DNA of 64,000 nucleotides, taken from the NCBI GenBank assembly GCA_902590465.1, contig CACIWX010000001.1:62001-126000 (forward strand), written 5' to 3'. Positions 1-64,000 of this stretch are shown here, in pieces (position 1 is the stretch's first letter; each line of letters begins with the position of its first letter). The position numbers were made by a program, and so were the translations under genes. Below the pieces are notes generated by a model. It ran no database searches. It was not told where the DNA came from and saw only the letters and a list, made by a program, of their open reading frames with translations. This stretch comes from an uncultured Pelagibacteraceae bacterium. Lineage in GTDB: Bacteria; Pseudomonadota; Alphaproteobacteria; Pelagibacterales; Pelagibacteraceae.

Positions 1-1
1 T

Positions 2-577
2 TTAATAACTTTATTTTTTTTCATTAAAAGTCCTTTACTTGCTTACAGCTCAAATCCAAAAGATTTTGTAAATGAATTAGTAAATGACGCTATTAGTAAA
101 TTATCAGATAAAAATCTAAACCAAGAACAAAAAGAAAAGTTTATTGAAGATATAGCAACAGAAAACGTTGATATAAATGCACTGGGTCTTTATACGTTAG
201 GCGAATTGAGAAAATCATCTAGTGAAAATGATATTTCAAATTTTCAAAAATCATTCGAAAAATACTTTCTTAAAAGTCTAACTTCAAGATTATCAGATTA
301 TTCATCAAACATATTTGAGATTTTAGGAGAAGATAAAAAAAGTGCTAACTACACAATGATTAATTCAAAGGTAACTCCGAAAGATGGTGGCCCTGAAATT
401 AAGATTGATTGGAGGATTTATACTAAAAATCCTGATAAACCTTTAATAAGAGATCTAATTGTAGAGGGTTTGAGTCTAGCAAGAACTCAAAAAGAGGAAT
501 TTGCTTCTATTTTAAGCTCAAATAATAATGACATTAAAGTTTTAATTTCAAAGTTAAACGAATTCGTGAGCAACTAA
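2..577 (+). CDS. mlaC: MlaC/Ttg2D-family phospholipid-binding protein, 5' truncated
   Basis: The reading frame is open from the window edge, so the true start lies upstream. The visible N-terminus is hydrophobic (LITLFFFIKSPLLAYS), like the end of a signal peptide, followed by a lysine- and asparagine-rich helical domain ending at residue 191 of the visible part. The segment LGLYTLGELRKSS and the later IDWRIYTKNP fit the MlaC family, periplasmic carriers that move phospholipids between the outer membrane and the MlaFEDB ABC transporter. The other mla genes would be expected just upstream, outside the window. The stop is 2 nt before the 3' end of a tRNA gene on the other strand. Family assignment rests on overall pattern and is moderately sure. 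Confidence 0.7.
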   Translation, partial: LITLFFFIKSPLLAYSSNPKDFVNELVNDAISKLSDKNLNQEQKEKFIEDIATENVDINALGLYTLGELRKSSSENDISNFQKSFEKYFLKSLTSRLSDYSSNIFEILGEDKKSANYTMINSKVTPKDGGPEIKIDWRIYTKNPDKPLIRDLIVEGLSLARTQKEEFASILSSNNNDIKVLISKLNEFVSN

Positions 578-579
578 TC

Positions 580-656
580 TGGTGGGCCCGCCAGGACTCG
601 AACCTGGGACCAATACATTATGAGTGTACTGCTCTAACCAACTGAGCTACAGGCCC
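580..656 (-). tRNA. tRNA with CAU anticodon, probably tRNA-Ile2 (lysidine type), possibly elongator Met
   Basis: The minus strand folds as a full cloverleaf: acceptor GGGCCTG paired with CGGGCCC, D arm GCTC/GAGC, anticodon loop CTCATAA, T arm CCAGG/CCTGG, discriminator A and an encoded CCA. The anticodon is CAU. The GGGCCTG acceptor with C4-G69 resembles alphaproteobacterial tRNA-Ile(GAU) as I remember it, which favours an Ile2 tRNA whose C34 is converted to lysidine by TilS, but elongator Met cannot be excluded. It lies 30 nt downstream of rpoD on the same strand, with a TATAAA box at 670-675 that could give it its own promoter. Confidence 0.95.
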
Positions 657-685
657 AAAACATTGCTCTTTTATATCACAATTAA

Positions 686-2551
686 TTATTTTTCTAAGAA
701 ACTTTTTAATTGTTTAGATCTGCTCGGGTGTTTAAGCTTTCTCAATGCTTTTGCTTCAATTTGTCTTATTCTTTCTCTTGTGACTGAAAATTGTAAACCT
801 ACTTCTTCCAAGGTATGATCTGTGTTCATGCCAATACCAAAACGCATCCTCAAAACTCTTTCTTCTCTTGGAGTCAAAGATGCCAAAATTTTTGTAGTAG
901 ACTCACTTAGATTTGATTGAATAGCTGTATCTAAAGGCTGTAATGCGTTTTTGTCCTCAATAAAATCTCCTAAACTACTATCCTCTTCATCTCCAACAGG
1001 TGTCTCAAGAGATACAGGTTCTTTTGCAATTTTTAAAACTTTTCTAACTTTTTCTAATGGCATTGCTAATTTTTTTGCTAATTCTTCAGGAGTTGGTTCT
1101 CTTCCAAATTCGCTCATTATTTGACGCTGAGTTCTTACAATTTTATTAATTGTTTCTATCATATGAACAGGAATTCTAATCGTTCTTGCCTGATCAGCTA
1201 TTGATCTTGTTATCGCTTGTCTTATCCACCATGTAGCGTATGTTGAAAATTTATATCCTCGTCTATATTCAAATTTATCGACTGCTTTCATTAGACCTAT
1301 ATTTCCTTCTTGAATAAGATCTAAAAATTGAAGTCCCCTATTGGTGTATTTTTTTGCAATAGAAATTACTAATCGTAAATTAGCTTCCACCATTTCTTTT
1401 TTTGCTATTCTCGACTCTCTTTCACCTTTTTGGATCCTGCTTACTAATTTCTTAAATTCACCTACTGACAAACCAATTTTTTTGCTAAATTCAACTAATC
1501 TGTCCTTAATCTCGGTAAAATCTTTTTTATATTTTTTAAAGAAAGCTTTCCAAGTTATATTTTCTTTTAAAAAGGACTCAAATTTAGGGTTTATTTCGTT
1601 TCCAACATAATATTTTAAAAATTCTTCTCGAGAAATTTTATTATCCATTGCTAACCTTAAAAGAACACCCTCTAGAGAAACAATTTTTTTATTTTCTTTG
1701 TAATGAGATTGAACCAATTCCTCAACAACATGAGGGGCTAGTTGCAAATTTTTAAAATTATCTACTAAAATCTCTTGAATTTTTTTAAAATTTTTATTTT
1801 TTGATACTGATAATTCTTTTGATGCTAATAAACATTCGAGTTTTTCAACTTGATACTTTTGAAGTTTAGAATAATTTTTATTTAATGAGTCTAAAATATT
1901 TATGATTTTAGGTTTAATTTCTTCCTCCATTTTTGCTAGTGAAACATTAAATTCATCATCTTCACTAGTTGGGTTTTCCTCTTTTTTATCTGACTCTACA
2001 TTTTTTTCTTTATCTTTTTTTAGTTTGTCTTTTTTGTTTATTTTTAATTCATCGTCATCATTCAGTGCTTCGAAATCTTCATAAGTCGAGTCAATATCAA
2101 TAATATCTCGTACTAACATCTGTTGATTTTCTATTTGTTCTTTCCATTCAAATATTTTTTTTCCTACAATAGGGCTCTGTGTTAAAGCATTTATCATTAC
2201 ATCTTTTCCAGCCTCTATTCTTTTCGCAATAGCAATTTCACCTTCTCTAGAAAGTAGCTCCACGCCACCCATCTCTCTAAGGTACATTCTAATCGGATCA
2301 TCACTTTTATCGGATGTTTTTTCTTCCGTCTGCGTATTGGATTCTTTTTTCTTATTCGATTGATATTGAGATTTTTTTTCTACTAAAGTAATCTTCTCAT
2401 CTACTAATATTAAAAATGCTCTTTCAATATTTTCACTAGAACTGTTTCTTTTTCCTAATGATTTTCCAAGTTCTTCGTAAGTTATAAAGCCTCTATGCTT
2501 TCCCTTATCAAGCAGTCTTTCGAACGATTTGGTAATTAGTTTTTCAGCCAT
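686..2551 (-). CDS. rpoD: RNA polymerase primary sigma factor (sigma-70)
   Basis: This 621-residue protein directs RNA polymerase to housekeeping promoters. Region 1.2 is visible near residues 85-115 ([20 protein letters not shown]). It is followed by a long lysine/glutamate-rich non-conserved region. Region 2 spans about 379-465, with the core-binding motif [17 protein letters not shown] and the -10-melting segment [17 protein letters not shown]. Region 3 is about 465-540 and region 4 about 555-615, with the helix-turn-helix segment [18 protein letters not shown]. Length and order match group 1 sigma factors. It is last of the yqeY-dnaG-rpoD set, 51 nt after dnaG, resembling the macromolecular synthesis operon of other bacteria, with yqeY instead of rpsU. 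Confidence 0.98.
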
Positions 2552-2579
2552 AAATGAATGATGAATATATATAATGACT

Positions 2580-2600
2580 AAGTATAAAAAATCTATACTT
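2580..2600 (-). repeat. AU-rich hairpin between dnaG and rpoD
   Basis: On the minus strand AAGTATA, a 7-nt loop (GATTTTT) and TATACTT form a perfect 7-bp inverted repeat two nt after the dnaG stop. No T-run follows it in the direction of transcription, so it is not a classical terminator. A role in mRNA processing or stability between dnaG and rpoD is possible, but an all-A/T stem in such an AT-rich genome may be chance. Confidence 0.3.
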
Positions 2601-2602
2601 TT

Positions 2603-4390
2603 TTATTCCCTATTTAGCTGACTTTTAAGCTTAATCAATTCAGAATAGGAGTTTTCGTCTAAGTTGTTAATTAGTTTCCGCTCTAAAGATTCTATCTTTC
2701 TTAAATTGCTTTGTTCTTTGTGATCTTTAAGCAATTCATCAAGAAGACTTGCAACCTCTTCTTCATTTTTGTTTTTTATTATTATTTTAATATTTGAATT
2801 TTCGTTTATCTCTCTAATAATTTTATTATAATCATTATTAATCTTTTTATTTATGGATTCGTTATCATTTCCTTCAATTAAGTAAGAGGTGATCTCTTTT
2901 TTTAAGCTCTCGTTTTTTTCAGCTAAAAATTCTATTTCCGATAAGTCTTCTAATTTTTTTAAAGCTATCTCTAAATAATTTAAAATAATGAACAGGATTG
3001 AAAACTCAATTATTTGTATTCTAGATAAATCTTTGCTTTTATAATGCAAAATTTTTGTTTCTTTAAGAATTTGAAAATCTTTTTTCTTTTTATACAAACT
3101 ATATTTATTATTTTGTCTTGAGGATTGAATTGGAGTTAATTTTTTAATTTTTTCAAGAAAATCTTCTAACACATACTTTTTGAGTGTTTCATCTTGAATA
3201 GAGTACGACAAGCCTTTAATTTCTTTCTCAAATTTTGAAATTTCATAAGGATTACTCTGATCAATTTTGCCAAGATGGTAATTCCAAACGAAAGATTGAA
3301 TTATTTCTTTTTCTTTCAATAAATTTGTTAATCCGTCTTTTCCTCTCTGTTTAATATAATCATCAGGATCTATTCCATCAGGCATAATAGAAAAATAAAT
3401 TTTATTTTTTTCGTTTATCAATGGAAATAATTTTTCTGCAATTCTTAAAGCAGCTTTTTGTCCACTTTCATCACCATCTAAACAAATAATTGGATTTGAA
3501 AAAAATTTCCATATCAAGCTTATTTGTCTTTCCGTCAGAGCTGTTCCTGAGTTAGCAATCACATTTTTAAAACCTGAGGAGTAAACACTCACAACATCCA
3601 TATAACCTTCTACAATTAAAACTTCATCTGTCTCTGATCTAGTATTTTTTGCTTTATCTAAATTAAAAATCGTACTTCCTTTTTTATAAAATTCTGTTTC
3701 TGGTGAGTTTATATATTTAGCTAATTTACTTTCACGAATAATTCTTCCTCCAAAAGCGATCGTTTCACCCATAATATTGTTAACAGGAAAAGTTACTCTT
3801 GAATTAAATCTGTCTATAAATTTTCCAATTTTATCATTTTTATAATACAGACCAGTTAAGTTAATTTCTTCTTCTGAATAATTTTTTAATAGCTTTTCGT
3901 AAAAATTATTTTGCCAAGGTACATATCCTAGCTGAAACTCATCAATTATATTTTTCTTTAGATCTCTTTTTAAAAGATATTCTAAAGCTTCTTTATTATC
4001 TGAACTAAATAATTGCTGATGAAAATGATTTGAATAATCTTTAAAAATATTTTTATAAGTCTGAAATCTAAGATCTTTTTTTTTATCAAAATTAGAAAAT
4101 CTATAAGGTTGCATTCCTGCCTCTGCTGCTAAAGCCCTCACAGCTTCTCCAAATCCTACAGATTTTGTTTTCATCAAAAAATCAAAAATATTTCCATGTT
4201 CACCGCTGCTAAAGCAATGATAAAATTCTTTTTCATCGTTTACAGTGAATGATGGACTTTTTTCATTCTTAAAAGGAGAGAGTCCAATAAATTCTTTTCC
4301 TCTTTTTTTTAATTGAACTGTTTTTCCTACAACTTGGGATACTTTTAATCTTAATTTTATTTCATCAAGATATTCTTTAGGATATTTCAT
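2603..4390 (-). CDS. dnaG: DNA primase
   Basis: The 595-residue protein makes RNA primers at the replication fork. The N-terminal zinc-ribbon domain (about 1-100) is present in outline, but three of the four zinc ligands of the E. coli type are replaced: S38, K41 and S62, with only C59 kept (GLSPFKNEKSPSF and YHCFSSGEHGN). The TOPRIM catalytic core is intact, with EVLIVEGYMDVV (E261) and ICLDGDESGQKAA (D305, D307). The C-terminal helicase-binding part is divergent and rich in lysine and isoleucine. From memory, zinc-ligand loss with an SPF...SSG pattern is common in alphaproteobacterial primases. Its start abuts the stop of yqeY. Confidence 0.97.
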   Translation of the reverse strand: MKYPKEYLDEIKLRLKVSQVVGKTVQLKKRGKEFIGLSPFKNEKSPSFTVNDEKEFYHCFSSGEHGNIFDFLMKTKSVGFGEAVRALAAEAGMQPYRFSNFDKKKDLRFQTYKNIFKDYSNHFHQQLFSSDNKEALEYLLKRDLKKNIIDEFQLGYVPWQNNFYEKLLKNYSEEEINLTGLYYKNDKIGKFIDRFNSRVTFPVNNIMGETIAFGGRIIRESKLAKYINSPETEFYKKGSTIFNLDKAKNTRSETDEVLIVEGYMDVVSVYSSGFKNVIANSGTALTERQISLIWKFFSNPIICLDGDESGQKAALRIAEKLFPLINEKNKIYFSIMPDGIDPDDYIKQRGKDGLTNLLKEKEIIQSFVWNYHLGKIDQSNPYEISKFEKEIKGLSYSIQDETLKKYVLEDFLEKIKKLTPIQSSRQNNKYSLYKKKKDFQILKETKILHYKSKDLSRIQIIEFSILFIILNYLEIALKKLEDLSEIEFLAEKNESLKKEITSYLIEGNDNESINKKINNDYNKIIREINENSNIKIIIKNKNEEEVASLLDELLKDHKEQSNLRKIESLERKLINNLDENSYSELIKLKSQLNRE

Positions 4391-4846
4391 TTAGTTCAAA
4401 AGTGTTTTTATAATTGCGCTTACTTTTGAAAAATCAAGAGTGTCTGCATGTTTTGCTTTCAAAACCCCCATAACTTTTCCCATATCTTTCATAGAAGATG
4501 CACCAGAAGATTTTATAGCTTCCTTACATATTTTTTTTGTCTCTTCTTCGCTAAGTTGTTTTGGTAAAAAAGCACTTATCACCTCTATTTCTTTAGTTTC
4601 ATTTTCTAAAAGTTCATTCCGTCCAGCCTTTTTATAGACCTCACACGACTCATTTCTTTGTTTAATCATTTTTTTTAAAATAGCGGTCAAATCGCTATCG
4701 GACATTTCCTTTTGATCTTTGGTTCGGCTTGCTATTTCAGCATCTTTTATGGCTGATACTACTAATCTAAGGGTTGGATAAATGTTCTTGTCCTTTGCCT
4801 TGAGTGCTTCGTTAAGTTTTTGTTCAATTTGCTTTTTTAAAGACAT
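4391..4846 (-). CDS. yqeY: YqeY/GatB-tail-like protein
   Basis: A 151-residue protein of the YqeY family, related to the C-terminal tRNA-binding domain of GatB. The N-terminal helical half has the family pattern LKAKDKNIYPTLRLVVSAIK and IKQRNESCEVYKKAGR. The C-terminal half has ISAFLPKQLSEEE and SSMKDMGKVMGVLK. The cellular role is not settled; it may act on tRNA. It sits immediately upstream of dnaG with no gap and is read divergently from carA, an arrangement I recall from other alphaproteobacteria. Confidence 0.93.
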   Translation of the reverse strand: MSLKKQIEQKLNEALKAKDKNIYPTLRLVVSAIKDAEIASRTKDQKEMSDSDLTAILKKMIKQRNESCEVYKKAGRNELLENETKEIEVISAFLPKQLSEEETKKICKEAIKSSGASSMKDMGKVMGVLKAKHADTLDFSKVSAIIKTLLN

Positions 4847-4897
4847 GTTTAAAAATTATTTTAATCACAATTCTTATCCAAAATAAAAAGAACTTTC

Positions 4898-4926
4898 TTG
4901 ACGATTTTATTACTATTTCATATGTT
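4898..4926 (+). promoter_or_regulatory. Candidate sigma-70 promoter for carAB
   Basis: TTGACG (4898-4903), a 17-nt spacer and TATGTT (4921-4926) match the sigma-70 pattern 5/6 and 4/6. Transcription would start near 4933, about 36 nt before the carA start. It occupies the same DNA as the candidate yqeY promoter on the other strand. Prediction by eye only. Confidence 0.45.
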
Positions 4927-4932
4927 GCGCAA
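4904..4932 (-). promoter_or_regulatory. Candidate sigma-70 promoter for yqeY-dnaG-rpoD
   Basis: Read on the minus strand: TTGCGC (4932-4927), a 17-nt spacer and TAAAAT (4909-4904). The -10 is 5/6 and the -35 only 3/6. The element is interleaved with the proposed carA promoter, so the two could not easily be occupied together. Prediction by eye only. Confidence 0.35.
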
Positions 4933-4968
4933 AATCATGTTTATAAGTTTTTTACTTTAACTCATGAG

Positions 4969-6162
4969 TTGTATTTGAAACCTTTTATTCAAAATATATA
5001 CTCAATTAAAAATCTTAATAAGATCGATTCCAACGCTATTCTAGTTCTACAAAACGGAAAGTTTTTTAAAGGTATTGGTTTGGGTTATCCTGGTGAAGCT
5101 ACTGGCGAAGTTTGTTTCAACACATCAATAACTGGTTATCAAGAAATAATCTCGGACCCGTCTTACGCAGACCAAATTATAAATTTTACATTTCCTCACG
5201 TTGGCAATGTAGGCACAAATCAAGAAGATCATGAGTCTGATAAAATTTGGACTAAAGGAGTTATTATAAACTCTGAAATTACAAGTCCTTCAAACTACAG
5301 GGCGCTCAAGCACTTGGATGAGTGGTTAAAAAAAAATAAAATTGTAGGTATTACTGGAATCGACACAAGAAATCTCACAAATTTTATAAGAGATAAAGGA
5401 GCTCCCAAAGGAACCATATCCTACTCGAAGAAAAGTAAATTAAATATAAAAAAACTTCTTAGACAAACACAAAAATGGAGTGGCTTGAAAAATTTAGATC
5501 TAGCTCAAAAAGTCTCTACAAAAAAGAACTACACTTGGAGGGGTTTAAAAACATGGAAAAAAGAAACAGGTTTCGTAAAAAATAATAAAAAAAAATTTCA
5601 TGTGGTCGCAATAGATTATGGAGTTAAAAAAAATATTTTAAGATATTTTTCAGACTTTAATTGTAGAGTTACAGTGGTTTCTTGCAAAACATTTGCGGCA
5701 GATATAATTAAATTAAAACCAAACGGGGTTTTTTTATCCAACGGACCAGGTGATCCAGCTGCCACAGGCAAATATGCGATACCTATAGTAAAGGAATTAA
5801 TTAAAAAAAATTTACCCATATTTGGTATCTGTCTTGGCCATCAAATTCTTGCTTTAGCTTTAGGTGCAAAAACAAGAAAAATGAGTTTGGGACATAGAGG
5901 TGCAAATCATCCGGTAAAAAATTTAATTAACGGGAATGTAGAAATTACAAGTCAAAATCATGGATTTGAAGTTGTAAAAAGCAGTTTAAAAAAAAACATA
6001 CAAATTACTCATCAATCTCTTTTTGATAACAGTGTTGAGGGAATAAAATTGAAAAACAAACCAGTTTATTCTGTGCAGTATCATCCAGAGTCAAATCCTG
6101 GTCCACAAGATAGTGTTTATTTATTTAAAGAATTTATAGAAAGTATGAAAAAAAATGCCTAA
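4969..6162 (+). CDS. carA: Carbamoyl-phosphate synthase, small (glutaminase) subunit
   Basis: The glutaminase subunit releases ammonia from glutamine for carbamoyl phosphate synthesis (arginine and pyrimidines). The N-terminal CarA domain shows [21 protein letters not shown]. The class I amidotransferase triad is visible as C288 (GICLGHQ), H372 and E374 (YHPES). No ATG is available in frame upstream of the conserved core. The TTG at 4969 is the likely start but lacks a clear Shine-Dalgarno sequence, and another TTG at 4975 is possible. The length of 397 residues is slightly above the usual 380. It overlaps carB by 8 nt, so the two subunits are coupled. Confidence 0.96.
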
Positions 6163-9100
6163 AAGAAAAGATATTAAAAAAATTTTAGTTGTAGGCGCAG
6201 GTCCAATTATTATTGGTCAAGCTTGTGAATTTGATTACTCGGGTACACAAGCATGTAAAGCGCTAAAAGATGAGGGGTTCAAAGTAATTTTAGTTAATTC
6301 TAATCCAGCAACAATAATGACTGATCCAAATGTTGCAGATAAAACTTATATCGAGCCCATTACGATAGAAGTACTTGAAAAAATTCTTATAAAAGAAAAA
6401 CCTGACGCAATTTTACCGACCATGGGAGGTCAAACCGCTTTAAATTTAGCAATGGAAGCTGAAAAAAAAGGAATTCTTAAAAAATATAAAATTGAACTTA
6501 TTGGTGCTAATTCAAAAGCAATATCTAATGCTGAAGATAGAAAAAAGTTCAGAAAAAACATGATCGAGATTGGTTTAGATCTTCCTAAATCAAAAATTGT
6601 AAATAATTTTAATCAGTCCTCCCAAGCATTAAAGCAAATTGGATTACCTGCAATAATTAGACCAGCATTCACTTTAGGTGGGTTAGGCGGTGGTATTGCT
6701 AAAAATAAAAAAGAGTTCTTTAAGATAATAAAGAATGGACTGCATGAGTCACCTGTAAATCAAGTTTTAGTAGAGGAGTGTCTGGAGGGTTGGAAAGAAT
6801 TTGAGATGGAAGTAGTAAGAGATAAAAATGATAACTGTATTATTATCTGTTCAATAGAAAATTTAGACCCTATGGGCATACATACCGGAGACTCAGTTAC
6901 TATTGCACCTGCGCTTACTTTAACTGACAAAGAGTATCAAGTAATGAGAAATGCTTCTATAGCTTGCCTTAGAAAAATTGGAGTAGAAACGGGTGGATCT
7001 AATGTTCAATTTGCAATCAATCCAAAAAATGGAAGAATGGTAATTATTGAGATGAACCCAAGAGTTTCAAGGTCATCTGCTTTAGCTTCTAAAGCAACTG
7101 GGTTTCCAATAGCAAAAGTAGCTGCAAAGCTAGCAGTTGGATACACTTTAGATGAATTAAAAAATGAAATTACAAAAGTAACCCCTGCCTCTTTTGAACC
7201 TACAATAGATTATGTAGTGACAAAAATTCCAAGATTTACCTTTGAAAAATTTTCAACCTCTGCTGCAGTTTTAGGTACGTCAATGAAGTCTGTAGGTGAA
7301 GCTATGGCAATAGGCAGAAACTTTAAAGAGTCCTTACAAAAAGCTTTGGTTTCCTTGGAGACAGGTTTCTCGGGTTTAGATCAAATATTTAATCTTAATA
7401 AAAAAAAAATAGAAAAGAAACTTAAAGAAAATATTCCCAATAAAATTTTACTCGTTGCAGAGGCTATAAGAAAAAAAATCAATTTAAATAAAATACATAA
7501 ATTATCAAAAATAGACCCTTGGTTTATAAACCAAATCAAAGAAATCATAGATAATGAAATCAAAATAAAGAGGAAAGGTCTTCCAAAAACTTTCAATGAA
7601 TTCAATTATATAAAATCAATAGGATTTTCTGATAAAAAATTATCTGAACTCACAAATACTTCAGAGTCATTAATTAGAAAAAAAAGAACTGCATTAAAAG
7701 TTTTACCAGTTTATAAGAAAGTAGATACTTGTGCTGCAGAATTTAAATCTTTTACTCCGTACATGTACTCTTCTTATCAAAGAAATTTCTCTTCTTATAC
7801 AGAATGCGAGTCTGATCCCTCTAGTAGAAATAAAATTATAATACTTGGCGGAGGTCCAAACAGAATAGGTCAAGGTATCGAGTTTGATTATTGCTGTTGC
7901 CAAGCTAGTTTTGCTCTTAAAGAAGCTAAATACGAAACAATTATGGTTAATTGTAATCCGGAAACTGTATCAACTGATTACGATACAAGTGATAGACTAT
8001 ATTTTGAGCCTTTAACGGATGAATACGTCTTCAACATTATAAAAAAAGAAAAATCAAAAGGTAATTTAAAAGGAGTAATCACTCAATTCGGAGGTCAAAC
8101 TCCTATTAAACTTGCGAAATTTTTGCACGATAATAAACTTCCAATTTTAGGAACACAATATACGTCAATTGATCTTGCTGAAGATAGGGATAGATTTAGA
8201 AATCTTTTAAATAAATTAAAATTAAATCAAGCTGAAAGCGGTATTGCAAAAACTTTCCCTCAAGCAATTAAAATAGCTGATAAAATAGGTTTGCCTCTAA
8301 TGGTAAGACCATCATATGTGCTAGGTGGAAGAGCTATGGAAATAGTGTATGAAAAGAGTCAGCTTAAAAAATTTGTAAAGGAGGCATTTAAAGTTGCTGA
8401 AAAAAATCCCATCTTAATTGATAAATTTATTGATAATGCAATGGAAGTTGATGTGGACGCAATTTCGGATGGAAAAAATGTTTTCGTTGCTGGTATTATG
8501 CAGCATATAGAGGAAGCTGGAATTCATTCAGGTGACTCTGCATGCAGTTTACCTCCTGTATCAATTAAATCTTTTTTAATAAAAGAAATTGAAAATCAAA
8601 CAAAAAAATTAGCTTTAGCACTCAAAGTCAAAGGTTTCATGAATGTTCAATATGCTATTAAGAATGATAAAATTTATGTGATAGAAGTAAATCCAAGAGC
8701 CAGTAGAACTGTTCCATTTGTTTCAAAAGCAAAAAATTTGCCATTTGCTAAGATAGCTTCAAGAGTTATGGCTGGCGAAAAATTAACTAAATTTAACTTA
8801 AAAAGTAAAACAGAAGATATGTTTGCAGTTAAAGAGGCAGTATTTCCATTCAATAAATTCCCTAATAGTGATCTTTTGCTTGGTCCAGAGATGAAGTCTA
8901 CAGGTGAGGTAATGGGTTTTGATAAAAATTTTGGGATGGCTTTTGCAAAAAGTCAAATTGCAGCCTCCAACTCTCTTCCTAAAAAGGGCTTAGCTTTTAT
9001 CTCTTTGAAAAATAGTCATAAAAAAGAGGGAGTAGAATTAGCAAAACAATTGATTAAATTAAATTTTAAACTTTGCGGAACTGGTGGAACTGCTGATTAT

Positions 9101-9379
9101 ATAAATCAACATGGAATTCATTGTAAAAAAATAAATAAAGTTAATCAGGGTTCACCTCATATTGTTGATGTTCTTAACGCCAAAAAAATAGCTTTGGTAA
9201 TTAATACTGGAGGCGGCAATAGTGAAACTCAATTAAGTGATGCCGTAGCTTTAAGAAGAGCTACTCTTGCTAATAAAGTTCCATATTGTACTAATATGTC
9301 AACGGCCAAAGTTTGCCTGGAAGGAATAAAGTCTCTGAAATCGAGAGATATAAGTGTAACTTCTTTGCAAGATATTTAA
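6155..9379 (+). CDS. carB: Carbamoyl-phosphate synthase, large subunit
   Basis: At 1074 residues this matches the full-length family (about 1073 in E. coli). It has two homologous ATP-grasp halves. The first begins with [20 protein letters not shown] and the second with [20 protein letters not shown] near the middle. Ligand motifs such as [18 protein letters not shown] and [20 protein letters not shown] occupy equivalent places. The last roughly 140 residues form the MGS-like regulatory domain ([24 protein letters not shown]). It makes carbamoyl phosphate from bicarbonate, ATP and the ammonia channelled from CarA. Its TAA shares the palindrome TTAA with the stop of the opposite gene. Confidence 0.98.
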
Positions 9380-10041
9380 CTTTTTACTTTCCAATCAGTT
9401 TCAAAAGTAACATAGTTTATTTGGATACATCTTCTCTCTTTTTTTATCTCTTTTTTTTCCATACCATGCCAAGTGTTCGGCCCACTCGTAAAGAAATATC
9501 CATAATTATGTTTGTAGGGAACAGTTTTAACTTTATTTAGTTTTGCGTCGTAAAAATCTGTTCCTAGATTTTCTGATTCATTGTGTAAATTAACAAAAAC
9601 TATTGAAGACATTAATTTTTCTTCAATATCACAATGAGGTTTTAACCAAAAACCCTCACGGTCACAAATTACCTCTAGTCTTACAAAAGAATTGCTTAAA
9701 TCTTTTCCAATAAGTGAACCTATCTTTTTATAAACTTTAGGAGATCTCAATTCTTCAATAAATTTTGTTAAGTTAGGAAATTGACTAGAGTTTTCTTTAG
9801 TAACATAGCATCTAAGTTTTTTTGCTTTACCTCCATCTTTAATTCCTGCTCGAAAATCTCCTTCTCCACCATCAAGAGCTCTCGTTCCATCGTAATTTAA
9901 ATTTTGTTTTCTAGGATCTGCTATATCAGCATTACAAATCTCATCTATAGCATTTTGTGTTAATGGCTCATTAATTTCAAAGTGCTTAAACGGATCGCTA
10001 AATAATTTTGTTCTTTTTTCTAAAGATTTAAATAATTCCAT
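9376..10041 (-). CDS. 2-oxoglutarate/Fe(II)-dependent oxygenase family protein, substrate unknown
   Basis: A 221-residue cytosolic protein with no signal peptide. The facial triad of 2OG-Fe(II) dioxygenases is readable: H136 and D138 in [12 protein letters not shown]192 in [11 protein letters not shown], and an arginine (R203 or R204) about ten residues later that would bind 2-oxoglutarate. The N-terminal half is not recognisable. Its start lies inside the end of the upstream ELM1-family gene (14-nt overlap), so the two are probably co-translated. Possible substrates include a sugar, lipid or protein side chain; nothing in the sequence decides this. Confidence 0.75.
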
Positions 10042-10981
10042 TTTTTTTCATTTTTGCTTTTACGATTGGAGCTATTCTATTAACCTCATTTAATTTATTG
10101 TAACTCCAACTTTCAACGGTATTTTCTAATTCTCTTGTTATACCTAAATCTCTTAATTGTGAATAAAATTTTTTAAATCTACCAGTTGGTTTAAAAGAAC
10201 TCATCATTGCGATGTACACTGGCTTTCCGGTAATAGCTGCTTCAGAAATCATTGACGTGGAGTCGCATGTAACAACAATGTAATTAGATATTGCCAATGC
10301 AGAAAGATAAGCTTTTTTATCGATAGTTTTTACTACATGATGATCAACATTAAAGGTATTAAAAGCTACTTTTAAAATATTTTCAGGTGTTCTATAAGAG
10401 GGAATGACAATGATTTTAAATTTATCTGGAGTGAATAAAGTTTTTACTTTGTTAAAAAGTTCATGAATTTGTTTTTCAGAATACTTGTAATATTTGTTTG
10501 GTCCGCCAATAATAAAGGCAACTAATTCTCTTTTCTTGTTTTTTTCTATTCCTAAATATTGAGAGTTATCCAAAATTTCTTTTTTAGTTAGATAATGAAT
10601 AGCTCCTGTAGTATTAATTATATTTTCACCATTTAAATTATCATGCGCCGGGCTTACTATAAGGTCAAAATGTTTAAATGATATTTTTGGATCTTGTATA
10701 TGAATGTTAAAAATTTCATTTCCAAATCTTTTTTTTAAAGCTATCGATGGTATTACACTCTTTCTTCCACATGATATGATAACTTTACAATCACACACAA
10801 ATTTATTTTTTACCAAATTTTCTGAAATAGGACTTATTTTTGGTGGAATCAAATTCCAAAAAGATTTTAACTCAATTTTTTGGTGTTTATAACTTAGACC
10901 TAAAGCTTTAGCTAATCCCTCTACTTGGCTGATCATGCCGTGCATACCTTGCGTTAAAAGAAGTGCTTTTAATTCTAACAT
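10028..10981 (-). CDS. ELM1-family (mitochondrial fission ELM1-like) protein
   Basis: A 317-residue protein matching, by pattern, the bacterial ELM1/DUF1022 family, named after a plant mitochondrial fission factor. Readable marks are LTQGMHGMISQVEGLAKALG at the N-terminus, IHIQDPKISFKHFDLIVSPAHD in the middle, FIIGGPNKYYKYS, and VVTCDSTSMISEAAITGKPV near the C-terminus. The last resembles the donor-binding part of GT-B glycosyltransferases, so a sugar-transfer role is plausible, though unproven. It is read divergently from trxB with a gap of only 22 bp, and its 3' end overlaps a 2OG-Fe(II) oxygenase gene. Confidence 0.75.
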   Translation of the reverse strand: MLELKALLLTQGMHGMISQVEGLAKALGLSYKHQKIELKSFWNLIPPKISPISENLVKNKFVCDCKVIISCGRKSVIPSIALKKRFGNEIFNIHIQDPKISFKHFDLIVSPAHDNLNGENIINTTGAIHYLTKKEILDNSQYLGIEKNKKRELVAFIIGGPNKYYKYSEKQIHELFNKVKTLFTPDKFKIIVIPSYRTPENILKVAFNTFNVDHHVVKTIDKKAYLSALAISNYIVVTCDSTSMISEAAITGKPVYIAMMSSFKPTGRFKKFYSQLRDLGITRELENTVESWSYNKLNEVNRIAPIVKAKMKKNGII

Positions 10982-11003
10982 TAGTTACTATATAAACTTA
11001 ACA

Positions 11004-11954
11004 ATGGATAATAAACTACCTAAACATACAAAAGTGTTAATTCTTGGATCAGGCCCAGCTGGTTATACAGCGGCTATTTATGCGGCCAGAGCTATGCTTA
11101 AACCAATACTTGTTCATGGTTCTCAACCTGGAGGACAACTAACTACCACAACTGATGTTGAGAATTACCCCGGATACTCAAAAGTGATTCAGGGTCCATG
11201 GCTTATGGATGAAATGAAAGGCCAAGCAGAAGCTGTTGGAACAGAAATGATACAAGATCACATAAGCAAAGTTGATTTAACGAAAAAACCTTTCACAGCA
11301 ACTGGTGATAGCGGACAAATTTACACTGCAGATAGTTTCATAATTTCAACAGGCGCACAAGCTAGATGGTTAAATTTAAAGTCTGAGCAAGAATTCAGGG
11401 GGTTCGGAGTTTCAGCTTGCGCTACGTGCGATGGATTTTTTTTTAAAGAAAAAGAGGTAGCTGTAGTTGGCGGAGGAAACGCAGCTGTTGAAGAAGCAAT
11501 GTTTCTAACTAAGTTTGCTTCAAAAGTTTATCTAATTCATAGAAGAAATGAATTAAGAGCAGAAAAAATGCTTCAGGCAAAATTAAAAGCAAACAAAAAA
11601 ATAGAAATTATTTGGGACAGTATTGTTGAAGACGTATTAGGTACAAAAGAGCCTAAAACTGTGAATGCATTAAAAATTAAAAATGTAAAAGATAATAAAG
11701 TTAAAGATCTTAAAGTTGACGGTTTATTTATTGCTATAGGTCATGATCCAGCTACATCTTTGTTCAAAGATCAATTAAAAATGGATAAAGAAGGATACCT
11801 TATAACTCAACCTGACTCGACGGCTACAAATATTCCAGGAGTATTTGCGGCGGGTGATGTAAAAGACAAAATTTTCAGACAGGCTGTTACAGCTGCTGGT
11901 ATGGGCTGTATGTCTGCACTTGAGGCTGAAAAATATTTATCCGAGTCTAATTAA
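11004..11954 (+). CDS. trxB: Thioredoxin reductase (NADPH)
   Basis: An FAD/NADPH oxidoreductase that reduces thioredoxin. The FAD fold begins with VLILGSGPAGYTAAIYAARA. The redox-active pair is in SACATCDGFFF (C139 and C142 from this start). The NADPH fold follows in VAVVGGGNAAVEEA, and the C-terminal FAD motif is GVFAAGDVKD. The frame is open further upstream to 10935, but that extension runs into the divergent gene and is not conserved in character, so the ATG at 11004 (316 residues, the usual length) is preferred. The 3' end overlaps the opposite aminotransferase gene by 8 nt. Confidence 0.96.
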   Translation: MDNKLPKHTKVLILGSGPAGYTAAIYAARAMLKPILVHGSQPGGQLTTTTDVENYPGYSKVIQGPWLMDEMKGQAEAVGTEMIQDHISKVDLTKKPFTATGDSGQIYTADSFIISTGAQARWLNLKSEQEFRGFGVSACATCDGFFFKEKEVAVVGGGNAAVEEAMFLTKFASKVYLIHRRNELRAEKMLQAKLKANKKIEIIWDSIVEDVLGTKEPKTVNALKIKNVKDNKVKDLKVDGLFIAIGHDPATSLFKDQLKMDKEGYLITQPDSTATNIPGVFAAGDVKDKIFRQAVTAAGMGCMSALEAEKYLSESN

Positions 11955-13134
11955 GGCTATCACAAAAAGATTTAATTCTTTCCATTGCTTTCTTTAAATT
12001 ATCCATTGATGTGGCATAAGATATTCTAAAGTAACCCTCTAAACCAAAAGCAGAACCTTGTACTACAGCTACCTCGGCTTTTTCCAACAACTTTTCTACA
12101 AAGTCTTTATCAGTTTTTAGTTTAGTTTTGTTGTTCAGTAATTTTTTGCAATTAGGGAAAACATAAAAAGCTCCTTCAGGACTTAAACAGCTTATACCTT
12201 TTATGTTATTTAAACTATCAACAACAAAATTTCTTCTTTCTTTAAAAGAATTTGATCTTTCTAAAATGAAGTCCTGTGTTCCGTTCAAAGCTTCTACTGC
12301 AGCTGCTTGACTTATAGATGTAGGATTACTAGTTGATTGGGATTGAATTTTAGCCATCGCTTTAATAATTTCTTTTGGGCCCGCAGCATAGCCTATCCTC
12401 CAGCCAGTCATTGAGTAAGATTTACTCACTCCATTCATAGTTAAAGTTCTGCTTTTTAATTTTTCAATTTGGGCAATTGTAAAAAATTTAAAACCGTCAT
12501 AAGTAATATGTTCATAAATATCATCGCTTAAAATATATAAATTTTTATTTCTAATTAAAATCTTTGATAAAGCTACTATTTCATCTTTAGTATAACCAGA
12601 GCCTGTAGGATTAGATGGAGAGTTTATAATTATCCACTTTGTTTTCTTTGAAACTGCTTTTGTTAATTTTTCTGGTGTTAATTTAAAATTATTTTTTTCA
12701 TCACATTTAATTATTTTGGGCTTTCCCCCAGCTAACAAAACAATGTCAGGATAAGAAACCCAATAAGGAGCTGGAATAATTACCTCGTCACCTTTATTTA
12801 TGGTAGCCATAAAAGCGTTATATAAAACTTGCTTTCCACCAGTTCCAACTGAAATTTGATCAAGCTCATATGATAAGTCATTTTCTCTAGAAAATTTTGC
12901 TTGGATAGCTTTTTTTAACGCTGGGGTTCCATCCACTGCAGTATATTTTGTATCGCCTTTTCTAATCGCTTCTATTGCCGCTTCTTTAATATTATCTGGA
13001 GTGTCAAAATCAGGCTCTCCAGCCCCTAAACCTATAACATCTTTTCCAGCAGCTCTCATTTCTCTAGCTTTTGAGGTAACTGCTATTGTAGGCGACGGTT
13101 TTATACGTTTTAAACTATTGGAAACTATGCTCAT
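11947..13134 (-). CDS. aspC: Class I/II aminotransferase, aspartate type
   Basis: A 395-residue PLP-dependent aminotransferase of fold type I, subgroup 1-gamma. Readable residues are the GAGEPDFDTPDNI motif that starts the family, NSPSNPTGSGY around the PLP-contacting Asn, ILSDDIYEHI with the ring-nitrogen Asp, and K238 in NGVSKSYSMTGWRIGYA, which forms the Schiff base. The likely reaction is aspartate plus 2-oxoglutarate to oxaloacetate and glutamate. Some alphaproteobacterial members also act on prephenate, so the exact specificity is open. It is divergent from uvrB with a 38-bp gap. Confidence 0.92.
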   Translation of the reverse strand: MSIVSNSLKRIKPSPTIAVTSKAREMRAAGKDVIGLGAGEPDFDTPDNIKEAAIEAIRKGDTKYTAVDGTPALKKAIQAKFSRENDLSYELDQISVGTGGKQVLYNAFMATINKGDEVIIPAPYWVSYPDIVLLAGGKPKIIKCDEKNNFKLTPEKLTKAVSKKTKWIIINSPSNPTGSGYTKDEIVALSKILIRNKNLYILSDDIYEHITYDGFKFFTIAQIEKLKSRTLTMNGVSKSYSMTGWRIGYAAGPKEIIKAMAKIQSQSTSNPTSISQAAAVEALNGTQDFILERSNSFKERRNFVVDSLNNIKGISCLSPEGAFYVFPNCKKLLNNKTKLKTDKDFVEKLLEKAEVAVVQGSAFGLEGYFRISYATSMDNLKKAMERIKSFCDSLN

Positions 13135-13172
13135 TGAAATTTATAATATAATTAATTTATTATTAACACAAA

Positions 13173-15344
13173 ATGCAAAATACTTATCAAGAAAAATTAG
13201 CTGATCTAGAAGTTAATAACTCAAAAAAAATTAAGAAGTTAGAGGGAGGTATTAACTTTAAAATCAAAAGTGATTTTCAACCTAGCGGTGACCAACCAGA
13301 GGCTATAAAGCAAATATTAAAAAACTTAAAAGATAACAAACAAGAACAAGTGCTTTTAGGGGTTACTGGATCGGGTAAAACTTTTACAATGGCAAAAGTT
13401 ATCGAAAAGGCTAATAGGCCAGCTCTAATTCTAGCGCCAAATAAAACTTTAGCTGCTCAATTGTACGGAGAGTTTAAAAGTTTTTTCCCAGATAATGCTG
13501 TAGAATATTTTGTATCATATTACGATTACTACACTCCAGAGGCATACGTTCCTAGATCTGATACTTACATAGAAAAAGAAGCTTCAATAAATGAGCAAAT
13601 TGATCGTATGAGACACTCGGCAACAAGATCTTTGTTGGAAAGAGATGATGTAATTATTGTTGCGAGTGTTTCATGTATTTATGGTTTAGGCTCTGTAGAG
13701 GCGTACTCAAAAATGACAATTACTTTAAAAAAGAATTATGAGTATGAACGAGACGATTTAATTAGAGCTTTTATAAATTTGCAGTACAAAAGAAATGATC
13801 AAAATTTTTTTAGAGGAACTTTTAGAGTAAGAGGAGAAAATTTAGAAATCTTCCCATCACATTTGGAAGATAGAGCCTGGAGAGTAAGTTTTAATTTTAA
13901 TAAACTAGAAAAAATTGAAGAATTTGATCCACTTACTGGTGATAAAACTAATGATTACTCCATTATAAAAATTTACGCTAATAGCCACTACATAACTCCT
14001 AAACCAACTATCGATCAAGCTATAAAACAAATAAAATCTGAATTAGCTGAAACTTTAAAAAAACATAGAGAAAATAATAAACTTTTAGAAGAACAGCGAC
14101 TAAGAGAAAGAACTAAATTTGATTTAGAAATGATTGAAGCGACAGGAACTTGTGCAGGTATTGAAAATTATTCAAGATTTTTATCTGGAAGAAAAGCTGG
14201 AGAACCTCCGCCTACTCTTTTTGAATATTTCCCGGATAACGCAATTATATTTGTAGATGAAAGTCACGTAACTGTTCCTCAATTAAATGGGATGTATAAA
14301 GGAGATCGTACAAGAAAGAGTACGTTGGCTGAGTACGGGTTTAGGCTTCCATCCTGTATGGACAACAGACCTTTAAAGTTTGAGGAGTGGGATTTAATGA
14401 GAACCCAAACTGTATTTGTTTCTGCTACTCCTGGACCATGGGAACTTAAACAAACCAGCAACAAACATATTGATCAAATCATTAGACCTACGGGCTTAAT
14501 AGATCCTCCAGTAGAGATAAGACCAGCTAAAACGCAAGTAGATGATCTTATGCATGAGGCAAAAGAAATTGTTAAAAAAGGTTATAGAATTCTTGCCACA
14601 ACCCTTACAAAAAAAATGGCAGAAGATCTTACTGAATATCTACACGAAAATGGTCTAAAAGTAAGATACATGCACTCCGATATAGATACTCTTGAAAGAA
14701 TTGAAATAATTAGAGATTTAAGAATGGGAGTATTTGACATTCTTGTTGGTATAAACTTGTTGAGAGAAGGATTAGATATTCCTGAGTGCGCTTTGGTGGC
14801 TATATTAGATGCAGATAAAGAAGGTTTTTTAAGATCAGAAACTTCTTTAATACAAACAATCGGAAGAGCTGCTAGAAATATAGACGGTAAAGTAATTTTA
14901 TATGCTGATAAAGTCACAAAAAGTATTGATAAAGCTATAAAGGAAACTGAAAGAAGAAGAAACAAGCAATTAGAGTATAACAAAAAGAATGGGATAACTG
15001 CAGAGTCTGTAAAGAAAGAGATCAGCGATATATTAGAGTCAGTTTATGAAAAAGATTACGTTAAAATTAGTGAAGGCTCAAATGTTGGCGGAAACTTAAA
15101 AAAGCATCTAAAAGCATTAAATAGAAAGATGAAAGAAGCTGCGTCTAACTTGGAATTTGAGGAAGCTGCAAAATTGAGAGATGAAATGAGAAAGTTGGAA
15201 GCAAGTGAACTTGAAATAACTTTAAATCCAAAAATTTCTCAATATAATTTAAAAAGCAAGGTTTACCCAAAAGGAAGATCAACGATGGGTATGCCAGGTA
15301 CAAAACCTAAAAAAGCAATTAAAAAATGGAAGCCAAAAAAATAA
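13173..15344 (+). CDS. uvrB: Excinuclease ABC subunit B
   Basis: The damage-verification helicase of nucleotide excision repair, 723 residues. Walker A is GVTGSGKT (63-70). The beta-hairpin region that clamps DNA is visible in the tyrosine-rich run [19 protein letters not shown]. The DESH box ([15 protein letters not shown]) and the C-terminal helicase motif QTIGRAARN are intact. The final UVR motif that binds UvrC is [18 protein letters not shown]. Its end overlaps the next gene by 19 nt, making it the head of a tight operon that also contains uvrC. Confidence 0.98.
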
Positions 15345-16081
15345 TTATTACTGGTGGCGCTACAAGGATAGGTGCTGCAATCGCAAAAAGCTTGGTAAGT
15401 TATGATGCAAAAATAGCTATTCATTTCAATAAATCTAAAAGTAGTGCTTTTAAATTAAAAAAAGTGTTAGATGAACTTGGCGCTGAAACTTATTTATTAA
15501 AAGCAGATTTAAATAATTTTAAGCAAACAAACAGTTTAATTAAGACTGCATATAAAAAGATGAAAGGTTTAGATTGTCTAATTAATAATGCTTCTATTTT
15601 TGAAAATGATAATCTTGAAAATTTCTCTGAAAAATCATTTACAAAGCATATTAATATAAACTTAAAAGCACCTGCAATATTGACTCAAAACTTTAATAAA
15701 TTAATGAAAGATAAACAGGGATGTATTATCAATATTATTGATCAAAGAGTTGAGAAATTAACTCCCTTTTTTTTCTCGTATACATTAAGTAAATCAGCTT
15801 TAGCAATTTTAACAAAAACCTCGGCTATGAAACTGGCTCCTAATATTAGAGTGAATGGTATCTCACCCGGCCCTACTTTAAGAAACAAAAGACAATCTGA
15901 GAAACATTTTAAAAGACAATGGAAATCTATAATATTAAGAAAAAAAGTAGATTTAGATAATATCTGTAATGGAGTAAAATTTCTTATTGAAAATAAAAGT
16001 ATAACTGGAGAAATAATAAATATTGATGGTGGGCAAAGACTTGCGTGGCAAACACCCGATATTATTAATGCAAAAGAATGA
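15326..16081 (+). CDS. folM: SDR-family reductase, FolM/pteridine reductase-like
   Basis: A 251-residue short-chain dehydrogenase. The nucleotide-binding motif is [13 protein letters not shown] (8-20) and the NNAS motif is at 87-90. The catalytic Tyr/Lys are Y152 and K156 (YTLSK). The usual catalytic Ser position carries D139 (IINIIDQRV), a substitution typical of FolM and trypanosomatid pteridine reductases. Together with the TG...RIG motif and the next gene being a dihydroneopterin aldolase, this supports reduction of dihydrofolate or dihydromonapterin. The specific substrate is inferred, not shown. It overlaps uvrB and folB. Confidence 0.72.
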
Positions 16082-16473
16082 AAATAATTAAATTTAAAAA
16101 AAGGGAAAAATTTAAATACAAAAGGAAAGTTATCATCAAAGATCTTATTTTAAATATTTTAGTTGGAATACATAACTTCGAGAAAAAAAAGAAACAAAGA
16201 GTAAAATTTAATATCGAAATTTTGACAAATCCTTATGTGTCTCCGACTAGCAAGGATTTAAGTTCAATTTTAAATTATGAAGAGGTTGTAATGAAAATCG
16301 AAAGACTCACAACTTCAAAACACCACGAATTACTTGAAGATTTAGCAGAAAATATTTTTGATATAATATTTAAAATCAAACTGGTTAAAAAAATAAATTT
16401 AAAATTAGAAAAAATAGATATCTTAAAAAAGACTAAATCAGTTGGTATTGAAGTATCAAAGACTAAAATATGA
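16078..16473 (+). CDS. folB: Dihydroneopterin aldolase family protein
   Basis: A 131-residue member of the FolB/tunnelling-fold family that converts dihydroneopterin to 6-hydroxymethyl-dihydropterin in folate synthesis. The core starts with [20 protein letters not shown], where the conserved GI..FE pattern is clear. It continues with [13 protein letters not shown] and [12 protein letters not shown], the latter holding the conserved Leu-Glu-x-Leu-Ala helix. A basic stretch of about 20 residues precedes the core. It is joined by 4-nt ATGA overlaps to the FolM-like gene and to uvrC. Confidence 0.85.
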
Positions 16474-18308
16474 TAAACAGTTTAGAGCTAGGAAAAAAAG
16501 TAATAAAAGATAAAATTCCATTAATTCCTAAAAATCCCGGGGTATATAAAATGTTAAGCTCTACAGGAGAAATTCTTTATATTGGTAAAGCAAAAAATAT
16601 CCCGAACAGACTAAGAAGTTACGTTACTGACTCGAACCTGCCAATAAGAACTGAAAGAATGTTATCTCTCACTCATAACCTGGAAACAACTACTACAAGT
16701 AATGAGAGTGAGGCTTTATTGCTTGAAGCTAACTTGATTAAAAAACATAAACCTCGATACAATATTTTATTAAGAGACGATAAATCTTTTCCGTACATAT
16801 ATATTGGCAACAAAGATAAATGGCCTCAACTTACAAAGTTAAGAGGAAAAAAATCAAAAACCGGATATTATTTTGGTCCATTTGCATCAATAGGCTCAGC
16901 CAATTGGACAATCAAAATTCTACAAAAAATTTTTCAACTAAGAGTATGTGATGATACAGTTTTCAAAAACAGAGATCGTCCATGTATTCTTTTTCAAATC
17001 AAAAGATGTTCTGGCCCTTGTGTTGGTCATATTCAAGAAAAAGATTATTTAACTACTGTAAATGATGCAATAGATTTTATTTCAGGCAAATCAAGAAGGA
17101 TTCAAAAAAACTTATCTAAAGAAATGGAAAAAGCCAGTAAAGAACTTAATTATGAAAAAGCGGCTATAGCAAGAGATAGAATCAAAGCCTTAACTCAAAT
17201 ACAGACTTCACAAAAAATAAACCAAACAAATTTAAATGAGGCAGATGTCATAAGTATCTACAAAGAAACTGGCAAAACTTGTATTCAAGTTTTCTTCTTT
17301 AGATCTAAACAAAACTGGGGCAATCAGGCATTTTACCCAAAACATGATACAGATGATACAATAGAAGAAATCCTATCATCTTTTTTACCTCAATTTTATG
17401 AAAATAAAGCTATCCCTGCTTTAATCCTTACAAATATAGAAACAAGAGAAAAACAACTTCTTGAAAAAACATTCTCTACAAAAGAAAATAAACAAATATC
17501 GATTAAAAAGGCTAAAGCAAGGAATGAGATTTCTATTTCAAAACTTGCTGAAAAAAATGCAAAACAAGCTTTAAAACAAAAACTCATTCAGTCTGATACA
17601 AACAATAATTTAATTGAGTCTCTTAGTGCTAAATTTAAACTTAATAGCAATATAGATCTCATAGAAGTTTACGATAACAGTCACATTCAAGGAACTGACT
17701 CTATTGGAGCTCTTATATGCTTTAGTAACGAAGGTTTTATAAAAAAAAGATATAGAAAATTTAATATTAAGAATGAAAAAGTAAAAAACGATGATTATGG
17801 AATGATGAAAGAGGTTTTATTTAGAAGATTCTCTAAAGCTGTAAAAGAGAAATCAGGATCTTTATCGCTTCCAGATTTAATTTTGATTGATGGAGGTAAA
17901 GGACAATATTCTGTAAGTAGAGAAGTTTTAAATGAACTTGGTTTACACGATTTACCGATAATAGCTGTAGCAAAAGGAAAGAAAAGAAATGCTGGTGAAG
18001 AAAAAATTTATCACGAAAACAAAGAATTCATTCTAAATAAAAGTGATCCCCTGCTATTTTTCATTCAACGGTTAAGAGATGAAGCGCACAGATTTGCCAT
18101 AAGCACTCATAGAGCGAAAAGAAAGAAAAATTTGAGTAAATCTCTTTTAGATCAAATTCAAGGTATTGGAAAACAAAGAAAGAGAGCTTTATTAAACCAT
18201 TTTGGTTCAGCAAGAGCTGTTGAATCGGCAAGTCTTGAAGATCTCAAGGCCATTGAGGGAATAGAGGACAGCATGGCAAATAAAATATATAATTATTTTC
18301 ACGAATAA
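16470..18308 (+). CDS. uvrC: Excinuclease ABC subunit C
   Basis: The dual-incision nuclease of nucleotide excision repair, 612 residues. The N-terminal GIY-YIG nuclease domain is visible ([20 protein letters not shown], about 24-43). A cysteine-containing segment ([19 protein letters not shown]) follows. The UVR motif is near 205-240 ([13 protein letters not shown]). The RNase H-like nuclease domain includes [11 protein letters not shown] and [10 protein letters not shown]. The tandem helix-hairpin-helix is at the C-terminus ([19 protein letters not shown]). It lies four genes after uvrB start in the same operon, and pgsA follows after 4 nt. Confidence 0.98.
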
Positions 18309-18312
18309 AAGT

Positions 18313-18897
18313 ATGAAACTAAAAATACCAAATATTTTAACAATAGGTCGTATAATTATTGTTCCAATATTTGTTTTAACTTTCTTCATTCCTGGGTTTT
18401 TTGGAGATTTAATACCATTTTTCTTATTCGCTTTAGCTAGTTTTACAGATTATCTTGATGGTTTGTTAGCCAGAATGTTTAAGGAAGAGTCAAAATTAGG
18501 TGAACTTCTTGACCCTATAGCTGATAAAATTTTAGTTGCAGCTGCTTTAATACTTCTCGTGATGAATGGTACAATTAAAAATTACGAAGTGATAGCAGCA
18601 ATAATAATATTAACGAGAGAAATTTTGATCTCCGGCCTAAGAGAGTTTTTAGCCAAAGGAAGTATTACTATGCAGGTAACAAGTTTATCAAAGCTTAAGA
18701 CTTTTATTCAAATGGTTTCTATTGCAATTCTATTAACTGGTGAAAGTGGTAACAAGATAATAAATTTTCAAGATTATAATGCCCAAACTATTGGAATCAT
18801 TTTATTATGGCTTTCTGCATTTTTAACTCTCTACACTGGTTATGATTATTTAAGAAAAGGAATCGATCATGCAATCAATGAGGATAATAAGGACTAA
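18313..18897 (+). CDS. pgsA: CDP-diacylglycerol-glycerol-3-phosphate 3-phosphatidyltransferase
   Basis: A 194-residue inner-membrane enzyme that makes phosphatidylglycerophosphate, precursor of phosphatidylglycerol and cardiolipin. The CDP-alcohol phosphatidyltransferase signature is complete: D49-G50, A53-R54, G63, D67 and D71 (within DYLDGLLARMFKEESKLGEL and LLDPIADK). Several hydrophobic helices cover most of the rest. The uvrC-pgsA neighbourhood is common in proteobacteria. The stop shares the four bases CTAA with the stop of ilvE on the opposite strand. Confidence 0.95.
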   Translation: MKLKIPNILTIGRIIIVPIFVLTFFIPGFFGDLIPFFLFALASFTDYLDGLLARMFKEESKLGELLDPIADKILVAAALILLVMNGTIKNYEVIAAIIILTREILISGLREFLAKGSITMQVTSLSKLKTFIQMVSIAILLTGESGNKIINFQDYNAQTIGIILLWLSAFLTLYTGYDYLRKGIDHAINEDNKD

Positions 18898-19781
18898 GCT
18901 GCAGTTTTTTTTCTAACCAAACTTTGATAAGACTCATTTAAATCCTTAATTAGATCACAAACTTTAAAATTATATTCAGATATTTGTGATACTGGAGTTA
19001 TTTCTGCTGCAGTGCCTGTTAAAAAACAACCTTCAAAGTCTTTCATCTCTTCAGGTTTAATCTTTCTTTCGAAAACCTTTACTCCTTTAGATTTCGCAAT
19101 TTTAATAACTTCCCTTCTTGTTATTCCATCTAAAAAGGAGTCTGGAATTGGGGTATGTAATTCACTATTTTTACTTTTAAAAAATACATTGGCACCAGTT
19201 GCCTCTGCTATATTTCCTTCGTGATCAAGCATTAATGAGTCAGTAAAACCTTTGGCTTCTGCTTCATGTTTAGATAAAGTGCAAATCATATATAATCCTG
19301 CTGCTTTAGTATCCCAAGGAATCGTATTTGGAGCAGGACGTCTCCAATTAGAAATATTTAATTTAATTCCTTTTAATTTAAGTTTTGGATCGAAATAGGA
19401 ACCCCACTCCCAAGTAGCAATTGCCACATGAATTTTATTTTTTTGCGCAGATATAGCCATCATTTCACTTCCTCTCCAAATCAATGGCCTTACATATCCA
19501 TTCTTAACTTTTTGAATATTTACAATGTTTTTACATGCATCGTTAATTTCAGCTTGAGAGTACGGAACTTTTATACCCATTCGACTAGCAGAATGAAAAA
19601 GTCTTTCTGTATGTTCTTCAAGTTTAAATATTTCTCCATCGTACACTCTCTCCCCCTCGAATACACAGCTTGCGTAATGTAACCCGTGATTGAGGATGTG
19701 TATATTAGCGTCAGCCCAGTTAACAGCTTGGCCATTAAACCAAATTTTTCCTGATCGTTTGTCGTAAGGTATGCTTTCCAT
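18894..19781 (-). CDS. ilvE: Branched-chain amino acid aminotransferase
   Basis: A 295-residue fold-type IV PLP enzyme that catalyses the last step of leucine, isoleucine and valine synthesis. K159 in WDTKAAGLYMICTLSKHEA is the PLP lysine. Other family marks are HGLHYASCVFEGERVY near the N-terminus, NWRRPAPNTIP, and the phosphate-binding region FLDGITRREVIKIAKSKG followed by FLTGTAAEITPV. The start ATG faces a MarR-type regulator gene across 76 bp. As I recall, that adjacency is widespread in alphaproteobacteria. Confidence 0.95.
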   Translation of the reverse strand: MESIPYDKRSGKIWFNGQAVNWADANIHILNHGLHYASCVFEGERVYDGEIFKLEEHTERLFHSASRMGIKVPYSQAEINDACKNIVNIQKVKNGYVRPLIWRGSEMMAISAQKNKIHVAIATWEWGSYFDPKLKLKGIKLNISNWRRPAPNTIPWDTKAAGLYMICTLSKHEAEAKGFTDSLMLDHEGNIAEATGANVFFKSKNSELHTPIPDSFLDGITRREVIKIAKSKGVKVFERKIKPEEMKDFEGCFLTGTAAEITPVSQISEYNFKVCDLIKDLNESYQSLVRKKTAA

Positions 19782-19857
19782 TAATTGTAAATATATAGAT
19801 TTTTTATTTATAAAAAAGTATATTCATCAAAAGGATAAGTCAATATAACTTACCATT

Positions 19858-20298
19858 ATGAAAGATTTACTTTATCTTAAAGACGAACAAATTAAAGAGT
19901 TTATTCAGCTGCTCTACTATGCATATAGAGAAACATTTTCAGATCCAAAGGAAGTTTTATCCAAAAAATTTTTTGGACCAGCGCACTTAAGAGCTCTCAA
20001 TCTAATTGAGAGAAATCCAGGAATAAACCTTGGAGAGTTAATTTTTAGATTAAAAGTGACAAAACAAAGTCTTAATAGAGTATTGAGAGACTTGATTAAA
20101 TCAAAGATGATTAAGCAAATTCAAGATGAGACGGATACAAGAAAAAAAAACTTGTTTTTAGACAGAGAGGGGAAAACTTTCTTTGAAGCAGTATATAACT
20201 CACAAAAAAAAAGAATATTTAATGCCTTAAAAAATTCAAGTTCAGATTCAGTAATTAAATTTAAAGATGTTTTAAAAAAAATAATTGATGGAAAATAA
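19858..20298 (+). CDS. petP: MarR-family transcriptional regulator, PetP-like
   Basis: A 146-residue winged-helix regulator. The DNA-binding part is about residues 40-105, with ERNPGINLGELIFRLKVTKQ, LNRVLRDLIKSKMI and the wing QDETDTRKKNLFLDREG. The N-terminal and C-terminal helices would form the dimer. It is the first of a three-gene set with an OmpR-type regulator and a histidine kinase. In Rhodobacter the PetP (MarR-like)-PetR (OmpR-like) pair controls cytochrome bc1 genes, which makes PetP a reasonable but unproven name here. Confidence 0.8.
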   Translation: MKDLLYLKDEQIKEFIQLLYYAYRETFSDPKEVLSKKFFGPAHLRALNLIERNPGINLGELIFRLKVTKQSLNRVLRDLIKSKMIKQIQDETDTRKKNLFLDREGKTFFEAVYNSQKKRIFNALKNSSSDSVIKFKDVLKKIIDGK

Positions 20299-20965
20299 TA
20301 AAAATCATATTCTTATTGTAGATGACGACGATAGAATTCGTAATCTTTTAAAAGATTATCTTTCAGAAAACAATTATATTGTATCAACTGCAATAAATGC
20401 TGAAAATGCAAAAGAAAAATTACAATATTTAAAATTTGATATTATTATTTTAGATGTAATGATGCCGGGCCAAAATGGATATGAATTGACTAAAGAAATA
20501 AAAAAACAAATCAAAATTCCAATAATATTACTAACCGCAAAAGGTGAAGTTGAGAATAGAATAAAAGGATTAGAACTTGGGGCTGATGATTATATTGGCA
20601 AGCCTTTTGAGCCAAAAGAATTATTGCTAAGAATAAAAAATATAATTAATAAAAATAATAAAATTGATTTTACATCAAATCATTATGTTGGAGAAGCAAA
20701 AATAGATTTAAACAAAATGACTGTTAGTTTAGATAATAAGCTAAGAAAAATAAATAATTCAGAAAAGAAAGTTTTAATTGAAATGCTTACTAACCCAGGA
20801 ACAACTTTCTCCAGAGAGGAAATTGGAAAAATTTCTGGAATAAGTCAAGAAAGATCAATTGATGTTATGATTACAAGATTAAGACAAAAACTAGAAATTG
20901 ATCCAAAAAATCCAAAATTTCTTCAAACAGTAAGGGGCTCAGGTTATGTTCTCTGGATTGAATAG
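20288..20965 (+). CDS. petR: OmpR-family response regulator, PetR-like
   Basis: A 225-residue two-component response regulator. The receiver domain has the acidic cluster VDDDDRIR, the phospho-acceptor Asp in IIILDVMMPG (D56 from this start) and the Lys in YIGKPFEP. The C-terminal winged helix includes SREEIGKISG, SIDVMITRLRQKLEID and QTVRGSGYVLW. A TTG at 20285 could also start the frame, but the ATG one codon later is more likely. It overlaps the MarR gene by 11 nt and the kinase gene by 20 nt, so all three are probably one transcript. Confidence 0.92.
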   Translation: MENNKNHILIVDDDDRIRNLLKDYLSENNYIVSTAINAENAKEKLQYLKFDIIILDVMMPGQNGYELTKEIKKQIKIPIILLTAKGEVENRIKGLELGADDYIGKPFEPKELLLRIKNIINKNNKIDFTSNHYVGEAKIDLNKMTVSLDNKLRKINNSEKKVLIEMLTNPGTTFSREEIGKISGISQERSIDVMITRLRQKLEIDPKNPKFLQTVRGSGYVLWIE

Positions 20966-22265
20966 TTTTATAAAATATATACTTCCGAAAAGACTATTTT
21001 ATAGAGCTTTGATTATTGTTGCTGCTCCAACGATTATTCTGCAAATTATAATAACGATTGTTTTTTATGACAGTATATGGATTAAGGCAAATAAAAATAT
21101 AACTAGGTCGCTTGTTGCTCAACTCAAAACAATCGAAGAAGTTTATCAAAATGATAAAACAAATTTAGACTTTTTTACTGATAGTTATAAGAATAATTTT
21201 AATTTTGAAATTGGAATAAATCAAGAAATGTTTCCTAAAAACAGTGGTGAAAGAAGATTTAGTCCCATGGATAGATCTTTAAGAAGGGAATTAAAATCTA
21301 TTTTTGGAAATAATAATTATTGGTTTAACACGCACAAATTTAAAAATGCAGTTGAAATTAAAATACGATCAGGAAATGAAGTTATAGAATTTCTGGTACC
21401 TAAAGAAATGGTCTCCGCATCATCTGTAAGGCTTTTTGTTTTATGGACAACTCTTCCTTCTTTAGTATTAATTGTTATCGCTTTAATTTTTCTTAAAAAT
21501 CAAACTAAACCACTTGTAAAATTAGCAAAAGCAGCTGAAAGGTTTGGAAAAGGAGATTATGTTAACAACTTTAGAGCTTCGGGATCACAAGAAATTAGAA
21601 AAGCTGCATTTGAGTTCGATAGAATGGCCAAAAGGATTAACCGTCATCTTAATCAAAGAGCTGAAATGCTTTCAGGCATAAGTCATGACTTAAGAACACC
21701 TTTAACTCGATTAAAATTACAGCTAGCAATGTTAAAACAAAAAGATGTCTCGGACAAAATGTCAAAGGATATTGATGAAATGGAAAAAATGTTAAATGAT
21801 TATTTACATTTTGCTAAAACTCAGGCTCAAGAGGCTACTAGCGCAATTGATTTAATTTACCTACTAAATTCCATAAAGAATGAATTTAATAATAAAAACG
21901 TAAGCTTAAATTTCAATGATTTGAATATAAAGTTAAATGGGAGACCTACAGCATTAAAAAGATCTTTTGAAAATATTATTCAGAATGGCTTAACTTATGG
22001 TGGTAAAGTAGAAATTAATACTCATAAAGGAAATAAATTTATACTAGTTTCAATAGAAGATGATGGCCCCGGTATACCTGAGGACCAATACAAAAATGTT
22101 TTTAAACCATTTTTTAGATTAGACAAAAGTAGAAGTCTTAATAAGTCAGGTGTTGGTTTAGGTTTAGCTATTGTTGAGGATGTAATAAATTCACATGGCG
22201 GAAATATTCAACTTAATAAAAGTAAATACGGCGGTTTGCAAGTTAAGATCTCTTTACCTTTTTAA
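20946..22265 (+). CDS. Sensor histidine kinase, EnvZ type
   Basis: A 439-residue inner-membrane kinase. Two transmembrane helices lie near residues 20-42 and 162-183 and enclose a periplasmic domain of about 120 residues that I do not recognise. A HAMP linker follows (about 184-236). The phosphorylated His is H247 in SGISHDLRTPLTRLKLQL. The ATP-binding domain shows DDGPGIPEDQYKNVFKPFFR and GVGLGLAIVEDVI. It should phosphorylate the response regulator it overlaps. Its end runs 23 nt into the opposite ubiK gene. Confidence 0.93.
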   Translation: MFSGLNSFIKYILPKRLFYRALIIVAAPTIILQIIITIVFYDSIWIKANKNITRSLVAQLKTIEEVYQNDKTNLDFFTDSYKNNFNFEIGINQEMFPKNSGERRFSPMDRSLRRELKSIFGNNNYWFNTHKFKNAVEIKIRSGNEVIEFLVPKEMVSASSVRLFVLWTTLPSLVLIVIALIFLKNQTKPLVKLAKAAERFGKGDYVNNFRASGSQEIRKAAFEFDRMAKRINRHLNQRAEMLSGISHDLRTPLTRLKLQLAMLKQKDVSDKMSKDIDEMEKMLNDYLHFAKTQAQEATSAIDLIYLLNSIKNEFNNKNVSLNFNDLNIKLNGRPTALKRSFENIIQNGLTYGGKVEINTHKGNKFILVSIEDDGPGIPEDQYKNVFKPFFRLDKSRSLNKSGVGLGLAIVEDVINSHGGNIQLNKSKYGGLQVKISLPF

Positions 22266-22485
22266 TTTTTTTTTCTTTTAATTTTTTTATAATTAATTCT
22301 TGTTTTTGAACTATTTTTTTTAGGACCTCAAATTCTTCTCTAGAAACAAGATCTAATTTGTTAATTATTTTATCTCTTGTAAATTTGAGGTCTGTAGATA
22401 TCTCTTTTTTGATATCATTAGAAGTTAAAATGCCATTTTCTATTAAACTAGATAACGACTTTAAAATTTTTTCTGAGTTGCTCAT
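22243..22485 (-). CDS. ubiK: UbiK/BMFP-family small coiled-coil protein
   Basis: An 80-residue, highly charged protein. The family signature is readable: LKFTRDKIINKLDLVSREEF followed by a leucine-zipper-like helix rich in lysine and glutamate. This matches the YqiC/UbiK/BMFP family, trimeric accessory factors of ubiquinone synthesis also described as membrane fusogenic proteins. It is divergent from lgt, as I recall for many alphaproteobacteria. The 3' end overlaps the histidine kinase gene on the other strand by 23 nt. Confidence 0.82.
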   Translation of the reverse strand: MSNSEKILKSLSSLIENGILTSNDIKKEISTDLKFTRDKIINKLDLVSREEFEVLKKIVQKQELIIKKLKEKKIKKVKRS

Positions 22486-22497
22486 ACCTTATCTTAT

Positions 22498-22526
22498 TTG
22501 ATGGCAATACTAATTTCAAATATGTT
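22498..22526 (+). promoter_or_regulatory. Candidate promoter for lgt
   Basis: TTGATG (22498-22503), a 17-nt spacer and TATGTT (22521-22526) lie just upstream of the lgt ATG at 22537. The predicted start of transcription would be within a few bases of the start codon. Prediction by eye; the region is AT-rich. Confidence 0.35.
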
Positions 22527-22536
22527 ATAAGAAAAT

Positions 22537-23346
22537 ATGTACACCCATAATTTAGACCCCGTTTTATTTAGTTTTGGGTTTTTATCGATTAGATGGTACT
22601 CATTATCTTATATTTTTGGAATACTTATAGGTTGGTGGTTAGGTAAAAAAATAATAAATCATATTTTAAAAATATCAAATCTCAAATTTAAAATTAAAGA
22701 CTTTGACGACTTAATCACTTATATAATCGTCTCTATTATAATTGGGGGAAGACTTGGATATGTCATATTCTATAACCCCGGCTATTATATTTCTCATCCA
22801 GCAGAAATTTTAAAAGTTTGGGAAGGAGGAATGTCCTTTCATGGTGCATTGATTGGTATAATTATTGGAACATACTTATTTTCTTCAAAAAAAAATATCC
22901 CTGTCTTTTTTATGTTAGACATTTTAGCTTGCGTGTCACCTATAGGAATATTTTTAGGACGTTTAGCAAATTTTATAAACGGAGAATTAATTGGTAAAGT
23001 GACATCTGTACCATGGGGTGTGATTTTTCCAGCTTTCGATAAGTTGACAAGACATCCCTCTCAACTCTATGAAGCTATTCTTGAGGGAATAGTTTTATTT
23101 TTTATATTGAATAAAATAATTTTTAAGAAAATATATTCTATGGGTACTTGTTCTTGTTTATTTTTGGTTTTCTATGGAATTTTTAGAATTATATCAGAAT
23201 TTTTTAGAGAGCCTGATGTTCAATTAGGTTACATATTTAATTTGTTTAGTATGGGAACAATTTTGAGTTTGTTTATGATTTTTGCTGGATTTTTAATCTT
23301 CAATATTTTACGAAAAAAAAATGAAAACAAACAAAATATTTTTTAA
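22537..23346 (+). CDS. lgt: Prolipoprotein diacylglyceryl transferase
   Basis: A 269-residue polytopic inner-membrane enzyme that moves diacylglycerol from phosphatidylglycerol to the lipobox cysteine of prolipoproteins. Family motifs are clear: IRWYSLSYIFGILIGWWLG at the N-terminus, GGRLGYVIFYNP, GMSFHGALIG with the essential His, GRLANFINGELIGKVT (the Lgt signature region), and RHPSQLYEAILEG. It is about average length. It leads a plus-strand run with midA and pgeF, overlapping midA by 26 nt. Confidence 0.97.
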   Translation: MYTHNLDPVLFSFGFLSIRWYSLSYIFGILIGWWLGKKIINHILKISNLKFKIKDFDDLITYIIVSIIIGGRLGYVIFYNPGYYISHPAEILKVWEGGMSFHGALIGIIIGTYLFSSKKNIPVFFMLDILACVSPIGIFLGRLANFINGELIGKVTSVPWGVIFPAFDKLTRHPSQLYEAILEGIVLFFILNKIIFKKIYSMGTCSCLFLVFYGIFRIISEFFREPDVQLGYIFNLFSMGTILSLFMIFAGFLIFNILRKKNENKQNIF

Positions 23347-24385
23347 AAATTCTAAAATTCTTCCAGTCGATAGTTTTTTCAAAAATGTTCTTTATGATAA
23401 AAAATTTGGATATTACAATTCAAAATTTCCATTAGGAAAAAAAGGTGATTTTATTACTTCGCCAAAAATATCAAGTTTATTTTCCGAAATAATTGCAATT
23501 TGGATAATTAGTTGTTGGGAGACATTTGGAAAACCAAAAAATTTTAATATTGTTGAGCTGGGTCCAGGTGATGGAAGTTTAGCAAGTATATTGTTAAGAT
23601 CTTTTAAAAAATTTCCTGAATTTAATTCAAAAAAAAAATTGTTCTTGTTCGAAGAAAGCTGGTTATTAAAAAAAATACAAAAAAGGAAGATTAACAATAA
23701 GGGTGTTAGGTGGATTAATAACTTTAATGAAATTAAAAAAGGACCAGTAGTATTTTTTGGAAATGAATTTTTTGATGCAATACCAATTAAACAGTTTAAA
23801 AAGTTAAAAAATTCAATATTTGAGAAAAATTATATCATTGAAAAGAACAATAAAATTAAACAAGTTTTTAAAAAAGCTTCAGTATCTAATGTGAGAGATA
23901 TCAAGTCTTACAAGATATTAAAGAAATTAAAATTTATTGAATATCCAAAATTAGGTTTAAAAGAGCTTAAAAAAATAACAAAAAAAATTTCTATGCTGAA
24001 TGGATGTATTTTATTAATTGATTATGGTTACTCAAAGCCAAATAATCAAAATACTTTACAATCTGTAATACAACATAAAAAAAATAAATTATTTAATAAT
24101 TTAGGTAGAGCTGATATTACTGCGCATGTTAACTTTGCGCTTCTAAATGAATTTTTTTTAAAAAATAATTTAAAAACTAAAAATTTAATCTCCCAAAAAG
24201 AATTTTTAGAAAATATGGGTCTTGTTGAAAGAGCTAATATTCTAGCAAAAAAAATGAGGTTTACTCAAAAAACAGATTTATATCTAAGAATTCAAAGATT
24301 ATTAAGTCCTAAGATGATGGGAGAGTTATTTAAAGTAATTTTAGCTTATAATTTTAAAAACAATAATTTCACAGGATTTAAATAA
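23321..24385 (+). CDS. midA: MidA/NDUFAF7-family SAM-dependent methyltransferase
   Basis: A 354-residue class I methyltransferase of the MidA (DUF185) family. Its eukaryotic relative, NDUFAF7, methylates an arginine of the NDUFS2 subunit of respiratory complex I. The SAM-binding motif I is IVELGPGDGSLASILL. FFGNEFFDAIPIKQF and the upstream FGYYNSKFPLGKKGDFITSP are family hallmarks. It is lysine-rich in this AT-rich genome. Its position between lgt and pgeF is a conserved alphaproteobacterial order. Acting on complex I is an inference from the eukaryotic homologue. Confidence 0.88.
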   Translation: MKTNKIFFKNSKILPVDSFFKNVLYDKKFGYYNSKFPLGKKGDFITSPKISSLFSEIIAIWIISCWETFGKPKNFNIVELGPGDGSLASILLRSFKKFPEFNSKKKLFLFEESWLLKKIQKRKINNKGVRWINNFNEIKKGPVVFFGNEFFDAIPIKQFKKLKNSIFEKNYIIEKNNKIKQVFKKASVSNVRDIKSYKILKKLKFIEYPKLGLKELKKITKKISMLNGCILLIDYGYSKPNNQNTLQSVIQHKKNKLFNNLGRADITAHVNFALLNEFFLKNNLKTKNLISQKEFLENMGLVERANILAKKMRFTQKTDLYLRIQRLLSPKMMGELFKVILAYNFKNNNFTGFK

Positions 24386-25137
24386 TGTTTTACTCAAAAA
24401 AACTTAAAAAGATTAAAAAGGTTAGTCATTGTTTTTTCTCCAGAAAAAATGGATTTTCTAAAGGTATCTATGAGAGTTTAAATTGTGGAAGAGGTTCAAA
24501 AGATAATAAAATAAGCATTCAGAAAAACCTAAAATTTGTCGCTAAAACTATGGCAGTTGAAAGAAGTAAATTGATATTAATGCATCAAACTCATAGTAAT
24601 AAAGTTGTTGAAATAACAAAAAAAAATTACAAAAAAAAAATCAAGGCAGACGCGATGATAACTCAAATGAGAAATTTAGCTATTGGAGTAGTAACTGCTG
24701 ATTGCGTGCCTATCATTTTTTGTGACTATAAAAGTCAAGTTGCTGGTTGTATTCATGCAGGCTGGAAAGGCGCTTTTACTGGTGTAATTGAAAATACATT
24801 TAAAAGGGTTAAAAGACTAAATTTAAAAAATAAAATCTATGCAAGTGTTGGGCCATGTATTGGGAATAAAAGTTATGAAGTTAACGTCAAATTTTACAAA
24901 ATGTTTGTGTCAAAATCTTGGAAATATAAAATTTATTTTAAAGAAAAAAATAAAACAAAAAAACTGTTTAATTTAAGAAAATTTGTGACTGATAAGCTTT
25001 TAAAATTAGGTATTGAAGTTGACCATGTAAATAAAGATACTTTCTCTGAAAAAAGTAATTTTTTCAGTTATAGAAGATCATTTAAATTGAAGCAAAAAGA
25101 TTATGGAAGATGTATATCTACAGTTCGCCTAGTTTAA
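24385..25137 (+). CDS. pgeF: PgeF/YfiH laccase-domain protein
   Basis: A 250-residue member of the YfiH family, once called polyphenol oxidase and shown in E. coli (YfiH/PgeF) to remove mis-incorporated serine-containing peptidoglycan precursor. The zinc-binding and catalytic motifs are present: LMHQTHSNKVVEI, VVTADCVPIIFCD with the conserved Cys, and GCIHAGWKGAF with the conserved His. The ATG overlaps the stop of midA as TAATG. The C-terminal SYRRSFKLKQKDYGRCIST is also typical. Confidence 0.92.
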   Translation: MFYSKKLKKIKKVSHCFFSRKNGFSKGIYESLNCGRGSKDNKISIQKNLKFVAKTMAVERSKLILMHQTHSNKVVEITKKNYKKKIKADAMITQMRNLAIGVVTADCVPIIFCDYKSQVAGCIHAGWKGAFTGVIENTFKRVKRLNLKNKIYASVGPCIGNKSYEVNVKFYKMFVSKSWKYKIYFKEKNKTKKLFNLRKFVTDKLLKLGIEVDHVNKDTFSEKSNFFSYRRSFKLKQKDYGRCISTVRLV

Positions 25138-25147
25138 CTTTATTAAT

Positions 25148-25175
25148 TTGAAAAGATATAGAAATAAGGTATAAA
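25148..25175 (+). promoter_or_regulatory. Candidate promoter for prs
   Basis: TTGAAA (25148-25153), a 16-nt spacer and TATAAA (25170-25175) match sigma-70 well. Transcription would start about 25182, leaving a leader of roughly six bases before the ATG at 25188, too short for a ribosome binding site. Confidence 0.5.
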
Positions 25176-25187
25176 TAGTTACATTTC

Positions 25188-26120
25188 ATGAAAATTTTAT
25201 CTGGAACAAGCAATTTAAAACTTAGTAAAAATATTGCTAAAAATCTAAAATTAAAACTTATAAACACCAATATTAGAAGATTTGCTGATGGAGAAATTTA
25301 TATTGAAATAAATGAAAATATAAGGGGCAATAGTGTTTTTGTAATTCAATCTACTTCAAATCCAGCAAACGATAATTTAATGGAATTACTTTTAGTAATT
25401 GATGCATTGAAGAGATCTTCTGCAAAAACTATAACAGCTGTAATCCCATATTTTGGTTATGCGAGACAAGATAGAAAAGTTGCTCCGAGAACCTCTATAT
25501 CAGCAAAAGTTGTCGCAAATTTACTAACTAATGCGGGAGCTAATAGAATTGTTACGGTTGATTTACACGCTGGGCAGATTCAAGGTTTTTTTGATATGCC
25601 AGTTGATAACTTATTTACTACTCCTCTATTTTCAAAATTTATTAAGAGAAAGGTCACTTCAAAAAACTTAATTTGTGTTTCTCCGGATATGGGTGGTGTT
25701 GCTAGAACAAGAGCTTTAGCTACTAGATTAAAAGCTGATCTTGCAATCATTGACAAAAGAAGACCAGCGCCTGGAAAATCTCAGGTTATGAATATTATTG
25801 GAGATGTTAAAAACAAAACTTGTATCATTGTAGACGATATTATTGACAGTGGAGGGACGATAGTTAATGCCGTTGATGCTCTTAAAAAAAAGGGAGCTAA
25901 AGAAGTTTTTGTTTTTATAACTCATGCAGTATTGAGTGGAGATTCGGCAAAAAAAATTAAGAATTCTAAGATTAAAAAATTAATTATTACTGATTCAATT
26001 GATAATTCTGATAAAATTAAAAATAACAATAAAATTGAGGTGTTATCTATCTCATCATTGATGTCGGAGGCCATTAAGAGAATAGCAAACTCTAATTCGG
26101 TGTCTGATTTATTCAATTAA
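25188..26120 (+). CDS. prs: Ribose-phosphate pyrophosphokinase (PRPP synthetase)
   Basis: A 310-residue enzyme that converts ribose 5-phosphate and ATP to PRPP for nucleotide, histidine and tryptophan synthesis. Visible motifs are RFADGEIYIEINENIRG, YFGYARQDRK in the ATP-binding flexible loop region, VDLHAGQIQGFFDMPVDN, VSPDMGGVARTRALA, and the PRPP-binding loop CIIVDDIIDSGGTI. Length and order are those of bacterial class I enzymes. It stands alone between two short intergenic gaps, each with a promoter-like sequence. Confidence 0.98.
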   Translation: MKILSGTSNLKLSKNIAKNLKLKLINTNIRRFADGEIYIEINENIRGNSVFVIQSTSNPANDNLMELLLVIDALKRSSAKTITAVIPYFGYARQDRKVAPRTSISAKVVANLLTNAGANRIVTVDLHAGQIQGFFDMPVDNLFTTPLFSKFIKRKVTSKNLICVSPDMGGVARTRALATRLKADLAIIDKRRPAPGKSQVMNIIGDVKNKTCIIVDDIIDSGGTIVNAVDALKKKGAKEVFVFITHAVLSGDSAKKIKNSKIKKLIITDSIDNSDKIKNNNKIEVLSISSLMSEAIKRIANSNSVSDLFN

Positions 26121-26123
26121 CAC

Positions 26124-26152
26124 TTGTTTTGATACTAATCTTGGGTTATACA
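26124..26152 (+). promoter_or_regulatory. Candidate promoter for rplY-pth-ychF
   Basis: TTGTTT (26124-26129), a 17-nt spacer and TATACA (26147-26152) sit in the 49-bp gap between prs and rplY. The match is moderate, and the call rests on spacing and position. Confidence 0.35.
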
Positions 26153-26169
26153 CCCTCTTCAATTATATT

Positions 26170-26928
26170 ATGAGTAACATAAAGGCAATAAAAAGAGAGA
26201 GCACCTCTTCTGGCTCAAACAATAAATTAAGGTCACAAGGTCTTATACCTGCTATTCTATATGGTGGAAAAGACGCCAATCAAAATATCTCTATACAGAT
26301 TAAAGAAATTAAAAATTTAGTAAATTCAGATACCTTTTTATCTAAAGTTTTAGAATTAGATATTGATGGAAAAAAAGAAAGAGTAATTCCAAGAGATGTA
26401 GCTTTTAATGTCGTATCTGAAGAACCTATACATATAGACTTTATGAGAATTGTTTCAGGAAAAAAAATTATTTTAGAAATACCTGTAAAGTTTATCAATC
26501 ATCCTGGCTCACCTGGTTTAAAAAGAGGCGGAGTTTTAAATATAGTGAGAAGAAAAGTTGAGTTGAAATGTCCAGCGGAAAATATTCCAAATGAGATAGT
26601 CGTGGATCTTACAGGGACAGATATTGGAACAAGTATAAAAATTTCCTCTGTAAAATTAGAAGACAATGTTGTTCCAACTATTACAGATCGTGATTTCGTA
26701 ATTGCAACTGTAGCTTCTCCAACAGTTATCAAAGAACCAGAAAAACCAGCGGAGGGAGAGGCTGTAGCAGAAGGTGCTGAAGGTGAGGTTCCAGCAGAAG
26801 GTGCAGATGCTGCTGCAACTAGTAAAGATGGAGAAGCAGCTAAGAAAGATGATAAGTCTAAAGATGGTGCTGATAAAAAACCTGACGAAAAAAAATCTCC
26901 TGAAAAGAAACCTGCTGAGAAAAAATAA
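26170..26928 (+). CDS. rplY: 50S ribosomal protein L25/general stress protein Ctc
   Basis: A 252-residue two-domain L25 (Ctc/TL5 type) that binds 5S rRNA. The N-terminal L25 domain covers about 1-92 (SQGLIPAILYGGKDANQNI and IHIDFMRIVSGKK). The beta-rich Ctc C-domain covers about 93-186 (IPVKFINHPGSPGLKRGGVL). Residues 187-252 form a low-complexity tail, first Ala/Glu/Gly-rich and then Lys/Asp/Pro-rich, with no predicted fold. It is followed after 5 nt by pth, the usual alphaproteobacterial order. Confidence 0.95.
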   Translation: MSNIKAIKRESTSSGSNNKLRSQGLIPAILYGGKDANQNISIQIKEIKNLVNSDTFLSKVLELDIDGKKERVIPRDVAFNVVSEEPIHIDFMRIVSGKKIILEIPVKFINHPGSPGLKRGGVLNIVRRKVELKCPAENIPNEIVVDLTGTDIGTSIKISSVKLEDNVVPTITDRDFVIATVASPTVIKEPEKPAEGEAVAEGAEGEVPAEGADAAATSKDGEAAKKDDKSKDGADKKPDEKKSPEKKPAEKK

Positions 26929-26933
26929 TTAAT

Positions 26934-27506
26934 ATGCTTTTACTCGTCGGATTAGGAAACCCTGGATCCAACTATACTAATACTAGACATAACATTGGTT
27001 TTAAAATAATTGATGCTATAAACGCTCATTTTAAACTTTCAAAACAAAAACCAAAATTCAAAGGCTTGCTCACTACAGGGAACATTGATGAAAAAAAAAT
27101 CTATGCCATCAAACCATTAACTTTTATGAATAACTCTGGAACAGCCATTAAAGAATTGATTGATTATTTTAAGATTGACGCAAAAGATGTTTTTGTTTTT
27201 CACGATGATATGGATATAGACTTTGGAAAAATAAAAGCAAAATTTGGAGGAAGTAGCGCAGGACATAACGGAATTGAGTCTATCGATAAATTTATAGGCA
27301 AAGATTACTCCAGAGTTCGCATCGGTATTGGACATCCAAAACAAAACAAAAAAGTGAATAATCACGTTTTAGAGGATTTTAAGGAAGACGAAGAGGATAA
27401 AATTAATGAAATAACAGAAAATATTGTAAAACAATTACCAACATTGATTGAAAAAAAAATAGACCTTTTTTCAAGTAAAGTTAATCAAGACCTTAATGGG
27501 ATTTAA
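26934..27506 (+). CDS. pth: Peptidyl-tRNA hydrolase
   Basis: A 190-residue enzyme that recycles peptidyl-tRNA dropped from ribosomes. Catalytic and binding residues are visible in GLGNPGSNYTNTRHNIGF (with His20), KPLTFMNNSGTAI (Asn), HDDMDIDFGKIKAKFGGSSA (Asp) and GHNGIESIDKFIG. It follows rplY, encoding L25, after 5 nt and overlaps ychF by 11 nt. Complete and of normal length. Confidence 0.97.
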   Translation: MLLLVGLGNPGSNYTNTRHNIGFKIIDAINAHFKLSKQKPKFKGLLTTGNIDEKKIYAIKPLTFMNNSGTAIKELIDYFKIDAKDVFVFHDDMDIDFGKIKAKFGGSSAGHNGIESIDKFIGKDYSRVRIGIGHPKQNKKVNNHVLEDFKEDEEDKINEITENIVKQLPTLIEKKIDLFSSKVNQDLNGI

Positions 27507-28566
27507 ATGTGGAATAGTTGGGCTTCCTAATGTTGGAAAGTCCACTTTATTCAATGCATTAACAGCATCGAAAAATGCAGAGGCTGCTAACTTTCCTTTC
27601 TGTACTATAGATCCAAATATCGGAATAGTCGATGTCATTGATGAAAGATTAGACAAACTATCGAAATTATCTAACTCTAAAAAAAAAATTTATACTAATA
27701 TAACTTTTGTAGATATTGCAGGATTAGTTAAAGGTGCTTCTAAGGGTGAGGGATTGGGTAATAAATTCCTGTCTCACATAAGGGAGGTCGATGCAATTAT
27801 TCATTTAGTTAGATGCTTTGAGTCTGAAAAGATTACTCATGTTAATTCTAATATTAACCCTGTTGAAGATTTAGAAACTATAAAAACTGAGATAATATTG
27901 TCAGACATTGATATCATTCAGAAAAAGCTTGAGAAAGGGAAAAAAAAACTTCTTGAAGAAAAACAGATTAAAATTTTAGAGGAAAAGCTTAACCAGTTAA
28001 ACGAAGGTAAGGAAATATCCGTTAACGATATAGATGAAAAAAAATTCTTATTCTCTCTAGGTCTTTTAAGTATTAAACCAAAAATTATTGTTTGTAACGT
28101 AGATGAAGAAAGTTTAGCAAATGGAAATGATTTTACCGAACAGGTAAAGAAAAAATATGTAAACGAAAAAGTGGTAACAATTTGTGCTGATATAGAAGAT
28201 CAAATTATGGGCTTGGATAACAGTGAAAGAGAAACTTTTATGAAAGAAATTGGTCTAAATAAAACGGGTTTAAATCAATTAATTAAAGAAGGATACGAGC
28301 TCCTAAATCTTGATACCTTTTTTACCTCTGGTCCAGAAGAAAGTCGGGCGTGGACTGTAAAAAAAAATACTCTTGCGCCAAAAGCAGCAAGTGTAATTCA
28401 TACCGATTTTGAGAAAAATTTTATTAGGGCAGAAGCTGTCACATGTGAGGATTTTATAAAGTTTGGTAGTGCAGAAAAATGCAAAGAAAACGGAAAGCTT
28501 AGAATCGAAGGAAAAGATTATATAGTTAAAGATGGCGACGTCTTATACTTCCGTGTCAACCCGTGA
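27496..28566 (+). CDS. ychF: Redox-regulated ATPase/GTP-binding protein YchF (Obg-like ATPase)
   Basis: A 356-residue P-loop protein of the Obg/OLA1 subfamily that prefers ATP. The P-loop is GLPNVGKSTLFNALT. The switch regions include CTIDPNIGIV and FVDIAGLVKGASKGEGLGN. The base-specificity motif is the non-canonical IIVCNVDEE instead of NKxD. The C-terminal TGS domain is visible (LDTFFTSGPEESRAWTVKK and DFIKFGSAEKCKENGKLRIE). The start overlaps pth. The 3' end overlaps the opposite petC gene by 24 nt. Confidence 0.97.
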   Translation: MGFKCGIVGLPNVGKSTLFNALTASKNAEAANFPFCTIDPNIGIVDVIDERLDKLSKLSNSKKKIYTNITFVDIAGLVKGASKGEGLGNKFLSHIREVDAIIHLVRCFESEKITHVNSNINPVEDLETIKTEIILSDIDIIQKKLEKGKKKLLEEKQIKILEEKLNQLNEGKEISVNDIDEKKFLFSLGLLSIKPKIIVCNVDEESLANGNDFTEQVKKKYVNEKVVTICADIEDQIMGLDNSERETFMKEIGLNKTGLNQLIKEGYELLNLDTFFTSGPEESRAWTVKKNTLAPKAASVIHTDFEKNFIRAEAVTCEDFIKFGSAEKCKENGKLRIEGKDYIVKDGDVLYFRVNP

Positions 28567-29325
28567 CCAAATTTTCTTCATACTTAGATAAACTAAGGTA
28601 GTTAAAAGAATTAAATAAATAATTACTTTAACGCCTGTCCTGTGTCTTTCTTCTAATTCAGGCTCAGCAGCCCAAGCTAAAAAAGTTGTTACATCTTTAG
28701 CCATTTGATCAACAGTAGACTCTGTACCATCTGCATATTCAACTAAGCCATCCATTAAATTATTTGGCATTTTAATCTTATTTCCGGCCATATATTTATT
28801 GTAATAAACACCATCATCAAGAGTAACACCTGGGGGAGGGTCTTCATAACCGACAAGAACTGAATAAATGTAATTAGCTCCTCCTTTTCTTGCTTTAACT
28901 AAAACTGACATATCAGGTGGGTATGCCCCACCGTTAGCAGCTGTTGCTGCCTGAACATTAGGGTATGGGCTTTTAAATTTATCCGAAGGTTTTCCTGGTC
29001 GAGTAAACATTTCTCCCTGGGAATCTGGACCATCATCTATTTCAAAACTAGCAGCAATAGCTTTTACTTCTTGTTCTGAAAACTCAGGTCCGCCAGGTTC
29101 TCCTAAATTTCTATAGCTAAGGTATTGCATTGAGTGGCAAGAAGCACAGACTTCTTTATATACTTGAAAACCTCTTTGTAAAGATGCTCTATCAAAAGTT
29201 CCTGTTAAGCCTTTAAAACTCCAATCCACTTTAATTGGATCAATCATTTCAGCGCTTTGTAGTGGCCTGAGTGAGATTAGTAACAAAAAAGATAAAACGA
29301 GTAGTTTTATATTAAACTTTATCAT
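28543..29325 (-). CDS. petC: Cytochrome c1 of the cytochrome bc1 complex
   Basis: A 260-residue c-type cytochrome on the periplasmic face of complex III. An N-terminal signal (about 1-25) is followed by the single haem site C60-x2-C63-H64 ([13 protein letters not shown]). A later NKIKMPNNL supplies a likely Met axial ligand. A C-terminal helix ([20 protein letters not shown]) anchors it in the membrane. It passes electrons from the Rieske protein to soluble cytochrome c. It is third in petABC and overlaps petB by 14 nt. Confidence 0.96.
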
Positions 29326-30571
29326 TAACCTTCCTAGCTAAAGATGGCTCAGCTCCTCCAGTTAATACTGGCTCGGAGATGCTCATAGGAATAGGATCTG
29401 TTTTCTCTAATAACCCGACTATTGGCATTACAATTATAAAATGAGCAAAATAGTAAATTGTTCCCACTCTAGCTAATACTAAGTAAATTCCTTCAGCTGG
29501 CATCGCACCGACATAACCAAGCATTAAAACGTCTAAAACAAATATCCAATAAAATTGTCTGTAAATTGGTCTGAATACTGCCGATCTAACTTTAGAAGTA
29601 TCCAACCACGGCAAAACAAATAGGATAAAGATTGCTCCAAACATTAAAATCACTCCACCTAATTTATCTGGAACAGATCTTAAAATTGCATAGAAGGGTA
29701 ATAAATACCATTCTGGCACAATATGTGCTGGTGTTACTAACGGATTAGCTGGAATATAATTATCAGAATGACCCAAAACATTAGGAGTGAAGAATACAAA
29801 TCCAGCAAATATGATCATAAATACTAAAAGCGCGAAAGCATCTTTAATTGTTATATAAGGATGGAATGGCACTGTGTCTTTAGACGGTTTCTTTATATCA
29901 ATTCCTACAGGGTTATTATTTCCTGGAACGTGTAAAGCCCAAATGTGTAAAACTACTAATCCTAAAATTAAAAACGGGATTAAATAATGTAAACTAAAGA
30001 ATCTATTTAGCGTTGGATTATCTACAGAATACGCTCCCCATAACCAAGTTGTTATACTGTCTCCAACTAATGGTATCGCACTAAATAAGTTGGTTATTAC
30101 TGTAGCGCCCCAGAAGCTCATTTGACCCCAAGGCAAAACGTAACCCATGAAAGCAGCTGCCATCATTAATAAATAAATCATAAGACCAATTATCCAAATT
30201 ACTTCTCTTGGTGATTTATATGACCCATAAAATAAAGACCTAAAAATGTGTATGTAAACTGCTAAGAAAAACATAGATGCACCATTGCTATGAATATACC
30301 TTATTAGCCAACCGTAATTTACATCTCTCATTATGTGTTCCACACTTGCAAAAGCTAAATCTGCATGAGCGACGTAATGCATTGCTAAAACAATTCCTGT
30401 AACTATTTGAGTGATCAAACAAAAAGTTAAAATTCCGCCAAAGGTCCACCAATAATTTAAATTTTTAGGAGTTGGGTAATCTGTTAAATGTGCTCCAAGT
30501 GTAAGCAAAGGTAAACGGTCATTAAACCATTTTCCTGCTTTAGATTTTGGTACGTATTCGTGCTCACTCAT
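29312..30571 (-). CDS. petB: Cytochrome b of the cytochrome bc1 complex
   Basis: A 419-residue polytopic protein that carries haems bL and bH and the two quinone sites. The quinol-oxidation motif is in the PEWY segment ([18 protein letters not shown]). Haem-binding histidines are in the second and fourth helices ([20 protein letters not shown] and [15 protein letters not shown]). Both b-type halves are present in one chain, as in the bc1 rather than the split b6f form. It starts 6 nt after the Rieske gene. Confidence 0.98.
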
Positions 30572-30577
30572 AATTAT

Positions 30578-31099
30578 TTATCCAATTTTAATTGTATTAC
30601 TGTCCACAAATTCAAACTTTGGTATTTCCATATTCGTTGGAGCTGGTCCTTTTCTTATCCTGCCTGATACATCGTAATGTGAACCATGGCAAGGACAAAA
30701 CCAACCATTGAAGTCTCCTTTATCTTTTAAAGGCACGCATCCAAGGTGTGTACAAACTCCTAGCATTACTAACCATTCATCTTTTCCATCTTTTACTCTG
30801 TCCTCATCTTTTTGAGGATCAGGCAAATCGTCCAATTTTACCGCCCTGGCCTCAGCTATTTCCTCTGATGTTCTTTTTTTTATAAATATTGGCTTTCCTC
30901 TCCATAAAACAGTAATTGATTTGCCAGGTTCTATACTGCTAATGTCAACTTCTGTAGTTGCTAAAGCTTGTTGAGCTTTATCTGGATTCATTTGGTCTAT
31001 CATTGGCCAAATTACTGCTCCAACTCCTACTGCTCCAATAGTGTAACTAGCTGTAAATAAAAAATCTCTTCTATTTACTTTCTTTTCTTCTTTGCTCAT
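30578..31099 (-). CDS. petA: Rieske iron-sulfur protein of the cytochrome bc1 complex
   Basis: A 173-residue Rieske subunit. The N-terminal twin-arginine motif RRDFLF precedes the single transmembrane helix, consistent with Tat export of a folded protein. The [2Fe-2S] ligands are C116, H118 (VCTHLGC), C135 and H138 (FCPCHGS), with C121 and C137 placed for the usual disulfide. It leads petABC. The 89-bp upstream gap shared with trmL carries two short palindromes. Confidence 0.97.
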   Translation of the reverse strand: MSKEEKKVNRRDFLFTASYTIGAVGVGAVIWPMIDQMNPDKAQQALATTEVDISSIEPGKSITVLWRGKPIFIKKRTSEEIAEARAVKLDDLPDPQKDEDRVKDGKDEWLVMLGVCTHLGCVPLKDKGDFNGWFCPCHGSHYDVSGRIRKGPAPTNMEIPKFEFVDSNTIKIG

Positions 31100-31121
31100 T
31101 TTTGTTTGTTTTTATAATATA

Positions 31122-31135
31122 TTTAAATATTTAAA
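31122..31135. repeat. 14-bp perfect palindrome upstream of petA
   Basis: TTTAAATATTTAAA is a perfect palindrome 23 bp upstream of the petA ATG. It could be an operator, but pure A/T palindromes are frequent by chance in this genome. Confidence 0.3.
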
Positions 31136-31157
31136 CTATGTTTTTAAATACTCTAGG

Positions 31158-31168
31158 GTCAGAATGAC
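31158..31168. promoter_or_regulatory. Dyad GTCA-GAA-TGAC in the petA-trmL gap
   Basis: An 11-bp dyad with 4-bp arms of mixed composition lies about midway between the divergent petA and trmL genes. Mixed-base symmetry is less expected here than A/T symmetry, so it is a candidate regulator site. No regulator can be named. Confidence 0.3.
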
Positions 31169-31188
31169 ACATAAATTAAGCAATAATA

Positions 31189-31638
31189 ATGCACATAGCT
31201 CTATATAAACCAGATATACCTCAAAATACTGCAGCCATAATAAGATTAAGTGCCTGTTTAAATCTGAAGATACATATCATCGAACCCTGTGGTTTTAATT
31301 TAAACGACTCCAGATTTAAGAGAGTTGTCATGGACTATCTTGGACATAGTGAGATATTTAGATACGAGAATTATGATAACTTTGCTAAAAAAAACAAAAA
31401 AAAAAGAATAATATTAATGACTACTAAAGCTAAAAAGATCTATCATAAGTTTAAATTTAAAAAAAATGATATGCTGTTATTTGGTAGAGAAAGCGCTGGA
31501 GTACCAGAAAGTTTACATAAAACAATAAAAAATAAAATTAAAGTTCCAATGAATAAAAAAACAAGATCGCTTAATGTTGCTATGAGTGTAGCCATTATTT
31601 CTGCTGAAGCTTTAAGACAAAATAAATTATTTAAATAA
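31189..31638 (+). CDS. trmL: tRNA (cytidine/uridine-34-2'-O)-methyltransferase
   Basis: A 149-residue SPOUT-class methyltransferase, minimal TrmL type, that methylates the wobble ribose of leucine tRNAs. The family pattern is clear: ALYKPDIPQNTAAIIRLSAC at the N-terminus, LLFGRESAGVPE in the middle and the knot-forming RSLNVAMSVAIISAEALRQ at the C-terminus. It overlaps hemF by 1 nt (TAATG). The trmL-hemF pairing after petABC is a common alphaproteobacterial order. Confidence 0.95.
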   Translation: MHIALYKPDIPQNTAAIIRLSACLNLKIHIIEPCGFNLNDSRFKRVVMDYLGHSEIFRYENYDNFAKKNKKKRIILMTTKAKKIYHKFKFKKNDMLLFGRESAGVPESLHKTIKNKIKVPMNKKTRSLNVAMSVAIISAEALRQNKLFK

Positions 31639-32462
31639 TGATTTCCTCAGATTTTAGAAAAAAAATGGCTGATAATTGGTTTTCTTTTATCCAATCACAA
31701 ATATGTAAATCATTTGAATTTTTAGAAAATGATAAATTAAAATTTACTAAAAGAGATTGGAATAAAAAAAATATTAGTGAAGGTGGGGGAACATCACGCC
31801 TTTTAGTAGGAGGAAAGATTTTTGATAAAGTCGGAGTAAACAAATCCACTGTAACCGGTATATTTCCAAAAAAATTTAGATCTAAAATATTGGGTGCAGA
31901 AAAAAATGGCAAGTATTGGGCTTCTGGAATTTCTGTTGTTGCGCACATGAAAAATCCAAAAATTCCTGCAATACACTTTAATACAAGGTTCATTGTTACT
32001 TCTAAAGAGTGGTTCGGTGGTGGAATGGATGTTACGCCAAGTCATGAAGATAAATTAGAAAGCAAACTTGTTCATAGTGAACTAAAAAAAATTTGTTTAC
32101 AAAATAAAAAAAATTATAAAAAATATAAAAAGTGGTGTGAAGAATATTTTTTTATTCCTCATAGAAAAGAGCAAAGAGGAATTGGTGGAATTTTTTTTGA
32201 TTATGAAACCAAAGATTGGATCAAAAATTTTAAGTTTGTAAGAGATCTTGGATTAGCCTTTATAGATATTTCAAATAAAATAATTAACAGAAAAAAAAAA
32301 TTAAAATACGCCAAAAAAGATAAGGAAAAACAATTGTTTAAACGTGGAAGATATGTAGAGTTTAATCTTTTGTATGATAGAGGAACGAAATTCGGGTTAA
32401 ATTCGGGAGGTAACATAGATGCTATCTTGATGTCCTTGCCTCCAGAAGCAAAATGGAAATGA
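31638..32462 (+). CDS. hemF: Coproporphyrinogen III oxidase, oxygen-dependent
   Basis: A 274-residue haem-synthesis enzyme that decarboxylates coproporphyrinogen III to protoporphyrinogen IX using O2. Typical segments are GGGTSRLLVGGKIFDKVGVN, FNTRFIVTSKEWFGGGMDVT, FFIPHRKEQRGIGGIFFDYE and FNLLYDRGTKFGL. Choice of the oxygen-dependent enzyme fits an obligate aerobe. It is placed close to the bc1 genes, which need haem. It overlaps greA. Confidence 0.96.
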   Translation: MISSDFRKKMADNWFSFIQSQICKSFEFLENDKLKFTKRDWNKKNISEGGGTSRLLVGGKIFDKVGVNKSTVTGIFPKKFRSKILGAEKNGKYWASGISVVAHMKNPKIPAIHFNTRFIVTSKEWFGGGMDVTPSHEDKLESKLVHSELKKICLQNKKNYKKYKKWCEEYFFIPHRKEQRGIGGIFFDYETKDWIKNFKFVRDLGLAFIDISNKIINRKKKLKYAKKDKEKQLFKRGRYVEFNLLYDRGTKFGLNSGGNIDAILMSLPPEAKWK

Positions 32463-32464
32463 TT

Positions 32465-32941
32465 ATGGATAAAGAACCTATTACAATTAACGGCCTCAAA
32501 AATTTAAAAAACGAACTTGAAGATTTAAAAAATGTTCAAAGACCAAAAGTTGTCGAAGCAATTGCTGAAGCTAGATCTCATGGAGATTTAAAAGAAAATG
32601 CTGAGTATCATGCTGCAAAAGAGCAGCAAGCTTTGCTTGAAAGTAGAGTAATTGCTATTAATGATTTAATTGCCCGAGCTAATGTAATAGATGTAACTAA
32701 AATTGAAAATGATGGAAAAGTAATTTTTGGATCTACAGTAAAACTACAAGATCTTGAGACAAATAAAAAAATTACCTACAAGTTAGTTGGTCAAGACGAG
32801 GCGGATATAAAAAAAAATTTAATTTTTTACAAAAGCCCTATTGGAAAAGCTTTAATTGGAAAAAATAGAACTGAAATGGTTACTGTTAATACTCCATCAG
32901 GTGAAAAAAACTTTGAGATTCTTGATGTAGATTATGTTTAA
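32465..32941 (+). CDS. greA: Transcription elongation factor GreA
   Basis: This factor rescues backtracked RNA polymerase by stimulating transcript cleavage. The N-terminal coiled coil carries the acidic tip in EARSHGDLKENAEYHAAKEQ. The C-terminal FKBP-like domain includes FGSTVKLQDLETNKKITYKL and KSPIGKALIGK. The start at ATG 32465 (158 residues) gives the usual length; an in-frame ATG at 32453 overlaps the end of hemF and adds four residues. The stop shares TTAA with the opposite gene. Confidence 0.96.
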   Translation: MDKEPITINGLKNLKNELEDLKNVQRPKVVEAIAEARSHGDLKENAEYHAAKEQQALLESRVIAINDLIARANVIDVTKIENDGKVIFGSTVKLQDLETNKKITYKLVGQDEADIKKNLIFYKSPIGKALIGKNRTEMVTVNTPSGEKNFEILDVDYV

Positions 32942-34200
32942 CTTAATTGAGAGCGAATAATATTTTGTATTTGATCTTTTGAAATTTTGAAATTATTTTT
33001 TATCCATTCTTCTTCAATTTTTTTTAGAACTTTGCCAATTTGAGCGCCTTGCTGCATCCCATTATTCATTAAATACTTTCCGTCAATATTAAATTCGTGA
33101 TTTTTAGCTTTGAGTATTTTTTTTAAGGTTTCAGAAAAATCTCTCAATTTATATTTAGAATTTATTACAAATTTTAGAGTATTTAAATTAATAAGGTGGG
33201 CCTTATCATTTAAATAAATATTTTTTTCTAAATCTTTATCAAAAAAATTTTTATTTTGTTCTGAAAGTTTAAAATTTTCAAAATATAAATTAAGACTCTT
33301 TTTTAGATTGTTAGATATATTATACTTATGTCCGAAATATTCATGGCTATTTTTCTCATCAATAAGCAATGTAGCTAGCAAAAGCTCTCTACTAATTTGC
33401 GAATAATTACAAATTTTTATCAGCCTTTTCAACCGGTCTAAATTCTTGAATTCTGGAAAAATTTGTAGAAAAATTTCCTTTAAATAATTAATTTCATTTA
33501 AATATAAGAAATTTTTTAGTTCTAAAATTTTATATAATTCGACTAAAATTCTTTCCTTTGAAATTTTTTTTATTCCATTAAGATTTTGTTTTATTGCTTT
33601 GATTGTCGAAAGTTCAATTTTACTATTATACATTATATTGAAACGAACAAATCTAATAATACGCAGATAATCTTCCTCGATTCTTTGATTTGGATCACCA
33701 ATGAATTTTACGATATTATTTTTTAAGTCAAATGTTCCCATTTGAGGATCAAAAATATTTCCATTAATATCTAAGTAAATTGCATTTATTGTAAAATCTC
33801 TTCTTTCAGAGTCAATTTGCCAATTATCAATATATTCAACTTTGGCATGTCTTCCATCGGTTATCACATCTTTTCGTAAGGTAGTTATCTCAAGTTTTAA
33901 TTTTTTTGATAAAAGTGTTAAGGTTCCGTGTTTAAGCCCGGTTTCTACAACTTCAAAGTTTGTATTTTTAAATTTTTCTTTAATCTCTTGTGTGTTTAAA
34001 ATTGTTGCGATATCAATATCATCAATTTTCTCATTCAATAAATGTTTTCTCACACAACCACCAACAAACCTGCTTGTAATATTCTCTTTTGAAAAACCTT
34101 CCTGAAGTTTTTTAAAAACAAATACTAATTCTTTATTTTTATAAAATGGGAAAAAATTTCTTTTAATTTTTTTTATGAAATTTAAACCTAAATTAAACAT
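32938..34200 (-). CDS. cca: tRNA nucleotidyltransferase (CCA-adding/poly(A) polymerase family)
   Basis: A 420-residue class II nucleotidyltransferase. The head domain has RFVGGCVRKHLL and the metal-binding D61-x-D63 (DDIDIA). Template motifs follow: ITTLRKDVITDGRHAKVEY, ERRDFTINAIYLD and DPNQRIEEDYLRIIRFVRF. The KERILVELYKILE segment matches the neck. Either CCA addition or repair is likely; a poly(A) polymerase cannot be excluded. Both tRNAs in this window encode CCA, so repair would be the main role. Its ATG lies only 7 nt after the 3' end of tRNA-Gln on the same strand. Confidence 0.88.
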   Translation of the reverse strand: MFNLGLNFIKKIKRNFFPFYKNKELVFVFKKLQEGFSKENITSRFVGGCVRKHLLNEKIDDIDIATILNTQEIKEKFKNTNFEVVETGLKHGTLTLLSKKLKLEITTLRKDVITDGRHAKVEYIDNWQIDSERRDFTINAIYLDINGNIFDPQMGTFDLKNNIVKFIGDPNQRIEEDYLRIIRFVRFNIMYNSKIELSTIKAIKQNLNGIKKISKERILVELYKILELKNFLYLNEINYLKEIFLQIFPEFKNLDRLKRLIKICNYSQISRELLLATLLIDEKNSHEYFGHKYNISNNLKKSLNLYFENFKLSEQNKNFFDKDLEKNIYLNDKAHLINLNTLKFVINSKYKLRDFSETLKKILKAKNHEFNIDGKYLMNNGMQQGAQIGKVLKKIEEEWIKNNFKISKDQIQNIIRSQLS

Positions 34201-34207
34201 ATAGTTT

Positions 34208-34281
34208 TGGCTGGGGCACTAGGATTCGAACCTAGGATGGCGGTATCAAAAACCGCTGCCTTACCGCTTGGCTATGCCCCA
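34208..34281 (-). tRNA. tRNA-Gln (anticodon TTG)
   Basis: The minus strand folds as a cloverleaf: acceptor TGGGGCA with TGCCCCA, anticodon stem GCGGT/ACCGC around the loop TTTTGAT (anticodon UUG), T arm CCTAG/CTAGG, discriminator G and an encoded CCA at 34208-34210. The U1-A72 pair and G73 discriminator are glutamine-tRNA identity features. It sits between ispE and the CCA-adding enzyme gene on the same strand. Confidence 0.96.
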
Positions 34282-34317
34282 ATATTAAGAAACCTGATAT
34301 ATCATATATCACAAAAA

Positions 34318-35154
34318 TTAAACAGTTTTTGCAAATGATAACCAAAATTTAGGATATTTAGTCTTTAAATTATTTAAGGCTTTTTTTGCAGTAATTTTAT
34401 CTTTAAATAAACCGTAACAAACTGACCCAGATCCTGTCATTCTTGAAAAGCAACAACCTTTCTCATTTTTGATTTCTGTTAATAATTCTCTTATTAAAGG
34501 ATATTTCTTTTCAACAATTGATTGTAAATCATTTCTGCTATTTGATATATAATTTGTGAATCTAATTTCATTGTTTATCATTTTTTTTTCAAATATTTTC
34601 TTTGCAGAATATTTTCGTACTTTTGAGTAAATTTCTTTTGTAGAGCAATATATTTTTGGTTGGATTAGTACGAAAAAAAAATTTTTCTTTATTTTTATGT
34701 TTATAATGGTTTCTAAATTTTTCATAAAACCTTGCTTGTAAAAGAAAAGTTTTAAATCAGAGCCTACTATACCCTCAAGTTGATTTATTAATTTTTTATT
34801 AATTTCATCTTTTATAAGATATCTTAATATAAAAGCGGCGTTTCCAGTCCCCCCGCCTAAACCTGCGTAAACTGGAATATTTTTAATAATTGTTATGGAA
34901 TATTTGTTAGAAATCAAATTTAAACTTCTTAGTTTTCTTAGAAGGTTAATAATAGAATTATTCGATTTGTTTACAAATTTTGCGAAAGGGCCTTTAAAAG
35001 TAATTCTATCTTTTTTGGCGTTTATTTTGTTAATTTTTATTTTATCAGCTAAATCAATCAAACAATAGTAAGTTTGAATTTCATGAAAATTATTTTTTAG
35101 TTTAGAATTAACGGTTAAAGATAGATTAATTTTGGATAATGAATTGAAAACCAT
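34318..35154 (-). CDS. ispE: 4-diphosphocytidyl-2-C-methyl-D-erythritol kinase
   Basis: A 278-residue GHMP kinase of the MEP isoprenoid pathway. The ATP-binding motif is IPVYAGLGGGTGNAAFILR, and the C-terminal GHMP motif is FSRMTGSGSVCYGLFKD. The N-terminus FNSLSKINLSLTV has the conserved catalytic Lys-x-Asn. Another MEP gene, ispH, is also in the window. It follows the TPR gene after 3 nt on the same strand, an order seen in other alphaproteobacteria. Confidence 0.93.
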   Translation of the reverse strand: MVFNSLSKINLSLTVNSKLKNNFHEIQTYYCLIDLADKIKINKINAKKDRITFKGPFAKFVNKSNNSIINLLRKLRSLNLISNKYSITIIKNIPVYAGLGGGTGNAAFILRYLIKDEINKKLINQLEGIVGSDLKLFFYKQGFMKNLETIINIKIKKNFFFVLIQPKIYCSTKEIYSKVRKYSAKKIFEKKMINNEIRFTNYISNSRNDLQSIVEKKYPLIRELLTEIKNEKGCCFSRMTGSGSVCYGLFKDKITAKKALNNLKTKYPKFWLSFAKTV

Positions 35155-35157
35155 AAG

Positions 35158-36849
35158 TTATATCCCTTTAATTAATTTTTCCTCTATAGTTTTTTTTAGT
35201 TCATCTTCCGCTTCATCAAGTGACAAAACATAATTCCAATAATATCTTGCTTGAATTCTATTACCATTTCTCCACAATACGTCTCCAAAATGATCATTAA
35301 CTATTGGATCGTCAGGCAAAAGCTTTACAGCTAATTGAAGATGCTCTTTTGACTCTTGATATCTTCCAAGTTTAAATAAAGCCCAACCCAAGGAGTCAGT
35401 TATAAAAGGATCATTTGATTTTAATTTATTTGCTTTTTTTAACATGTTGAGTGATTTTTCGATTTTAATACCTTTTTCAATCCAAGAATAAGCTAAGTAA
35501 TTAATAACATAAGCTTGTTCTGGCTCAGCTTCTAAAGAAGCTAGTAAATCTTTTTCAGCTTTTTCCCACTCTCCGATCCTCTCATATGCAACTCCCCTAC
35601 CGTCAGTTGCCTCAGAGAATAATGGATGGTCTTTTTTTACTTTATCAATAATCAGAGTGTAAAATGAAATTGACTCTTTGAATTTTTCATTATTTTTTAA
35701 GAATTCAGCATAATCAAATGTCTCATAAATTTCTTTTTTGATTAAACCGTTATAAGCATTCTCGACTATTTTTAATGCCTTTTTTTTATTTTCTTCTTTA
35801 ATAAAAATTTTTGCAAGTTGCTTAGATGAATACCAAGAAATTGCTTTACCTTTTTTACTAAGATCAAAATAAATTTTTTTTGATTTTTTTAAATTTTCAT
35901 TTTTATAAAAATTTTCTGCAAGTAAAGTATCGTAAGAATAAAAATCTTCATTAAGATATTTAGCTAAATTAAGATAAAAATTTGACAATGAATAAATTGA
36001 CTGGGCAGATAAAGCATTAGCAGTAATGTATAAAATTTCTGCAATTACATGTTCTGCTTTTTGACAATTAAACGTGTTTAAATTTTTGTTTTCATTAAGA
36101 TCTATCTTGTACTGATGAAGTAATAAATTTCTTGGATGTGACTCTAGAGCTGTTTTTAAAACATTCTTAGCCATATTTATTTTTCCAGAGGAGGCCAAAT
36201 AGGAAGCATAAAAATAATTATATCTAGAAAAATCCGACTTATTTGAAACAAGTTGCTCAAATAAATTTTGAGTATCTTTATTGTCAAAAAAACAATTTAA
36301 GAAAACATTTTGTATTTTTTTTAAATTTTCAAATCTTTTATCTAATTTTTCAAGATCTAGTTTAGCTTGAACCAGACTTAAATTTGAAAGATTGGACCAA
36401 TTATAAATAGAATTAGATACATAAGTATTTAAAATAAAATTTCCATTTCTTTCTTTTGCTTTTGAAAAATATCTTAGTGCTAATTTTATATCAGAATTTT
36501 TTAAATAAAATATTCCTTTTATTAGGTCACTCTCAAAGCTATCTAATTTTTGTTTTTCGAGTTTTTTTGAAAAATCAAACGCTTGTTTGATATTTCCAGA
36601 ATTTACCAATGAGTAAAGGTACTTTATTGAGTAATTTATGTGAATTGTCTCAAGTCCATCTAGCTTTCTTAAATATTTGAAAGACTCATTATATTTGTTT
36701 TCATTTAGTAGCAATATTCCGGAAAAATAATCAGATATAGGCTCTGCATTGTTAAATTTATTCAAATTTTTAGAGTGAGCTGTGGAAAAAAAAATAATGA
36801 CAAATAAAATTTGTCCTATTATCTTATAAAACTTATTCAACTTTTTCAT
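35158..36849 (-). CDS. Exported tetratricopeptide-repeat protein
   Basis: A 563-residue protein with a signal-peptide-like start (hydrophobic core IIGQILFVIIFFSTAHS, about 9-25), so it should act in the periplasm or at a membrane. The rest is alpha-helical with TPR units, clearest near the C-terminus: GRGVAYERIGEWEKAEKDLL, TDSLGWALFKLGRYQESKEH and FGDVLWRNGNRIQARYYWNY. TPR proteins are scaffolds, and this one's partner is unknown. Its neighbour ispE and divergent UDG gene match a known alphaproteobacterial arrangement. The gap to the divergent gene is only about 5 bp. Confidence 0.85.
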   Translation of the reverse strand: MKKLNKFYKIIGQILFVIIFFSTAHSKNLNKFNNAEPISDYFSGILLLNENKYNESFKYLRKLDGLETIHINYSIKYLYSLVNSGNIKQAFDFSKKLEKQKLDSFESDLIKGIFYLKNSDIKLALRYFSKAKERNGNFILNTYVSNSIYNWSNLSNLSLVQAKLDLEKLDKRFENLKKIQNVFLNCFFDNKDTQNLFEQLVSNKSDFSRYNYFYASYLASSGKINMAKNVLKTALESHPRNLLLHQYKIDLNENKNLNTFNCQKAEHVIAEILYITANALSAQSIYSLSNFYLNLAKYLNEDFYSYDTLLAENFYKNENLKKSKKIYFDLSKKGKAISWYSSKQLAKIFIKEENKKKALKIVENAYNGLIKKEIYETFDYAEFLKNNEKFKESISFYTLIIDKVKKDHPLFSEATDGRGVAYERIGEWEKAEKDLLASLEAEPEQAYVINYLAYSWIEKGIKIEKSLNMLKKANKLKSNDPFITDSLGWALFKLGRYQESKEHLQLAVKLLPDDPIVNDHFGDVLWRNGNRIQARYYWNYVLSLDEAEDELKKTIEEKLIKGI

Positions 36850-36854
36850 AATTG

Positions 36855-37544
36855 ATGATAAAAAAAAATAATTCCAAATCTGTAAAATTAATTAAATTTT
36901 ACAAACTTATAAATCATAATTTAATTTACAATAATAAGGCAATCAATAGATATAAAAAAGATAATTTTGAAATTTCTAAAGATAAAGCTGATGATTTGGA
37001 AAAACTTAAAAAATCAATTACTAATATCAAAAATTGTAACTTAAGAAACAATGCAAAAAATATAGTTTTCAGTGACGGAAATCCAAAATCTAAAATCATG
37101 CTTATTGGTGAGGCTCCAGGAGCTAACGAGGATGAGGAAGGTTTACCTTTTGTGGGGCGCGCAGGAGTATTGCTTGATAAAATGCTTGCTGCCATCGATT
37201 TAGACAGAAAAAAAGTATATATATCGAATATTATTAATTATCGTCCGCCTAATAACAGAAGGCCAACTGATGAGGAAATAAAAAGATATTTACCGTTCAT
37301 AACAAAACATATTGAAATTATAAATCCAAAAATTCTAGTTTTACTTGGAAGCACGGCCATGAATGCATTAATTGGAAATAAAGTTGTAATATCTCAAATG
37401 AGAGGAAAATGGATTGAAAAAAAATTTGGGAATTGCAAAACTTCAGTAATTATTACATTTCACCCAGCTTTTTTAATGAGACAACCAGCACAAAAGAAGA
37501 TGGCTTGGATTGACTTAAAAATGATAAGAGACAAAAAAATCTAA
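36855..37544 (+). CDS. udg: Uracil-DNA glycosylase, family 4-like, lacking cluster cysteines
   Basis: A 229-residue glycosylase that should remove uracil from DNA. Motif A is LIGEAPGANEDEEGLPFVGR, and the C-terminal motif is FHPAFLMRQPAQ. Family 4 enzymes normally bind a [4Fe-4S] cluster through four Cys. Here only two cysteines exist in the whole protein (N-terminal KNCNL, and GNCKTS far downstream), and the usual Cys positions before RPP and in the following helix are Tyr (IINYRPPNN and EIKRYLPFI). The cluster is therefore probably absent. I recall similar alphaproteobacterial members. The ATG at 36855 is preferred to a TTG one codon earlier. Confidence 0.82.
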   Translation: MIKKNNSKSVKLIKFYKLINHNLIYNNKAINRYKKDNFEISKDKADDLEKLKKSITNIKNCNLRNNAKNIVFSDGNPKSKIMLIGEAPGANEDEEGLPFVGRAGVLLDKMLAAIDLDRKKVYISNIINYRPPNNRRPTDEEIKRYLPFITKHIEIINPKILVLLGSTAMNALIGNKVVISQMRGKWIEKKFGNCKTSVIITFHPAFLMRQPAQKKMAWIDLKMIRDKKI

Positions 37545-37552
37545 CAGATAAA

Positions 37553-38125
37553 TTGAAAAACAAATTAATCACTGCTGGAGTTGATGAGGTTGGTAGAGGG
37601 TGTCTTGCTGGTCCAGTGGTTTCTGCTGCTGTAATACTTAAAGAAGGAATAAACTTAGATCTTTTAAAAGACTCTAAGAAAATTACTTTTAAAAAGAGAA
37701 TAGAAATTTCAGAGCATATAAAATCTTATTCTTATTATGCTATTGGACTGGCATCTGTAGATGAAATTCTAGATTTAAATATTTTACAAGCTTCATTATT
37801 ATCGATGAAAAGGGCTTTAGAACAATTAACTGTTAAACCAGAATTAACCTTAATAGATGGAAATTTTGCACCTAGTGGACTAAAAAATTATAAAACTATA
37901 ATTAATGGTGATGAGAAAATAAAAGTGATTAGTGCGGCTTCTATTATTGCTAAAGTTTATAGAGATAAACTCATGATTAAACTTGCTGAAGAATTTTCTA
38001 ACTATTCTTGGGAAAGAAATTTTGGTTACGGAACTAAGGCTCATTTAGAAGGTTTAAAAAAATTTGGTATTACCTCGCATCATAGAAAAGGTTTCAAACC
38101 CATACACAAGATATTGTCGAACTAA
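37553..38125 (+). CDS. rnhB: Ribonuclease HII
   Basis: A 190-residue enzyme that removes ribonucleotides from DNA. The DEG motif AGVDEVGRGCLAGPVV holds catalytic D11 and E12. The third Asp is in LTLIDGNFAPS and the fourth acidic residue region is AASIIAKVYRDKLM. The NFGYGTKAHLEGLKKFGIT segment is typical. The start is TTG, with no in-frame ATG before the conserved core. It follows the UDG gene after 8 nt. Confidence 0.95.
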   Translation: MKNKLITAGVDEVGRGCLAGPVVSAAVILKEGINLDLLKDSKKITFKKRIEISEHIKSYSYYAIGLASVDEILDLNILQASLLSMKRALEQLTVKPELTLIDGNFAPSGLKNYKTIINGDEKIKVISAASIIAKVYRDKLMIKLAEEFSNYSWERNFGYGTKAHLEGLKKFGITSHHRKGFKPIHKILSN

Positions 38126-38203
38126 GAATCTCTAACACAAGAGGACTCATTTTTTTATCAAAAGGGTTTGACCCTGGATTCAATTTAGGGTTGAATCTAA
38201 ATA
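38126..38203 (+). promoter_or_regulatory. ccrM leader with four GANTC sites
   Basis: This 78-bp gap contains GAATC (38126-38130), GACTC (38144-38148), GATTC (38177-38181) and GAATC (38193-38197). The last two lie in a perfect 7-bp inverted repeat. GANTC is the site methylated by CcrM, the predicted product of the next gene, so methylation-dependent autoregulation is likely but inferred. Confidence 0.6.
38177..38197 (+). repeat. Inverted repeat GATTCAA-7-TTGAATC before ccrM
   Basis: Arms GATTCAA (38177-38183) and TTGAATC (38191-38197) are perfectly complementary and separated by TTTAGGG. The second arm ends 6 bases before the ATG at 38204, so as RNA it could mask the start, and as DNA it places two methylation sites symmetrically. 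An alternative stem ACCCT (38171-38175) with AGGGT (38187-38191) overlaps it. Confidence 0.6.
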
Positions 38204-39277
38204 ATGATAAAGTTTTCAAACCAAATTATTAATGGAGATTGTTTAAAGGAAATAAAAAAAATTCCTGATAAGTCTTTTGATTTAGTTTTTGCTGACCCTC
38301 CTTACAATTTGCAGATTGGTGAAAAATTAACTCGCCCTGATGCAAGTAAAGTGAATGGTGTAAATGATAAGTGGGATCAGTTTAATAGTTTCAAACATTA
38401 CGATGAATTCTGCATTGCTTGGCTTAATGAATGTAAAAGAATTCTAAAAGATAATGGAAGTATTTGGGTAATAGGATCTTATCATAATATTTTTCGTCTA
38501 GGTTATCACTTACAAAATTTAGATTACTGGTTGCTTAACGATGTTATCTGGAGAAAAAATAATCCTATGCCAAATTTTAGAGGAACTAGATTTACTAATG
38601 CACATGAAACTCTTATCTGGGCTTCAAAAAATAAAAAATCAAAATATACGTTTAATTATCAATCGTTAAAATGCTTAAATGATGACTTACAGATGAGATC
38701 AGACTGGACATTACCTATTTGCAACGGAAAAGAGAGACTAAAGAAAAACGGAAAAAAAATTCATTCTACACAAAAACCAGAGGCTCTTTTACATAGAATT
38801 ATTTTAGCTACTACAAATAAAGGTGATGCCATCTTTGATCCATTTTTAGGTACTGGAACAACAGCAGTTGTAGCTAAAAAATTAGGAAGAAAATATTTTG
38901 GAATAGAGAGAGATAAAAAATATTTTAAAGCTGCTGGTGAACGAATAAAAAAAGCTAAGGTAATTGAGGATGAATATTTAGATACTATTGAAAACAATAA
39001 ATCAAAACCAAGAATACCTTTTGGTTCTCTTGTGGAATTGGGAATATTAAAGCCAGGTACTACCCTATTTGATCCAAAGAGGAAGATTAATGCTAAAATT
39101 ATGGCTGATGGAAGTATTAAATATAAAGAGTCAGAAGGTTCTATTCATAAAGTGGCAGCAACTATCATGGGAGCTGAAAGTTATAATGGTTGGACTTATT
39201 GGCATTGTAATATTAATGGATCCACTGTTGTTATTGATAGTTTAAGACAAAAATTTATCACTGAGGCAAAAGCCTAA
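38204..39277 (+). CDS. ccrM: Adenine-N6 DNA methyltransferase, CcrM type (GANTC)
   Basis: A 357-residue beta-class adenine methyltransferase. The catalytic motif DPPYNLQIG is at 31-39 and the SAM-binding motif DPFLGTGTTAVVAKKLGRKY lies near 217-236, in the beta order. Residues about 265-357 form the extra C-terminal domain characteristic of CcrM (FGSLVELGILKPGTTLFDPK and YNGWTYWHCNINGSTVVIDS). No restriction enzyme lies nearby, so it is a solitary, cell-cycle type methylase. Specificity for GANTC is inferred from the family and from the cluster of such sites in its leader. Confidence 0.93.
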   Translation: MIKFSNQIINGDCLKEIKKIPDKSFDLVFADPPYNLQIGEKLTRPDASKVNGVNDKWDQFNSFKHYDEFCIAWLNECKRILKDNGSIWVIGSYHNIFRLGYHLQNLDYWLLNDVIWRKNNPMPNFRGTRFTNAHETLIWASKNKKSKYTFNYQSLKCLNDDLQMRSDWTLPICNGKERLKKNGKKIHSTQKPEALLHRIILATTNKGDAIFDPFLGTGTTAVVAKKLGRKYFGIERDKKYFKAAGERIKKAKVIEDEYLDTIENNKSKPRIPFGSLVELGILKPGTTLFDPKRKINAKIMADGSIKYKESEGSIHKVAATIMGAESYNGWTYWHCNINGSTVVIDSLRQKFITEAKA

Positions 39278-40407
39278 TTCTTATAAACTTTACCTAAGTA
39301 TCTTTTTACAAAGAATCTACGTTTTACCAAAAACTTCAAAAATAGATTTCTTATATTTTGCATTATTTTGCTTGAAAGGTGGAATGCGAAGAAATTAAAA
39401 TTTGATCTACTTCTTATGATTTTTGCCCTTTTTGATCTAATTTCAAAATAATTATTTTCTTTATCAAGCTTATCATTTTTTAATAAATTAAATATTTCAA
39501 AAGCACTTTCAATAGACTGCCCGGCACCTTGTGCGAGTGTTGGCAAAAAACCATTAAAAGCATCTCCAATATAAAATACTTTTTTATTAGAGGAAGGAAT
39601 AATTTTTGGAGTAAAATATAAAGGCCATGTTTTTATTTCATTCTCAAATATATTTTTTAATTTTGGATTTTGTTTTAAAACTATCTCTTGAACTAACTGT
39701 TTGATATTATCAGGCTCATATTTTTTACATCTCATGATACAGACCATATTAAGTTCTTTTTTTTTATTTATTGGATAAAGAACAATATGGCTGTTACCTC
39801 CAAGCATCAAACTTATATTTTCTTCATTTATATCAAACTCAGATTTTGAATTTAATATTACTCTAGCCGCAACAGCTTTTTTAAATCTTGGCTCATTTTT
39901 TTTTATTTCAAAAAATGATCTAGAGTTTGAAAATATTCCATCGGCAGCAACAACATAATCTACTAAGTCATTTGTATTGTCATCAAATTTGATAAGAACT
40001 TTTTCTTTTAGTTCAGAAACTTCTTTTATTTTTTTTCCAAATCTTAAATGCTGTGTGTAAATATCTTCTTTCAAAAATTCGATTAAGGTAGATCTTTGAA
40101 GCGTTGTGTATTTTGCTTCAGGGCTATTAAACTTAGATAAATTTAAATCACATATTTTTTCATTTTGTATATTGTAAAAATCTATTGTTTTTGGTTGAAA
40201 AATTTTTGCGTTGTTAATTTTATCAAAACTTACTTGGTTTAAAATTTTTATACTATTTGTTGCTAATTGAATGCCGTACCCCTCCTCAAGAGACAAACTT
40301 TCTTCTCTTTCATAAACCATAAATTCATGATCTGTATATTTTTTAATTAAATTTGCTAAAGTTAATCCTGCTATACCGGCACCAATTATTGCAATTTTCT
40401 TTTTCAT
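39274..40407 (-). CDS. FAD-dependent monooxygenase, substrate unknown
   Basis: A 377-residue flavoprotein hydroxylase of the PHBH fold. The dinucleotide motif is AIIGAGIAGLTLANLI (5-20). The DG motif region is VVAADGIFSNSR. The second FAD motif is FYIGDAFNGFLPTLAQGAGQ, where a GDA-x-x-x-x-P pattern is retained although the usual His-Pro after the Ala is Phe-Asn. Ubiquinone hydroxylases and aromatic ring hydroxylases share this fold. Neighbours (ccrM, mutY) do not point to a pathway. The C-terminus is very basic. Confidence 0.75.
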   Translation of the reverse strand: MKKKIAIIGAGIAGLTLANLIKKYTDHEFMVYEREESLSLEEGYGIQLATNSIKILNQVSFDKINNAKIFQPKTIDFYNIQNEKICDLNLSKFNSPEAKYTTLQRSTLIEFLKEDIYTQHLRFGKKIKEVSELKEKVLIKFDDNTNDLVDYVVAADGIFSNSRSFFEIKKNEPRFKKAVAARVILNSKSEFDINEENISLMLGGNSHIVLYPINKKKELNMVCIMRCKKYEPDNIKQLVQEIVLKQNPKLKNIFENEIKTWPLYFTPKIIPSSNKKVFYIGDAFNGFLPTLAQGAGQSIESAFEIFNLLKNDKLDKENNYFEIRSKRAKIIRSRSNFNFFAFHLSSKIMQNIRNLFLKFLVKRRFFVKRYLGKVYKN

Positions 40408-40413
40408 TAAAAT

Positions 40414-41415
40414 TTAAAATAAAGTTGAAACTTGATTAAATATTCTTTTAGTAAAACTAGGAATAAATTCTTTATTATTTTTTAAAGAGTGCCAATTATA
40501 AGATTTTGGAATCTTATTTGAAAATTTATAATATAAATTTATATTAAGATTTAAGTTTGAAATAGAATTTTTATAATTTTTTAAAAATTTCCAATTTTTA
40601 TTTACTGTGTTATTTTCCATTTCTTTTATTAATGGTAAATTAAAATTTTTGAGAAATTTTATTTCATTCTTTTTTGTCAAAGCTATTTGTTTTTTTTTAC
40701 TCACATAACAAAAAATATTGTAGTTCATAACTTTTATTTTTCTTCTTTTATTATTTTTAATCTTATTTGACGATCTTAAATACCTACAACTTTTATTCAA
40801 ACAACATTGACTACATTTTGGGTCCTTTGGTCTACAAATTACGGCTCCGAATTCCATTAATGCCTCAACAAAATCAGAGTTTCTATTTGTATTGAAAAGA
40901 TTTTTTTTATTTAAATGAATTAACTTTTCGAAATTTATTTTTAACTCTTTTTTATTTAAATATCTTGCGAATACTCTTTTTACATTTCCGTCTACAGCTA
41001 TTGTGGGATAATTATAAATAAATCCTAACAATGCGTTACCGGTATAATCACCAACACCTGGTAACTTTTTTATTTCTTTTAAGGTATTTGGTAACTTTGA
41101 ATTGTACACTTTTACAAGTAATTTTACTGATGCCAAAAGATTCTTTGCTCTTCTATAATAACCTAAACCTTCCCACAACTTAAGAATTTGATTTTCATTT
41201 ATTTTGGATAGAGACTCGAGTGTCTTGTATTTATTTGTAAATTTATTGAAATAAGGAATAACTGTTTTTACTTGAGTTTGTTGTAACATGAACTCACTTA
41301 ATAGTCTGTAATAAAGCTTTTTTGGAGATTTTTTGCTAACACGCCAAGGTAAATCACGCTTGCTATTATCATACCAAGCTAGAATTTTTTTTGATAATGT
41401 TGGACTCAAATGCAT
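40414..41415 (-). CDS. mutY: A/G-specific adenine DNA glycosylase
   Basis: Removes adenine mispaired with 8-oxoguanine. The catalytic Glu is in SEFMLQQTQVKTVI, the helix-hairpin-helix is LPGVGDYTGNALLGF, and the catalytic Asp is in IAVDGNVKRVFARY. The [4Fe-4S] ligands follow the family spacing C-x6-C-x2-C-x5-C (CRPKDPKCSQCCLNKSC). The C-terminal domain is shorter and divergent. The frame is open to 41451, but the ATG at 41415 (333 residues) starts at the usual distance from the core. This start sits back to back with the dciA ATG as ATGCAT. Confidence 0.95.
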   Translation of the reverse strand: MHLSPTLSKKILAWYDNSKRDLPWRVSKKSPKKLYYRLLSEFMLQQTQVKTVIPYFNKFTNKYKTLESLSKINENQILKLWEGLGYYRRAKNLLASVKLLVKVYNSKLPNTLKEIKKLPGVGDYTGNALLGFIYNYPTIAVDGNVKRVFARYLNKKELKINFEKLIHLNKKNLFNTNRNSDFVEALMEFGAVICRPKDPKCSQCCLNKSCRYLRSSNKIKNNKRRKIKVMNYNIFCYVSKKKQIALTKKNEIKFLKNFNLPLIKEMENNTVNKNWKFLKNYKNSISNLNLNINLYYKFSNKIPKSYNWHSLKNNKEFIPSFTKRIFNQVSTLF

Positions 41416-41901
41416 AGTAAAAATAATAATAAAACTAAAACTTACATACAAGGACTTCGACCTTTTTCAAGTTCAATTCCTAAAACCCTTAAAAAGCACC
41501 TAAGAAAAGGTGGGTATAATTACTCAAATATTATAGATAGTTGGACAAAAATAGTAAGTAAAAAAATTTCGGATGTGTGTTACCCTATCTCTATCAAAAT
41601 GGGAAATAACATGAGTAACGGCAATTTGGTTTTAAATGTTGTTCATGGAAAAGAAATGGAAATTGAGTATCAAAAAAAAAATATAATTGATAAAATAAAT
41701 AGTTTTTTTGGATATAAATGTATTAGTTATATTACATTGAAAATCGTCCAAGAAAAAATAGATAGCAAAAATTTCAGTAAAGTTTTTCCAAAAATAAAAA
41801 ACTTTTCTAAAATTGAAGAAAGATTAAATAAAGTAGATAATAGTGAATTGAAAAATTCTCTTAACAATTTTTTAAAGGCATTCAATGAAAGAAATAAATA
41901 A
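41410..41901 (+). CDS. dciA: DciA/DUF721-family protein, probable replicative helicase loader
   Basis: A 163-residue basic protein. DciA/DUF721 members replace DnaC as helicase loader in most bacteria. The family N-terminal pattern appears as LKKHLRKGGYNYSNIIDSWT with the following WTKIVSKKISDVCYPISIK, and the core LVLNVVHGKEMEIEYQKKN matches the KH-like fold. The placement mutY-dciA-dsbA-smc is a conserved alphaproteobacterial order. Sequence conservation is low, so the function is inferred from family and context. Confidence 0.8.
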   Translation: MHSKNNNKTKTYIQGLRPFSSSIPKTLKKHLRKGGYNYSNIIDSWTKIVSKKISDVCYPISIKMGNNMSNGNLVLNVVHGKEMEIEYQKKNIIDKINSFFGYKCISYITLKIVQEKIDSKNFSKVFPKIKNFSKIEERLNKVDNSELKNSLNNFLKAFNERNK

Positions 41902-42475
41902 ATTTTTAAATATATTTTTTTTAGTTTTTATTGTTTTTGTGGTTCCGGCAAAAGGGAAAATATTAAGTATTGGAAATAATAATGCTAAAGTCACAGTAAA
42001 AGTTTTTTCCTCACTGACATGTCCTCATTGTGCAACTTTCCACAATGCTATTTTCAACAATTTAAAGAAAGATTATATTGATAAAGGTTTGGTTAAATTT
42101 GAACATCATGCTTTTCCATTAGATTTGGCAGCATTAAATGCTGAGGTCGTTATTAGATGTCAATTAAACAATGAAAAAAAATTTAGATTACTAGACGAAA
42201 TTTATAACAAGCAAAAATTATGGGCAATAGGATCAGACATTAATAAAATAAATGAATTAATTAAAAAGATTGGACTAGAGTTTGATTTAAGTAATGAAGA
42301 AATGGATATCTGTCTTAAAAATGATGCTGTTCAGGATGAAATTCTGGAGCAAAGAATTGAGGCTCAAAAGAAATATAAAATTGAGTCTACGCCAACTATT
42401 ATTATTAATGAGAAAAAGTATACTAGTAAAATTGATTATAAATCATTCAAAAAAATAATTGATAAAAATTTATAG
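41885..42475 (+). CDS. DsbA-family thiol-disulfide oxidoreductase
   Basis: A 196-residue exported thioredoxin-fold protein. A signal peptide is visible (hydrophobic FLNIFFLVFIVFVVPAKG, about 7-24). The redox motif is C46-P-H-C49 (SSLTCPHCATF), and the cis-proline is in IESTPTIIIN near residue 169. The CPHC active site is that of DsbA, an oxidant of periplasmic proteins. It is 17 nt into the end of dciA and its stop abuts the smc start, with no gap (TAGATG). Confidence 0.9.
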   Translation: MKEINKFLNIFFLVFIVFVVPAKGKILSIGNNNAKVTVKVFSSLTCPHCATFHNAIFNNLKKDYIDKGLVKFEHHAFPLDLAALNAEVVIRCQLNNEKKFRLLDEIYNKQKLWAIGSDINKINELIKKIGLEFDLSNEEMDICLKNDAVQDEILEQRIEAQKKYKIESTPTIIINEKKYTSKIDYKSFKKIIDKNL

Positions 42476-44920
42476 ATGAAATTTAAACAACTAGATATAA
42501 CAGGTTTTAAGTCTTTTTCTGAAAGGACCACTTTTTTAATTGAAGACGGGTTGACAGGAATTGTTGGTCCAAATGGTTGTGGTAAATCTAATATAGTAGA
42601 GTCTTTACGTTGGTGTATGGGAGAGAATTCAGCAAAAAGTATGAGAGGTTCAGGAATGGAAGATGTTATTTTTTCCGGAACTTCAAACAGAGCTTCCAAA
42701 AATATTTCAGAAGTTTCTTTGTTACTTGATAACCAAAATAAAGAATGCCCAAAGCAATATAAAGAATTTGATGAAATTTCTGTAAGAAGAAAAATAGAAA
42801 AAGATAAAGGTTCCAAGTATTTCATTAACGATAAAGAAGTGAGAGCTAGAGACGTTCAAACTTTATTTGCAGATTTATCAACTGGAGCACATTCACCATC
42901 CTTAATAAGCCAAGGTAGAATTGGACAATTGGTTACAGCAAAACCTATTGATAGAAAATCTATACTTGAGGAGGCAGCGGGTATATCTGGAATTCATGCA
43001 CGAAGACAAGAGGCCGAAACAAGGTTAAATGCAGCAGAAAATAATTTAAAGAGAGCGGATGAATTAAAGAAACAACAACAAAAACAACTTGATAATCTAA
43101 AAAAACAAGCTGAGGAAGCAACGAGATATAAAGAAATTTCAAGGGAAATAAAAAAAATTGAAGCAGGTTTATATTATTTAAAAATTAGAGAAATAGAAAA
43201 AGATAAAAAAATAATAATCGAAAAACTGGGTGAATTAGATGATGAAATTAGCGCTATAAATATAGATTTAAATCATAACAACACTCTTCTAGAGGAAGAG
43301 AATAAAAAACTTAAACCTCTCAGGGATAGAAAAATGGAAAGTGCTGCAAGTTTACAGAAACTTAACTTAGAAATTTCAAATCTTATAGAGGAGGAGACAA
43401 GAGTTAAAGCTCTTCAAGAAAAACTTGAAAAATCAGCTAAAACTATAGAGTCTGATCTTGAACGAGAAAAAAGTATATCACTAGATGCAGATTTAAACGA
43501 AAAAAGAATCTCTAAAGAAAAAGAAGAGCTTCTAAAAACAGAAAATGAGCTTCTAGAAGTAGAAACAAATTCATCAAAAGAATTAAAGAACGCAAAAATA
43601 CAATTAAATAATTTACAGGCAAAATTAGAAAAAATGTTAGATAAAATTGAAAGAGATATTGATGAAGACAAAAAATTATCTAAGAAAATTTTTAGAGAAC
43701 TAAAACAACTTGTTAAAAGCATTACATTATCACAAGAGGAGTACGCAGAAAAATTTGGAAAAGATAAGTCAATCCAAAGCGACTCTATAAAAAGAAAAGA
43801 ACGTATAAAAAATATAGATGTAGAATTAGAAAATTGGAGAAATTTAAGAGCTAATTCAGAAAAAATGACGAGTGACCTGACAGATCGTAAAAATAAATTG
43901 GTATCTGAATTAAATGAAAATCAAAAAAATCCTGAACGTATCGCAACTTCCAAAGGTCAAAATTTACAAAATTTAGAAAATACAAAAAAAAGAAATAAAG
44001 AAATTGAGAATGAATTAATTCAATCTGAAAAAAAATATAATGCTATAAATCAAAATATTAAAGAAATACAATTAAAACTATCTGGTTTAAAAGAAAATAA
44101 AGCTAGAAATGAAGCAACTGTAGAAGGAATAGACAACAGAAAAAAAGACCTTTTATACTCTGTAAAAAGTGAATTAAATATTGATAATGAAGAGTCTCTA
44201 CTCCCTCAGTCAGATTTAAATGATGTATCGCCTGAGAGTCTTCCTACTATAGAAAATCAATCTAAAAAGTCTGATAAAATAAAAAAACAAAGGGAATCTC
44301 TTGGATCGGTTAATCTTAGAGCAGACGAAGAAACGAAAAAATATGAAACAGAAATAAAAAAAATGGAAGATGATCGAGCTGATTTATATTCTGCAATAGT
44401 TAAACTAAAAGCAAGTATTGAAGAATTAAATCAAAAAGGAAGAGAGCGTTTGCTAGAGGCTTACACAAAGGTGAACAGAAAATTCAACGAAGTTTATACA
44501 AAATTATTTAGTGGAGGGACTGCTAAGATTGAACTTGTCGACTCAGAGGACCCGCTTGAAGCCGGATTAGAAATGTTTGTTTCTCCACCAGGTAAAAGAT
44601 TGCAATCAATCACTTTATTATCAGGAGGTGAACAAGCTCTAACAGCGTTATCATTAATATTTGCAGTTTTTTTAGTAAATCCATCTCCCATTTGTGTTTT
44701 AGACGAGGTAGACGCTCCATTAGATGATGCTAATGTTACTCGATTTTGTGGGCTGTTAGATGAACTCACAAAAATAACAAAAACAAAATTTATTATCATA
44801 ACTCACCATGCACTAACAATGTCTCGAATGCACAGATTGTATGGTGTTACAATGGCTGAACAGGGTGTGAGCCAACTAGTTTCCGTCGATCTACAAAAAG
44901 CAGAAGAATTAGTAGCTTAA
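42476..44920 (+). CDS. smc: SMC chromosome segregation ATPase, short form without visible hinge
   Basis: The two ATPase head parts are intact: Walker A GIVGPNGCGKSNIVESL (28-44), Q-loop SQGRIGQLV, ABC signature LLSGGEQALTAL (714-725) and Walker B ICVLDEVDAP (739-748), with D-loop and His-containing switch (ITHHALTMSR). Between them residues about 175-650 are continuous charged coiled coil. Length is 814 residues, against roughly 1150-1190 for usual bacterial SMCs. I see no glycine-rich globular hinge; residues 386-440 that link the two arms are lysine/glutamate-rich. The arm before the head keeps RESLGSVNLRADEE, typical of SMC. No frameshift or stop is visible. ScpA/ScpB are not in the window. 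Confidence 0.93.
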   Translation: MKFKQLDITGFKSFSERTTFLIEDGLTGIVGPNGCGKSNIVESLRWCMGENSAKSMRGSGMEDVIFSGTSNRASKNISEVSLLLDNQNKECPKQYKEFDEISVRRKIEKDKGSKYFINDKEVRARDVQTLFADLSTGAHSPSLISQGRIGQLVTAKPIDRKSILEEAAGISGIHARRQEAETRLNAAENNLKRADELKKQQQKQLDNLKKQAEEATRYKEISREIKKIEAGLYYLKIREIEKDKKIIIEKLGELDDEISAINIDLNHNNTLLEEENKKLKPLRDRKMESAASLQKLNLEISNLIEEETRVKALQEKLEKSAKTIESDLEREKSISLDADLNEKRISKEKEELLKTENELLEVETNSSKELKNAKIQLNNLQAKLEKMLDKIERDIDEDKKLSKKIFRELKQLVKSITLSQEEYAEKFGKDKSIQSDSIKRKERIKNIDVELENWRNLRANSEKMTSDLTDRKNKLVSELNENQKNPERIATSKGQNLQNLENTKKRNKEIENELIQSEKKYNAINQNIKEIQLKLSGLKENKARNEATVEGIDNRKKDLLYSVKSELNIDNEESLLPQSDLNDVSPESLPTIENQSKKSDKIKKQRESLGSVNLRADEETKKYETEIKKMEDDRADLYSAIVKLKASIEELNQKGRERLLEAYTKVNRKFNEVYTKLFSGGTAKIELVDSEDPLEAGLEMFVSPPGKRLQSITLLSGGEQALTALSLIFAVFLVNPSPICVLDEVDAPLDDANVTRFCGLLDELTKITKTKFIIITHHALTMSRMHRLYGVTMAEQGVSQLVSVDLQKAEELVA

Positions 44921-44929
44921 AAAATTATA

Positions 44930-45214
44930 ATGACAATACCTGAAGATTTTAAAACTCGCCTAAAAATTGCAAAATCAAAAATAAAAAAACAATTACAATC
45001 TGATAGAGAAAAAAAAGGCTCATTTTTGGGCAGTGCTTTCAAATTAGGCACGGAACTTGTTGCAGCTGTTGCTGTTGGGACAATAATTGGGTTTATTTTA
45101 GATAGTTGGTTTGATACTAAACCCTGGTTAATAATAGTTTTCTTTTTTTTAGGGACAGCAGCGGGCATATTGAACGTAATTCGTACTGCTAACCGAATGC
45201 AAAAAGAAGACTAA
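44930..45214 (+). CDS. atpI: ATP synthase protein I (AtpI/AtpZ family)
   Basis: A 94-residue protein with two hydrophobic helices (VAAVAVGTIIGFILDSWF and LIIVFFFLGTAAGILNVIR) after a basic N-terminus. It is the first gene of the F0 cluster, where AtpI helps to assemble the c-ring. It starts 9 nt after smc, with no clear own promoter. Assignment rests on pattern and position. Confidence 0.88.
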   Translation: MTIPEDFKTRLKIAKSKIKKQLQSDREKKGSFLGSAFKLGTELVAAVAVGTIIGFILDSWFDTKPWLIIVFFFLGTAAGILNVIRTANRMQKED

Positions 45215-45226
45215 TTTAAGGAACTT

Positions 45227-45961
45227 ATGGCAAGCAATCCAATGCAACAATTTAGTGTCCATAAAATTGGACCAGAAATAAAAATTGCTGGAATAGACTT
45301 ATCTTTTACAAACGCTAGTTTATTCATGATTATTAGTGCATCAATAATATTATTGTTCTTATTTTTTGGAACAAAAGAAAAAAAAATTGTTCCGGATAAA
45401 ATTCAATTAATTGCTGAAATGTTTTATACCTTTGTTGCCAAAATGATTAGTGATACGGCTGGCTCTAAAGCTAAACCTTATTTCCCTTTTATATTTAGTT
45501 TATTTATGTTTGTTTTATTTTGTAATATGGTTGGAATGCTACCCTACTCATTTACAGTAACTAGCCATATTATCGTAACTTTAATTTTAGCGCTTTTTAT
45601 TTTTATTGCTGTTACCATAATAGGATTCGTAAAACATGGTTTTAAGTATTTAAGTATATTCGTTCCAAGTGGAGTTCCAGTAGTATTGTTACCATTAATC
45701 ACCGTTATTGAAATTATTTCATACTTAAGCAGGCCGGTCAGTTTGTCGGTAAGATTGTTTGCAAATATGATGGCTGGGCACACTATGTTAAAAGTTTTCG
45801 GAGGATTTGTAATAAGTTTAGGATTACTTGGCGGGTGGTTACCGCTTGGTTTTTCAATAGCATTAACTGGCTTAGAGATATTGGTAGCATTTCTGCAAGC
45901 TTACGTTTTTGCAATATTAACCTGCATCTATTTAAATGATGCATTAAATTTACACCATTAA
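45227..45961 (+). CDS. atpB: ATP synthase F0 subunit a
   Basis: A 244-residue polytopic subunit forming the proton half-channels. The essential Arg is in PVSLSVRLFANMMAGHTMLK, and the final helix is FLQAYVFAILTCIYLNDA. A Shine-Dalgarno-like AAGGA precedes the ATG. Fifth-helix residues and length match alphaproteobacterial subunit a. Proton coupling is expected from the aerobic context and from the c subunit. Confidence 0.97.
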   Translation: MASNPMQQFSVHKIGPEIKIAGIDLSFTNASLFMIISASIILLFLFFGTKEKKIVPDKIQLIAEMFYTFVAKMISDTAGSKAKPYFPFIFSLFMFVLFCNMVGMLPYSFTVTSHIIVTLILALFIFIAVTIIGFVKHGFKYLSIFVPSGVPVVLLPLITVIEIISYLSRPVSLSVRLFANMMAGHTMLKVFGGFVISLGLLGGWLPLGFSIALTGLEILVAFLQAYVFAILTCIYLNDALNLHH

Positions 45962-45964
45962 TTA

Positions 45965-45971
45965 AAGGAGG
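45965..45971 (+). promoter_or_regulatory. Strong Shine-Dalgarno sequence of atpE
   Basis: AAGGAGG is followed by four A residues and then the atpE ATG at 45976. It is one of the few near-perfect ribosome binding sites in the window, consistent with the high copy number of subunit c in the rotor. Confidence 0.7.
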
Positions 45972-45975
45972 AAAA

Positions 45976-46203
45976 ATGGAGTTAGAAGCGGCAAAAATGA
46001 TTGGAGCAGGTCTTGCTGCAATCGCATTAGCAGGAGCTGGTGTTGGTATCGGAATTATTTTCGGTAACTACTTATCAGGTGCTATGAGAAATCCGTCTGC
46101 AGCACAAAAACAATTTCCTAATTTGCTTTTAGGATTTGCATTGGCTGAAGCAACAGGATTATTTGGACTAGTAGTAGCTTTAATTATTTTATTTGCGTTT
46201 TAA
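45976..46203 (+). CDS. atpE: ATP synthase F0 subunit c
   Basis: A 75-residue hairpin of two transmembrane helices. The glycine-rich first helix is LAGAGVGIGIIFGNYLSG. The loop is RNPSAAQKQ, and the ion-binding carboxylate is E58 in GFALAEATGLFG. The residues around E58 are those of proton- rather than sodium-binding rings (no Gln in helix 1 with Ser-Thr in helix 2 of the sodium pattern). It has the strongest ribosome binding site in the operon. Confidence 0.97.
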   Translation: MELEAAKMIGAGLAAIALAGAGVGIGIIFGNYLSGAMRNPSAAQKQFPNLLLGFALAEATGLFGLVVALIILFAF

Positions 46204-46210
46204 ATAAAAT

Positions 46211-46786
46211 ATGAAGCGATATCTTAATTTTTTTATAGCATTAATTGCTATACAGGGAGATTTGTATGCGGCTGAGGCTGGAATGCCTCAGCTGGATCCA
46301 AAATATTGGGCATCGCAAGCTTTTTGGCTAATATTAGTTTTTACAGTTTTATATTTTTCAATATCAAAATTTTATCTTCCAAAGATTAAAAACAATTTAG
46401 ATGATAGAGAAAATAGAATTAAAGATGATATTGAAGATGCTAATAAATCTAAAGAGCTCTCAGAGAGTAAACTTAAAGAGTATGAAAAAATTTTAGAAGG
46501 TGCAAAAAAAGAAGTCATTAAAATACAATTAGAGTCAAAAGCTAAGTTAGATAAAGACATTCACGAGAAAAAAGAAAAAATTGAAAAAGAAATTGAGAAA
46601 GAATTAATTCAAGCTCAAAAGGAGATATCTGAACTTAAGAAAAATTCTATTTCCGACATACATAATATTTCAAGAGAGATTGCTGCAAATATTATCGAGA
46701 ATATATCTGGAGATAAATTAAATGAGAGTAGCATCAAGGCTGCTGTAGAAGAAATTTCTAAAAAAAATGTAGGTAAATATTTATGA
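46211..46786 (+). CDS. atpF': ATP synthase F0 subunit b'
   Basis: A 191-residue peripheral-stalk subunit. A short leader precedes the family motif MPQLDPKYWASQAFWLILVF, which begins the single membrane helix (about 30-52). The rest is a long charged coiled coil. The GMPQLDP motif marks the b' rather than the b subunit, as in alphaproteobacteria that carry two different b chains. It overlaps atpF by 4 nt. Confidence 0.93.
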   Translation: MKRYLNFFIALIAIQGDLYAAEAGMPQLDPKYWASQAFWLILVFTVLYFSISKFYLPKIKNNLDDRENRIKDDIEDANKSKELSESKLKEYEKILEGAKKEVIKIQLESKAKLDKDIHEKKEKIEKEIEKELIQAQKEISELKKNSISDIHNISREIAANIIENISGDKLNESSIKAAVEEISKKNVGKYL

Positions 46787-47280
46787 CAATAGATGCAACT
46801 TTTTGGGTAATGATATCCTTTTTCCTATTTATAGGATTGCTAATCTATTTTCAGATACCTCAAAAAATCAAAATTACCCTAGAAGAAAATATCTCAAGTA
46901 TTAAAAGTCAAATTGATGAAGCTAATAAACTTAAGGAAGATGCAAAAAATATTTTAATTGAACACGAAAAAAAAATAAGTAATTCAAAAGCTGAAGTAAA
47001 ATCTATGATTTCTAAAGCAGCTGAGGATGCTGAAAAAAATATGATTAAGGCTAATGAAAATTTTCATAACCTAATGGAAAATAGAAAGCTAGATGCAGAA
47101 GAAAGAATTAAACAACTAAAAAATCAAGCTCTAAAAGATATTAAAAATACCTCAGTTATAATAGCGATCGAAGCAGTTGAGAAATTACTAAAAAATTCTC
47201 TAGATAAAAGCAAATTGGACAAAATTTACATATCTAGTATTGAAGAAACAAAATTAGCACTTAAGAAAAAATCCAGTTAG
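46783..47280 (+). CDS. atpF: ATP synthase F0 subunit b
   Basis: A 165-residue stalk subunit with an N-terminal membrane helix (ATFWVMISFFLFIGLLIYFQ) followed by an amphipathic coiled coil rich in Lys, Glu and Ala. It pairs with b'. Genes for F1 are not in this window, which agrees with the separate F0 and F1 operons of alphaproteobacteria. Crt genes follow after 17 nt on the same strand. Confidence 0.93.
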   Translation: MTIDATFWVMISFFLFIGLLIYFQIPQKIKITLEENISSIKSQIDEANKLKEDAKNILIEHEKKISNSKAEVKSMISKAAEDAEKNMIKANENFHNLMENRKLDAEERIKQLKNQALKDIKNTSVIIAIEAVEKLLKNSLDKSKLDKIYISSIEETKLALKKKSS

Positions 47281-47297
47281 AATAGGCCATATTAATA

Positions 47298-48764
47298 ATG
47301 GCAAAAAAAATAATAGTTATAGGCTCTGGTTTTGGGGGATTAGCTGCAGCATTAAGATTAAAAGCTAAAGGATATAAGGTTACTTTGGTTGAAAAGCATC
47401 CAGATCTTGGTGGTCGCGCTAGAGTTTTTAAGAAAGACCAATTTATTTATGATGGAGGACCTACAGTAATAACTGCTCCATATCTATTTGAAGAATTATT
47501 TTCACTATTCAATAAAAATATTTCAAATTATGTAAAAATTGTACCATTAGATTTGTGGTATCGCTTTGTATTTAATGATGGAGATACGTTTGACTACAAT
47601 GGCAACGATAAATCTATGGAAGAACAAGTCAAAAAGTTTAATCCCTCTGATTTTGATGGATATAAAAATTTAGTAAATTTTACTGAAAAAATATTTAATA
47701 AAGGTTTTAAGGAGTTATCTGACAAACCTTTCAATAATTTGGTTTTTATGATGAAACAAATTCCATCTTTATTAAAACTAAAAAGTTATAAGTCAGTCTA
47801 TAGTTTGGTTTCAAAGTATATATCCAATGAGAAATTAAGAAGAGTATTTAGTATGCACCCTCTTTTAGTTGGTGGAAATCCTTTCAGTACAACTTCGATA
47901 TATACATTAATTTTATTTTTAGAAAAAAAATGGGGAATTCATTACTCAATGGGAGGAACAGGAAGTGTTGTTAAAGCTTTAGAAAAACTAATGATTGAGG
48001 AAAATATCAAAATTATTAAAGGTGCTGAAGTTACAGAAATACTTACAGAAAATGAAAAGGTTAAAGCTGTAAAGATTAATAATTCAAAAATAATTAATTG
48101 CGACTATGTAGTTTGCAACTCAGATCCCCCGAATGTTTACAACAACTTGATAAAATCAAAAGAAGATTATGATTTTTTATTTAAACAAAAAATGAAAAGG
48201 ATGGATTATTCAATGGGATTATTTGTTTATTATTTTGGCTCTAAAAAAAAATATAGCGATGTCGCGCACCATACTATTTATTTTGGAGAATCTTATAAAA
48301 AACATCTTGATAAAATCTTTGAAAAGAAAATACTCTCTGATGATATAAGCTATTATTTGCATAGGCCCTCTGCAACAGATCCCAAAATGGCGCCAGAAGG
48401 TCATGATGCTTTTTATGTATTGGTCCCGGTACCAAATAATTTATCCAAAGTAAATTGGATCGAAGAAGGTGATAAATTCAAAGATTTAGTATTAGATAAA
48501 ATGGATAAAACTGTTCTGCCTGGTATTAAAGAAAATGTGGTAAGTGATTTTTACTTAACACCTGATTATTTCGAAATTGATCTAGCAACTCTCTATGGAT
48601 CCGGATTTTCAATTCAGCCCAAATTTTCTCAGTCAGCCTATTTTAGATTTCATAATCAATCTGAAATATATAAAAATTTATACTTTGTTGGTGCTGGAAC
48701 ACACCCAGGCGCTGGGATGCCTGGGGTTCTATCATCAGCAAAAGTTTTAGATAAACTATTTTAA
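47298..48764 (+). CDS. crtI: Phytoene desaturase (CrtI type)
   Basis: A 488-residue FAD-dependent desaturase that converts phytoene to lycopene. The FAD motif is VIGSGFGGLAAALRLKAKGY, followed by LVEKHPDLGGRARVF. The C-terminal CrtI motif is FVGAGTHPGAGMPGVLSSAK. It begins a four-gene carotenoid-to-retinal cluster and overlaps crtB by 1 nt (TAATG). A geranylgeranyl diphosphate synthase (crtE) is not in the window. Confidence 0.95.
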   Translation: MAKKIIVIGSGFGGLAAALRLKAKGYKVTLVEKHPDLGGRARVFKKDQFIYDGGPTVITAPYLFEELFSLFNKNISNYVKIVPLDLWYRFVFNDGDTFDYNGNDKSMEEQVKKFNPSDFDGYKNLVNFTEKIFNKGFKELSDKPFNNLVFMMKQIPSLLKLKSYKSVYSLVSKYISNEKLRRVFSMHPLLVGGNPFSTTSIYTLILFLEKKWGIHYSMGGTGSVVKALEKLMIEENIKIIKGAEVTEILTENEKVKAVKINNSKIINCDYVVCNSDPPNVYNNLIKSKEDYDFLFKQKMKRMDYSMGLFVYYFGSKKKYSDVAHHTIYFGESYKKHLDKIFEKKILSDDISYYLHRPSATDPKMAPEGHDAFYVLVPVPNNLSKVNWIEEGDKFKDLVLDKMDKTVLPGIKENVVSDFYLTPDYFEIDLATLYGSGFSIQPKFSQSAYFRFHNQSEIYKNLYFVGAGTHPGAGMPGVLSSAKVLDKLF

Positions 48765-49612
48765 TGAAAAGTAATTTACTGAAGAAACATGCAAAATCTT
48801 TTTATTGGGCAAGTTTTTTCCTGCCAAGTAATACTTTGGACAAATGCTCATCTTTATATAATTTCTGTAGAACCTTAGACGATATAGTTGATGATAATAA
48901 TAATTTGAGTTTAAAGAGAGAAATTTTCTCAAAATTTAAAAAGGATTTTGAGAATAAAAATATTAACAATCAAGTAATAAAAGATATGTGGTCAATTATT
49001 GAAAGTGAAAGTATTTCTAAAAAAATAGTAATAGATTTATTTGATGGAGTTGAAACCGACTTAGAAGAAAAGGTAGTTATTGACTCAAAAAAAGATTTAC
49101 TTGTTTATTCTTACAGAGTTGCTGGAACAGTTGGATTGATGATGTCAAAAATACTGAAAGTTAAAAATAAAGAGTCATTAAAAGGTGCAATTGACCTTGG
49201 GATAGCTATGCAACTTACAAATATAGCTCGAGATGTTTGTGAGGATAAAGCGCGTAATAGACAATATGTTAAACACGATTTTTCATCAATTCGATCTATA
49301 ATAAACGACTCTCAAGCGTTTTATGAAAAATCATTTAATTCTATAAGCGATATACCACTAAAATCTAGATTTTCAGTAATTGTTGCAAGACGTGTTTATA
49401 GAAAAATAGGCGACTACATCCTTAAACAAAAAAATATAGATAATTATAATAAGGCTGGCAAAATTTATGTTCCCATGTTTGAAAAGATAATTCAGACCTT
49501 TTTGGCTATTTTTGACTTTATTAAATTACTATTCATCAAAAATTTAAATTACGATAATCAAGAAAATCATAATATTCTAGAACAAGAGATTAATCTAAAT
49601 GAAAGAGTTTGA
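48764..49612 (+). CDS. crtB: Phytoene synthase
   Basis: A 282-residue prenyl transferase of the squalene/phytoene synthase family, condensing two GGPP molecules. The two aspartate-rich motifs are LDDIVDD in CRTLDDIVDD, and ARDVCEDKARNRQYV. The N-terminus KHAKSFYWASFFLP is also characteristic. The C-terminus ends in a hydrophobic stretch that may bind membrane. It overlaps crtI and crtY. Confidence 0.95.
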   Translation: MKSNLLKKHAKSFYWASFFLPSNTLDKCSSLYNFCRTLDDIVDDNNNLSLKREIFSKFKKDFENKNINNQVIKDMWSIIESESISKKIVIDLFDGVETDLEEKVVIDSKKDLLVYSYRVAGTVGLMMSKILKVKNKESLKGAIDLGIAMQLTNIARDVCEDKARNRQYVKHDFSSIRSIINDSQAFYEKSFNSISDIPLKSRFSVIVARRVYRKIGDYILKQKNIDNYNKAGKIYVPMFEKIIQTFLAIFDFIKLLFIKNLNYDNQENHNILEQEINLNERV

Positions 49613-50663
49613 TTATATAATTATTGGTGGTGGATGTGCGGGTTTATCTTTAGCTTATGAGCTTGAAGTTAATGATAAGTTAAAAGAGAAAACTTTAGCA
49701 ATTATTGAAACTCGTGAAGAATATAAAAGAGACAAAACGTGGTCTTTTTGGAAAGTTTTTAATCATAACTTTGATGATTGTGTAATTAAAAGTTGGAACA
49801 ACTTTACCATAAATTCTCCGGATAGTTCACATGAATTAACTAATAAAAAATTTCCCTATCAAAGCATCGATAGTGGTAAATTTTATAAAAAAATAAATTC
49901 TAAGCTATCTACAAATTCCAATATAAGTTTTTTTAAAAACCTAAGTGAAATCAACTCAGAAAATTCCATAATTTTTAATAGTGTTCATGAAAAAGAATTA
50001 GATAAATCTAAATTGTGGCAACACTTTCAAGGCATTGAGATAGAAACACCTAAAAATATTTTTGATGAAGAAATAATAAATCTAATGGATTTTAATTGTG
50101 ATCAAAGAAATGATGTTCACTTTTTTTACACTTTACCATTTAGTAAAAATAAAGCTTTAATTGAAACAACTTGGCTTTCAGCTTTAGAAGATCAAAGCCT
50201 AATGGATTACGATCTTCAATTGGAGAATTATATTAAAAATAATTTAGGTATAAAAAATTATAAAATAAATTTTACTGAAAAGGGTGCTATACCACTTTTT
50301 TATCCATCGTTAAAAAGTGAAAACAAAATAATCAATATTGGATCTGCAGGGGGCATGACACGATTAAGCACCGGATATACTTTTTTAAATATTCAAGAAC
50401 ATAGTAAGTATATTGTAAAAAATATTGACAATATTTATAGAGCAAAAATATTCATACTAGGGAAAAAATATCAATTTCTTGATAATATTTTTTTAAAAGT
50501 TTTAAAAGATTATCCAGAAAAAATGCCAAAAATTTTCTTCAATATGTTTAAAGCTTCCTCGGATACTGTTATCAAATTTTTATCTAATAAGAGTAATCTT
50601 ATTGAAGATTTATTAATTATTTTAAAAATGCCAAAATGGATTTTTTTAAAAAAGTTGTTTTAG
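49599..50663 (+). CDS. crtY: Lycopene beta-cyclase (CrtY type)
   Basis: A 354-residue flavoprotein that closes both ends of lycopene to give beta-carotene. The nucleotide-binding motif is YIIIGGGCAGLSLAYELE. The CrtY marks DKTWSFWK and GSAGGMTRLSTGYTFLNIQ are present, the latter being the conserved substrate-side segment. It overlaps crtB by 14 nt and is 3 nt before blh. Confidence 0.93.
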   Translation: MKEFDYIIIGGGCAGLSLAYELEVNDKLKEKTLAIIETREEYKRDKTWSFWKVFNHNFDDCVIKSWNNFTINSPDSSHELTNKKFPYQSIDSGKFYKKINSKLSTNSNISFFKNLSEINSENSIIFNSVHEKELDKSKLWQHFQGIEIETPKNIFDEEIINLMDFNCDQRNDVHFFYTLPFSKNKALIETTWLSALEDQSLMDYDLQLENYIKNNLGIKNYKINFTEKGAIPLFYPSLKSENKIINIGSAGGMTRLSTGYTFLNIQEHSKYIVKNIDNIYRAKIFILGKKYQFLDNIFLKVLKDYPEKMPKIFFNMFKASSDTVIKFLSNKSNLIEDLLIILKMPKWIFLKKLF

Positions 50664-50666
50664 TTT

Positions 50667-51614
50667 ATGGATTATTTTAAAAATATGAATAATTTTGAAT
50701 TGAACAGGTTTCATTCTGTAATATTTTTTATATTAACTGTTTTTTTAAGTGGATCAGGTTTGTTCGGTGATTACGTTTTGCCTCTAGAAAAAAAAATTCC
50801 AAGTATTTTTTCTGTATTTTGTTTTTTTCTTATAGCTACAATTGGTGTTTCTCACGGTGCGTTAGATAATTTAAAAGGAGCACAATTACTTAAAAAGTTT
50901 AAAATTAAAAATATTTTATTTTTTTATTTATCCTATTTAGTTATAGCAATTTTTGTAGTTTTATTTTGGGTAATTTTTCCTACACTTACAATCATAATGT
51001 TTTTAGTTTTTGCAAGCTATCATTTTGGAAAAGAGGATAATATTCAACTTTATGTATTTGAAAAAATGCCCAATGTTAAATTTAAGTCTTTTTTCTTATT
51101 TCTAAAAGGATCGATTGTTATTTCGGCTCCTCTTCTTATGCACCCAGTTGAAACTTTTCAAATTTTTAAAGTTTTGAATGTAGAGCTAACTATATCCCAA
51201 AATTTAGTCGGGATATTTATAATTTTAAGTTTAGTTTCACACTACTTTCTCAATGAGTTTTGGGGGCAAGCGACCTTAGACACTATATCAATACTATTTC
51301 TTAACTTAATTTTTCATCCATTAATTGCTTTTACATTTTATTTTTGCTTCTTACATTCGATAAGACACTCAATATCTTTAATGCATGAATTAAATAAAAA
51401 AGATCTTAAAAAAGGATTTTATCTTTTTTTAAAAAAGGCAGCTCCTTTAACAATAATTACCGCGCTTTTATTTATATTAGGAATATTTTTTCTTAATAAT
51501 TTTTACACGTTACAGGCCTCTATACTAAAAGTAATATTTATTGGTTTGGCGTCTCTTACTTTTCCGCATATATTGCTCGAATACTTGTTAGAAAAGAATG
51601 AAAAAAGAACTTAA
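50667..51614 (+). CDS. blh: Brp/Blh-family beta-carotene 15,15'-dioxygenase (retinal forming)
   Basis: A 315-residue polytopic membrane protein. The conserved iron-binding histidine motifs of the Brp/Blh family are IGVSHGALDN, FASYHFGKEDN and CFLHSIRHSISL. Between them are several hydrophobic helices. The enzyme splits beta-carotene into two molecules of retinal, the chromophore of proteorhodopsin. The rhodopsin gene itself is not in the window. It follows crtY directly and overlaps ispH by 17 nt. Confidence 0.93.
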   Translation: MDYFKNMNNFELNRFHSVIFFILTVFLSGSGLFGDYVLPLEKKIPSIFSVFCFFLIATIGVSHGALDNLKGAQLLKKFKIKNILFFYLSYLVIAIFVVLFWVIFPTLTIIMFLVFASYHFGKEDNIQLYVFEKMPNVKFKSFFLFLKGSIVISAPLLMHPVETFQIFKVLNVELTISQNLVGIFIILSLVSHYFLNEFWGQATLDTISILFLNLIFHPLIAFTFYFCFLHSIRHSISLMHELNKKDLKKGFYLFLKKAAPLTIITALLFILGIFFLNNFYTLQASILKVIFIGLASLTFPHILLEYLLEKNEKRT

Positions 51615-52542
51615 AATTTATTTAGCTTCTCCCAGAGGATTTTGTGCTGGTGTTAAAAGAGCTATTGAAATTGTCGAAAAGGCAATAAATAAATATGGAG
51701 CTCCTGTATATGTTAGACATGAAATTGTTCATAATAAACAGGTTGTTGATGAATTAAGAGAAAAAGGTGCAATATTTGTAGACGAACTCTCTGACGTAAA
51801 AGATAGCAGCAGACCTGTTATTTTTTCTGCTCATGGAGTTCCTAAATCTGTTCCTGATGAAGCAAGAATAAAAAATTTATCCTATGTGGATGCAACTTGT
51901 CCTTTAGTTTCTAAAGTACATAGAGAGTCTGAACAATTACATAAAAAAGGTTATGAAATATTTTTAATTGGACACAAAAATCATCCAGAAGTTATTGGTA
52001 CGATGGGACAGCTTCCGACTGGATCGATTAAATTAATAGAAACTAAAAGCGATGTTGAAAATCTTAAAGTAGATAATTTTAAAAAACCTTTAGCTTACAT
52101 CACTCAAACAACACTATCAGTTGATGACACAGCAGAAATTATAAAGGTTCTTAAAAAAAAATTTCCTAAGATTAAAGGTCCAATAAAAGAAGATATTTGT
52201 TACGCTACAACTAATCGTCAATCTGCTGTGAAAGAAATTGCATCCAAGTGTGATTTGTTTTTTGTAGTCGGTAGTAGAAATTCGTCAAATTCTGTAAGAC
52301 TGGTAGAGGTGGCAAAAAAAGCTGGATGCAAGAACTCTCAATTAATGCATTCAGAAAAAAAAATACCTTTTGATGAAATAAATAGTTCAGATACAATTGG
52401 AATTTCCTCTGGTGCTTCAGCACCAGAAAAATTAGTACAAGCGTTACTAAATAATATAAAAAAGGATCGAAAAATATCCATAGAAGAGGTAGTAGTTGCA
52501 GAAGAAAAAGTAGTATTCAAATTACCTAAAGAACTAAACTAA
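51598..52542 (+). CDS. ispH: 4-hydroxy-3-methylbut-2-enyl diphosphate reductase
   Basis: The final MEP-pathway enzyme, 314 residues, producing IPP and DMAPP with an iron-sulfur cluster. The three cluster cysteines are C16 (RGFCAGVKRAIE), C101 (VDATCPLVSKVH) and C201 (DICYATTNRQ). Other motifs are FSAHGVPKSVPDEA and GISSGASAPEKLV. The start lies inside the end of blh, so expression may be coupled to retinal synthesis. TAATG joins it to thrB. Confidence 0.97.
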   Translation: MKKELKIYLASPRGFCAGVKRAIEIVEKAINKYGAPVYVRHEIVHNKQVVDELREKGAIFVDELSDVKDSSRPVIFSAHGVPKSVPDEARIKNLSYVDATCPLVSKVHRESEQLHKKGYEIFLIGHKNHPEVIGTMGQLPTGSIKLIETKSDVENLKVDNFKKPLAYITQTTLSVDDTAEIIKVLKKKFPKIKGPIKEDICYATTNRQSAVKEIASKCDLFFVVGSRNSSNSVRLVEVAKKAGCKNSQLMHSEKKIPFDEINSSDTIGISSGASAPEKLVQALLNNIKKDRKISIEEVVVAEEKVVFKLPKELN

Positions 52543-53510
52543 TGGCTGTTTACACACAATTAAATCAAAGTAAAATTGAAGAAATTTTATCTTATTACAA
52601 TCTAGGAAAATTAGAGTCATTTAAAGGAATTGAAGAAGGTATAGAAAATACAAATTACTTTTTATCAGTAAATAAAAAAAAATTGATACTTACTGTCTAT
52701 GAAAAAAGAGTTAAATCTGAAGATCTTCCTTTTTTTTCTAATTTAATGTCTTCTTTAAATAAGGCAAATTTTAAATGTCCTGCTCCAATTTTAAATAATA
52801 AAAATTCCACAATTACAAACTACAATGGCAAGAAATTAATGATAGTTTCTTTTATTGAAGGAAAAGCTAAATCCAATTTATCGCCTGAAAATTGTAAATC
52901 CATAGGAATTGAAACAGCTAAAATGCACGAATTAACAAAAAATATTAAAATTAGAAGGCAAAATGATTTATCTGTTAATTCATGGAGAAATTTATTCGAA
53001 ATTGTCAAAGATCAATGCTCTAAGTTACATAAAGATCTGCCAAAACTGATTGAAGATAATCTTAATAGTGTTGAAAAAAATTGGCCTCAAGATTTGCCAA
53101 AAGGAATTATTCATGCAGATTTATTTCATGATAATATTTTTTTTAATAAAGATAAATTTAGCGGAATTATAGATTTTTATTTTTCATGTGAAGACTTTTT
53201 TGCTTTCGAAATAGCTATTTGTTTCAATGCATTATGTTTTGATGGAGCTAAAGAAAATTTGAGTTTTAATGTAACTAAAGCTAAAAACTTCATTGATGGC
53301 TATTCTTCAGTAAGAAAATTATCAGAGTCGGAAAAACAAAGTATAAAGACACTATCTCAAGGAGCTGCTTTGAGGTTTTTGCTAACTCGAGTTTTCGATG
53401 CTTTAAATACTGTTGAAGGTGCAATAGTAAAAATTAAAGATCCTATAGAATACTTAAAAAGATTGGAATTTCATAAAAATGCGAAAAACCATGAGGATTA
53501 TTTTTTTTAA
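52542..53510 (+). CDS. thrB: Homoserine kinase (ThrB, APH-fold type)
   Basis: A 322-residue kinase of the alphaproteobacterial type, related to aminoglycoside phosphotransferases and unrelated to GHMP-type ThrB. The N-terminal segment FKGIEEGIENTNYFLSV is typical. The catalytic loop GIIHADLFHDNIFF and the DFG-like SGIIDFYFSC are readable. It phosphorylates homoserine on the way to threonine; thrC lies about 1 kb downstream on the other strand. The ispH-thrB-rnhA order is conserved in alphaproteobacteria. Confidence 0.93.
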   Translation: MAVYTQLNQSKIEEILSYYNLGKLESFKGIEEGIENTNYFLSVNKKKLILTVYEKRVKSEDLPFFSNLMSSLNKANFKCPAPILNNKNSTITNYNGKKLMIVSFIEGKAKSNLSPENCKSIGIETAKMHELTKNIKIRRQNDLSVNSWRNLFEIVKDQCSKLHKDLPKLIEDNLNSVEKNWPQDLPKGIIHADLFHDNIFFNKDKFSGIIDFYFSCEDFFAFEIAICFNALCFDGAKENLSFNVTKAKNFIDGYSSVRKLSESEKQSIKTLSQGAALRFLLTRVFDALNTVEGAIVKIKDPIEYLKRLEFHKNAKNHEDYFF

Positions 53511-53938
53511 TGAAATTTAAAATTTATACTGATGGTGCATGTTCAGGTAATCCTGGTCCAGGTGGTTGGGGCGCAGTAATATTTGACAAAGATAACAATC
53601 AAAAAAATATTTCTGGAAATGAAAAAAATACAACCAATAATCGGATGGAGCTACTTGCTGCAATTATGGCTTTAAAAAAAATAAAGGCTAATTCTGATGT
53701 AGTGATTTATACAGACTCAATCTATGTAAAAAATGGTATTACGGAATGGGTAATTAAGTGGAAAAAAAATGGCTGGAAAAATTCGAACAAAAAACCAGTA
53801 AAAAATAAAGATCTATGGGTAAAATTAGATGGATTATGCAAAAAAAATAAAGTGTCTTGGAAATGGGTTAAAGGTCACTCAACAAACAAATACAATAACT
53901 TGGCTGATGAGCTCGCAACCCAAGCAATAAAAAATTAA
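53510..53938 (+). CDS. rnhA: Ribonuclease HI
   Basis: A 142-residue enzyme that cuts the RNA strand of RNA-DNA hybrids. Catalytic acids are D8 in YTDGACSGNPGPGGWG, the Glu in NRMELLAAIM and the Asp in IYTDSIYVKNGI. The C-terminal WVKGHSTNKYNNLADELA carries the conserved His and Asp. It starts by a TAATG overlap with thrB. Its stop shares TTAA with the opposite peroxiredoxin gene. Confidence 0.98.
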   Translation: MKFKIYTDGACSGNPGPGGWGAVIFDKDNNQKNISGNEKNTTNNRMELLAAIMALKKIKANSDVVIYTDSIYVKNGITEWVIKWKKNGWKNSNKKPVKNKDLWVKLDGLCKKNKVSWKWVKGHSTNKYNNLADELATQAIKN

Positions 53939-54423
53939 ATTCCTTTTATAAAATTTTCTGCAGCAGAAATTTCACAGTTCGCAGTATCTTCTTCCACTTT
54001 TATTATCTTAATTACGTTATCTTCAACCAACATAGTATATCTTGCAGATCTTATCCCCAATCCACGCTCGGTTCTATCTATCTCCGCTCCAATAGATTTT
54101 GTAAATTCACAATAAGGATCAGACGCCATAAAGACCTTGTCTCCAACGTTTTGATTTTCTCCCCAAGCTTTCATTACATTTGGATCATTAACTGAAATAC
54201 ACAAAATTTTAGTTACTCCTCTCTTTTTTGCTTCTTCAAAATTATTTACGTATCCTGGTAGATGTTTTGCAGAACAAACTTTTGTAAAAGCACCAGGCAC
54301 TCCTATTATAATAGCTTTTTGCTTAGCTAGTAATTCTGTGCTTCTTACTTTTTTGACTGCTCCACCATCATCAATATGAAAGAAATCTGTTGATGGTATT
54401 TTGTCACCTAATTTTATTTTCAT
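53935..54423 (-). CDS. Peroxiredoxin of the Prx5/TSA type
   Basis: A 162-residue peroxidase. The peroxidatic cysteine is C50 in GVPGAFTKVCSAKHLPGYV, with the P-G-A-F-T-x-x-C-S motif of the Prx5 group. Two other cysteines (DPYCEF and TANCEIS) could take part in resolution or glutathionylation. It probably reduces hydroperoxides with glutaredoxin or thioredoxin. Its ATG overlaps the thrC stop by 4 nt. Confidence 0.93.
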   Translation of the reverse strand: MKIKLGDKIPSTDFFHIDDGGAVKKVRSTELLAKQKAIIIGVPGAFTKVCSAKHLPGYVNNFEEAKKRGVTKILCISVNDPNVMKAWGENQNVGDKVFMASDPYCEFTKSIGAEIDRTERGLGIRSARYTMLVEDNVIKIIKVEEDTANCEISAAENFIKGI

Positions 54424-55796
54424 TGTATTTTATTAAGAATGTATTTTTTGATTTTTTCTTTATTATTTTCAACTATATCAAATTTTTCATTTTTATCTAT
54501 AAACTTTTCTAGTTGATGTGGTGCCTTAACTTTTTCACCAGTAGCTTTTTTAACAGTCTCCAAAAATTTATATGGGTGAGCTGTTCCTAGCGCAACCGTA
54601 TCTTTTAACTCTCCGATCTTATTGATTGCTCCAAAAGCAGTAGCAGTATGCGGATCAATAATAAATTTTTCTTTATCGTAAACCTCTTTTATTATTGATA
54701 GAGTTTCACTATCGCTTATTTTTTCAGCTTTAAAATCTTTTTTAATCTCATTGATTTCCTCTTTATTAAGTTTAAACGACCCTTTATCTTTGAGATCTTT
54801 CATCAGAGAAGCTACTTTTTGGTCATCCTCATTTAAAATATAAAATAATAATCTTTCAAAGTTACTTGATACCTGTATATCCATACTTGGAGATAAAGAT
54901 GGTTTGACCTTATCTGGCTTGTACTCTCCAGTATTAATTACTCTTTGTAAAATATCGTTTTCGTTTGTTGCAACTATTAATTTATCTATGGGCAAACCCA
55001 TTTTTTTCGCAACATAGCCGGCATAAACGTCTCCAAAATTTCCTGTAGGTACTGAAAAGCTAATCTTTTCTTTTCCAATAAAAAAGTAAGTGTAAAAATA
55101 ATAAACGATTTGACAAATTATCCTTGCCCAATTGATTGAATTTACTCCTGACATGTTTATTTTCTCTCTAAAATCATTTTCATTAAAAAGGTCCTTTACA
55201 ATTTTTTGACAATCATCAAATGAACCTTCAATAGCTATATTAAAAATATTATTTGAACCAATCGTAGTCATAATTTTTCTTTGCACATTTGAAATTTTAT
55301 TATGAGGGTGTAGCACAAATAGATTTATATTTTTTCTGTTATTAAGTGCAGAAATAGCAGCCGACCCAGTATCTCCTGAAGTTGCTACAACAACGTTAAC
55401 CGTTTTTTTTTCGGCTACTTTTAGTTGGTCATACATATTACCTATAACCTGCATTGCAATATCCTTAAAAGCTAAAGTTGGACCGTGATACAGTTCTAAA
55501 AGATTTATATTTCCAATTTTTTTTATTCTTACAACTTCTTTATCTTCAAAATTTTTATAAGCATCTTGAATCAAAGATCTAAGTTCATCTTTAGATAAAT
55601 TGTCAGAGCAAAAGTTAAGTAAAATTTCTACTGCTAGATCAGAATAAGATAATTTACTTAAGTTTTCCAATTCTGATTTATTGTAATGCCTGATCTCTGA
55701 TGGTAAGAATAAACCTCCATCTGGTGCTAGGCCTCTTAGGAAGATATCCTTAAAATTAAAATTTAAAGATTTATCCCTGGTGCTTAAATAATTCAT
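54420..55796 (-). CDS. thrC: Threonine synthase
   Basis: A 458-residue PLP enzyme of fold type II that converts phosphohomoserine to threonine. The PLP lysine is in YHGPTLAFKDIAMQVIGN, and the phosphate-binding region is VATSGDTGSAAIS. NYLSTRDKSLNFNFKDIFLR at the N-terminus is typical of the long E. coli-like subgroup. It sits between the SURF1 and peroxiredoxin genes with 4-nt overlaps at both ends, at the 3' side of the oxidase operon. Confidence 0.95.
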   Translation of the reverse strand: MNYLSTRDKSLNFNFKDIFLRGLAPDGGLFLPSEIRHYNKSELENLSKLSYSDLAVEILLNFCSDNLSKDELRSLIQDAYKNFEDKEVVRIKKIGNINLLELYHGPTLAFKDIAMQVIGNMYDQLKVAEKKTVNVVVATSGDTGSAAISALNNRKNINLFVLHPHNKISNVQRKIMTTIGSNNIFNIAIEGSFDDCQKIVKDLFNENDFREKINMSGVNSINWARIICQIVYYFYTYFFIGKEKISFSVPTGNFGDVYAGYVAKKMGLPIDKLIVATNENDILQRVINTGEYKPDKVKPSLSPSMDIQVSSNFERLLFYILNEDDQKVASLMKDLKDKGSFKLNKEEINEIKKDFKAEKISDSETLSIIKEVYDKEKFIIDPHTATAFGAINKIGELKDTVALGTAHPYKFLETVKKATGEKVKAPHQLEKFIDKNEKFDIVENNKEKIKKYILNKIQ

Positions 55797-56449
55797 TTCT
55801 TTCTTCTAAAATATAAATAATAAAGTAAAATTGATATTGCTATAGAATACCAAGTTATAGCGTATTTGAGGTGATTATTTGGCACATCAATTGTTATTTT
55901 TTTAGGTAATGGCACTTTGATTTCTTGATTTTCTAAAAATATTACAAAATTAGGGTACTTAGTTTTTGTAAATTTCTCCATATCATTCAAATTAATTGAA
56001 AACCAAACATTGTTTTTTAAATCGTTCTCCGGTTTGAATATGTTAGGTTTATAAATTTTTCTTAAAAGGCCAGTAATTTTTTTTGATTTTATTGTATTTA
56101 TTTCTGAAGATCCTTTAAGTTCCTTTTCAATCCATCCTCGATTAACTAAAACATTTTCATTATTATTTGTTTTAAATGGGGTAATAATATCATAACCAGG
56201 TTTTCCTTTTGCATTTAAACTGTATAAATAAATTTGATCTTCATAATTAAAAGAACCCTCAGAAACAACCCTCTGGTAATTTTTTTTAATTGAGTTTGAA
56301 TATTTAATAGGAGTAGAATTCAAACCAAAATTAATTTCACTTATTAACTCCATTTTCCATTGCAAGCGATAAAGCTGCCAAGTGCCTAATGCACAAAATA
56401 ATGTGATAAACAGAACTACAAATAACTGAAAGAGTAATTGTCTTTTCAA
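55793..56449 (-). CDS. SURF1-family cytochrome oxidase biogenesis protein
   Basis: SURF1 helps haem insertion into cytochrome oxidase. Two membrane helices are visible, one N-terminal (LLFQLFVVLFITLFCALGTW) and one C-terminal (YAITWYSIAISILLYYLYF), with the conserved GTWQLYRLQWK and the NRGWIEKEL segment between them. The frame extends upstream to 56545 inside coxC, but a TTG at 56449, 8 nt after the coxC stop and preceded by GGGGAAG, gives 218 residues with the expected start. It ends in a 4-nt overlap with thrC. Confidence 0.9.
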   Translation of the reverse strand: MKRQLLFQLFVVLFITLFCALGTWQLYRLQWKMELISEINFGLNSTPIKYSNSIKKNYQRVVSEGSFNYEDQIYLYSLNAKGKPGYDIITPFKTNNNENVLVNRGWIEKELKGSSEINTIKSKKITGLLRKIYKPNIFKPENDLKNNVWFSINLNDMEKFTKTKYPNFVIFLENQEIKVPLPKKITIDVPNNHLKYAITWYSIAISILLYYLYFRRKK

Positions 56450-56456
56450 TTTGAGA

Positions 56457-57248
56457 TTAGCTTCCCCAAATATAGATTGCAGCAAAAAGAAATAACCAAA
56501 CAACGTCGACAAAGTGCCAATACCAGGCAGCTGCTTCAAAACCAAAATGATGAGTTGGTGTTGAATGTCCTTTCATGGATCTAAACAGACACACTGCTAA
56601 AAAAATTGTACCTACAATTACATGGAAACCATGAAAACCTGTTGCCATATAAAATGTAGAGCCATAAATATTTCCGTCTAAAGTAAATGTAGCATGGTGA
56701 TATTCGTAAGCTTGAAAGCATGAAAATATAAATCCTAAAAACACAGTTGCGATTAATCCATTCACAAGTCCTTTTCTATCATTTTCTAACATTGCATGGT
56801 GTGCCCAAGTCACTGTTGTTCCAGATAGTAATAAAATAAGAGTATTAATTAATGGTATATCCCAAGGATCAAATGTTTTAATGTCAGGTGGCGGCCAAGT
56901 ACCTCCAATTGACTCTGTTGGAAATAAACTTGCATTAAAATAAGCCCAAAACCATGCAACAAAAAACATCACTTCAGATGCAATAAAAAGTGTCATTCCA
57001 TAGCGATGACCAATTTGCACTACCGGGGTGTGATGACCTTGATGCTCTGCTTCCTCAATAACATCTCTCCACCACATAAAGGCTCCGTAAACAACTAAAG
57101 CAAAACCAACTAATAAAAGCCAAAGAGCCTTAGAATGAAAATAATAAACTGCACCGACTGCTAATACTAATGTTGCAAATGACACATATATCGGCCATGG
57201 ACTTGGATCTACTAAATGAAAATCGTGTTTCTTTTTTTCAGCCGACAT
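56457..57248 (-). CDS. coxC: Cytochrome c oxidase subunit III
   Basis: A 263-residue subunit with seven membrane helices. Conserved segments are YHLVDPSPWPIYVS-like start FHLVDPSPWPIYVSFA, SEVMFFVAWFWAYFNASLF, GTTVTWAHHAML, ATGFHGFHVIVGTIFLAVC and HFGFEAAAWYWHFVDVVWLF. It supports proton uptake and stability of the aa3-type oxidase. The ATG overlaps the ctaG stop by 1 nt. Confidence 0.97.
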   Translation of the reverse strand: MSAEKKKHDFHLVDPSPWPIYVSFATLVLAVGAVYYFHSKALWLLLVGFALVVYGAFMWWRDVIEEAEHQGHHTPVVQIGHRYGMTLFIASEVMFFVAWFWAYFNASLFPTESIGGTWPPPDIKTFDPWDIPLINTLILLLSGTTVTWAHHAMLENDRKGLVNGLIATVFLGFIFSCFQAYEYHHATFTLDGNIYGSTFYMATGFHGFHVIVGTIFLAVCLFRSMKGHSTPTHHFGFEAAAWYWHFVDVVWLFLFAAIYIWGS

Positions 57249-57799
57249 TAAATTTTTCCCTTTTCATAAAATTCAGATGCAAAAAACGTAAAAGATAGTG
57301 TTACATCAGAAATATTCTTTGTTTTATTATCATCAACCACTTTGGGATCCAAGAAAAATGTTAAAACAAATTCTTGTTTCTCATTAGGTTTTAACGTTTG
57401 TTTTTCGAAACAAAAACAGCCAATCTTATTTAAATACTTGCCAAATGAAGAAGGGGAAACATTAAATGAAGCTGAACCTGATGATGTCTGGTTACTTGGA
57501 TTTTCCACATTAAATTTGACTGTGTGAACTTGGCCCGGTTTTAAATCTAAAGTATTTTTTTCAGGATAAAACCTCCAACTTGAAGTACTGTGAACATTAG
57601 TATCAAACCTCATTTTATAATCTTGATTAACTATTATTTTTGGAATTTCTTTATCTGAAGCATTTTGCGTTGTTCCTCCGAAACCAGTAACCCTACAGAA
57701 TAAATCATACAAGGGTACCGCTGCAAAGGATAAAGCCAACATTAACAGAAATATTGAAACTAAAGCTATTGGCGTTAAATTTTTTTTATTGATGGTCAT
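57248..57799 (-). CDS. ctaG: Cytochrome c oxidase assembly protein CtaG/Cox11
   Basis: A 183-residue copper chaperone for CuB of subunit I. A single N-terminal membrane helix (LTPIALVSIFLLMLALSFAA) precedes the periplasmic domain. The copper-binding CFCF motif is present (KIGCFCFEKQTL), as is VPLYDLFCRVTGFGGTT. It overlaps both neighbours by 1 nt (TAATG) and follows a short CoxF-like gene. Confidence 0.95.
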   Translation of the reverse strand: MTINKKNLTPIALVSIFLLMLALSFAAVPLYDLFCRVTGFGGTTQNASDKEIPKIIVNQDYKMRFDTNVHSTSSWRFYPEKNTLDLKPGQVHTVKFNVENPSNQTSSGSASFNVSPSSFGKYLNKIGCFCFEKQTLKPNEKQEFVLTFFLDPKVVDDNKTKNISDVTLSFTFFASEFYEKGKI

Positions 57800-57909
57800 T
57801 AAATTTCTCTATTATAAATTCCAATATTGTAGAAAGTGAGAGCAAATAAAAAGATCATAAACAGCACTAATAATATGGCAGTTATTACGTTTTTCTTTTT
57901 TTTATTCAT
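57799..57909 (-). CDS. 36-residue single-helix protein, CoxF-like
   Basis: Reading the minus strand from the ATG at 57909 gives a 36-residue protein: a basic start (MNKKKKN), one hydrophobic helix (ITAILLVLFMIFLFALTFY) and a short polar end. The ATG overlaps the ctaB stop, and its own stop overlaps the ctaG start, both as TAATG, so it looks translationally coupled on both sides. Many alphaproteobacteria have a tiny membrane protein (CoxF) at this place. The assignment is by position, size and topology, not sequence identity. Confidence 0.72.
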   Translation of the reverse strand: MNKKKKNVITAILLVLFMIFLFALTFYNIGIYNREI

Positions 57910-58829
57910 TAAAAAAGGCTCCTAGCATTATCAATAAGTAAAATTAGATAAATAAAAAACAGATAAAAGATTGAGTAGATGAATACTTTTCTAGCAATTT
58001 TGTTTGAGAATTTTGTAACCTTTGCTTTAAATAATTCTAAACATAAATAGTTATAATATAATGTCATAGCTAATGCTGAGACTAAGTATAATAAGCTAGC
58101 AAATTCAAAATAATATGGAGCTATTACAACCGGTAGCATTGCGAATGAATAAACTAATATATTTGTTTTTGTAGTTTTTGTTCCAGCTATAACTGGCAAC
58201 ATAGGTATCTTGGCTTTCCTATAATCTCCTGATTTATATAAACTTAATGCCCAGAAATGAGACGGCGTCCAAATAAAAATAATTAAAAAAAGTATTATTG
58301 GTTCAACTGTTATAGATCCAGTGGCTATTGTCCATCCAATGACTGGAGGTAAAGCTCCTGCAGCACCTCCAATTACAATATTCTGTGGAGTTTTTCTTTT
58401 TAGCCAGATCGTGTAAATAAAAAAATAAAAACTAATAGTCGATGCTAATAATATTGCTGAAATAAGATTTGCCGAATAGTAAAGCATAGCAACAGAAACG
58501 ATTGATAAAATAATTCCAAAATATAAAGCCTGATTTCTTTTTATTTTTCCTGTTGGTATCGGCCTTAAACAAGTTCTGCTCATTAAGGCATCAACATCAG
58601 ACTCATACCACATATTTAAAGCTCCAGCTGCACCAGAACCAATCGCTACTGCTAATAACGAAATCAAAGAAGTTTTTAAATCAACACTGTAAGGTGCAAT
58701 CAACAAGCCAACCATGCATGTAAATAAAACAAGAGACATTACTCTTGGCTTCATCAGATTAAAAAATGAATTAAAATCTAAAGCTAAACCAAGTTTAGAG
58801 TTTCTCGTTTTTGAAAGTGTTTGGCTCAA
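57909..58829 (-). CDS. ctaB: Protohaem IX farnesyltransferase (haem O synthase)
   Basis: A 306-residue polytopic prenyl transferase that makes haem O from protohaem and farnesyl diphosphate, for the oxidase. The allylic diphosphate motif is NMWYESDVDALMSRTCLRP. A second motif is IGGAAGALPPVIGW and a third is PSHFWALSLYKSGDYRKAK. Multiple hydrophobic helices follow. It comes 1 nt after coxA and overlaps the CoxF-like gene. A haem A synthase gene is not in the window. Confidence 0.95.
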   Translation of the reverse strand: MSQTLSKTRNSKLGLALDFNSFFNLMKPRVMSLVLFTCMVGLLIAPYSVDLKTSLISLLAVAIGSGAAGALNMWYESDVDALMSRTCLRPIPTGKIKRNQALYFGIILSIVSVAMLYYSANLISAILLASTISFYFFIYTIWLKRKTPQNIVIGGAAGALPPVIGWTIATGSITVEPIILFLIIFIWTPSHFWALSLYKSGDYRKAKIPMLPVIAGTKTTKTNILVYSFAMLPVVIAPYYFEFASLLYLVSALAMTLYYNYLCLELFKAKVTKFSNKIARKVFIYSIFYLFFIYLILLIDNARSLF

Positions 58830-58830
58830 T

Positions 58831-61259
<2,429 letters not shown>

Positions 61260-61264
61260 GAGTT

Positions 61265-61292
61265 TTTATACAGCTTTTAAACAATTTCACAA
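61265..61292 (-). promoter_or_regulatory. Candidate promoter for the cox operon
   Basis: On the minus strand TTGTGA (61292-61287), a 16-nt spacer and TATAAA (61270-61265) precede the coxB ATG at 61259. Transcription would begin at or very near the start codon, giving a leaderless mRNA. Two direct repeats AATTAATG (61297-61304 and 61309-61316) lie just upstream of the -35. Confidence 0.4.
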
Positions 61293-61296
61293 TTTC

Positions 61297-61316
61297 AATT
61301 AATGCGACAATTAATG
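61297..61316. repeat. Two direct repeats AATTAATG, 12 bp apart
   Basis: AATTAATG occurs at 61297-61304 and 61309-61316, spaced by GCGAC-type bases and overlapping the end of rsmE. It is placed upstream of the candidate coxB promoter, where an activator could bind. The sequence is also close to an imperfect inverted repeat, so its nature is uncertain. Confidence 0.3.
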
Positions 61317-62024
61317 AAAGTTATTGATAAAATTAACTAATGAAATAGCGCCTATTACAGCAGTATCTGACCTTAGAATGTTTCTAGATATTGTAAATGG
61401 CACCACGTTAGGATTTCCATGAATAAGCTCTATTTCTGAAGGTGAAAAATCTCCCTCCGGACCTATAAGTACGGATAAAGATTTCGCTTCTCTTAAAACC
61501 TCTTTTTTTAAATTATCTTTAGAATTAACATCTGCAAATAATAGTTTTGTAGAACTATCTAAATTATTTAGAAAATCTTTAAGTTTAATTACTTGAGAAA
61601 TTTCCGGAGGAATTAATTGATTTGATTGTTCGGTAGCTTCAATAACAATTTTTTTTGCTCTTTCAAAATTTAATTCTTTAACCTCTGTTCTTTCAGATAC
61701 AATCGGTGTGATTTTAGTAACGCCAAGCTCTGTGGCTTTTTGTAAAATGGTGTCCATTGGACTTTTCTTTACTAAGCAAATCGCTAATTCAATATTACAA
61801 TTCTTAGTTGGTTCTTTTAATTTATTTAAAAATTTTACTTCAACCCGATCTCTATCTAAAAAAACTATCTCGCTTAGCCATTCTCCATCTTTATTAAAAA
61901 AATTAATGTTAGAACCCCTTTTCATTCTCATTACATTTGCAACATAATGAGTGTGCTCTTTAGATAATAGGCTTGTAGTATTTTCTGTTATATTTTCTGG
62001 GTAAAATAATCTAATATTGCTCAT
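61311..62024 (-). CDS. rsmE: 16S rRNA (uracil-1498-N3)-methyltransferase
   Basis: A SPOUT-class methyltransferase of about 237 residues. The N-terminal PUA-like part has TSLLSKEHTHYVANVMRMKR. The catalytic part has KKSPMDTILQKATELGVTKI, IVSERTEV, LIGPEGDFSPSEIELI and ILRSDTAVIGAISLVNFI at the C-terminus, all family marks. The frame opens three codons earlier at a TTG, but the ATG at 62024 is the better start. It lies upstream of the cox operon on the same strand and 17 bp from the divergent HAD gene. Confidence 0.94.
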   Translation of the reverse strand: MSNIRLFYPENITENTTSLLSKEHTHYVANVMRMKRGSNINFFNKDGEWLSEIVFLDRDRVEVKFLNKLKEPTKNCNIELAICLVKKSPMDTILQKATELGVTKITPIVSERTEVKELNFERAKKIVIEATEQSNQLIPPEISQVIKLKDFLNNLDSSTKLLFADVNSKDNLKKEVLREAKSLSVLIGPEGDFSPSEIELIHGNPNVVPFTISRNILRSDTAVIGAISLVNFINNFH

Positions 62025-62041
62025 CAAGATCAATTTAAGTT

Positions 62042-62704
62042 ATGAAAAATATTAAAGCAATAATTTTTGATGCATATGGCACTCTTTTTGATGTCAATTC
62101 AGCTGCAGAAAAATGTAAAGATAAAATCGGTAGTAAGTGGGAAGGTTTTGCTAATTATTGGAGAATCACACAACTAGAATATACTTGGCTTAGATCTTTA
62201 ATGAATAGACATAAAGACTTCTGGCAAATTACAGAAGATAGTTTGGATAAATCAATGAAAACTTTTGATATAGATATCTCAATGAGAAATGAATTGTTAG
62301 ACCTTTATAAAGTACTTTCACCTTTTAAAGAGGTTCCTGAAGTTTTAAAAATTTTAAAAGAAAAGAATTATAAACTTGGTATTCTGTCAAACGGAACACC
62401 TGCCCTTCTCAATGGATTAATTGAAAGCAATAATTTAAAAAATATTTTTAATGATGTTTTTTCAATTGAAGAAGTAGGAATTTATAAACCAAGCTCAAAA
62501 GTTTATGATATGCCAATAAAAAAATATAAAATTCAAAAAGAACAAGTTGCATTTTTAAGTGCAAATACTTGGGATGTGTCTGGTGGTGGAAATTATGGTT
62601 ACAGCTCCATTTGGGTAAATAGAAATAATAATATTTTTGACAATCTTGATTACAAACCTAAGCAACAAATTAAAAATTTGAAAGAATTATTAGATATTGT
62701 ATAA
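62042..62704 (+). CDS. HAD-superfamily hydrolase, haloacid dehalogenase type II
   Basis: A 220-residue hydrolase with a cap domain. The nucleophile is D10 in AIIFDAYGTLFDV. Motif II is LGILSNGTPALL, the Lys is in GIYKPSSKVYDM, and the final acidic motif is FLSANTWDVSGGGNYGYSS. The order and cap resemble (S)-2-haloacid dehalogenases, which hydrolyse halogenated short acids; in marine bacteria glycolate-type phosphate substrates are also possible. The true substrate is not determined. Confidence 0.85.
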   Translation: MKNIKAIIFDAYGTLFDVNSAAEKCKDKIGSKWEGFANYWRITQLEYTWLRSLMNRHKDFWQITEDSLDKSMKTFDIDISMRNELLDLYKVLSPFKEVPEVLKILKEKNYKLGILSNGTPALLNGLIESNNLKNIFNDVFSIEEVGIYKPSSKVYDMPIKKYKIQKEQVAFLSANTWDVSGGGNYGYSSIWVNRNNNIFDNLDYKPKQQIKNLKELLDIV

Positions 62705-62730
62705 GGAAATCAAAAATTGGGAGAAATAAA

Positions 62731-62970
62731 ATGACTAAAGGACAAAGAGCTGGGGACACTCCAATTGGAGTAGATGTATTAGAAGGTAAATCTTATTATT
62801 GGTGCACTTGCGGAAAAAGTGTGAAACAACCTTTTTGTGATGGATCACATAAAGACACTCCATTTAAACCTTTGCCTTATAAAGCTGACCAATCTAAAAA
62901 AGTTTTTTTCTGTACTTGCAAACAAACTAATGATCAGCCATTGTGTGACGGGTCACATAACGCTAAATAA
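62731..62970 (+). CDS. Tandem CDGSH iron-sulfur domain protein
   Basis: A 79-residue protein with two CDGSH-type motifs, CTCGKSVKQPFCDGSH and CTCKQTNDQPLCDGSH, each with the three Cys and one His that bind a redox-active [2Fe-2S] cluster. The spacing C-x-C-x9-C-x3-H is the same in both. Such small soluble proteins are linked to iron-sulfur and redox balance. A GGGAG ribosome binding site precedes it, and pirin follows after 5 nt. Confidence 0.92.
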   Translation: MTKGQRAGDTPIGVDVLEGKSYYWCTCGKSVKQPFCDGSHKDTPFKPLPYKADQSKKVFFCTCKQTNDQPLCDGSHNAK

Positions 62971-62975
62971 TCTTT

Positions 62976-63818
62976 ATGAAAAATATTGAAGTAAAAAAAA
63001 TTGTACAAGCAATAGAAACATCAGATGGTGCTGGGGTTAAATTAAAGAGAAGTATTGGAACTCCAGAAGCAGACTATATTGACCCTTTTTTGATGTTAGA
63101 TGAATTTGGTTCAGAAAATAAAGATGATTATATTGCTGGTTTTCCTCCTCACCCACACAGAGGAATAGAAACAGTAACTTACATGCTTAAAGGTGAGTTT
63201 GAACATCAAGATAGCACTGGTGCTAAAGGAATAATGTCATCTGGAGATGTGCAATGGATGAAAACTGGTAGAGGAATTATTCACTCTGAAATGCCAGCGA
63301 TGTCAGATGGTAAATTATTAGGATTTCAACTTTGGGTAAATATGCCAGCTAAATTGAAGAAGAATAAACCAGAATATTTATATATTAAGAGCAATGAACT
63401 TGGAATTCATGAAGATAATGAAAAGACAGTAAAAGTTATTGCTGGCAAATACGAGAAAGCTGAAGGCCCAGAGAAAACTCATAACGTTGATCCGATATAC
63501 TTTCATATTGTTTTAAATGAAGGAAAGGAATTTACTTGTGAAGTTCCCGAGAGTCACAACAGTTTTATTTATTTGCTAAAAGGTGAATTAAAAATTGGTG
63601 AAAAAAATCACTCTAAAACAAATAATTCAAATCTTATTTTATTGGAAAGAGGGAATAAATTAATTGTAAAAGCAAATAAAAAAACTGAATTTCTTTTCAT
63701 AGCTGGTAAACCCATTGGCGAACCTATAGCTAGAGGTGGTCCATTTGTAATGAATACCAAAGCTGAAATACTAGAAGCTATTCAAGATTACAATAATGGA
63801 ACATTTGCTAAATATTAA
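62976..63818 (+). CDS. Pirin-family protein
   Basis: A 280-residue bicupin. The metal ligands expected from human pirin are H59, H61 (FPPHPHRGIETV), H103 and E105 (RGIIHSEMP), placed as in the family. The second cupin, about 180-260, is typical. Bacterial pirins are reported to act as quercetinase-like oxygenases or redox sensors. The role here is unknown. It lies with other redox genes, CDGSH before it and a quinone oxidoreductase after it. Confidence 0.9.
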   Translation: MKNIEVKKIVQAIETSDGAGVKLKRSIGTPEADYIDPFLMLDEFGSENKDDYIAGFPPHPHRGIETVTYMLKGEFEHQDSTGAKGIMSSGDVQWMKTGRGIIHSEMPAMSDGKLLGFQLWVNMPAKLKKNKPEYLYIKSNELGIHEDNEKTVKVIAGKYEKAEGPEKTHNVDPIYFHIVLNEGKEFTCEVPESHNSFIYLLKGELKIGEKNHSKTNNSNLILLERGNKLIVKANKKTEFLFIAGKPIGEPIARGGPFVMNTKAEILEAIQDYNNGTFAKY

Positions 63819-63839
63819 AAGTTCAAGTACGTTCCTCTA

Positions 63840-64000
63840 ATGCCAAAAGCAATAATAATAAAAAAAAATGGTGGACCTGAAGTTTTAGAGCTCCAAGATG
63901 TTAATGTTGGTGCGCCTGGTCCAGATGAAATTAAAGTTACCAATCACGCAATAGGTTTAAATTATATAGATACCTATCATAGATCAGGTTTGTATCCCCT
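63840..64000 (+). CDS. qor: NADPH:quinone oxidoreductase, zinc-independent type, 3' truncated
   Basis: The ATG at 63840 opens a frame running off the window. The 53 complete codons give MPKAIIIKKNGGPEVLELQD followed by an N-terminal MDR fold with GLNYIDTYHRSGLYP. The GPEVL and NYIDTYHRSGLYP signatures identify the quinone oxidoreductase subgroup of the medium-chain family. It has no zinc ligands in the visible part. It follows pirin after 21 nt. Quinone reduction is inferred from the family. Confidence 0.88.
   Translation, partial: MPKAIIIKKNGGPEVLELQDVNVGAPGPDEIKVTNHAIGLNYIDTYHRSGLYP

Follow-up and report, generated by a model that had tools for sequence, protein, structure and literature searches.

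The hinge is usually regarded as essential to SMC rings, and the smc gene found in a 64,000-nt stretch of DNA from a Pelagibacteraceae bacterium (the whole stretch analysed, called the window below) raises the question of whether a chromosomal Smc can do without one and, if so, how its ring could be closed. SAR11 bacteria are among the most abundant in the sea, and some strains are culturable. The gene is a single ATG frame without interruption and encodes a protein of 814 amino acids, here named P0001 (Table 1). A first-pass annotation had described intact ATPase heads in one 814-residue frame with no hinge between them, a description confirmed by the motifs, the frame, a dedicated hinge profile and an AlphaFold2 model.

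Table 1. Features of the smc locus, in positions of the window; residue numbers refer to P0001.
Feature	Position	Strand	Basis
mutY-like gene, syntenic marker	40414..41451	-	matches at smc loci
DUF721-type gene upstream of smc, syntenic marker	41410..41901	+	matches at smc loci
dsbA-like gene directly upstream of smc, syntenic marker	41885..42475	+	matches at smc loci
smc, encoding the hinge-less SMC protein P0001 (chromosome segregation, 814 aa)	42476..44920	+	frame; TIGR02168 679 bits
N-terminal half of ATPase head, residues 1-158; Walker A 31	42476..42949	+	boundary set by author
N-terminal arm, residues 159-396 (238 residues)	42950..43663	+	AlphaFold2 helices 171-247, 251-396
Tip region 361-420, normal hinge site; least conserved arm part	43556..43735	+	entropy
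Hairpin turn, residues 397-402	43664..43681	+	AlphaFold2, block pLDDT 77 and 82
C-terminal arm, residues 403-642, joint motif LGSVNL 609	43682..44401	+	AlphaFold2; end set by author
Conserved distal arm stretch 429-468, candidate arm-arm contact	43760..43879	+	40-residue conservation window
C-terminal half of ATPase head, residues 643-814; LSGGE 715, Walker B 739	44402..44917	+	motifs

P0001 scored 679.1 bits with the Smc equivalog model TIGR02168, above its cut-off of 567.35, in two stretches of which the best covered residues 3-425, and it is 89% identical to the Smc of Pelagibacteraceae AG-470-P13, on which ground we assign the organism to SAR11. The ABC-type head is complete, with Walker A, Q-loop, signature and Walker B all present; the Q-loop is Q146 in ISQGR, and the motif names here and in Table 1, including that of the joint motif, are our own assignments. 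In a fold search, SMC-family structures occupied ranks 1 to 7, with prokaryotic Smc heads and coiled coil at ranks 1, 4, 6 and 7 (5xei, 5xns, 5h68), condensin and Smc5/6 at ranks 2, 3 and 5, and Rad50 (7zr1) following at rank 8. The listed Rad50 and RecN models gave at most 36 bits on P0001, the RecN equivalog model reaching 35.9 bits, far below its cut-off of 407.85. Cysteines are restricted to residues 35, 47, 91, 740 and 758, which leaves the whole of 92-739 free of them, and no CXXC zinc hook is present. The Rad50-like variant envisaged in the first-pass annotation is not supported by these scores or by the cysteine pattern.

The neighbours of smc, which we take to be dsbA-like, DUF721-type and mutY-like genes, were counted in flanks of up to 3.5 kb at alphaproteobacterial smc loci. 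A dsbA-like match was present at 32/33 hinge-less and 42/45 hinge-bearing loci, a mutY match at 29/33 and 37/45, and a DUF721-type match at 31/33 and 16/45, respectively; the dsbA and mutY neighbourhood is common to P0001 and to hinge-bearing genes of the class. A single smc copy was detected in the organism, and its genome has ScpA and ScpB matches separated by 73 bases, both on a single contig different from the one that carries smc. Across the 297 genomes of the order, Smc was matched in 266 and ScpB in 252, the corresponding numbers being 140 and 137 for the 150 best assemblies. ScpA was matched in 12 of the 17 genomes behind the named loci: 11 of the 14 with a hinge-less Smc, SAR86, SP335 and MarineAlpha6 among them, and one of the three with a short-armed, hinge-bearing Smc. 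Both scpA and scpB thus persist beside the short Smc. No parS-like site was found within the window. Head and joint motifs, scpA/scpB and a single detected copy are features shared with bacterial Smc-ScpAB such as that of B. subtilis. Taken together, the equivalog score, the dsbA and mutY neighbours and the retention of scpA and scpB identify P0001 as the product of a genuine smc gene.

The short frame is not peculiar to this assembly, which is fragmented (66% complete, 30 contigs). Among 26 rows of relatives that span residues 1-814 (own genome included), 25 have an open frame and one carries an in-frame TAG. Intact Smc frames of the order measured 798-868 residues among the matches listed, none of them being near 1,150 residues. 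Open frames were of 814-823 residues in the window's genus, with one of 804, and of 798-835 or 857-864 in other genera of the family; the intact frames of the sister family measured 862-868. Frames below 798 residues among the listed matches lay at contig ends, except one of 538 residues (G277) with ten stops inside the match. Smc length therefore falls in the same short class throughout the SAR11 relatives listed, with no longer intact frame, and the suspicion that this copy is a deletion artefact was not borne out. Hinge-less Smcs were found in named records of Pelagibacteraceae single-cell genomes. They are also carried by alphaproteobacteria of the MarineAlpha6 type: MarineAlpha6_Bin4 and SP38 each have an Smc of 817 residues, and three genomes of another family (f25) have frames of 806-820, the one included in the head tree grouping with these two. 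In the closest same-genus pairs of equal length (n = 6, sharing members), dN at the tip was lower than dS at the tip in 6/6 and higher than dN of the N-terminal arm in 5/6, a pattern that suggests purifying selection on smc. A scan of viral_contigs with six exact peptide patterns recovered no relative of P0001.

Whether a hinge is recognised depends on the search model. The Pfam hinge model PF06470 gave no match in P0001 at E<=10, residues 370-460 included, and none in its own genome (66% complete) at the same threshold; it was over its cut-off in 0/297 genomes of the order, with weak matches below the cut-off (E<=1) in 30/297. In the class, PF06470 was over its cut-off in only 114/289 genomes, 194/289 having an Smc match (1e-30). 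Because PF06470 is weak in this class, an alphaproteobacterial hinge profile was built from 42 long Smcs, with 12 held-out long Smcs as positive controls, all of which scored 147-184 bits. With this profile, five of 75 short Smcs scored 79-177 bits, and the other 70, which include a contig-end fragment (L121), scored at most 1.6 bits. P0001 gave no match anywhere in its length, the best of 200 shuffles of its sequence reaching 3.5 bits. Three of the short proteins that keep a hinge, AG-899-L06 (L143), AG-891-G06 (L119) and AG-893-E21 (L120), are considered further below; the hinges of L119 and L120 were recognised by the alphaproteobacterial profile itself and are not independent positive controls, and L119 gave 14 bits with PF06470, below the cut-off. 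PF06470 alone was rejected as a hinge test, no match being listed for L143, whose hinge shows in the alignment. P0001 was filed as an orthologous variant of bacterial Smc and not as a canonical member, the hinge between its arms being missing.

AlphaFold2 modelling of P0001 (35 sequences; mean pLDDT 79, pTM only 0.48) predicted the heads and one long hairpin, made of a helix at 251-396, a turn at 397-402 and a helix at 403-483. The model of a sister-family Smc (L094; pLDDT 74, pTM 0.43) likewise has no hinge and has a longer helical tip, in which a low-confidence turn separates helices 363-412 and 427-532. Both monomers are thus predicted to be helical hairpins without hinge. The first-pass annotation had placed a turn within a linker at 386-440; a short turn is indeed predicted in place of the hinge, although it occupies only about six residues, 397-402. 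With head boundaries set by us at residues 158 and 643, the arms of P0001 measure 238 and 240 residues, and with the same boundaries those of a long alphaproteobacterial Smc (L079, 1,156 residues, hinge at 506-640) measure about 345. P0001 therefore differs from the long protein by the lack of a hinge and by arms of ~239 rather than ~345 residues. Prokaryotic SMC arm lengths are reported to have modes at 238, 341 and 515 residues (PMC5344682, available excerpts). The net difference from relatives of about 1,150 residues is ~340 residues, corresponding to the hinge and the distal arm. In alignments to these relatives, the N-terminal part extended to 352-485 and the C-terminal part started from ~292-450, depending on the relative; the two aligned parts overlap where coiled coil matches coiled coil.

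Conservation along the arms is uneven. Within the genus, variability is greatest in the tip region 361-420 (entropy 1.39, vs 0.53 and 0.79 in the arms), the highest-entropy 40-residue windows of the arms fall there, and the hydrophobic content of the tip is 0.33 vs 0.31 for the arm. Lengths of 798 vs 857-859 residues among Pelagibacteraceae Smcs also differ apparently at the tip. When the neck (159-248) and the joint (599-638) are set aside, conservation over 40-residue windows of the arms peaks at 429-468, both among 28 sequences of the genus and among 41 of a wider set, from which we infer a candidate arm-arm contact. The equivalent comparison for 16 hinge-bearing Rhizobiaceae singles out, next to neck and joint, a window inside the hinge (599-638, L135 numbering). 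Over its full extent, the hinge of Rhizobiaceae does not exceed the arms in conservation (0.87 vs 0.76 and 0.91), so that the variable tip of P0001 deserves less weight.

The same architecture was encountered in gammaproteobacteria. In a gammaproteobacterial sample, Smc was matched in 206/229 genomes, most frames listed being of ~1,150-1,280 residues. In the order to which the SAR86 record MED-G166 belongs, it was matched in 136/151 genomes, and the open frames among the matches listed were of ~729-759, 809-851 and 998-1010 residues. Since the alphaproteobacterial profile gave only 10-24 bits on gammaproteobacterial hinges, a second profile was made from two gammaproteobacterial sequences only (L234, L235). 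It scored 114-190 bits in 16 further rows, corresponding to 12/12 further gammaproteobacterial genomes that include the region (four of them contribute two rows each; L220 is truncated by a contig end and does not include it). This profile found no hinge in any of 39 SAR86 rows, which comprise the 20 best matches and 19/20 stretches picked across size classes (L210 is outside this set, having no SMC frame), nor in two gammaproteobacterial genomes besides SAR86, SP335 (L125/L214) and G916 (L215). An LSPKE motif is present near the tip in one SAR86 subgroup and absent from the other SAR86 rows examined.

A tree of the heads (51 rows, Actinobacteria not among them) placed P0001 among alphaproteobacterial Smcs. 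Branches with 100/100 support divide the alphaproteobacterial from the gammaproteobacterial proteins, with the hinge-less gammaproteobacterial Smcs on a separate branch. On this tree, the distribution of the no-hinge label requires four changes, and well-supported branches force at least three of them. A single loss within the alphaproteobacteria (AU p 0.324) and a single loss within the gammaproteobacteria (AU p 0.217) were not rejected. Because the 100/100 branches split the two classes, at least two hinge losses, separate in alphaproteobacteria and gammaproteobacteria, are indicated. Placement is least certain for MarineAlpha6, whose branch is long and has one member (L092) flagged for odd letter make-up.

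Three relatives bear on how the short form may have arisen. The Smcs of AG-899-L06, AG-891-G06 and AG-893-E21 are 866-881 residues long and keep a hinge, which scores 79-103 bits with the alphaproteobacterial profile (103 for L143). Their arms are about as short as those of P0001 and truncated at a similar alignment position; unlike P0001 they have a hinge, located where P0001 has its tip. MarineAlpha6 groups with these three with 95/85 support, and 81/79 in a smaller tree. Since short-armed relatives still carry a hinge at the site of the P0001 tip, the arms may have been shortened first and the hinge lost second. A counterpart of L143 of 882 residues (L077, family f142) was discarded as a hinge-less candidate, as alignment and profile reveal a hinge.

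Hinge-less SMCs as a kind are already known. A clade of them in marine Actinobacteria has been described (Sussfeld 2025, PMC12153180), which, in the excerpts available, is considered to be either a paralogue, thought unlikely, or a hitherto unknown lineage in which the hinge was lost, and does not co-occur with a regular Smc. That clade and P0001 share SMC heads, a coiled-coil hairpin, the lack of hinge and CXXC, and an ocean habitat (PMC12153180, excerpts). The published clade belongs to Actinomycetes, whereas the proteins studied here come from Pelagibacterales, MarineAlpha6-type alphaproteobacteria and SAR86, the comparison with the excerpts being by description and not by sequence; the word 'pelagibacter' is absent from the main text of PMC12153180. 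Searches of literature available as full text brought up, among the matches listed, no report of a hinge-less Smc for SAR11 or SAR86. As far as searched, the presence in the SAR11 order, the recurrence in SAR86 and the short-armed hinge-bearing relatives are thus new.

Engineered proteins provide a second comparison. In the Wadjet JetC core, the elbow-to-hinge part (aa 348-686) was swapped for nine residues; with its arms crosslinked, this core retained plasmid cleavage, taken as loop extrusion, and lost obstacle bypass, and it was inactive once the arm crosslink was reduced (PMC12647877, excerpts). JetC core and P0001 both have a short turn in place of the elbow-to-hinge part, P0001 missing ~340 residues relative to the long Smc. 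The former is man-made, crosslink-dependent and part of another SMC complex, whereas P0001 occurs naturally and serves the chromosome. When a Rad50 zinc hook took the place of the hinge, B. subtilis Smc supported normal growth on rich medium (PMC5344682, excerpts); this Smc is thus functional without the hinge fold but has another dimerisation domain, of which none is recognisable in P0001. Hinges lacking only the channel are known from MukB, Wadjet-II, Wadjet-III and Acetobacter Smc, and tend to go with long arms (511-512 residues in the Smc of Acetobacter relatives; PMC12647877, excerpts). These proteins lose the channel only, whereas P0001 loses the whole hinge and has short arms. Because its arms are short, the compensation by long arms proposed in PMC12647877 cannot apply to P0001, and the MukB-like variant also envisaged in the first-pass annotation is a poor analogy, the lost hinge channel of MukBEF going with long arms.

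How could such a protein work? It is somewhat probable that P0001, the only smc product detected, acts together with ScpA and ScpB as a 'core-only' version of the condensin that folds the chromosome, in which the distal arms close the ring and hinge-gated bypass has been given up. The heads would engage on ATP and be bridged by ScpA as in other Smcs, and the two arms would be held at their distal part, most likely via 429-468, below the fast-changing tip. The ring would thereby close through the arms without a hinge, and the motor would extrude loops while lacking hinge-gated obstacle bypass. The hinge fold is replaceable, as the B. subtilis Smc with a zinc hook shows, and P0001 resembles, by analogy, a natural version of the engineered Wadjet core. 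Several observations speak against this core-only reading. The engineered core depends on its crosslink, so that closure without one is an assumption; the conservation of 429-468 may reflect packing of the monomer or a partner; the variable tip argues against a specific tip interface; hinge-channel loss is paired with longer arms in the excerpts of PMC12647877; the pTM values of both AlphaFold2 models are low; and ScpA was matched in 11, not all, of the 14 hinge-less genomes examined.

The first-pass annotation had concluded that a hinge-less SMC must dimerise in another way; the lack of hinge stands with the hinge profile and AlphaFold2, and the two halves must join otherwise, or else not at all. 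In the latter case the distal ends would never be joined, and ATP-engaged heads with the ScpA-ScpB bridge would form the only connection, leaving a V that is open at the arm side and does not enclose DNA there. The retention of scpA and scpB and a tip without conserved fold, in the least conserved region of the arms, would suit such an open clamp, which we nevertheless consider unlikely, as the Wadjet core lost its activity when the arm crosslink was opened (PMC12647877, excerpts) and the conserved 429-468 stretch would need another explanation. Alternatively, the helical hairpin at the tip might self-associate as a small bundle in the hinge's stead. The longer tip of the sister-family protein, the length difference within Pelagibacteraceae and the LSPKE motif of one SAR86 subgroup are consistent with this; however, the tip is the most variable arm part in the genus and its hydrophobic content is that of an arm, which makes a tip bundle quite improbable.

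Three further explanations have little in their favour. A Rad50/SbcC- or RecN-like repair ATPase, instead of a chromosomal condensin, would be similar in outline, with a head and hairpin without hinge, and Rad50 does appear in the fold search; this is very improbable given the equivalog scores, the synteny, the co-occurrence of scpA/scpB, the missing CXXC and the SMC-family structures ahead of Rad50. That a separate polypeptide supplies the hinge is hardly credible: no point was found in its favour, and PF06470, a model less sensitive than the alphaproteobacterial profile, was the one used for the own-genome and order-wide searches, which gave no match and none over cut-off (30 weak), respectively. 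A gene-model or assembly artefact, to which the fragmented genome might lend itself, has a negligible chance of being correct, as the same architecture recurs in named records of independent origin, both single-cell and metagenomic, and the frames listed for the order have similar lengths.

The core-only reading bears on the role of the hinge, which has been argued to gate the bypass of obstacles rather than to belong to the extruding core (PMC12647877, excerpts). An order with a hinge-less Smc, with short-armed hinge-bearing relatives alongside, is a natural test of this claim. Quite possibly, though this generalisation is tentative, ocean bacteria with small genomes, namely SAR11, MarineAlpha6-type alphaproteobacteria, SAR86 and the Actinobacteria of the published clade, dropped the hinge repeatedly and kept a core-only Smc-ScpAB whose arms close the ring near 429-468 and which folds the chromosome without hinge-gated bypass. 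If hinge loss does recur in streamlined lineages, it would reveal what a minimal chromosome motor needs.

Within the Pelagibacteraceae, two groups of Smcs were 59 residues apart in length, with 798 residues for L097 and its relatives vs 857 for L098 and its relatives. The heads of these two groups were recovered as sisters in the tree (support 100/99), and the difference in length probably sits at the tip, the end of the arm hairpin where long Smcs carry the hinge. In the smc gene of a member of the window's own genus (L004, genome G021), a single in-frame TAG was found near the tip, at the position of query residue 392, which may be a sequencing error.

The smc genes of two records disagreed with their titles. 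The Smc head of L092, titled Pelagibacteraceae bacterium SP38, clustered with the hinge-less alphaproteobacterial proteins of MarineAlpha6_Bin4 and family f25, apart from SAR11. L131, titled Mesoflavibacter sp. ih5, a name belonging to the Bacteroidota, encodes a hinge-bearing Smc of alphaproteobacterial type, with mutY, a DUF721-type gene and dsbA as neighbours; this assembly is probably mislabelled or mixed. In two of the short-armed alphaproteobacterial Smcs that keep the hinge, L119 (AG-891-G06) and L120 (AG-893-E21), the match begins at 3501 and the earliest ATG of the frame lies at 3981, match codon 161, so that translation seems to start at a codon other than ATG.

Among the hinge-less Smcs of the gammaproteobacterial group SAR86, L194-L198 and L213 are 995 residues long and carry an internal duplication within each of the two arms, with the copies in the hairpin order N1-N2-tip-C2-C1. 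In 6/6 of these proteins the N-arm copies gave scores of 177-277, where the best shuffled sequences reached 63-82; for the C-arm copies the scores were 213-302 against 59-77 in the 5/5 tested, L195 having been left out of the latter test as it is without the second marker motif. The layout resembles that of an arm hairpin placed within the tip of a second one. Since the 732-residue L192 is the sister of the 995-residue L194 in the head tree, Smc length seems to switch.
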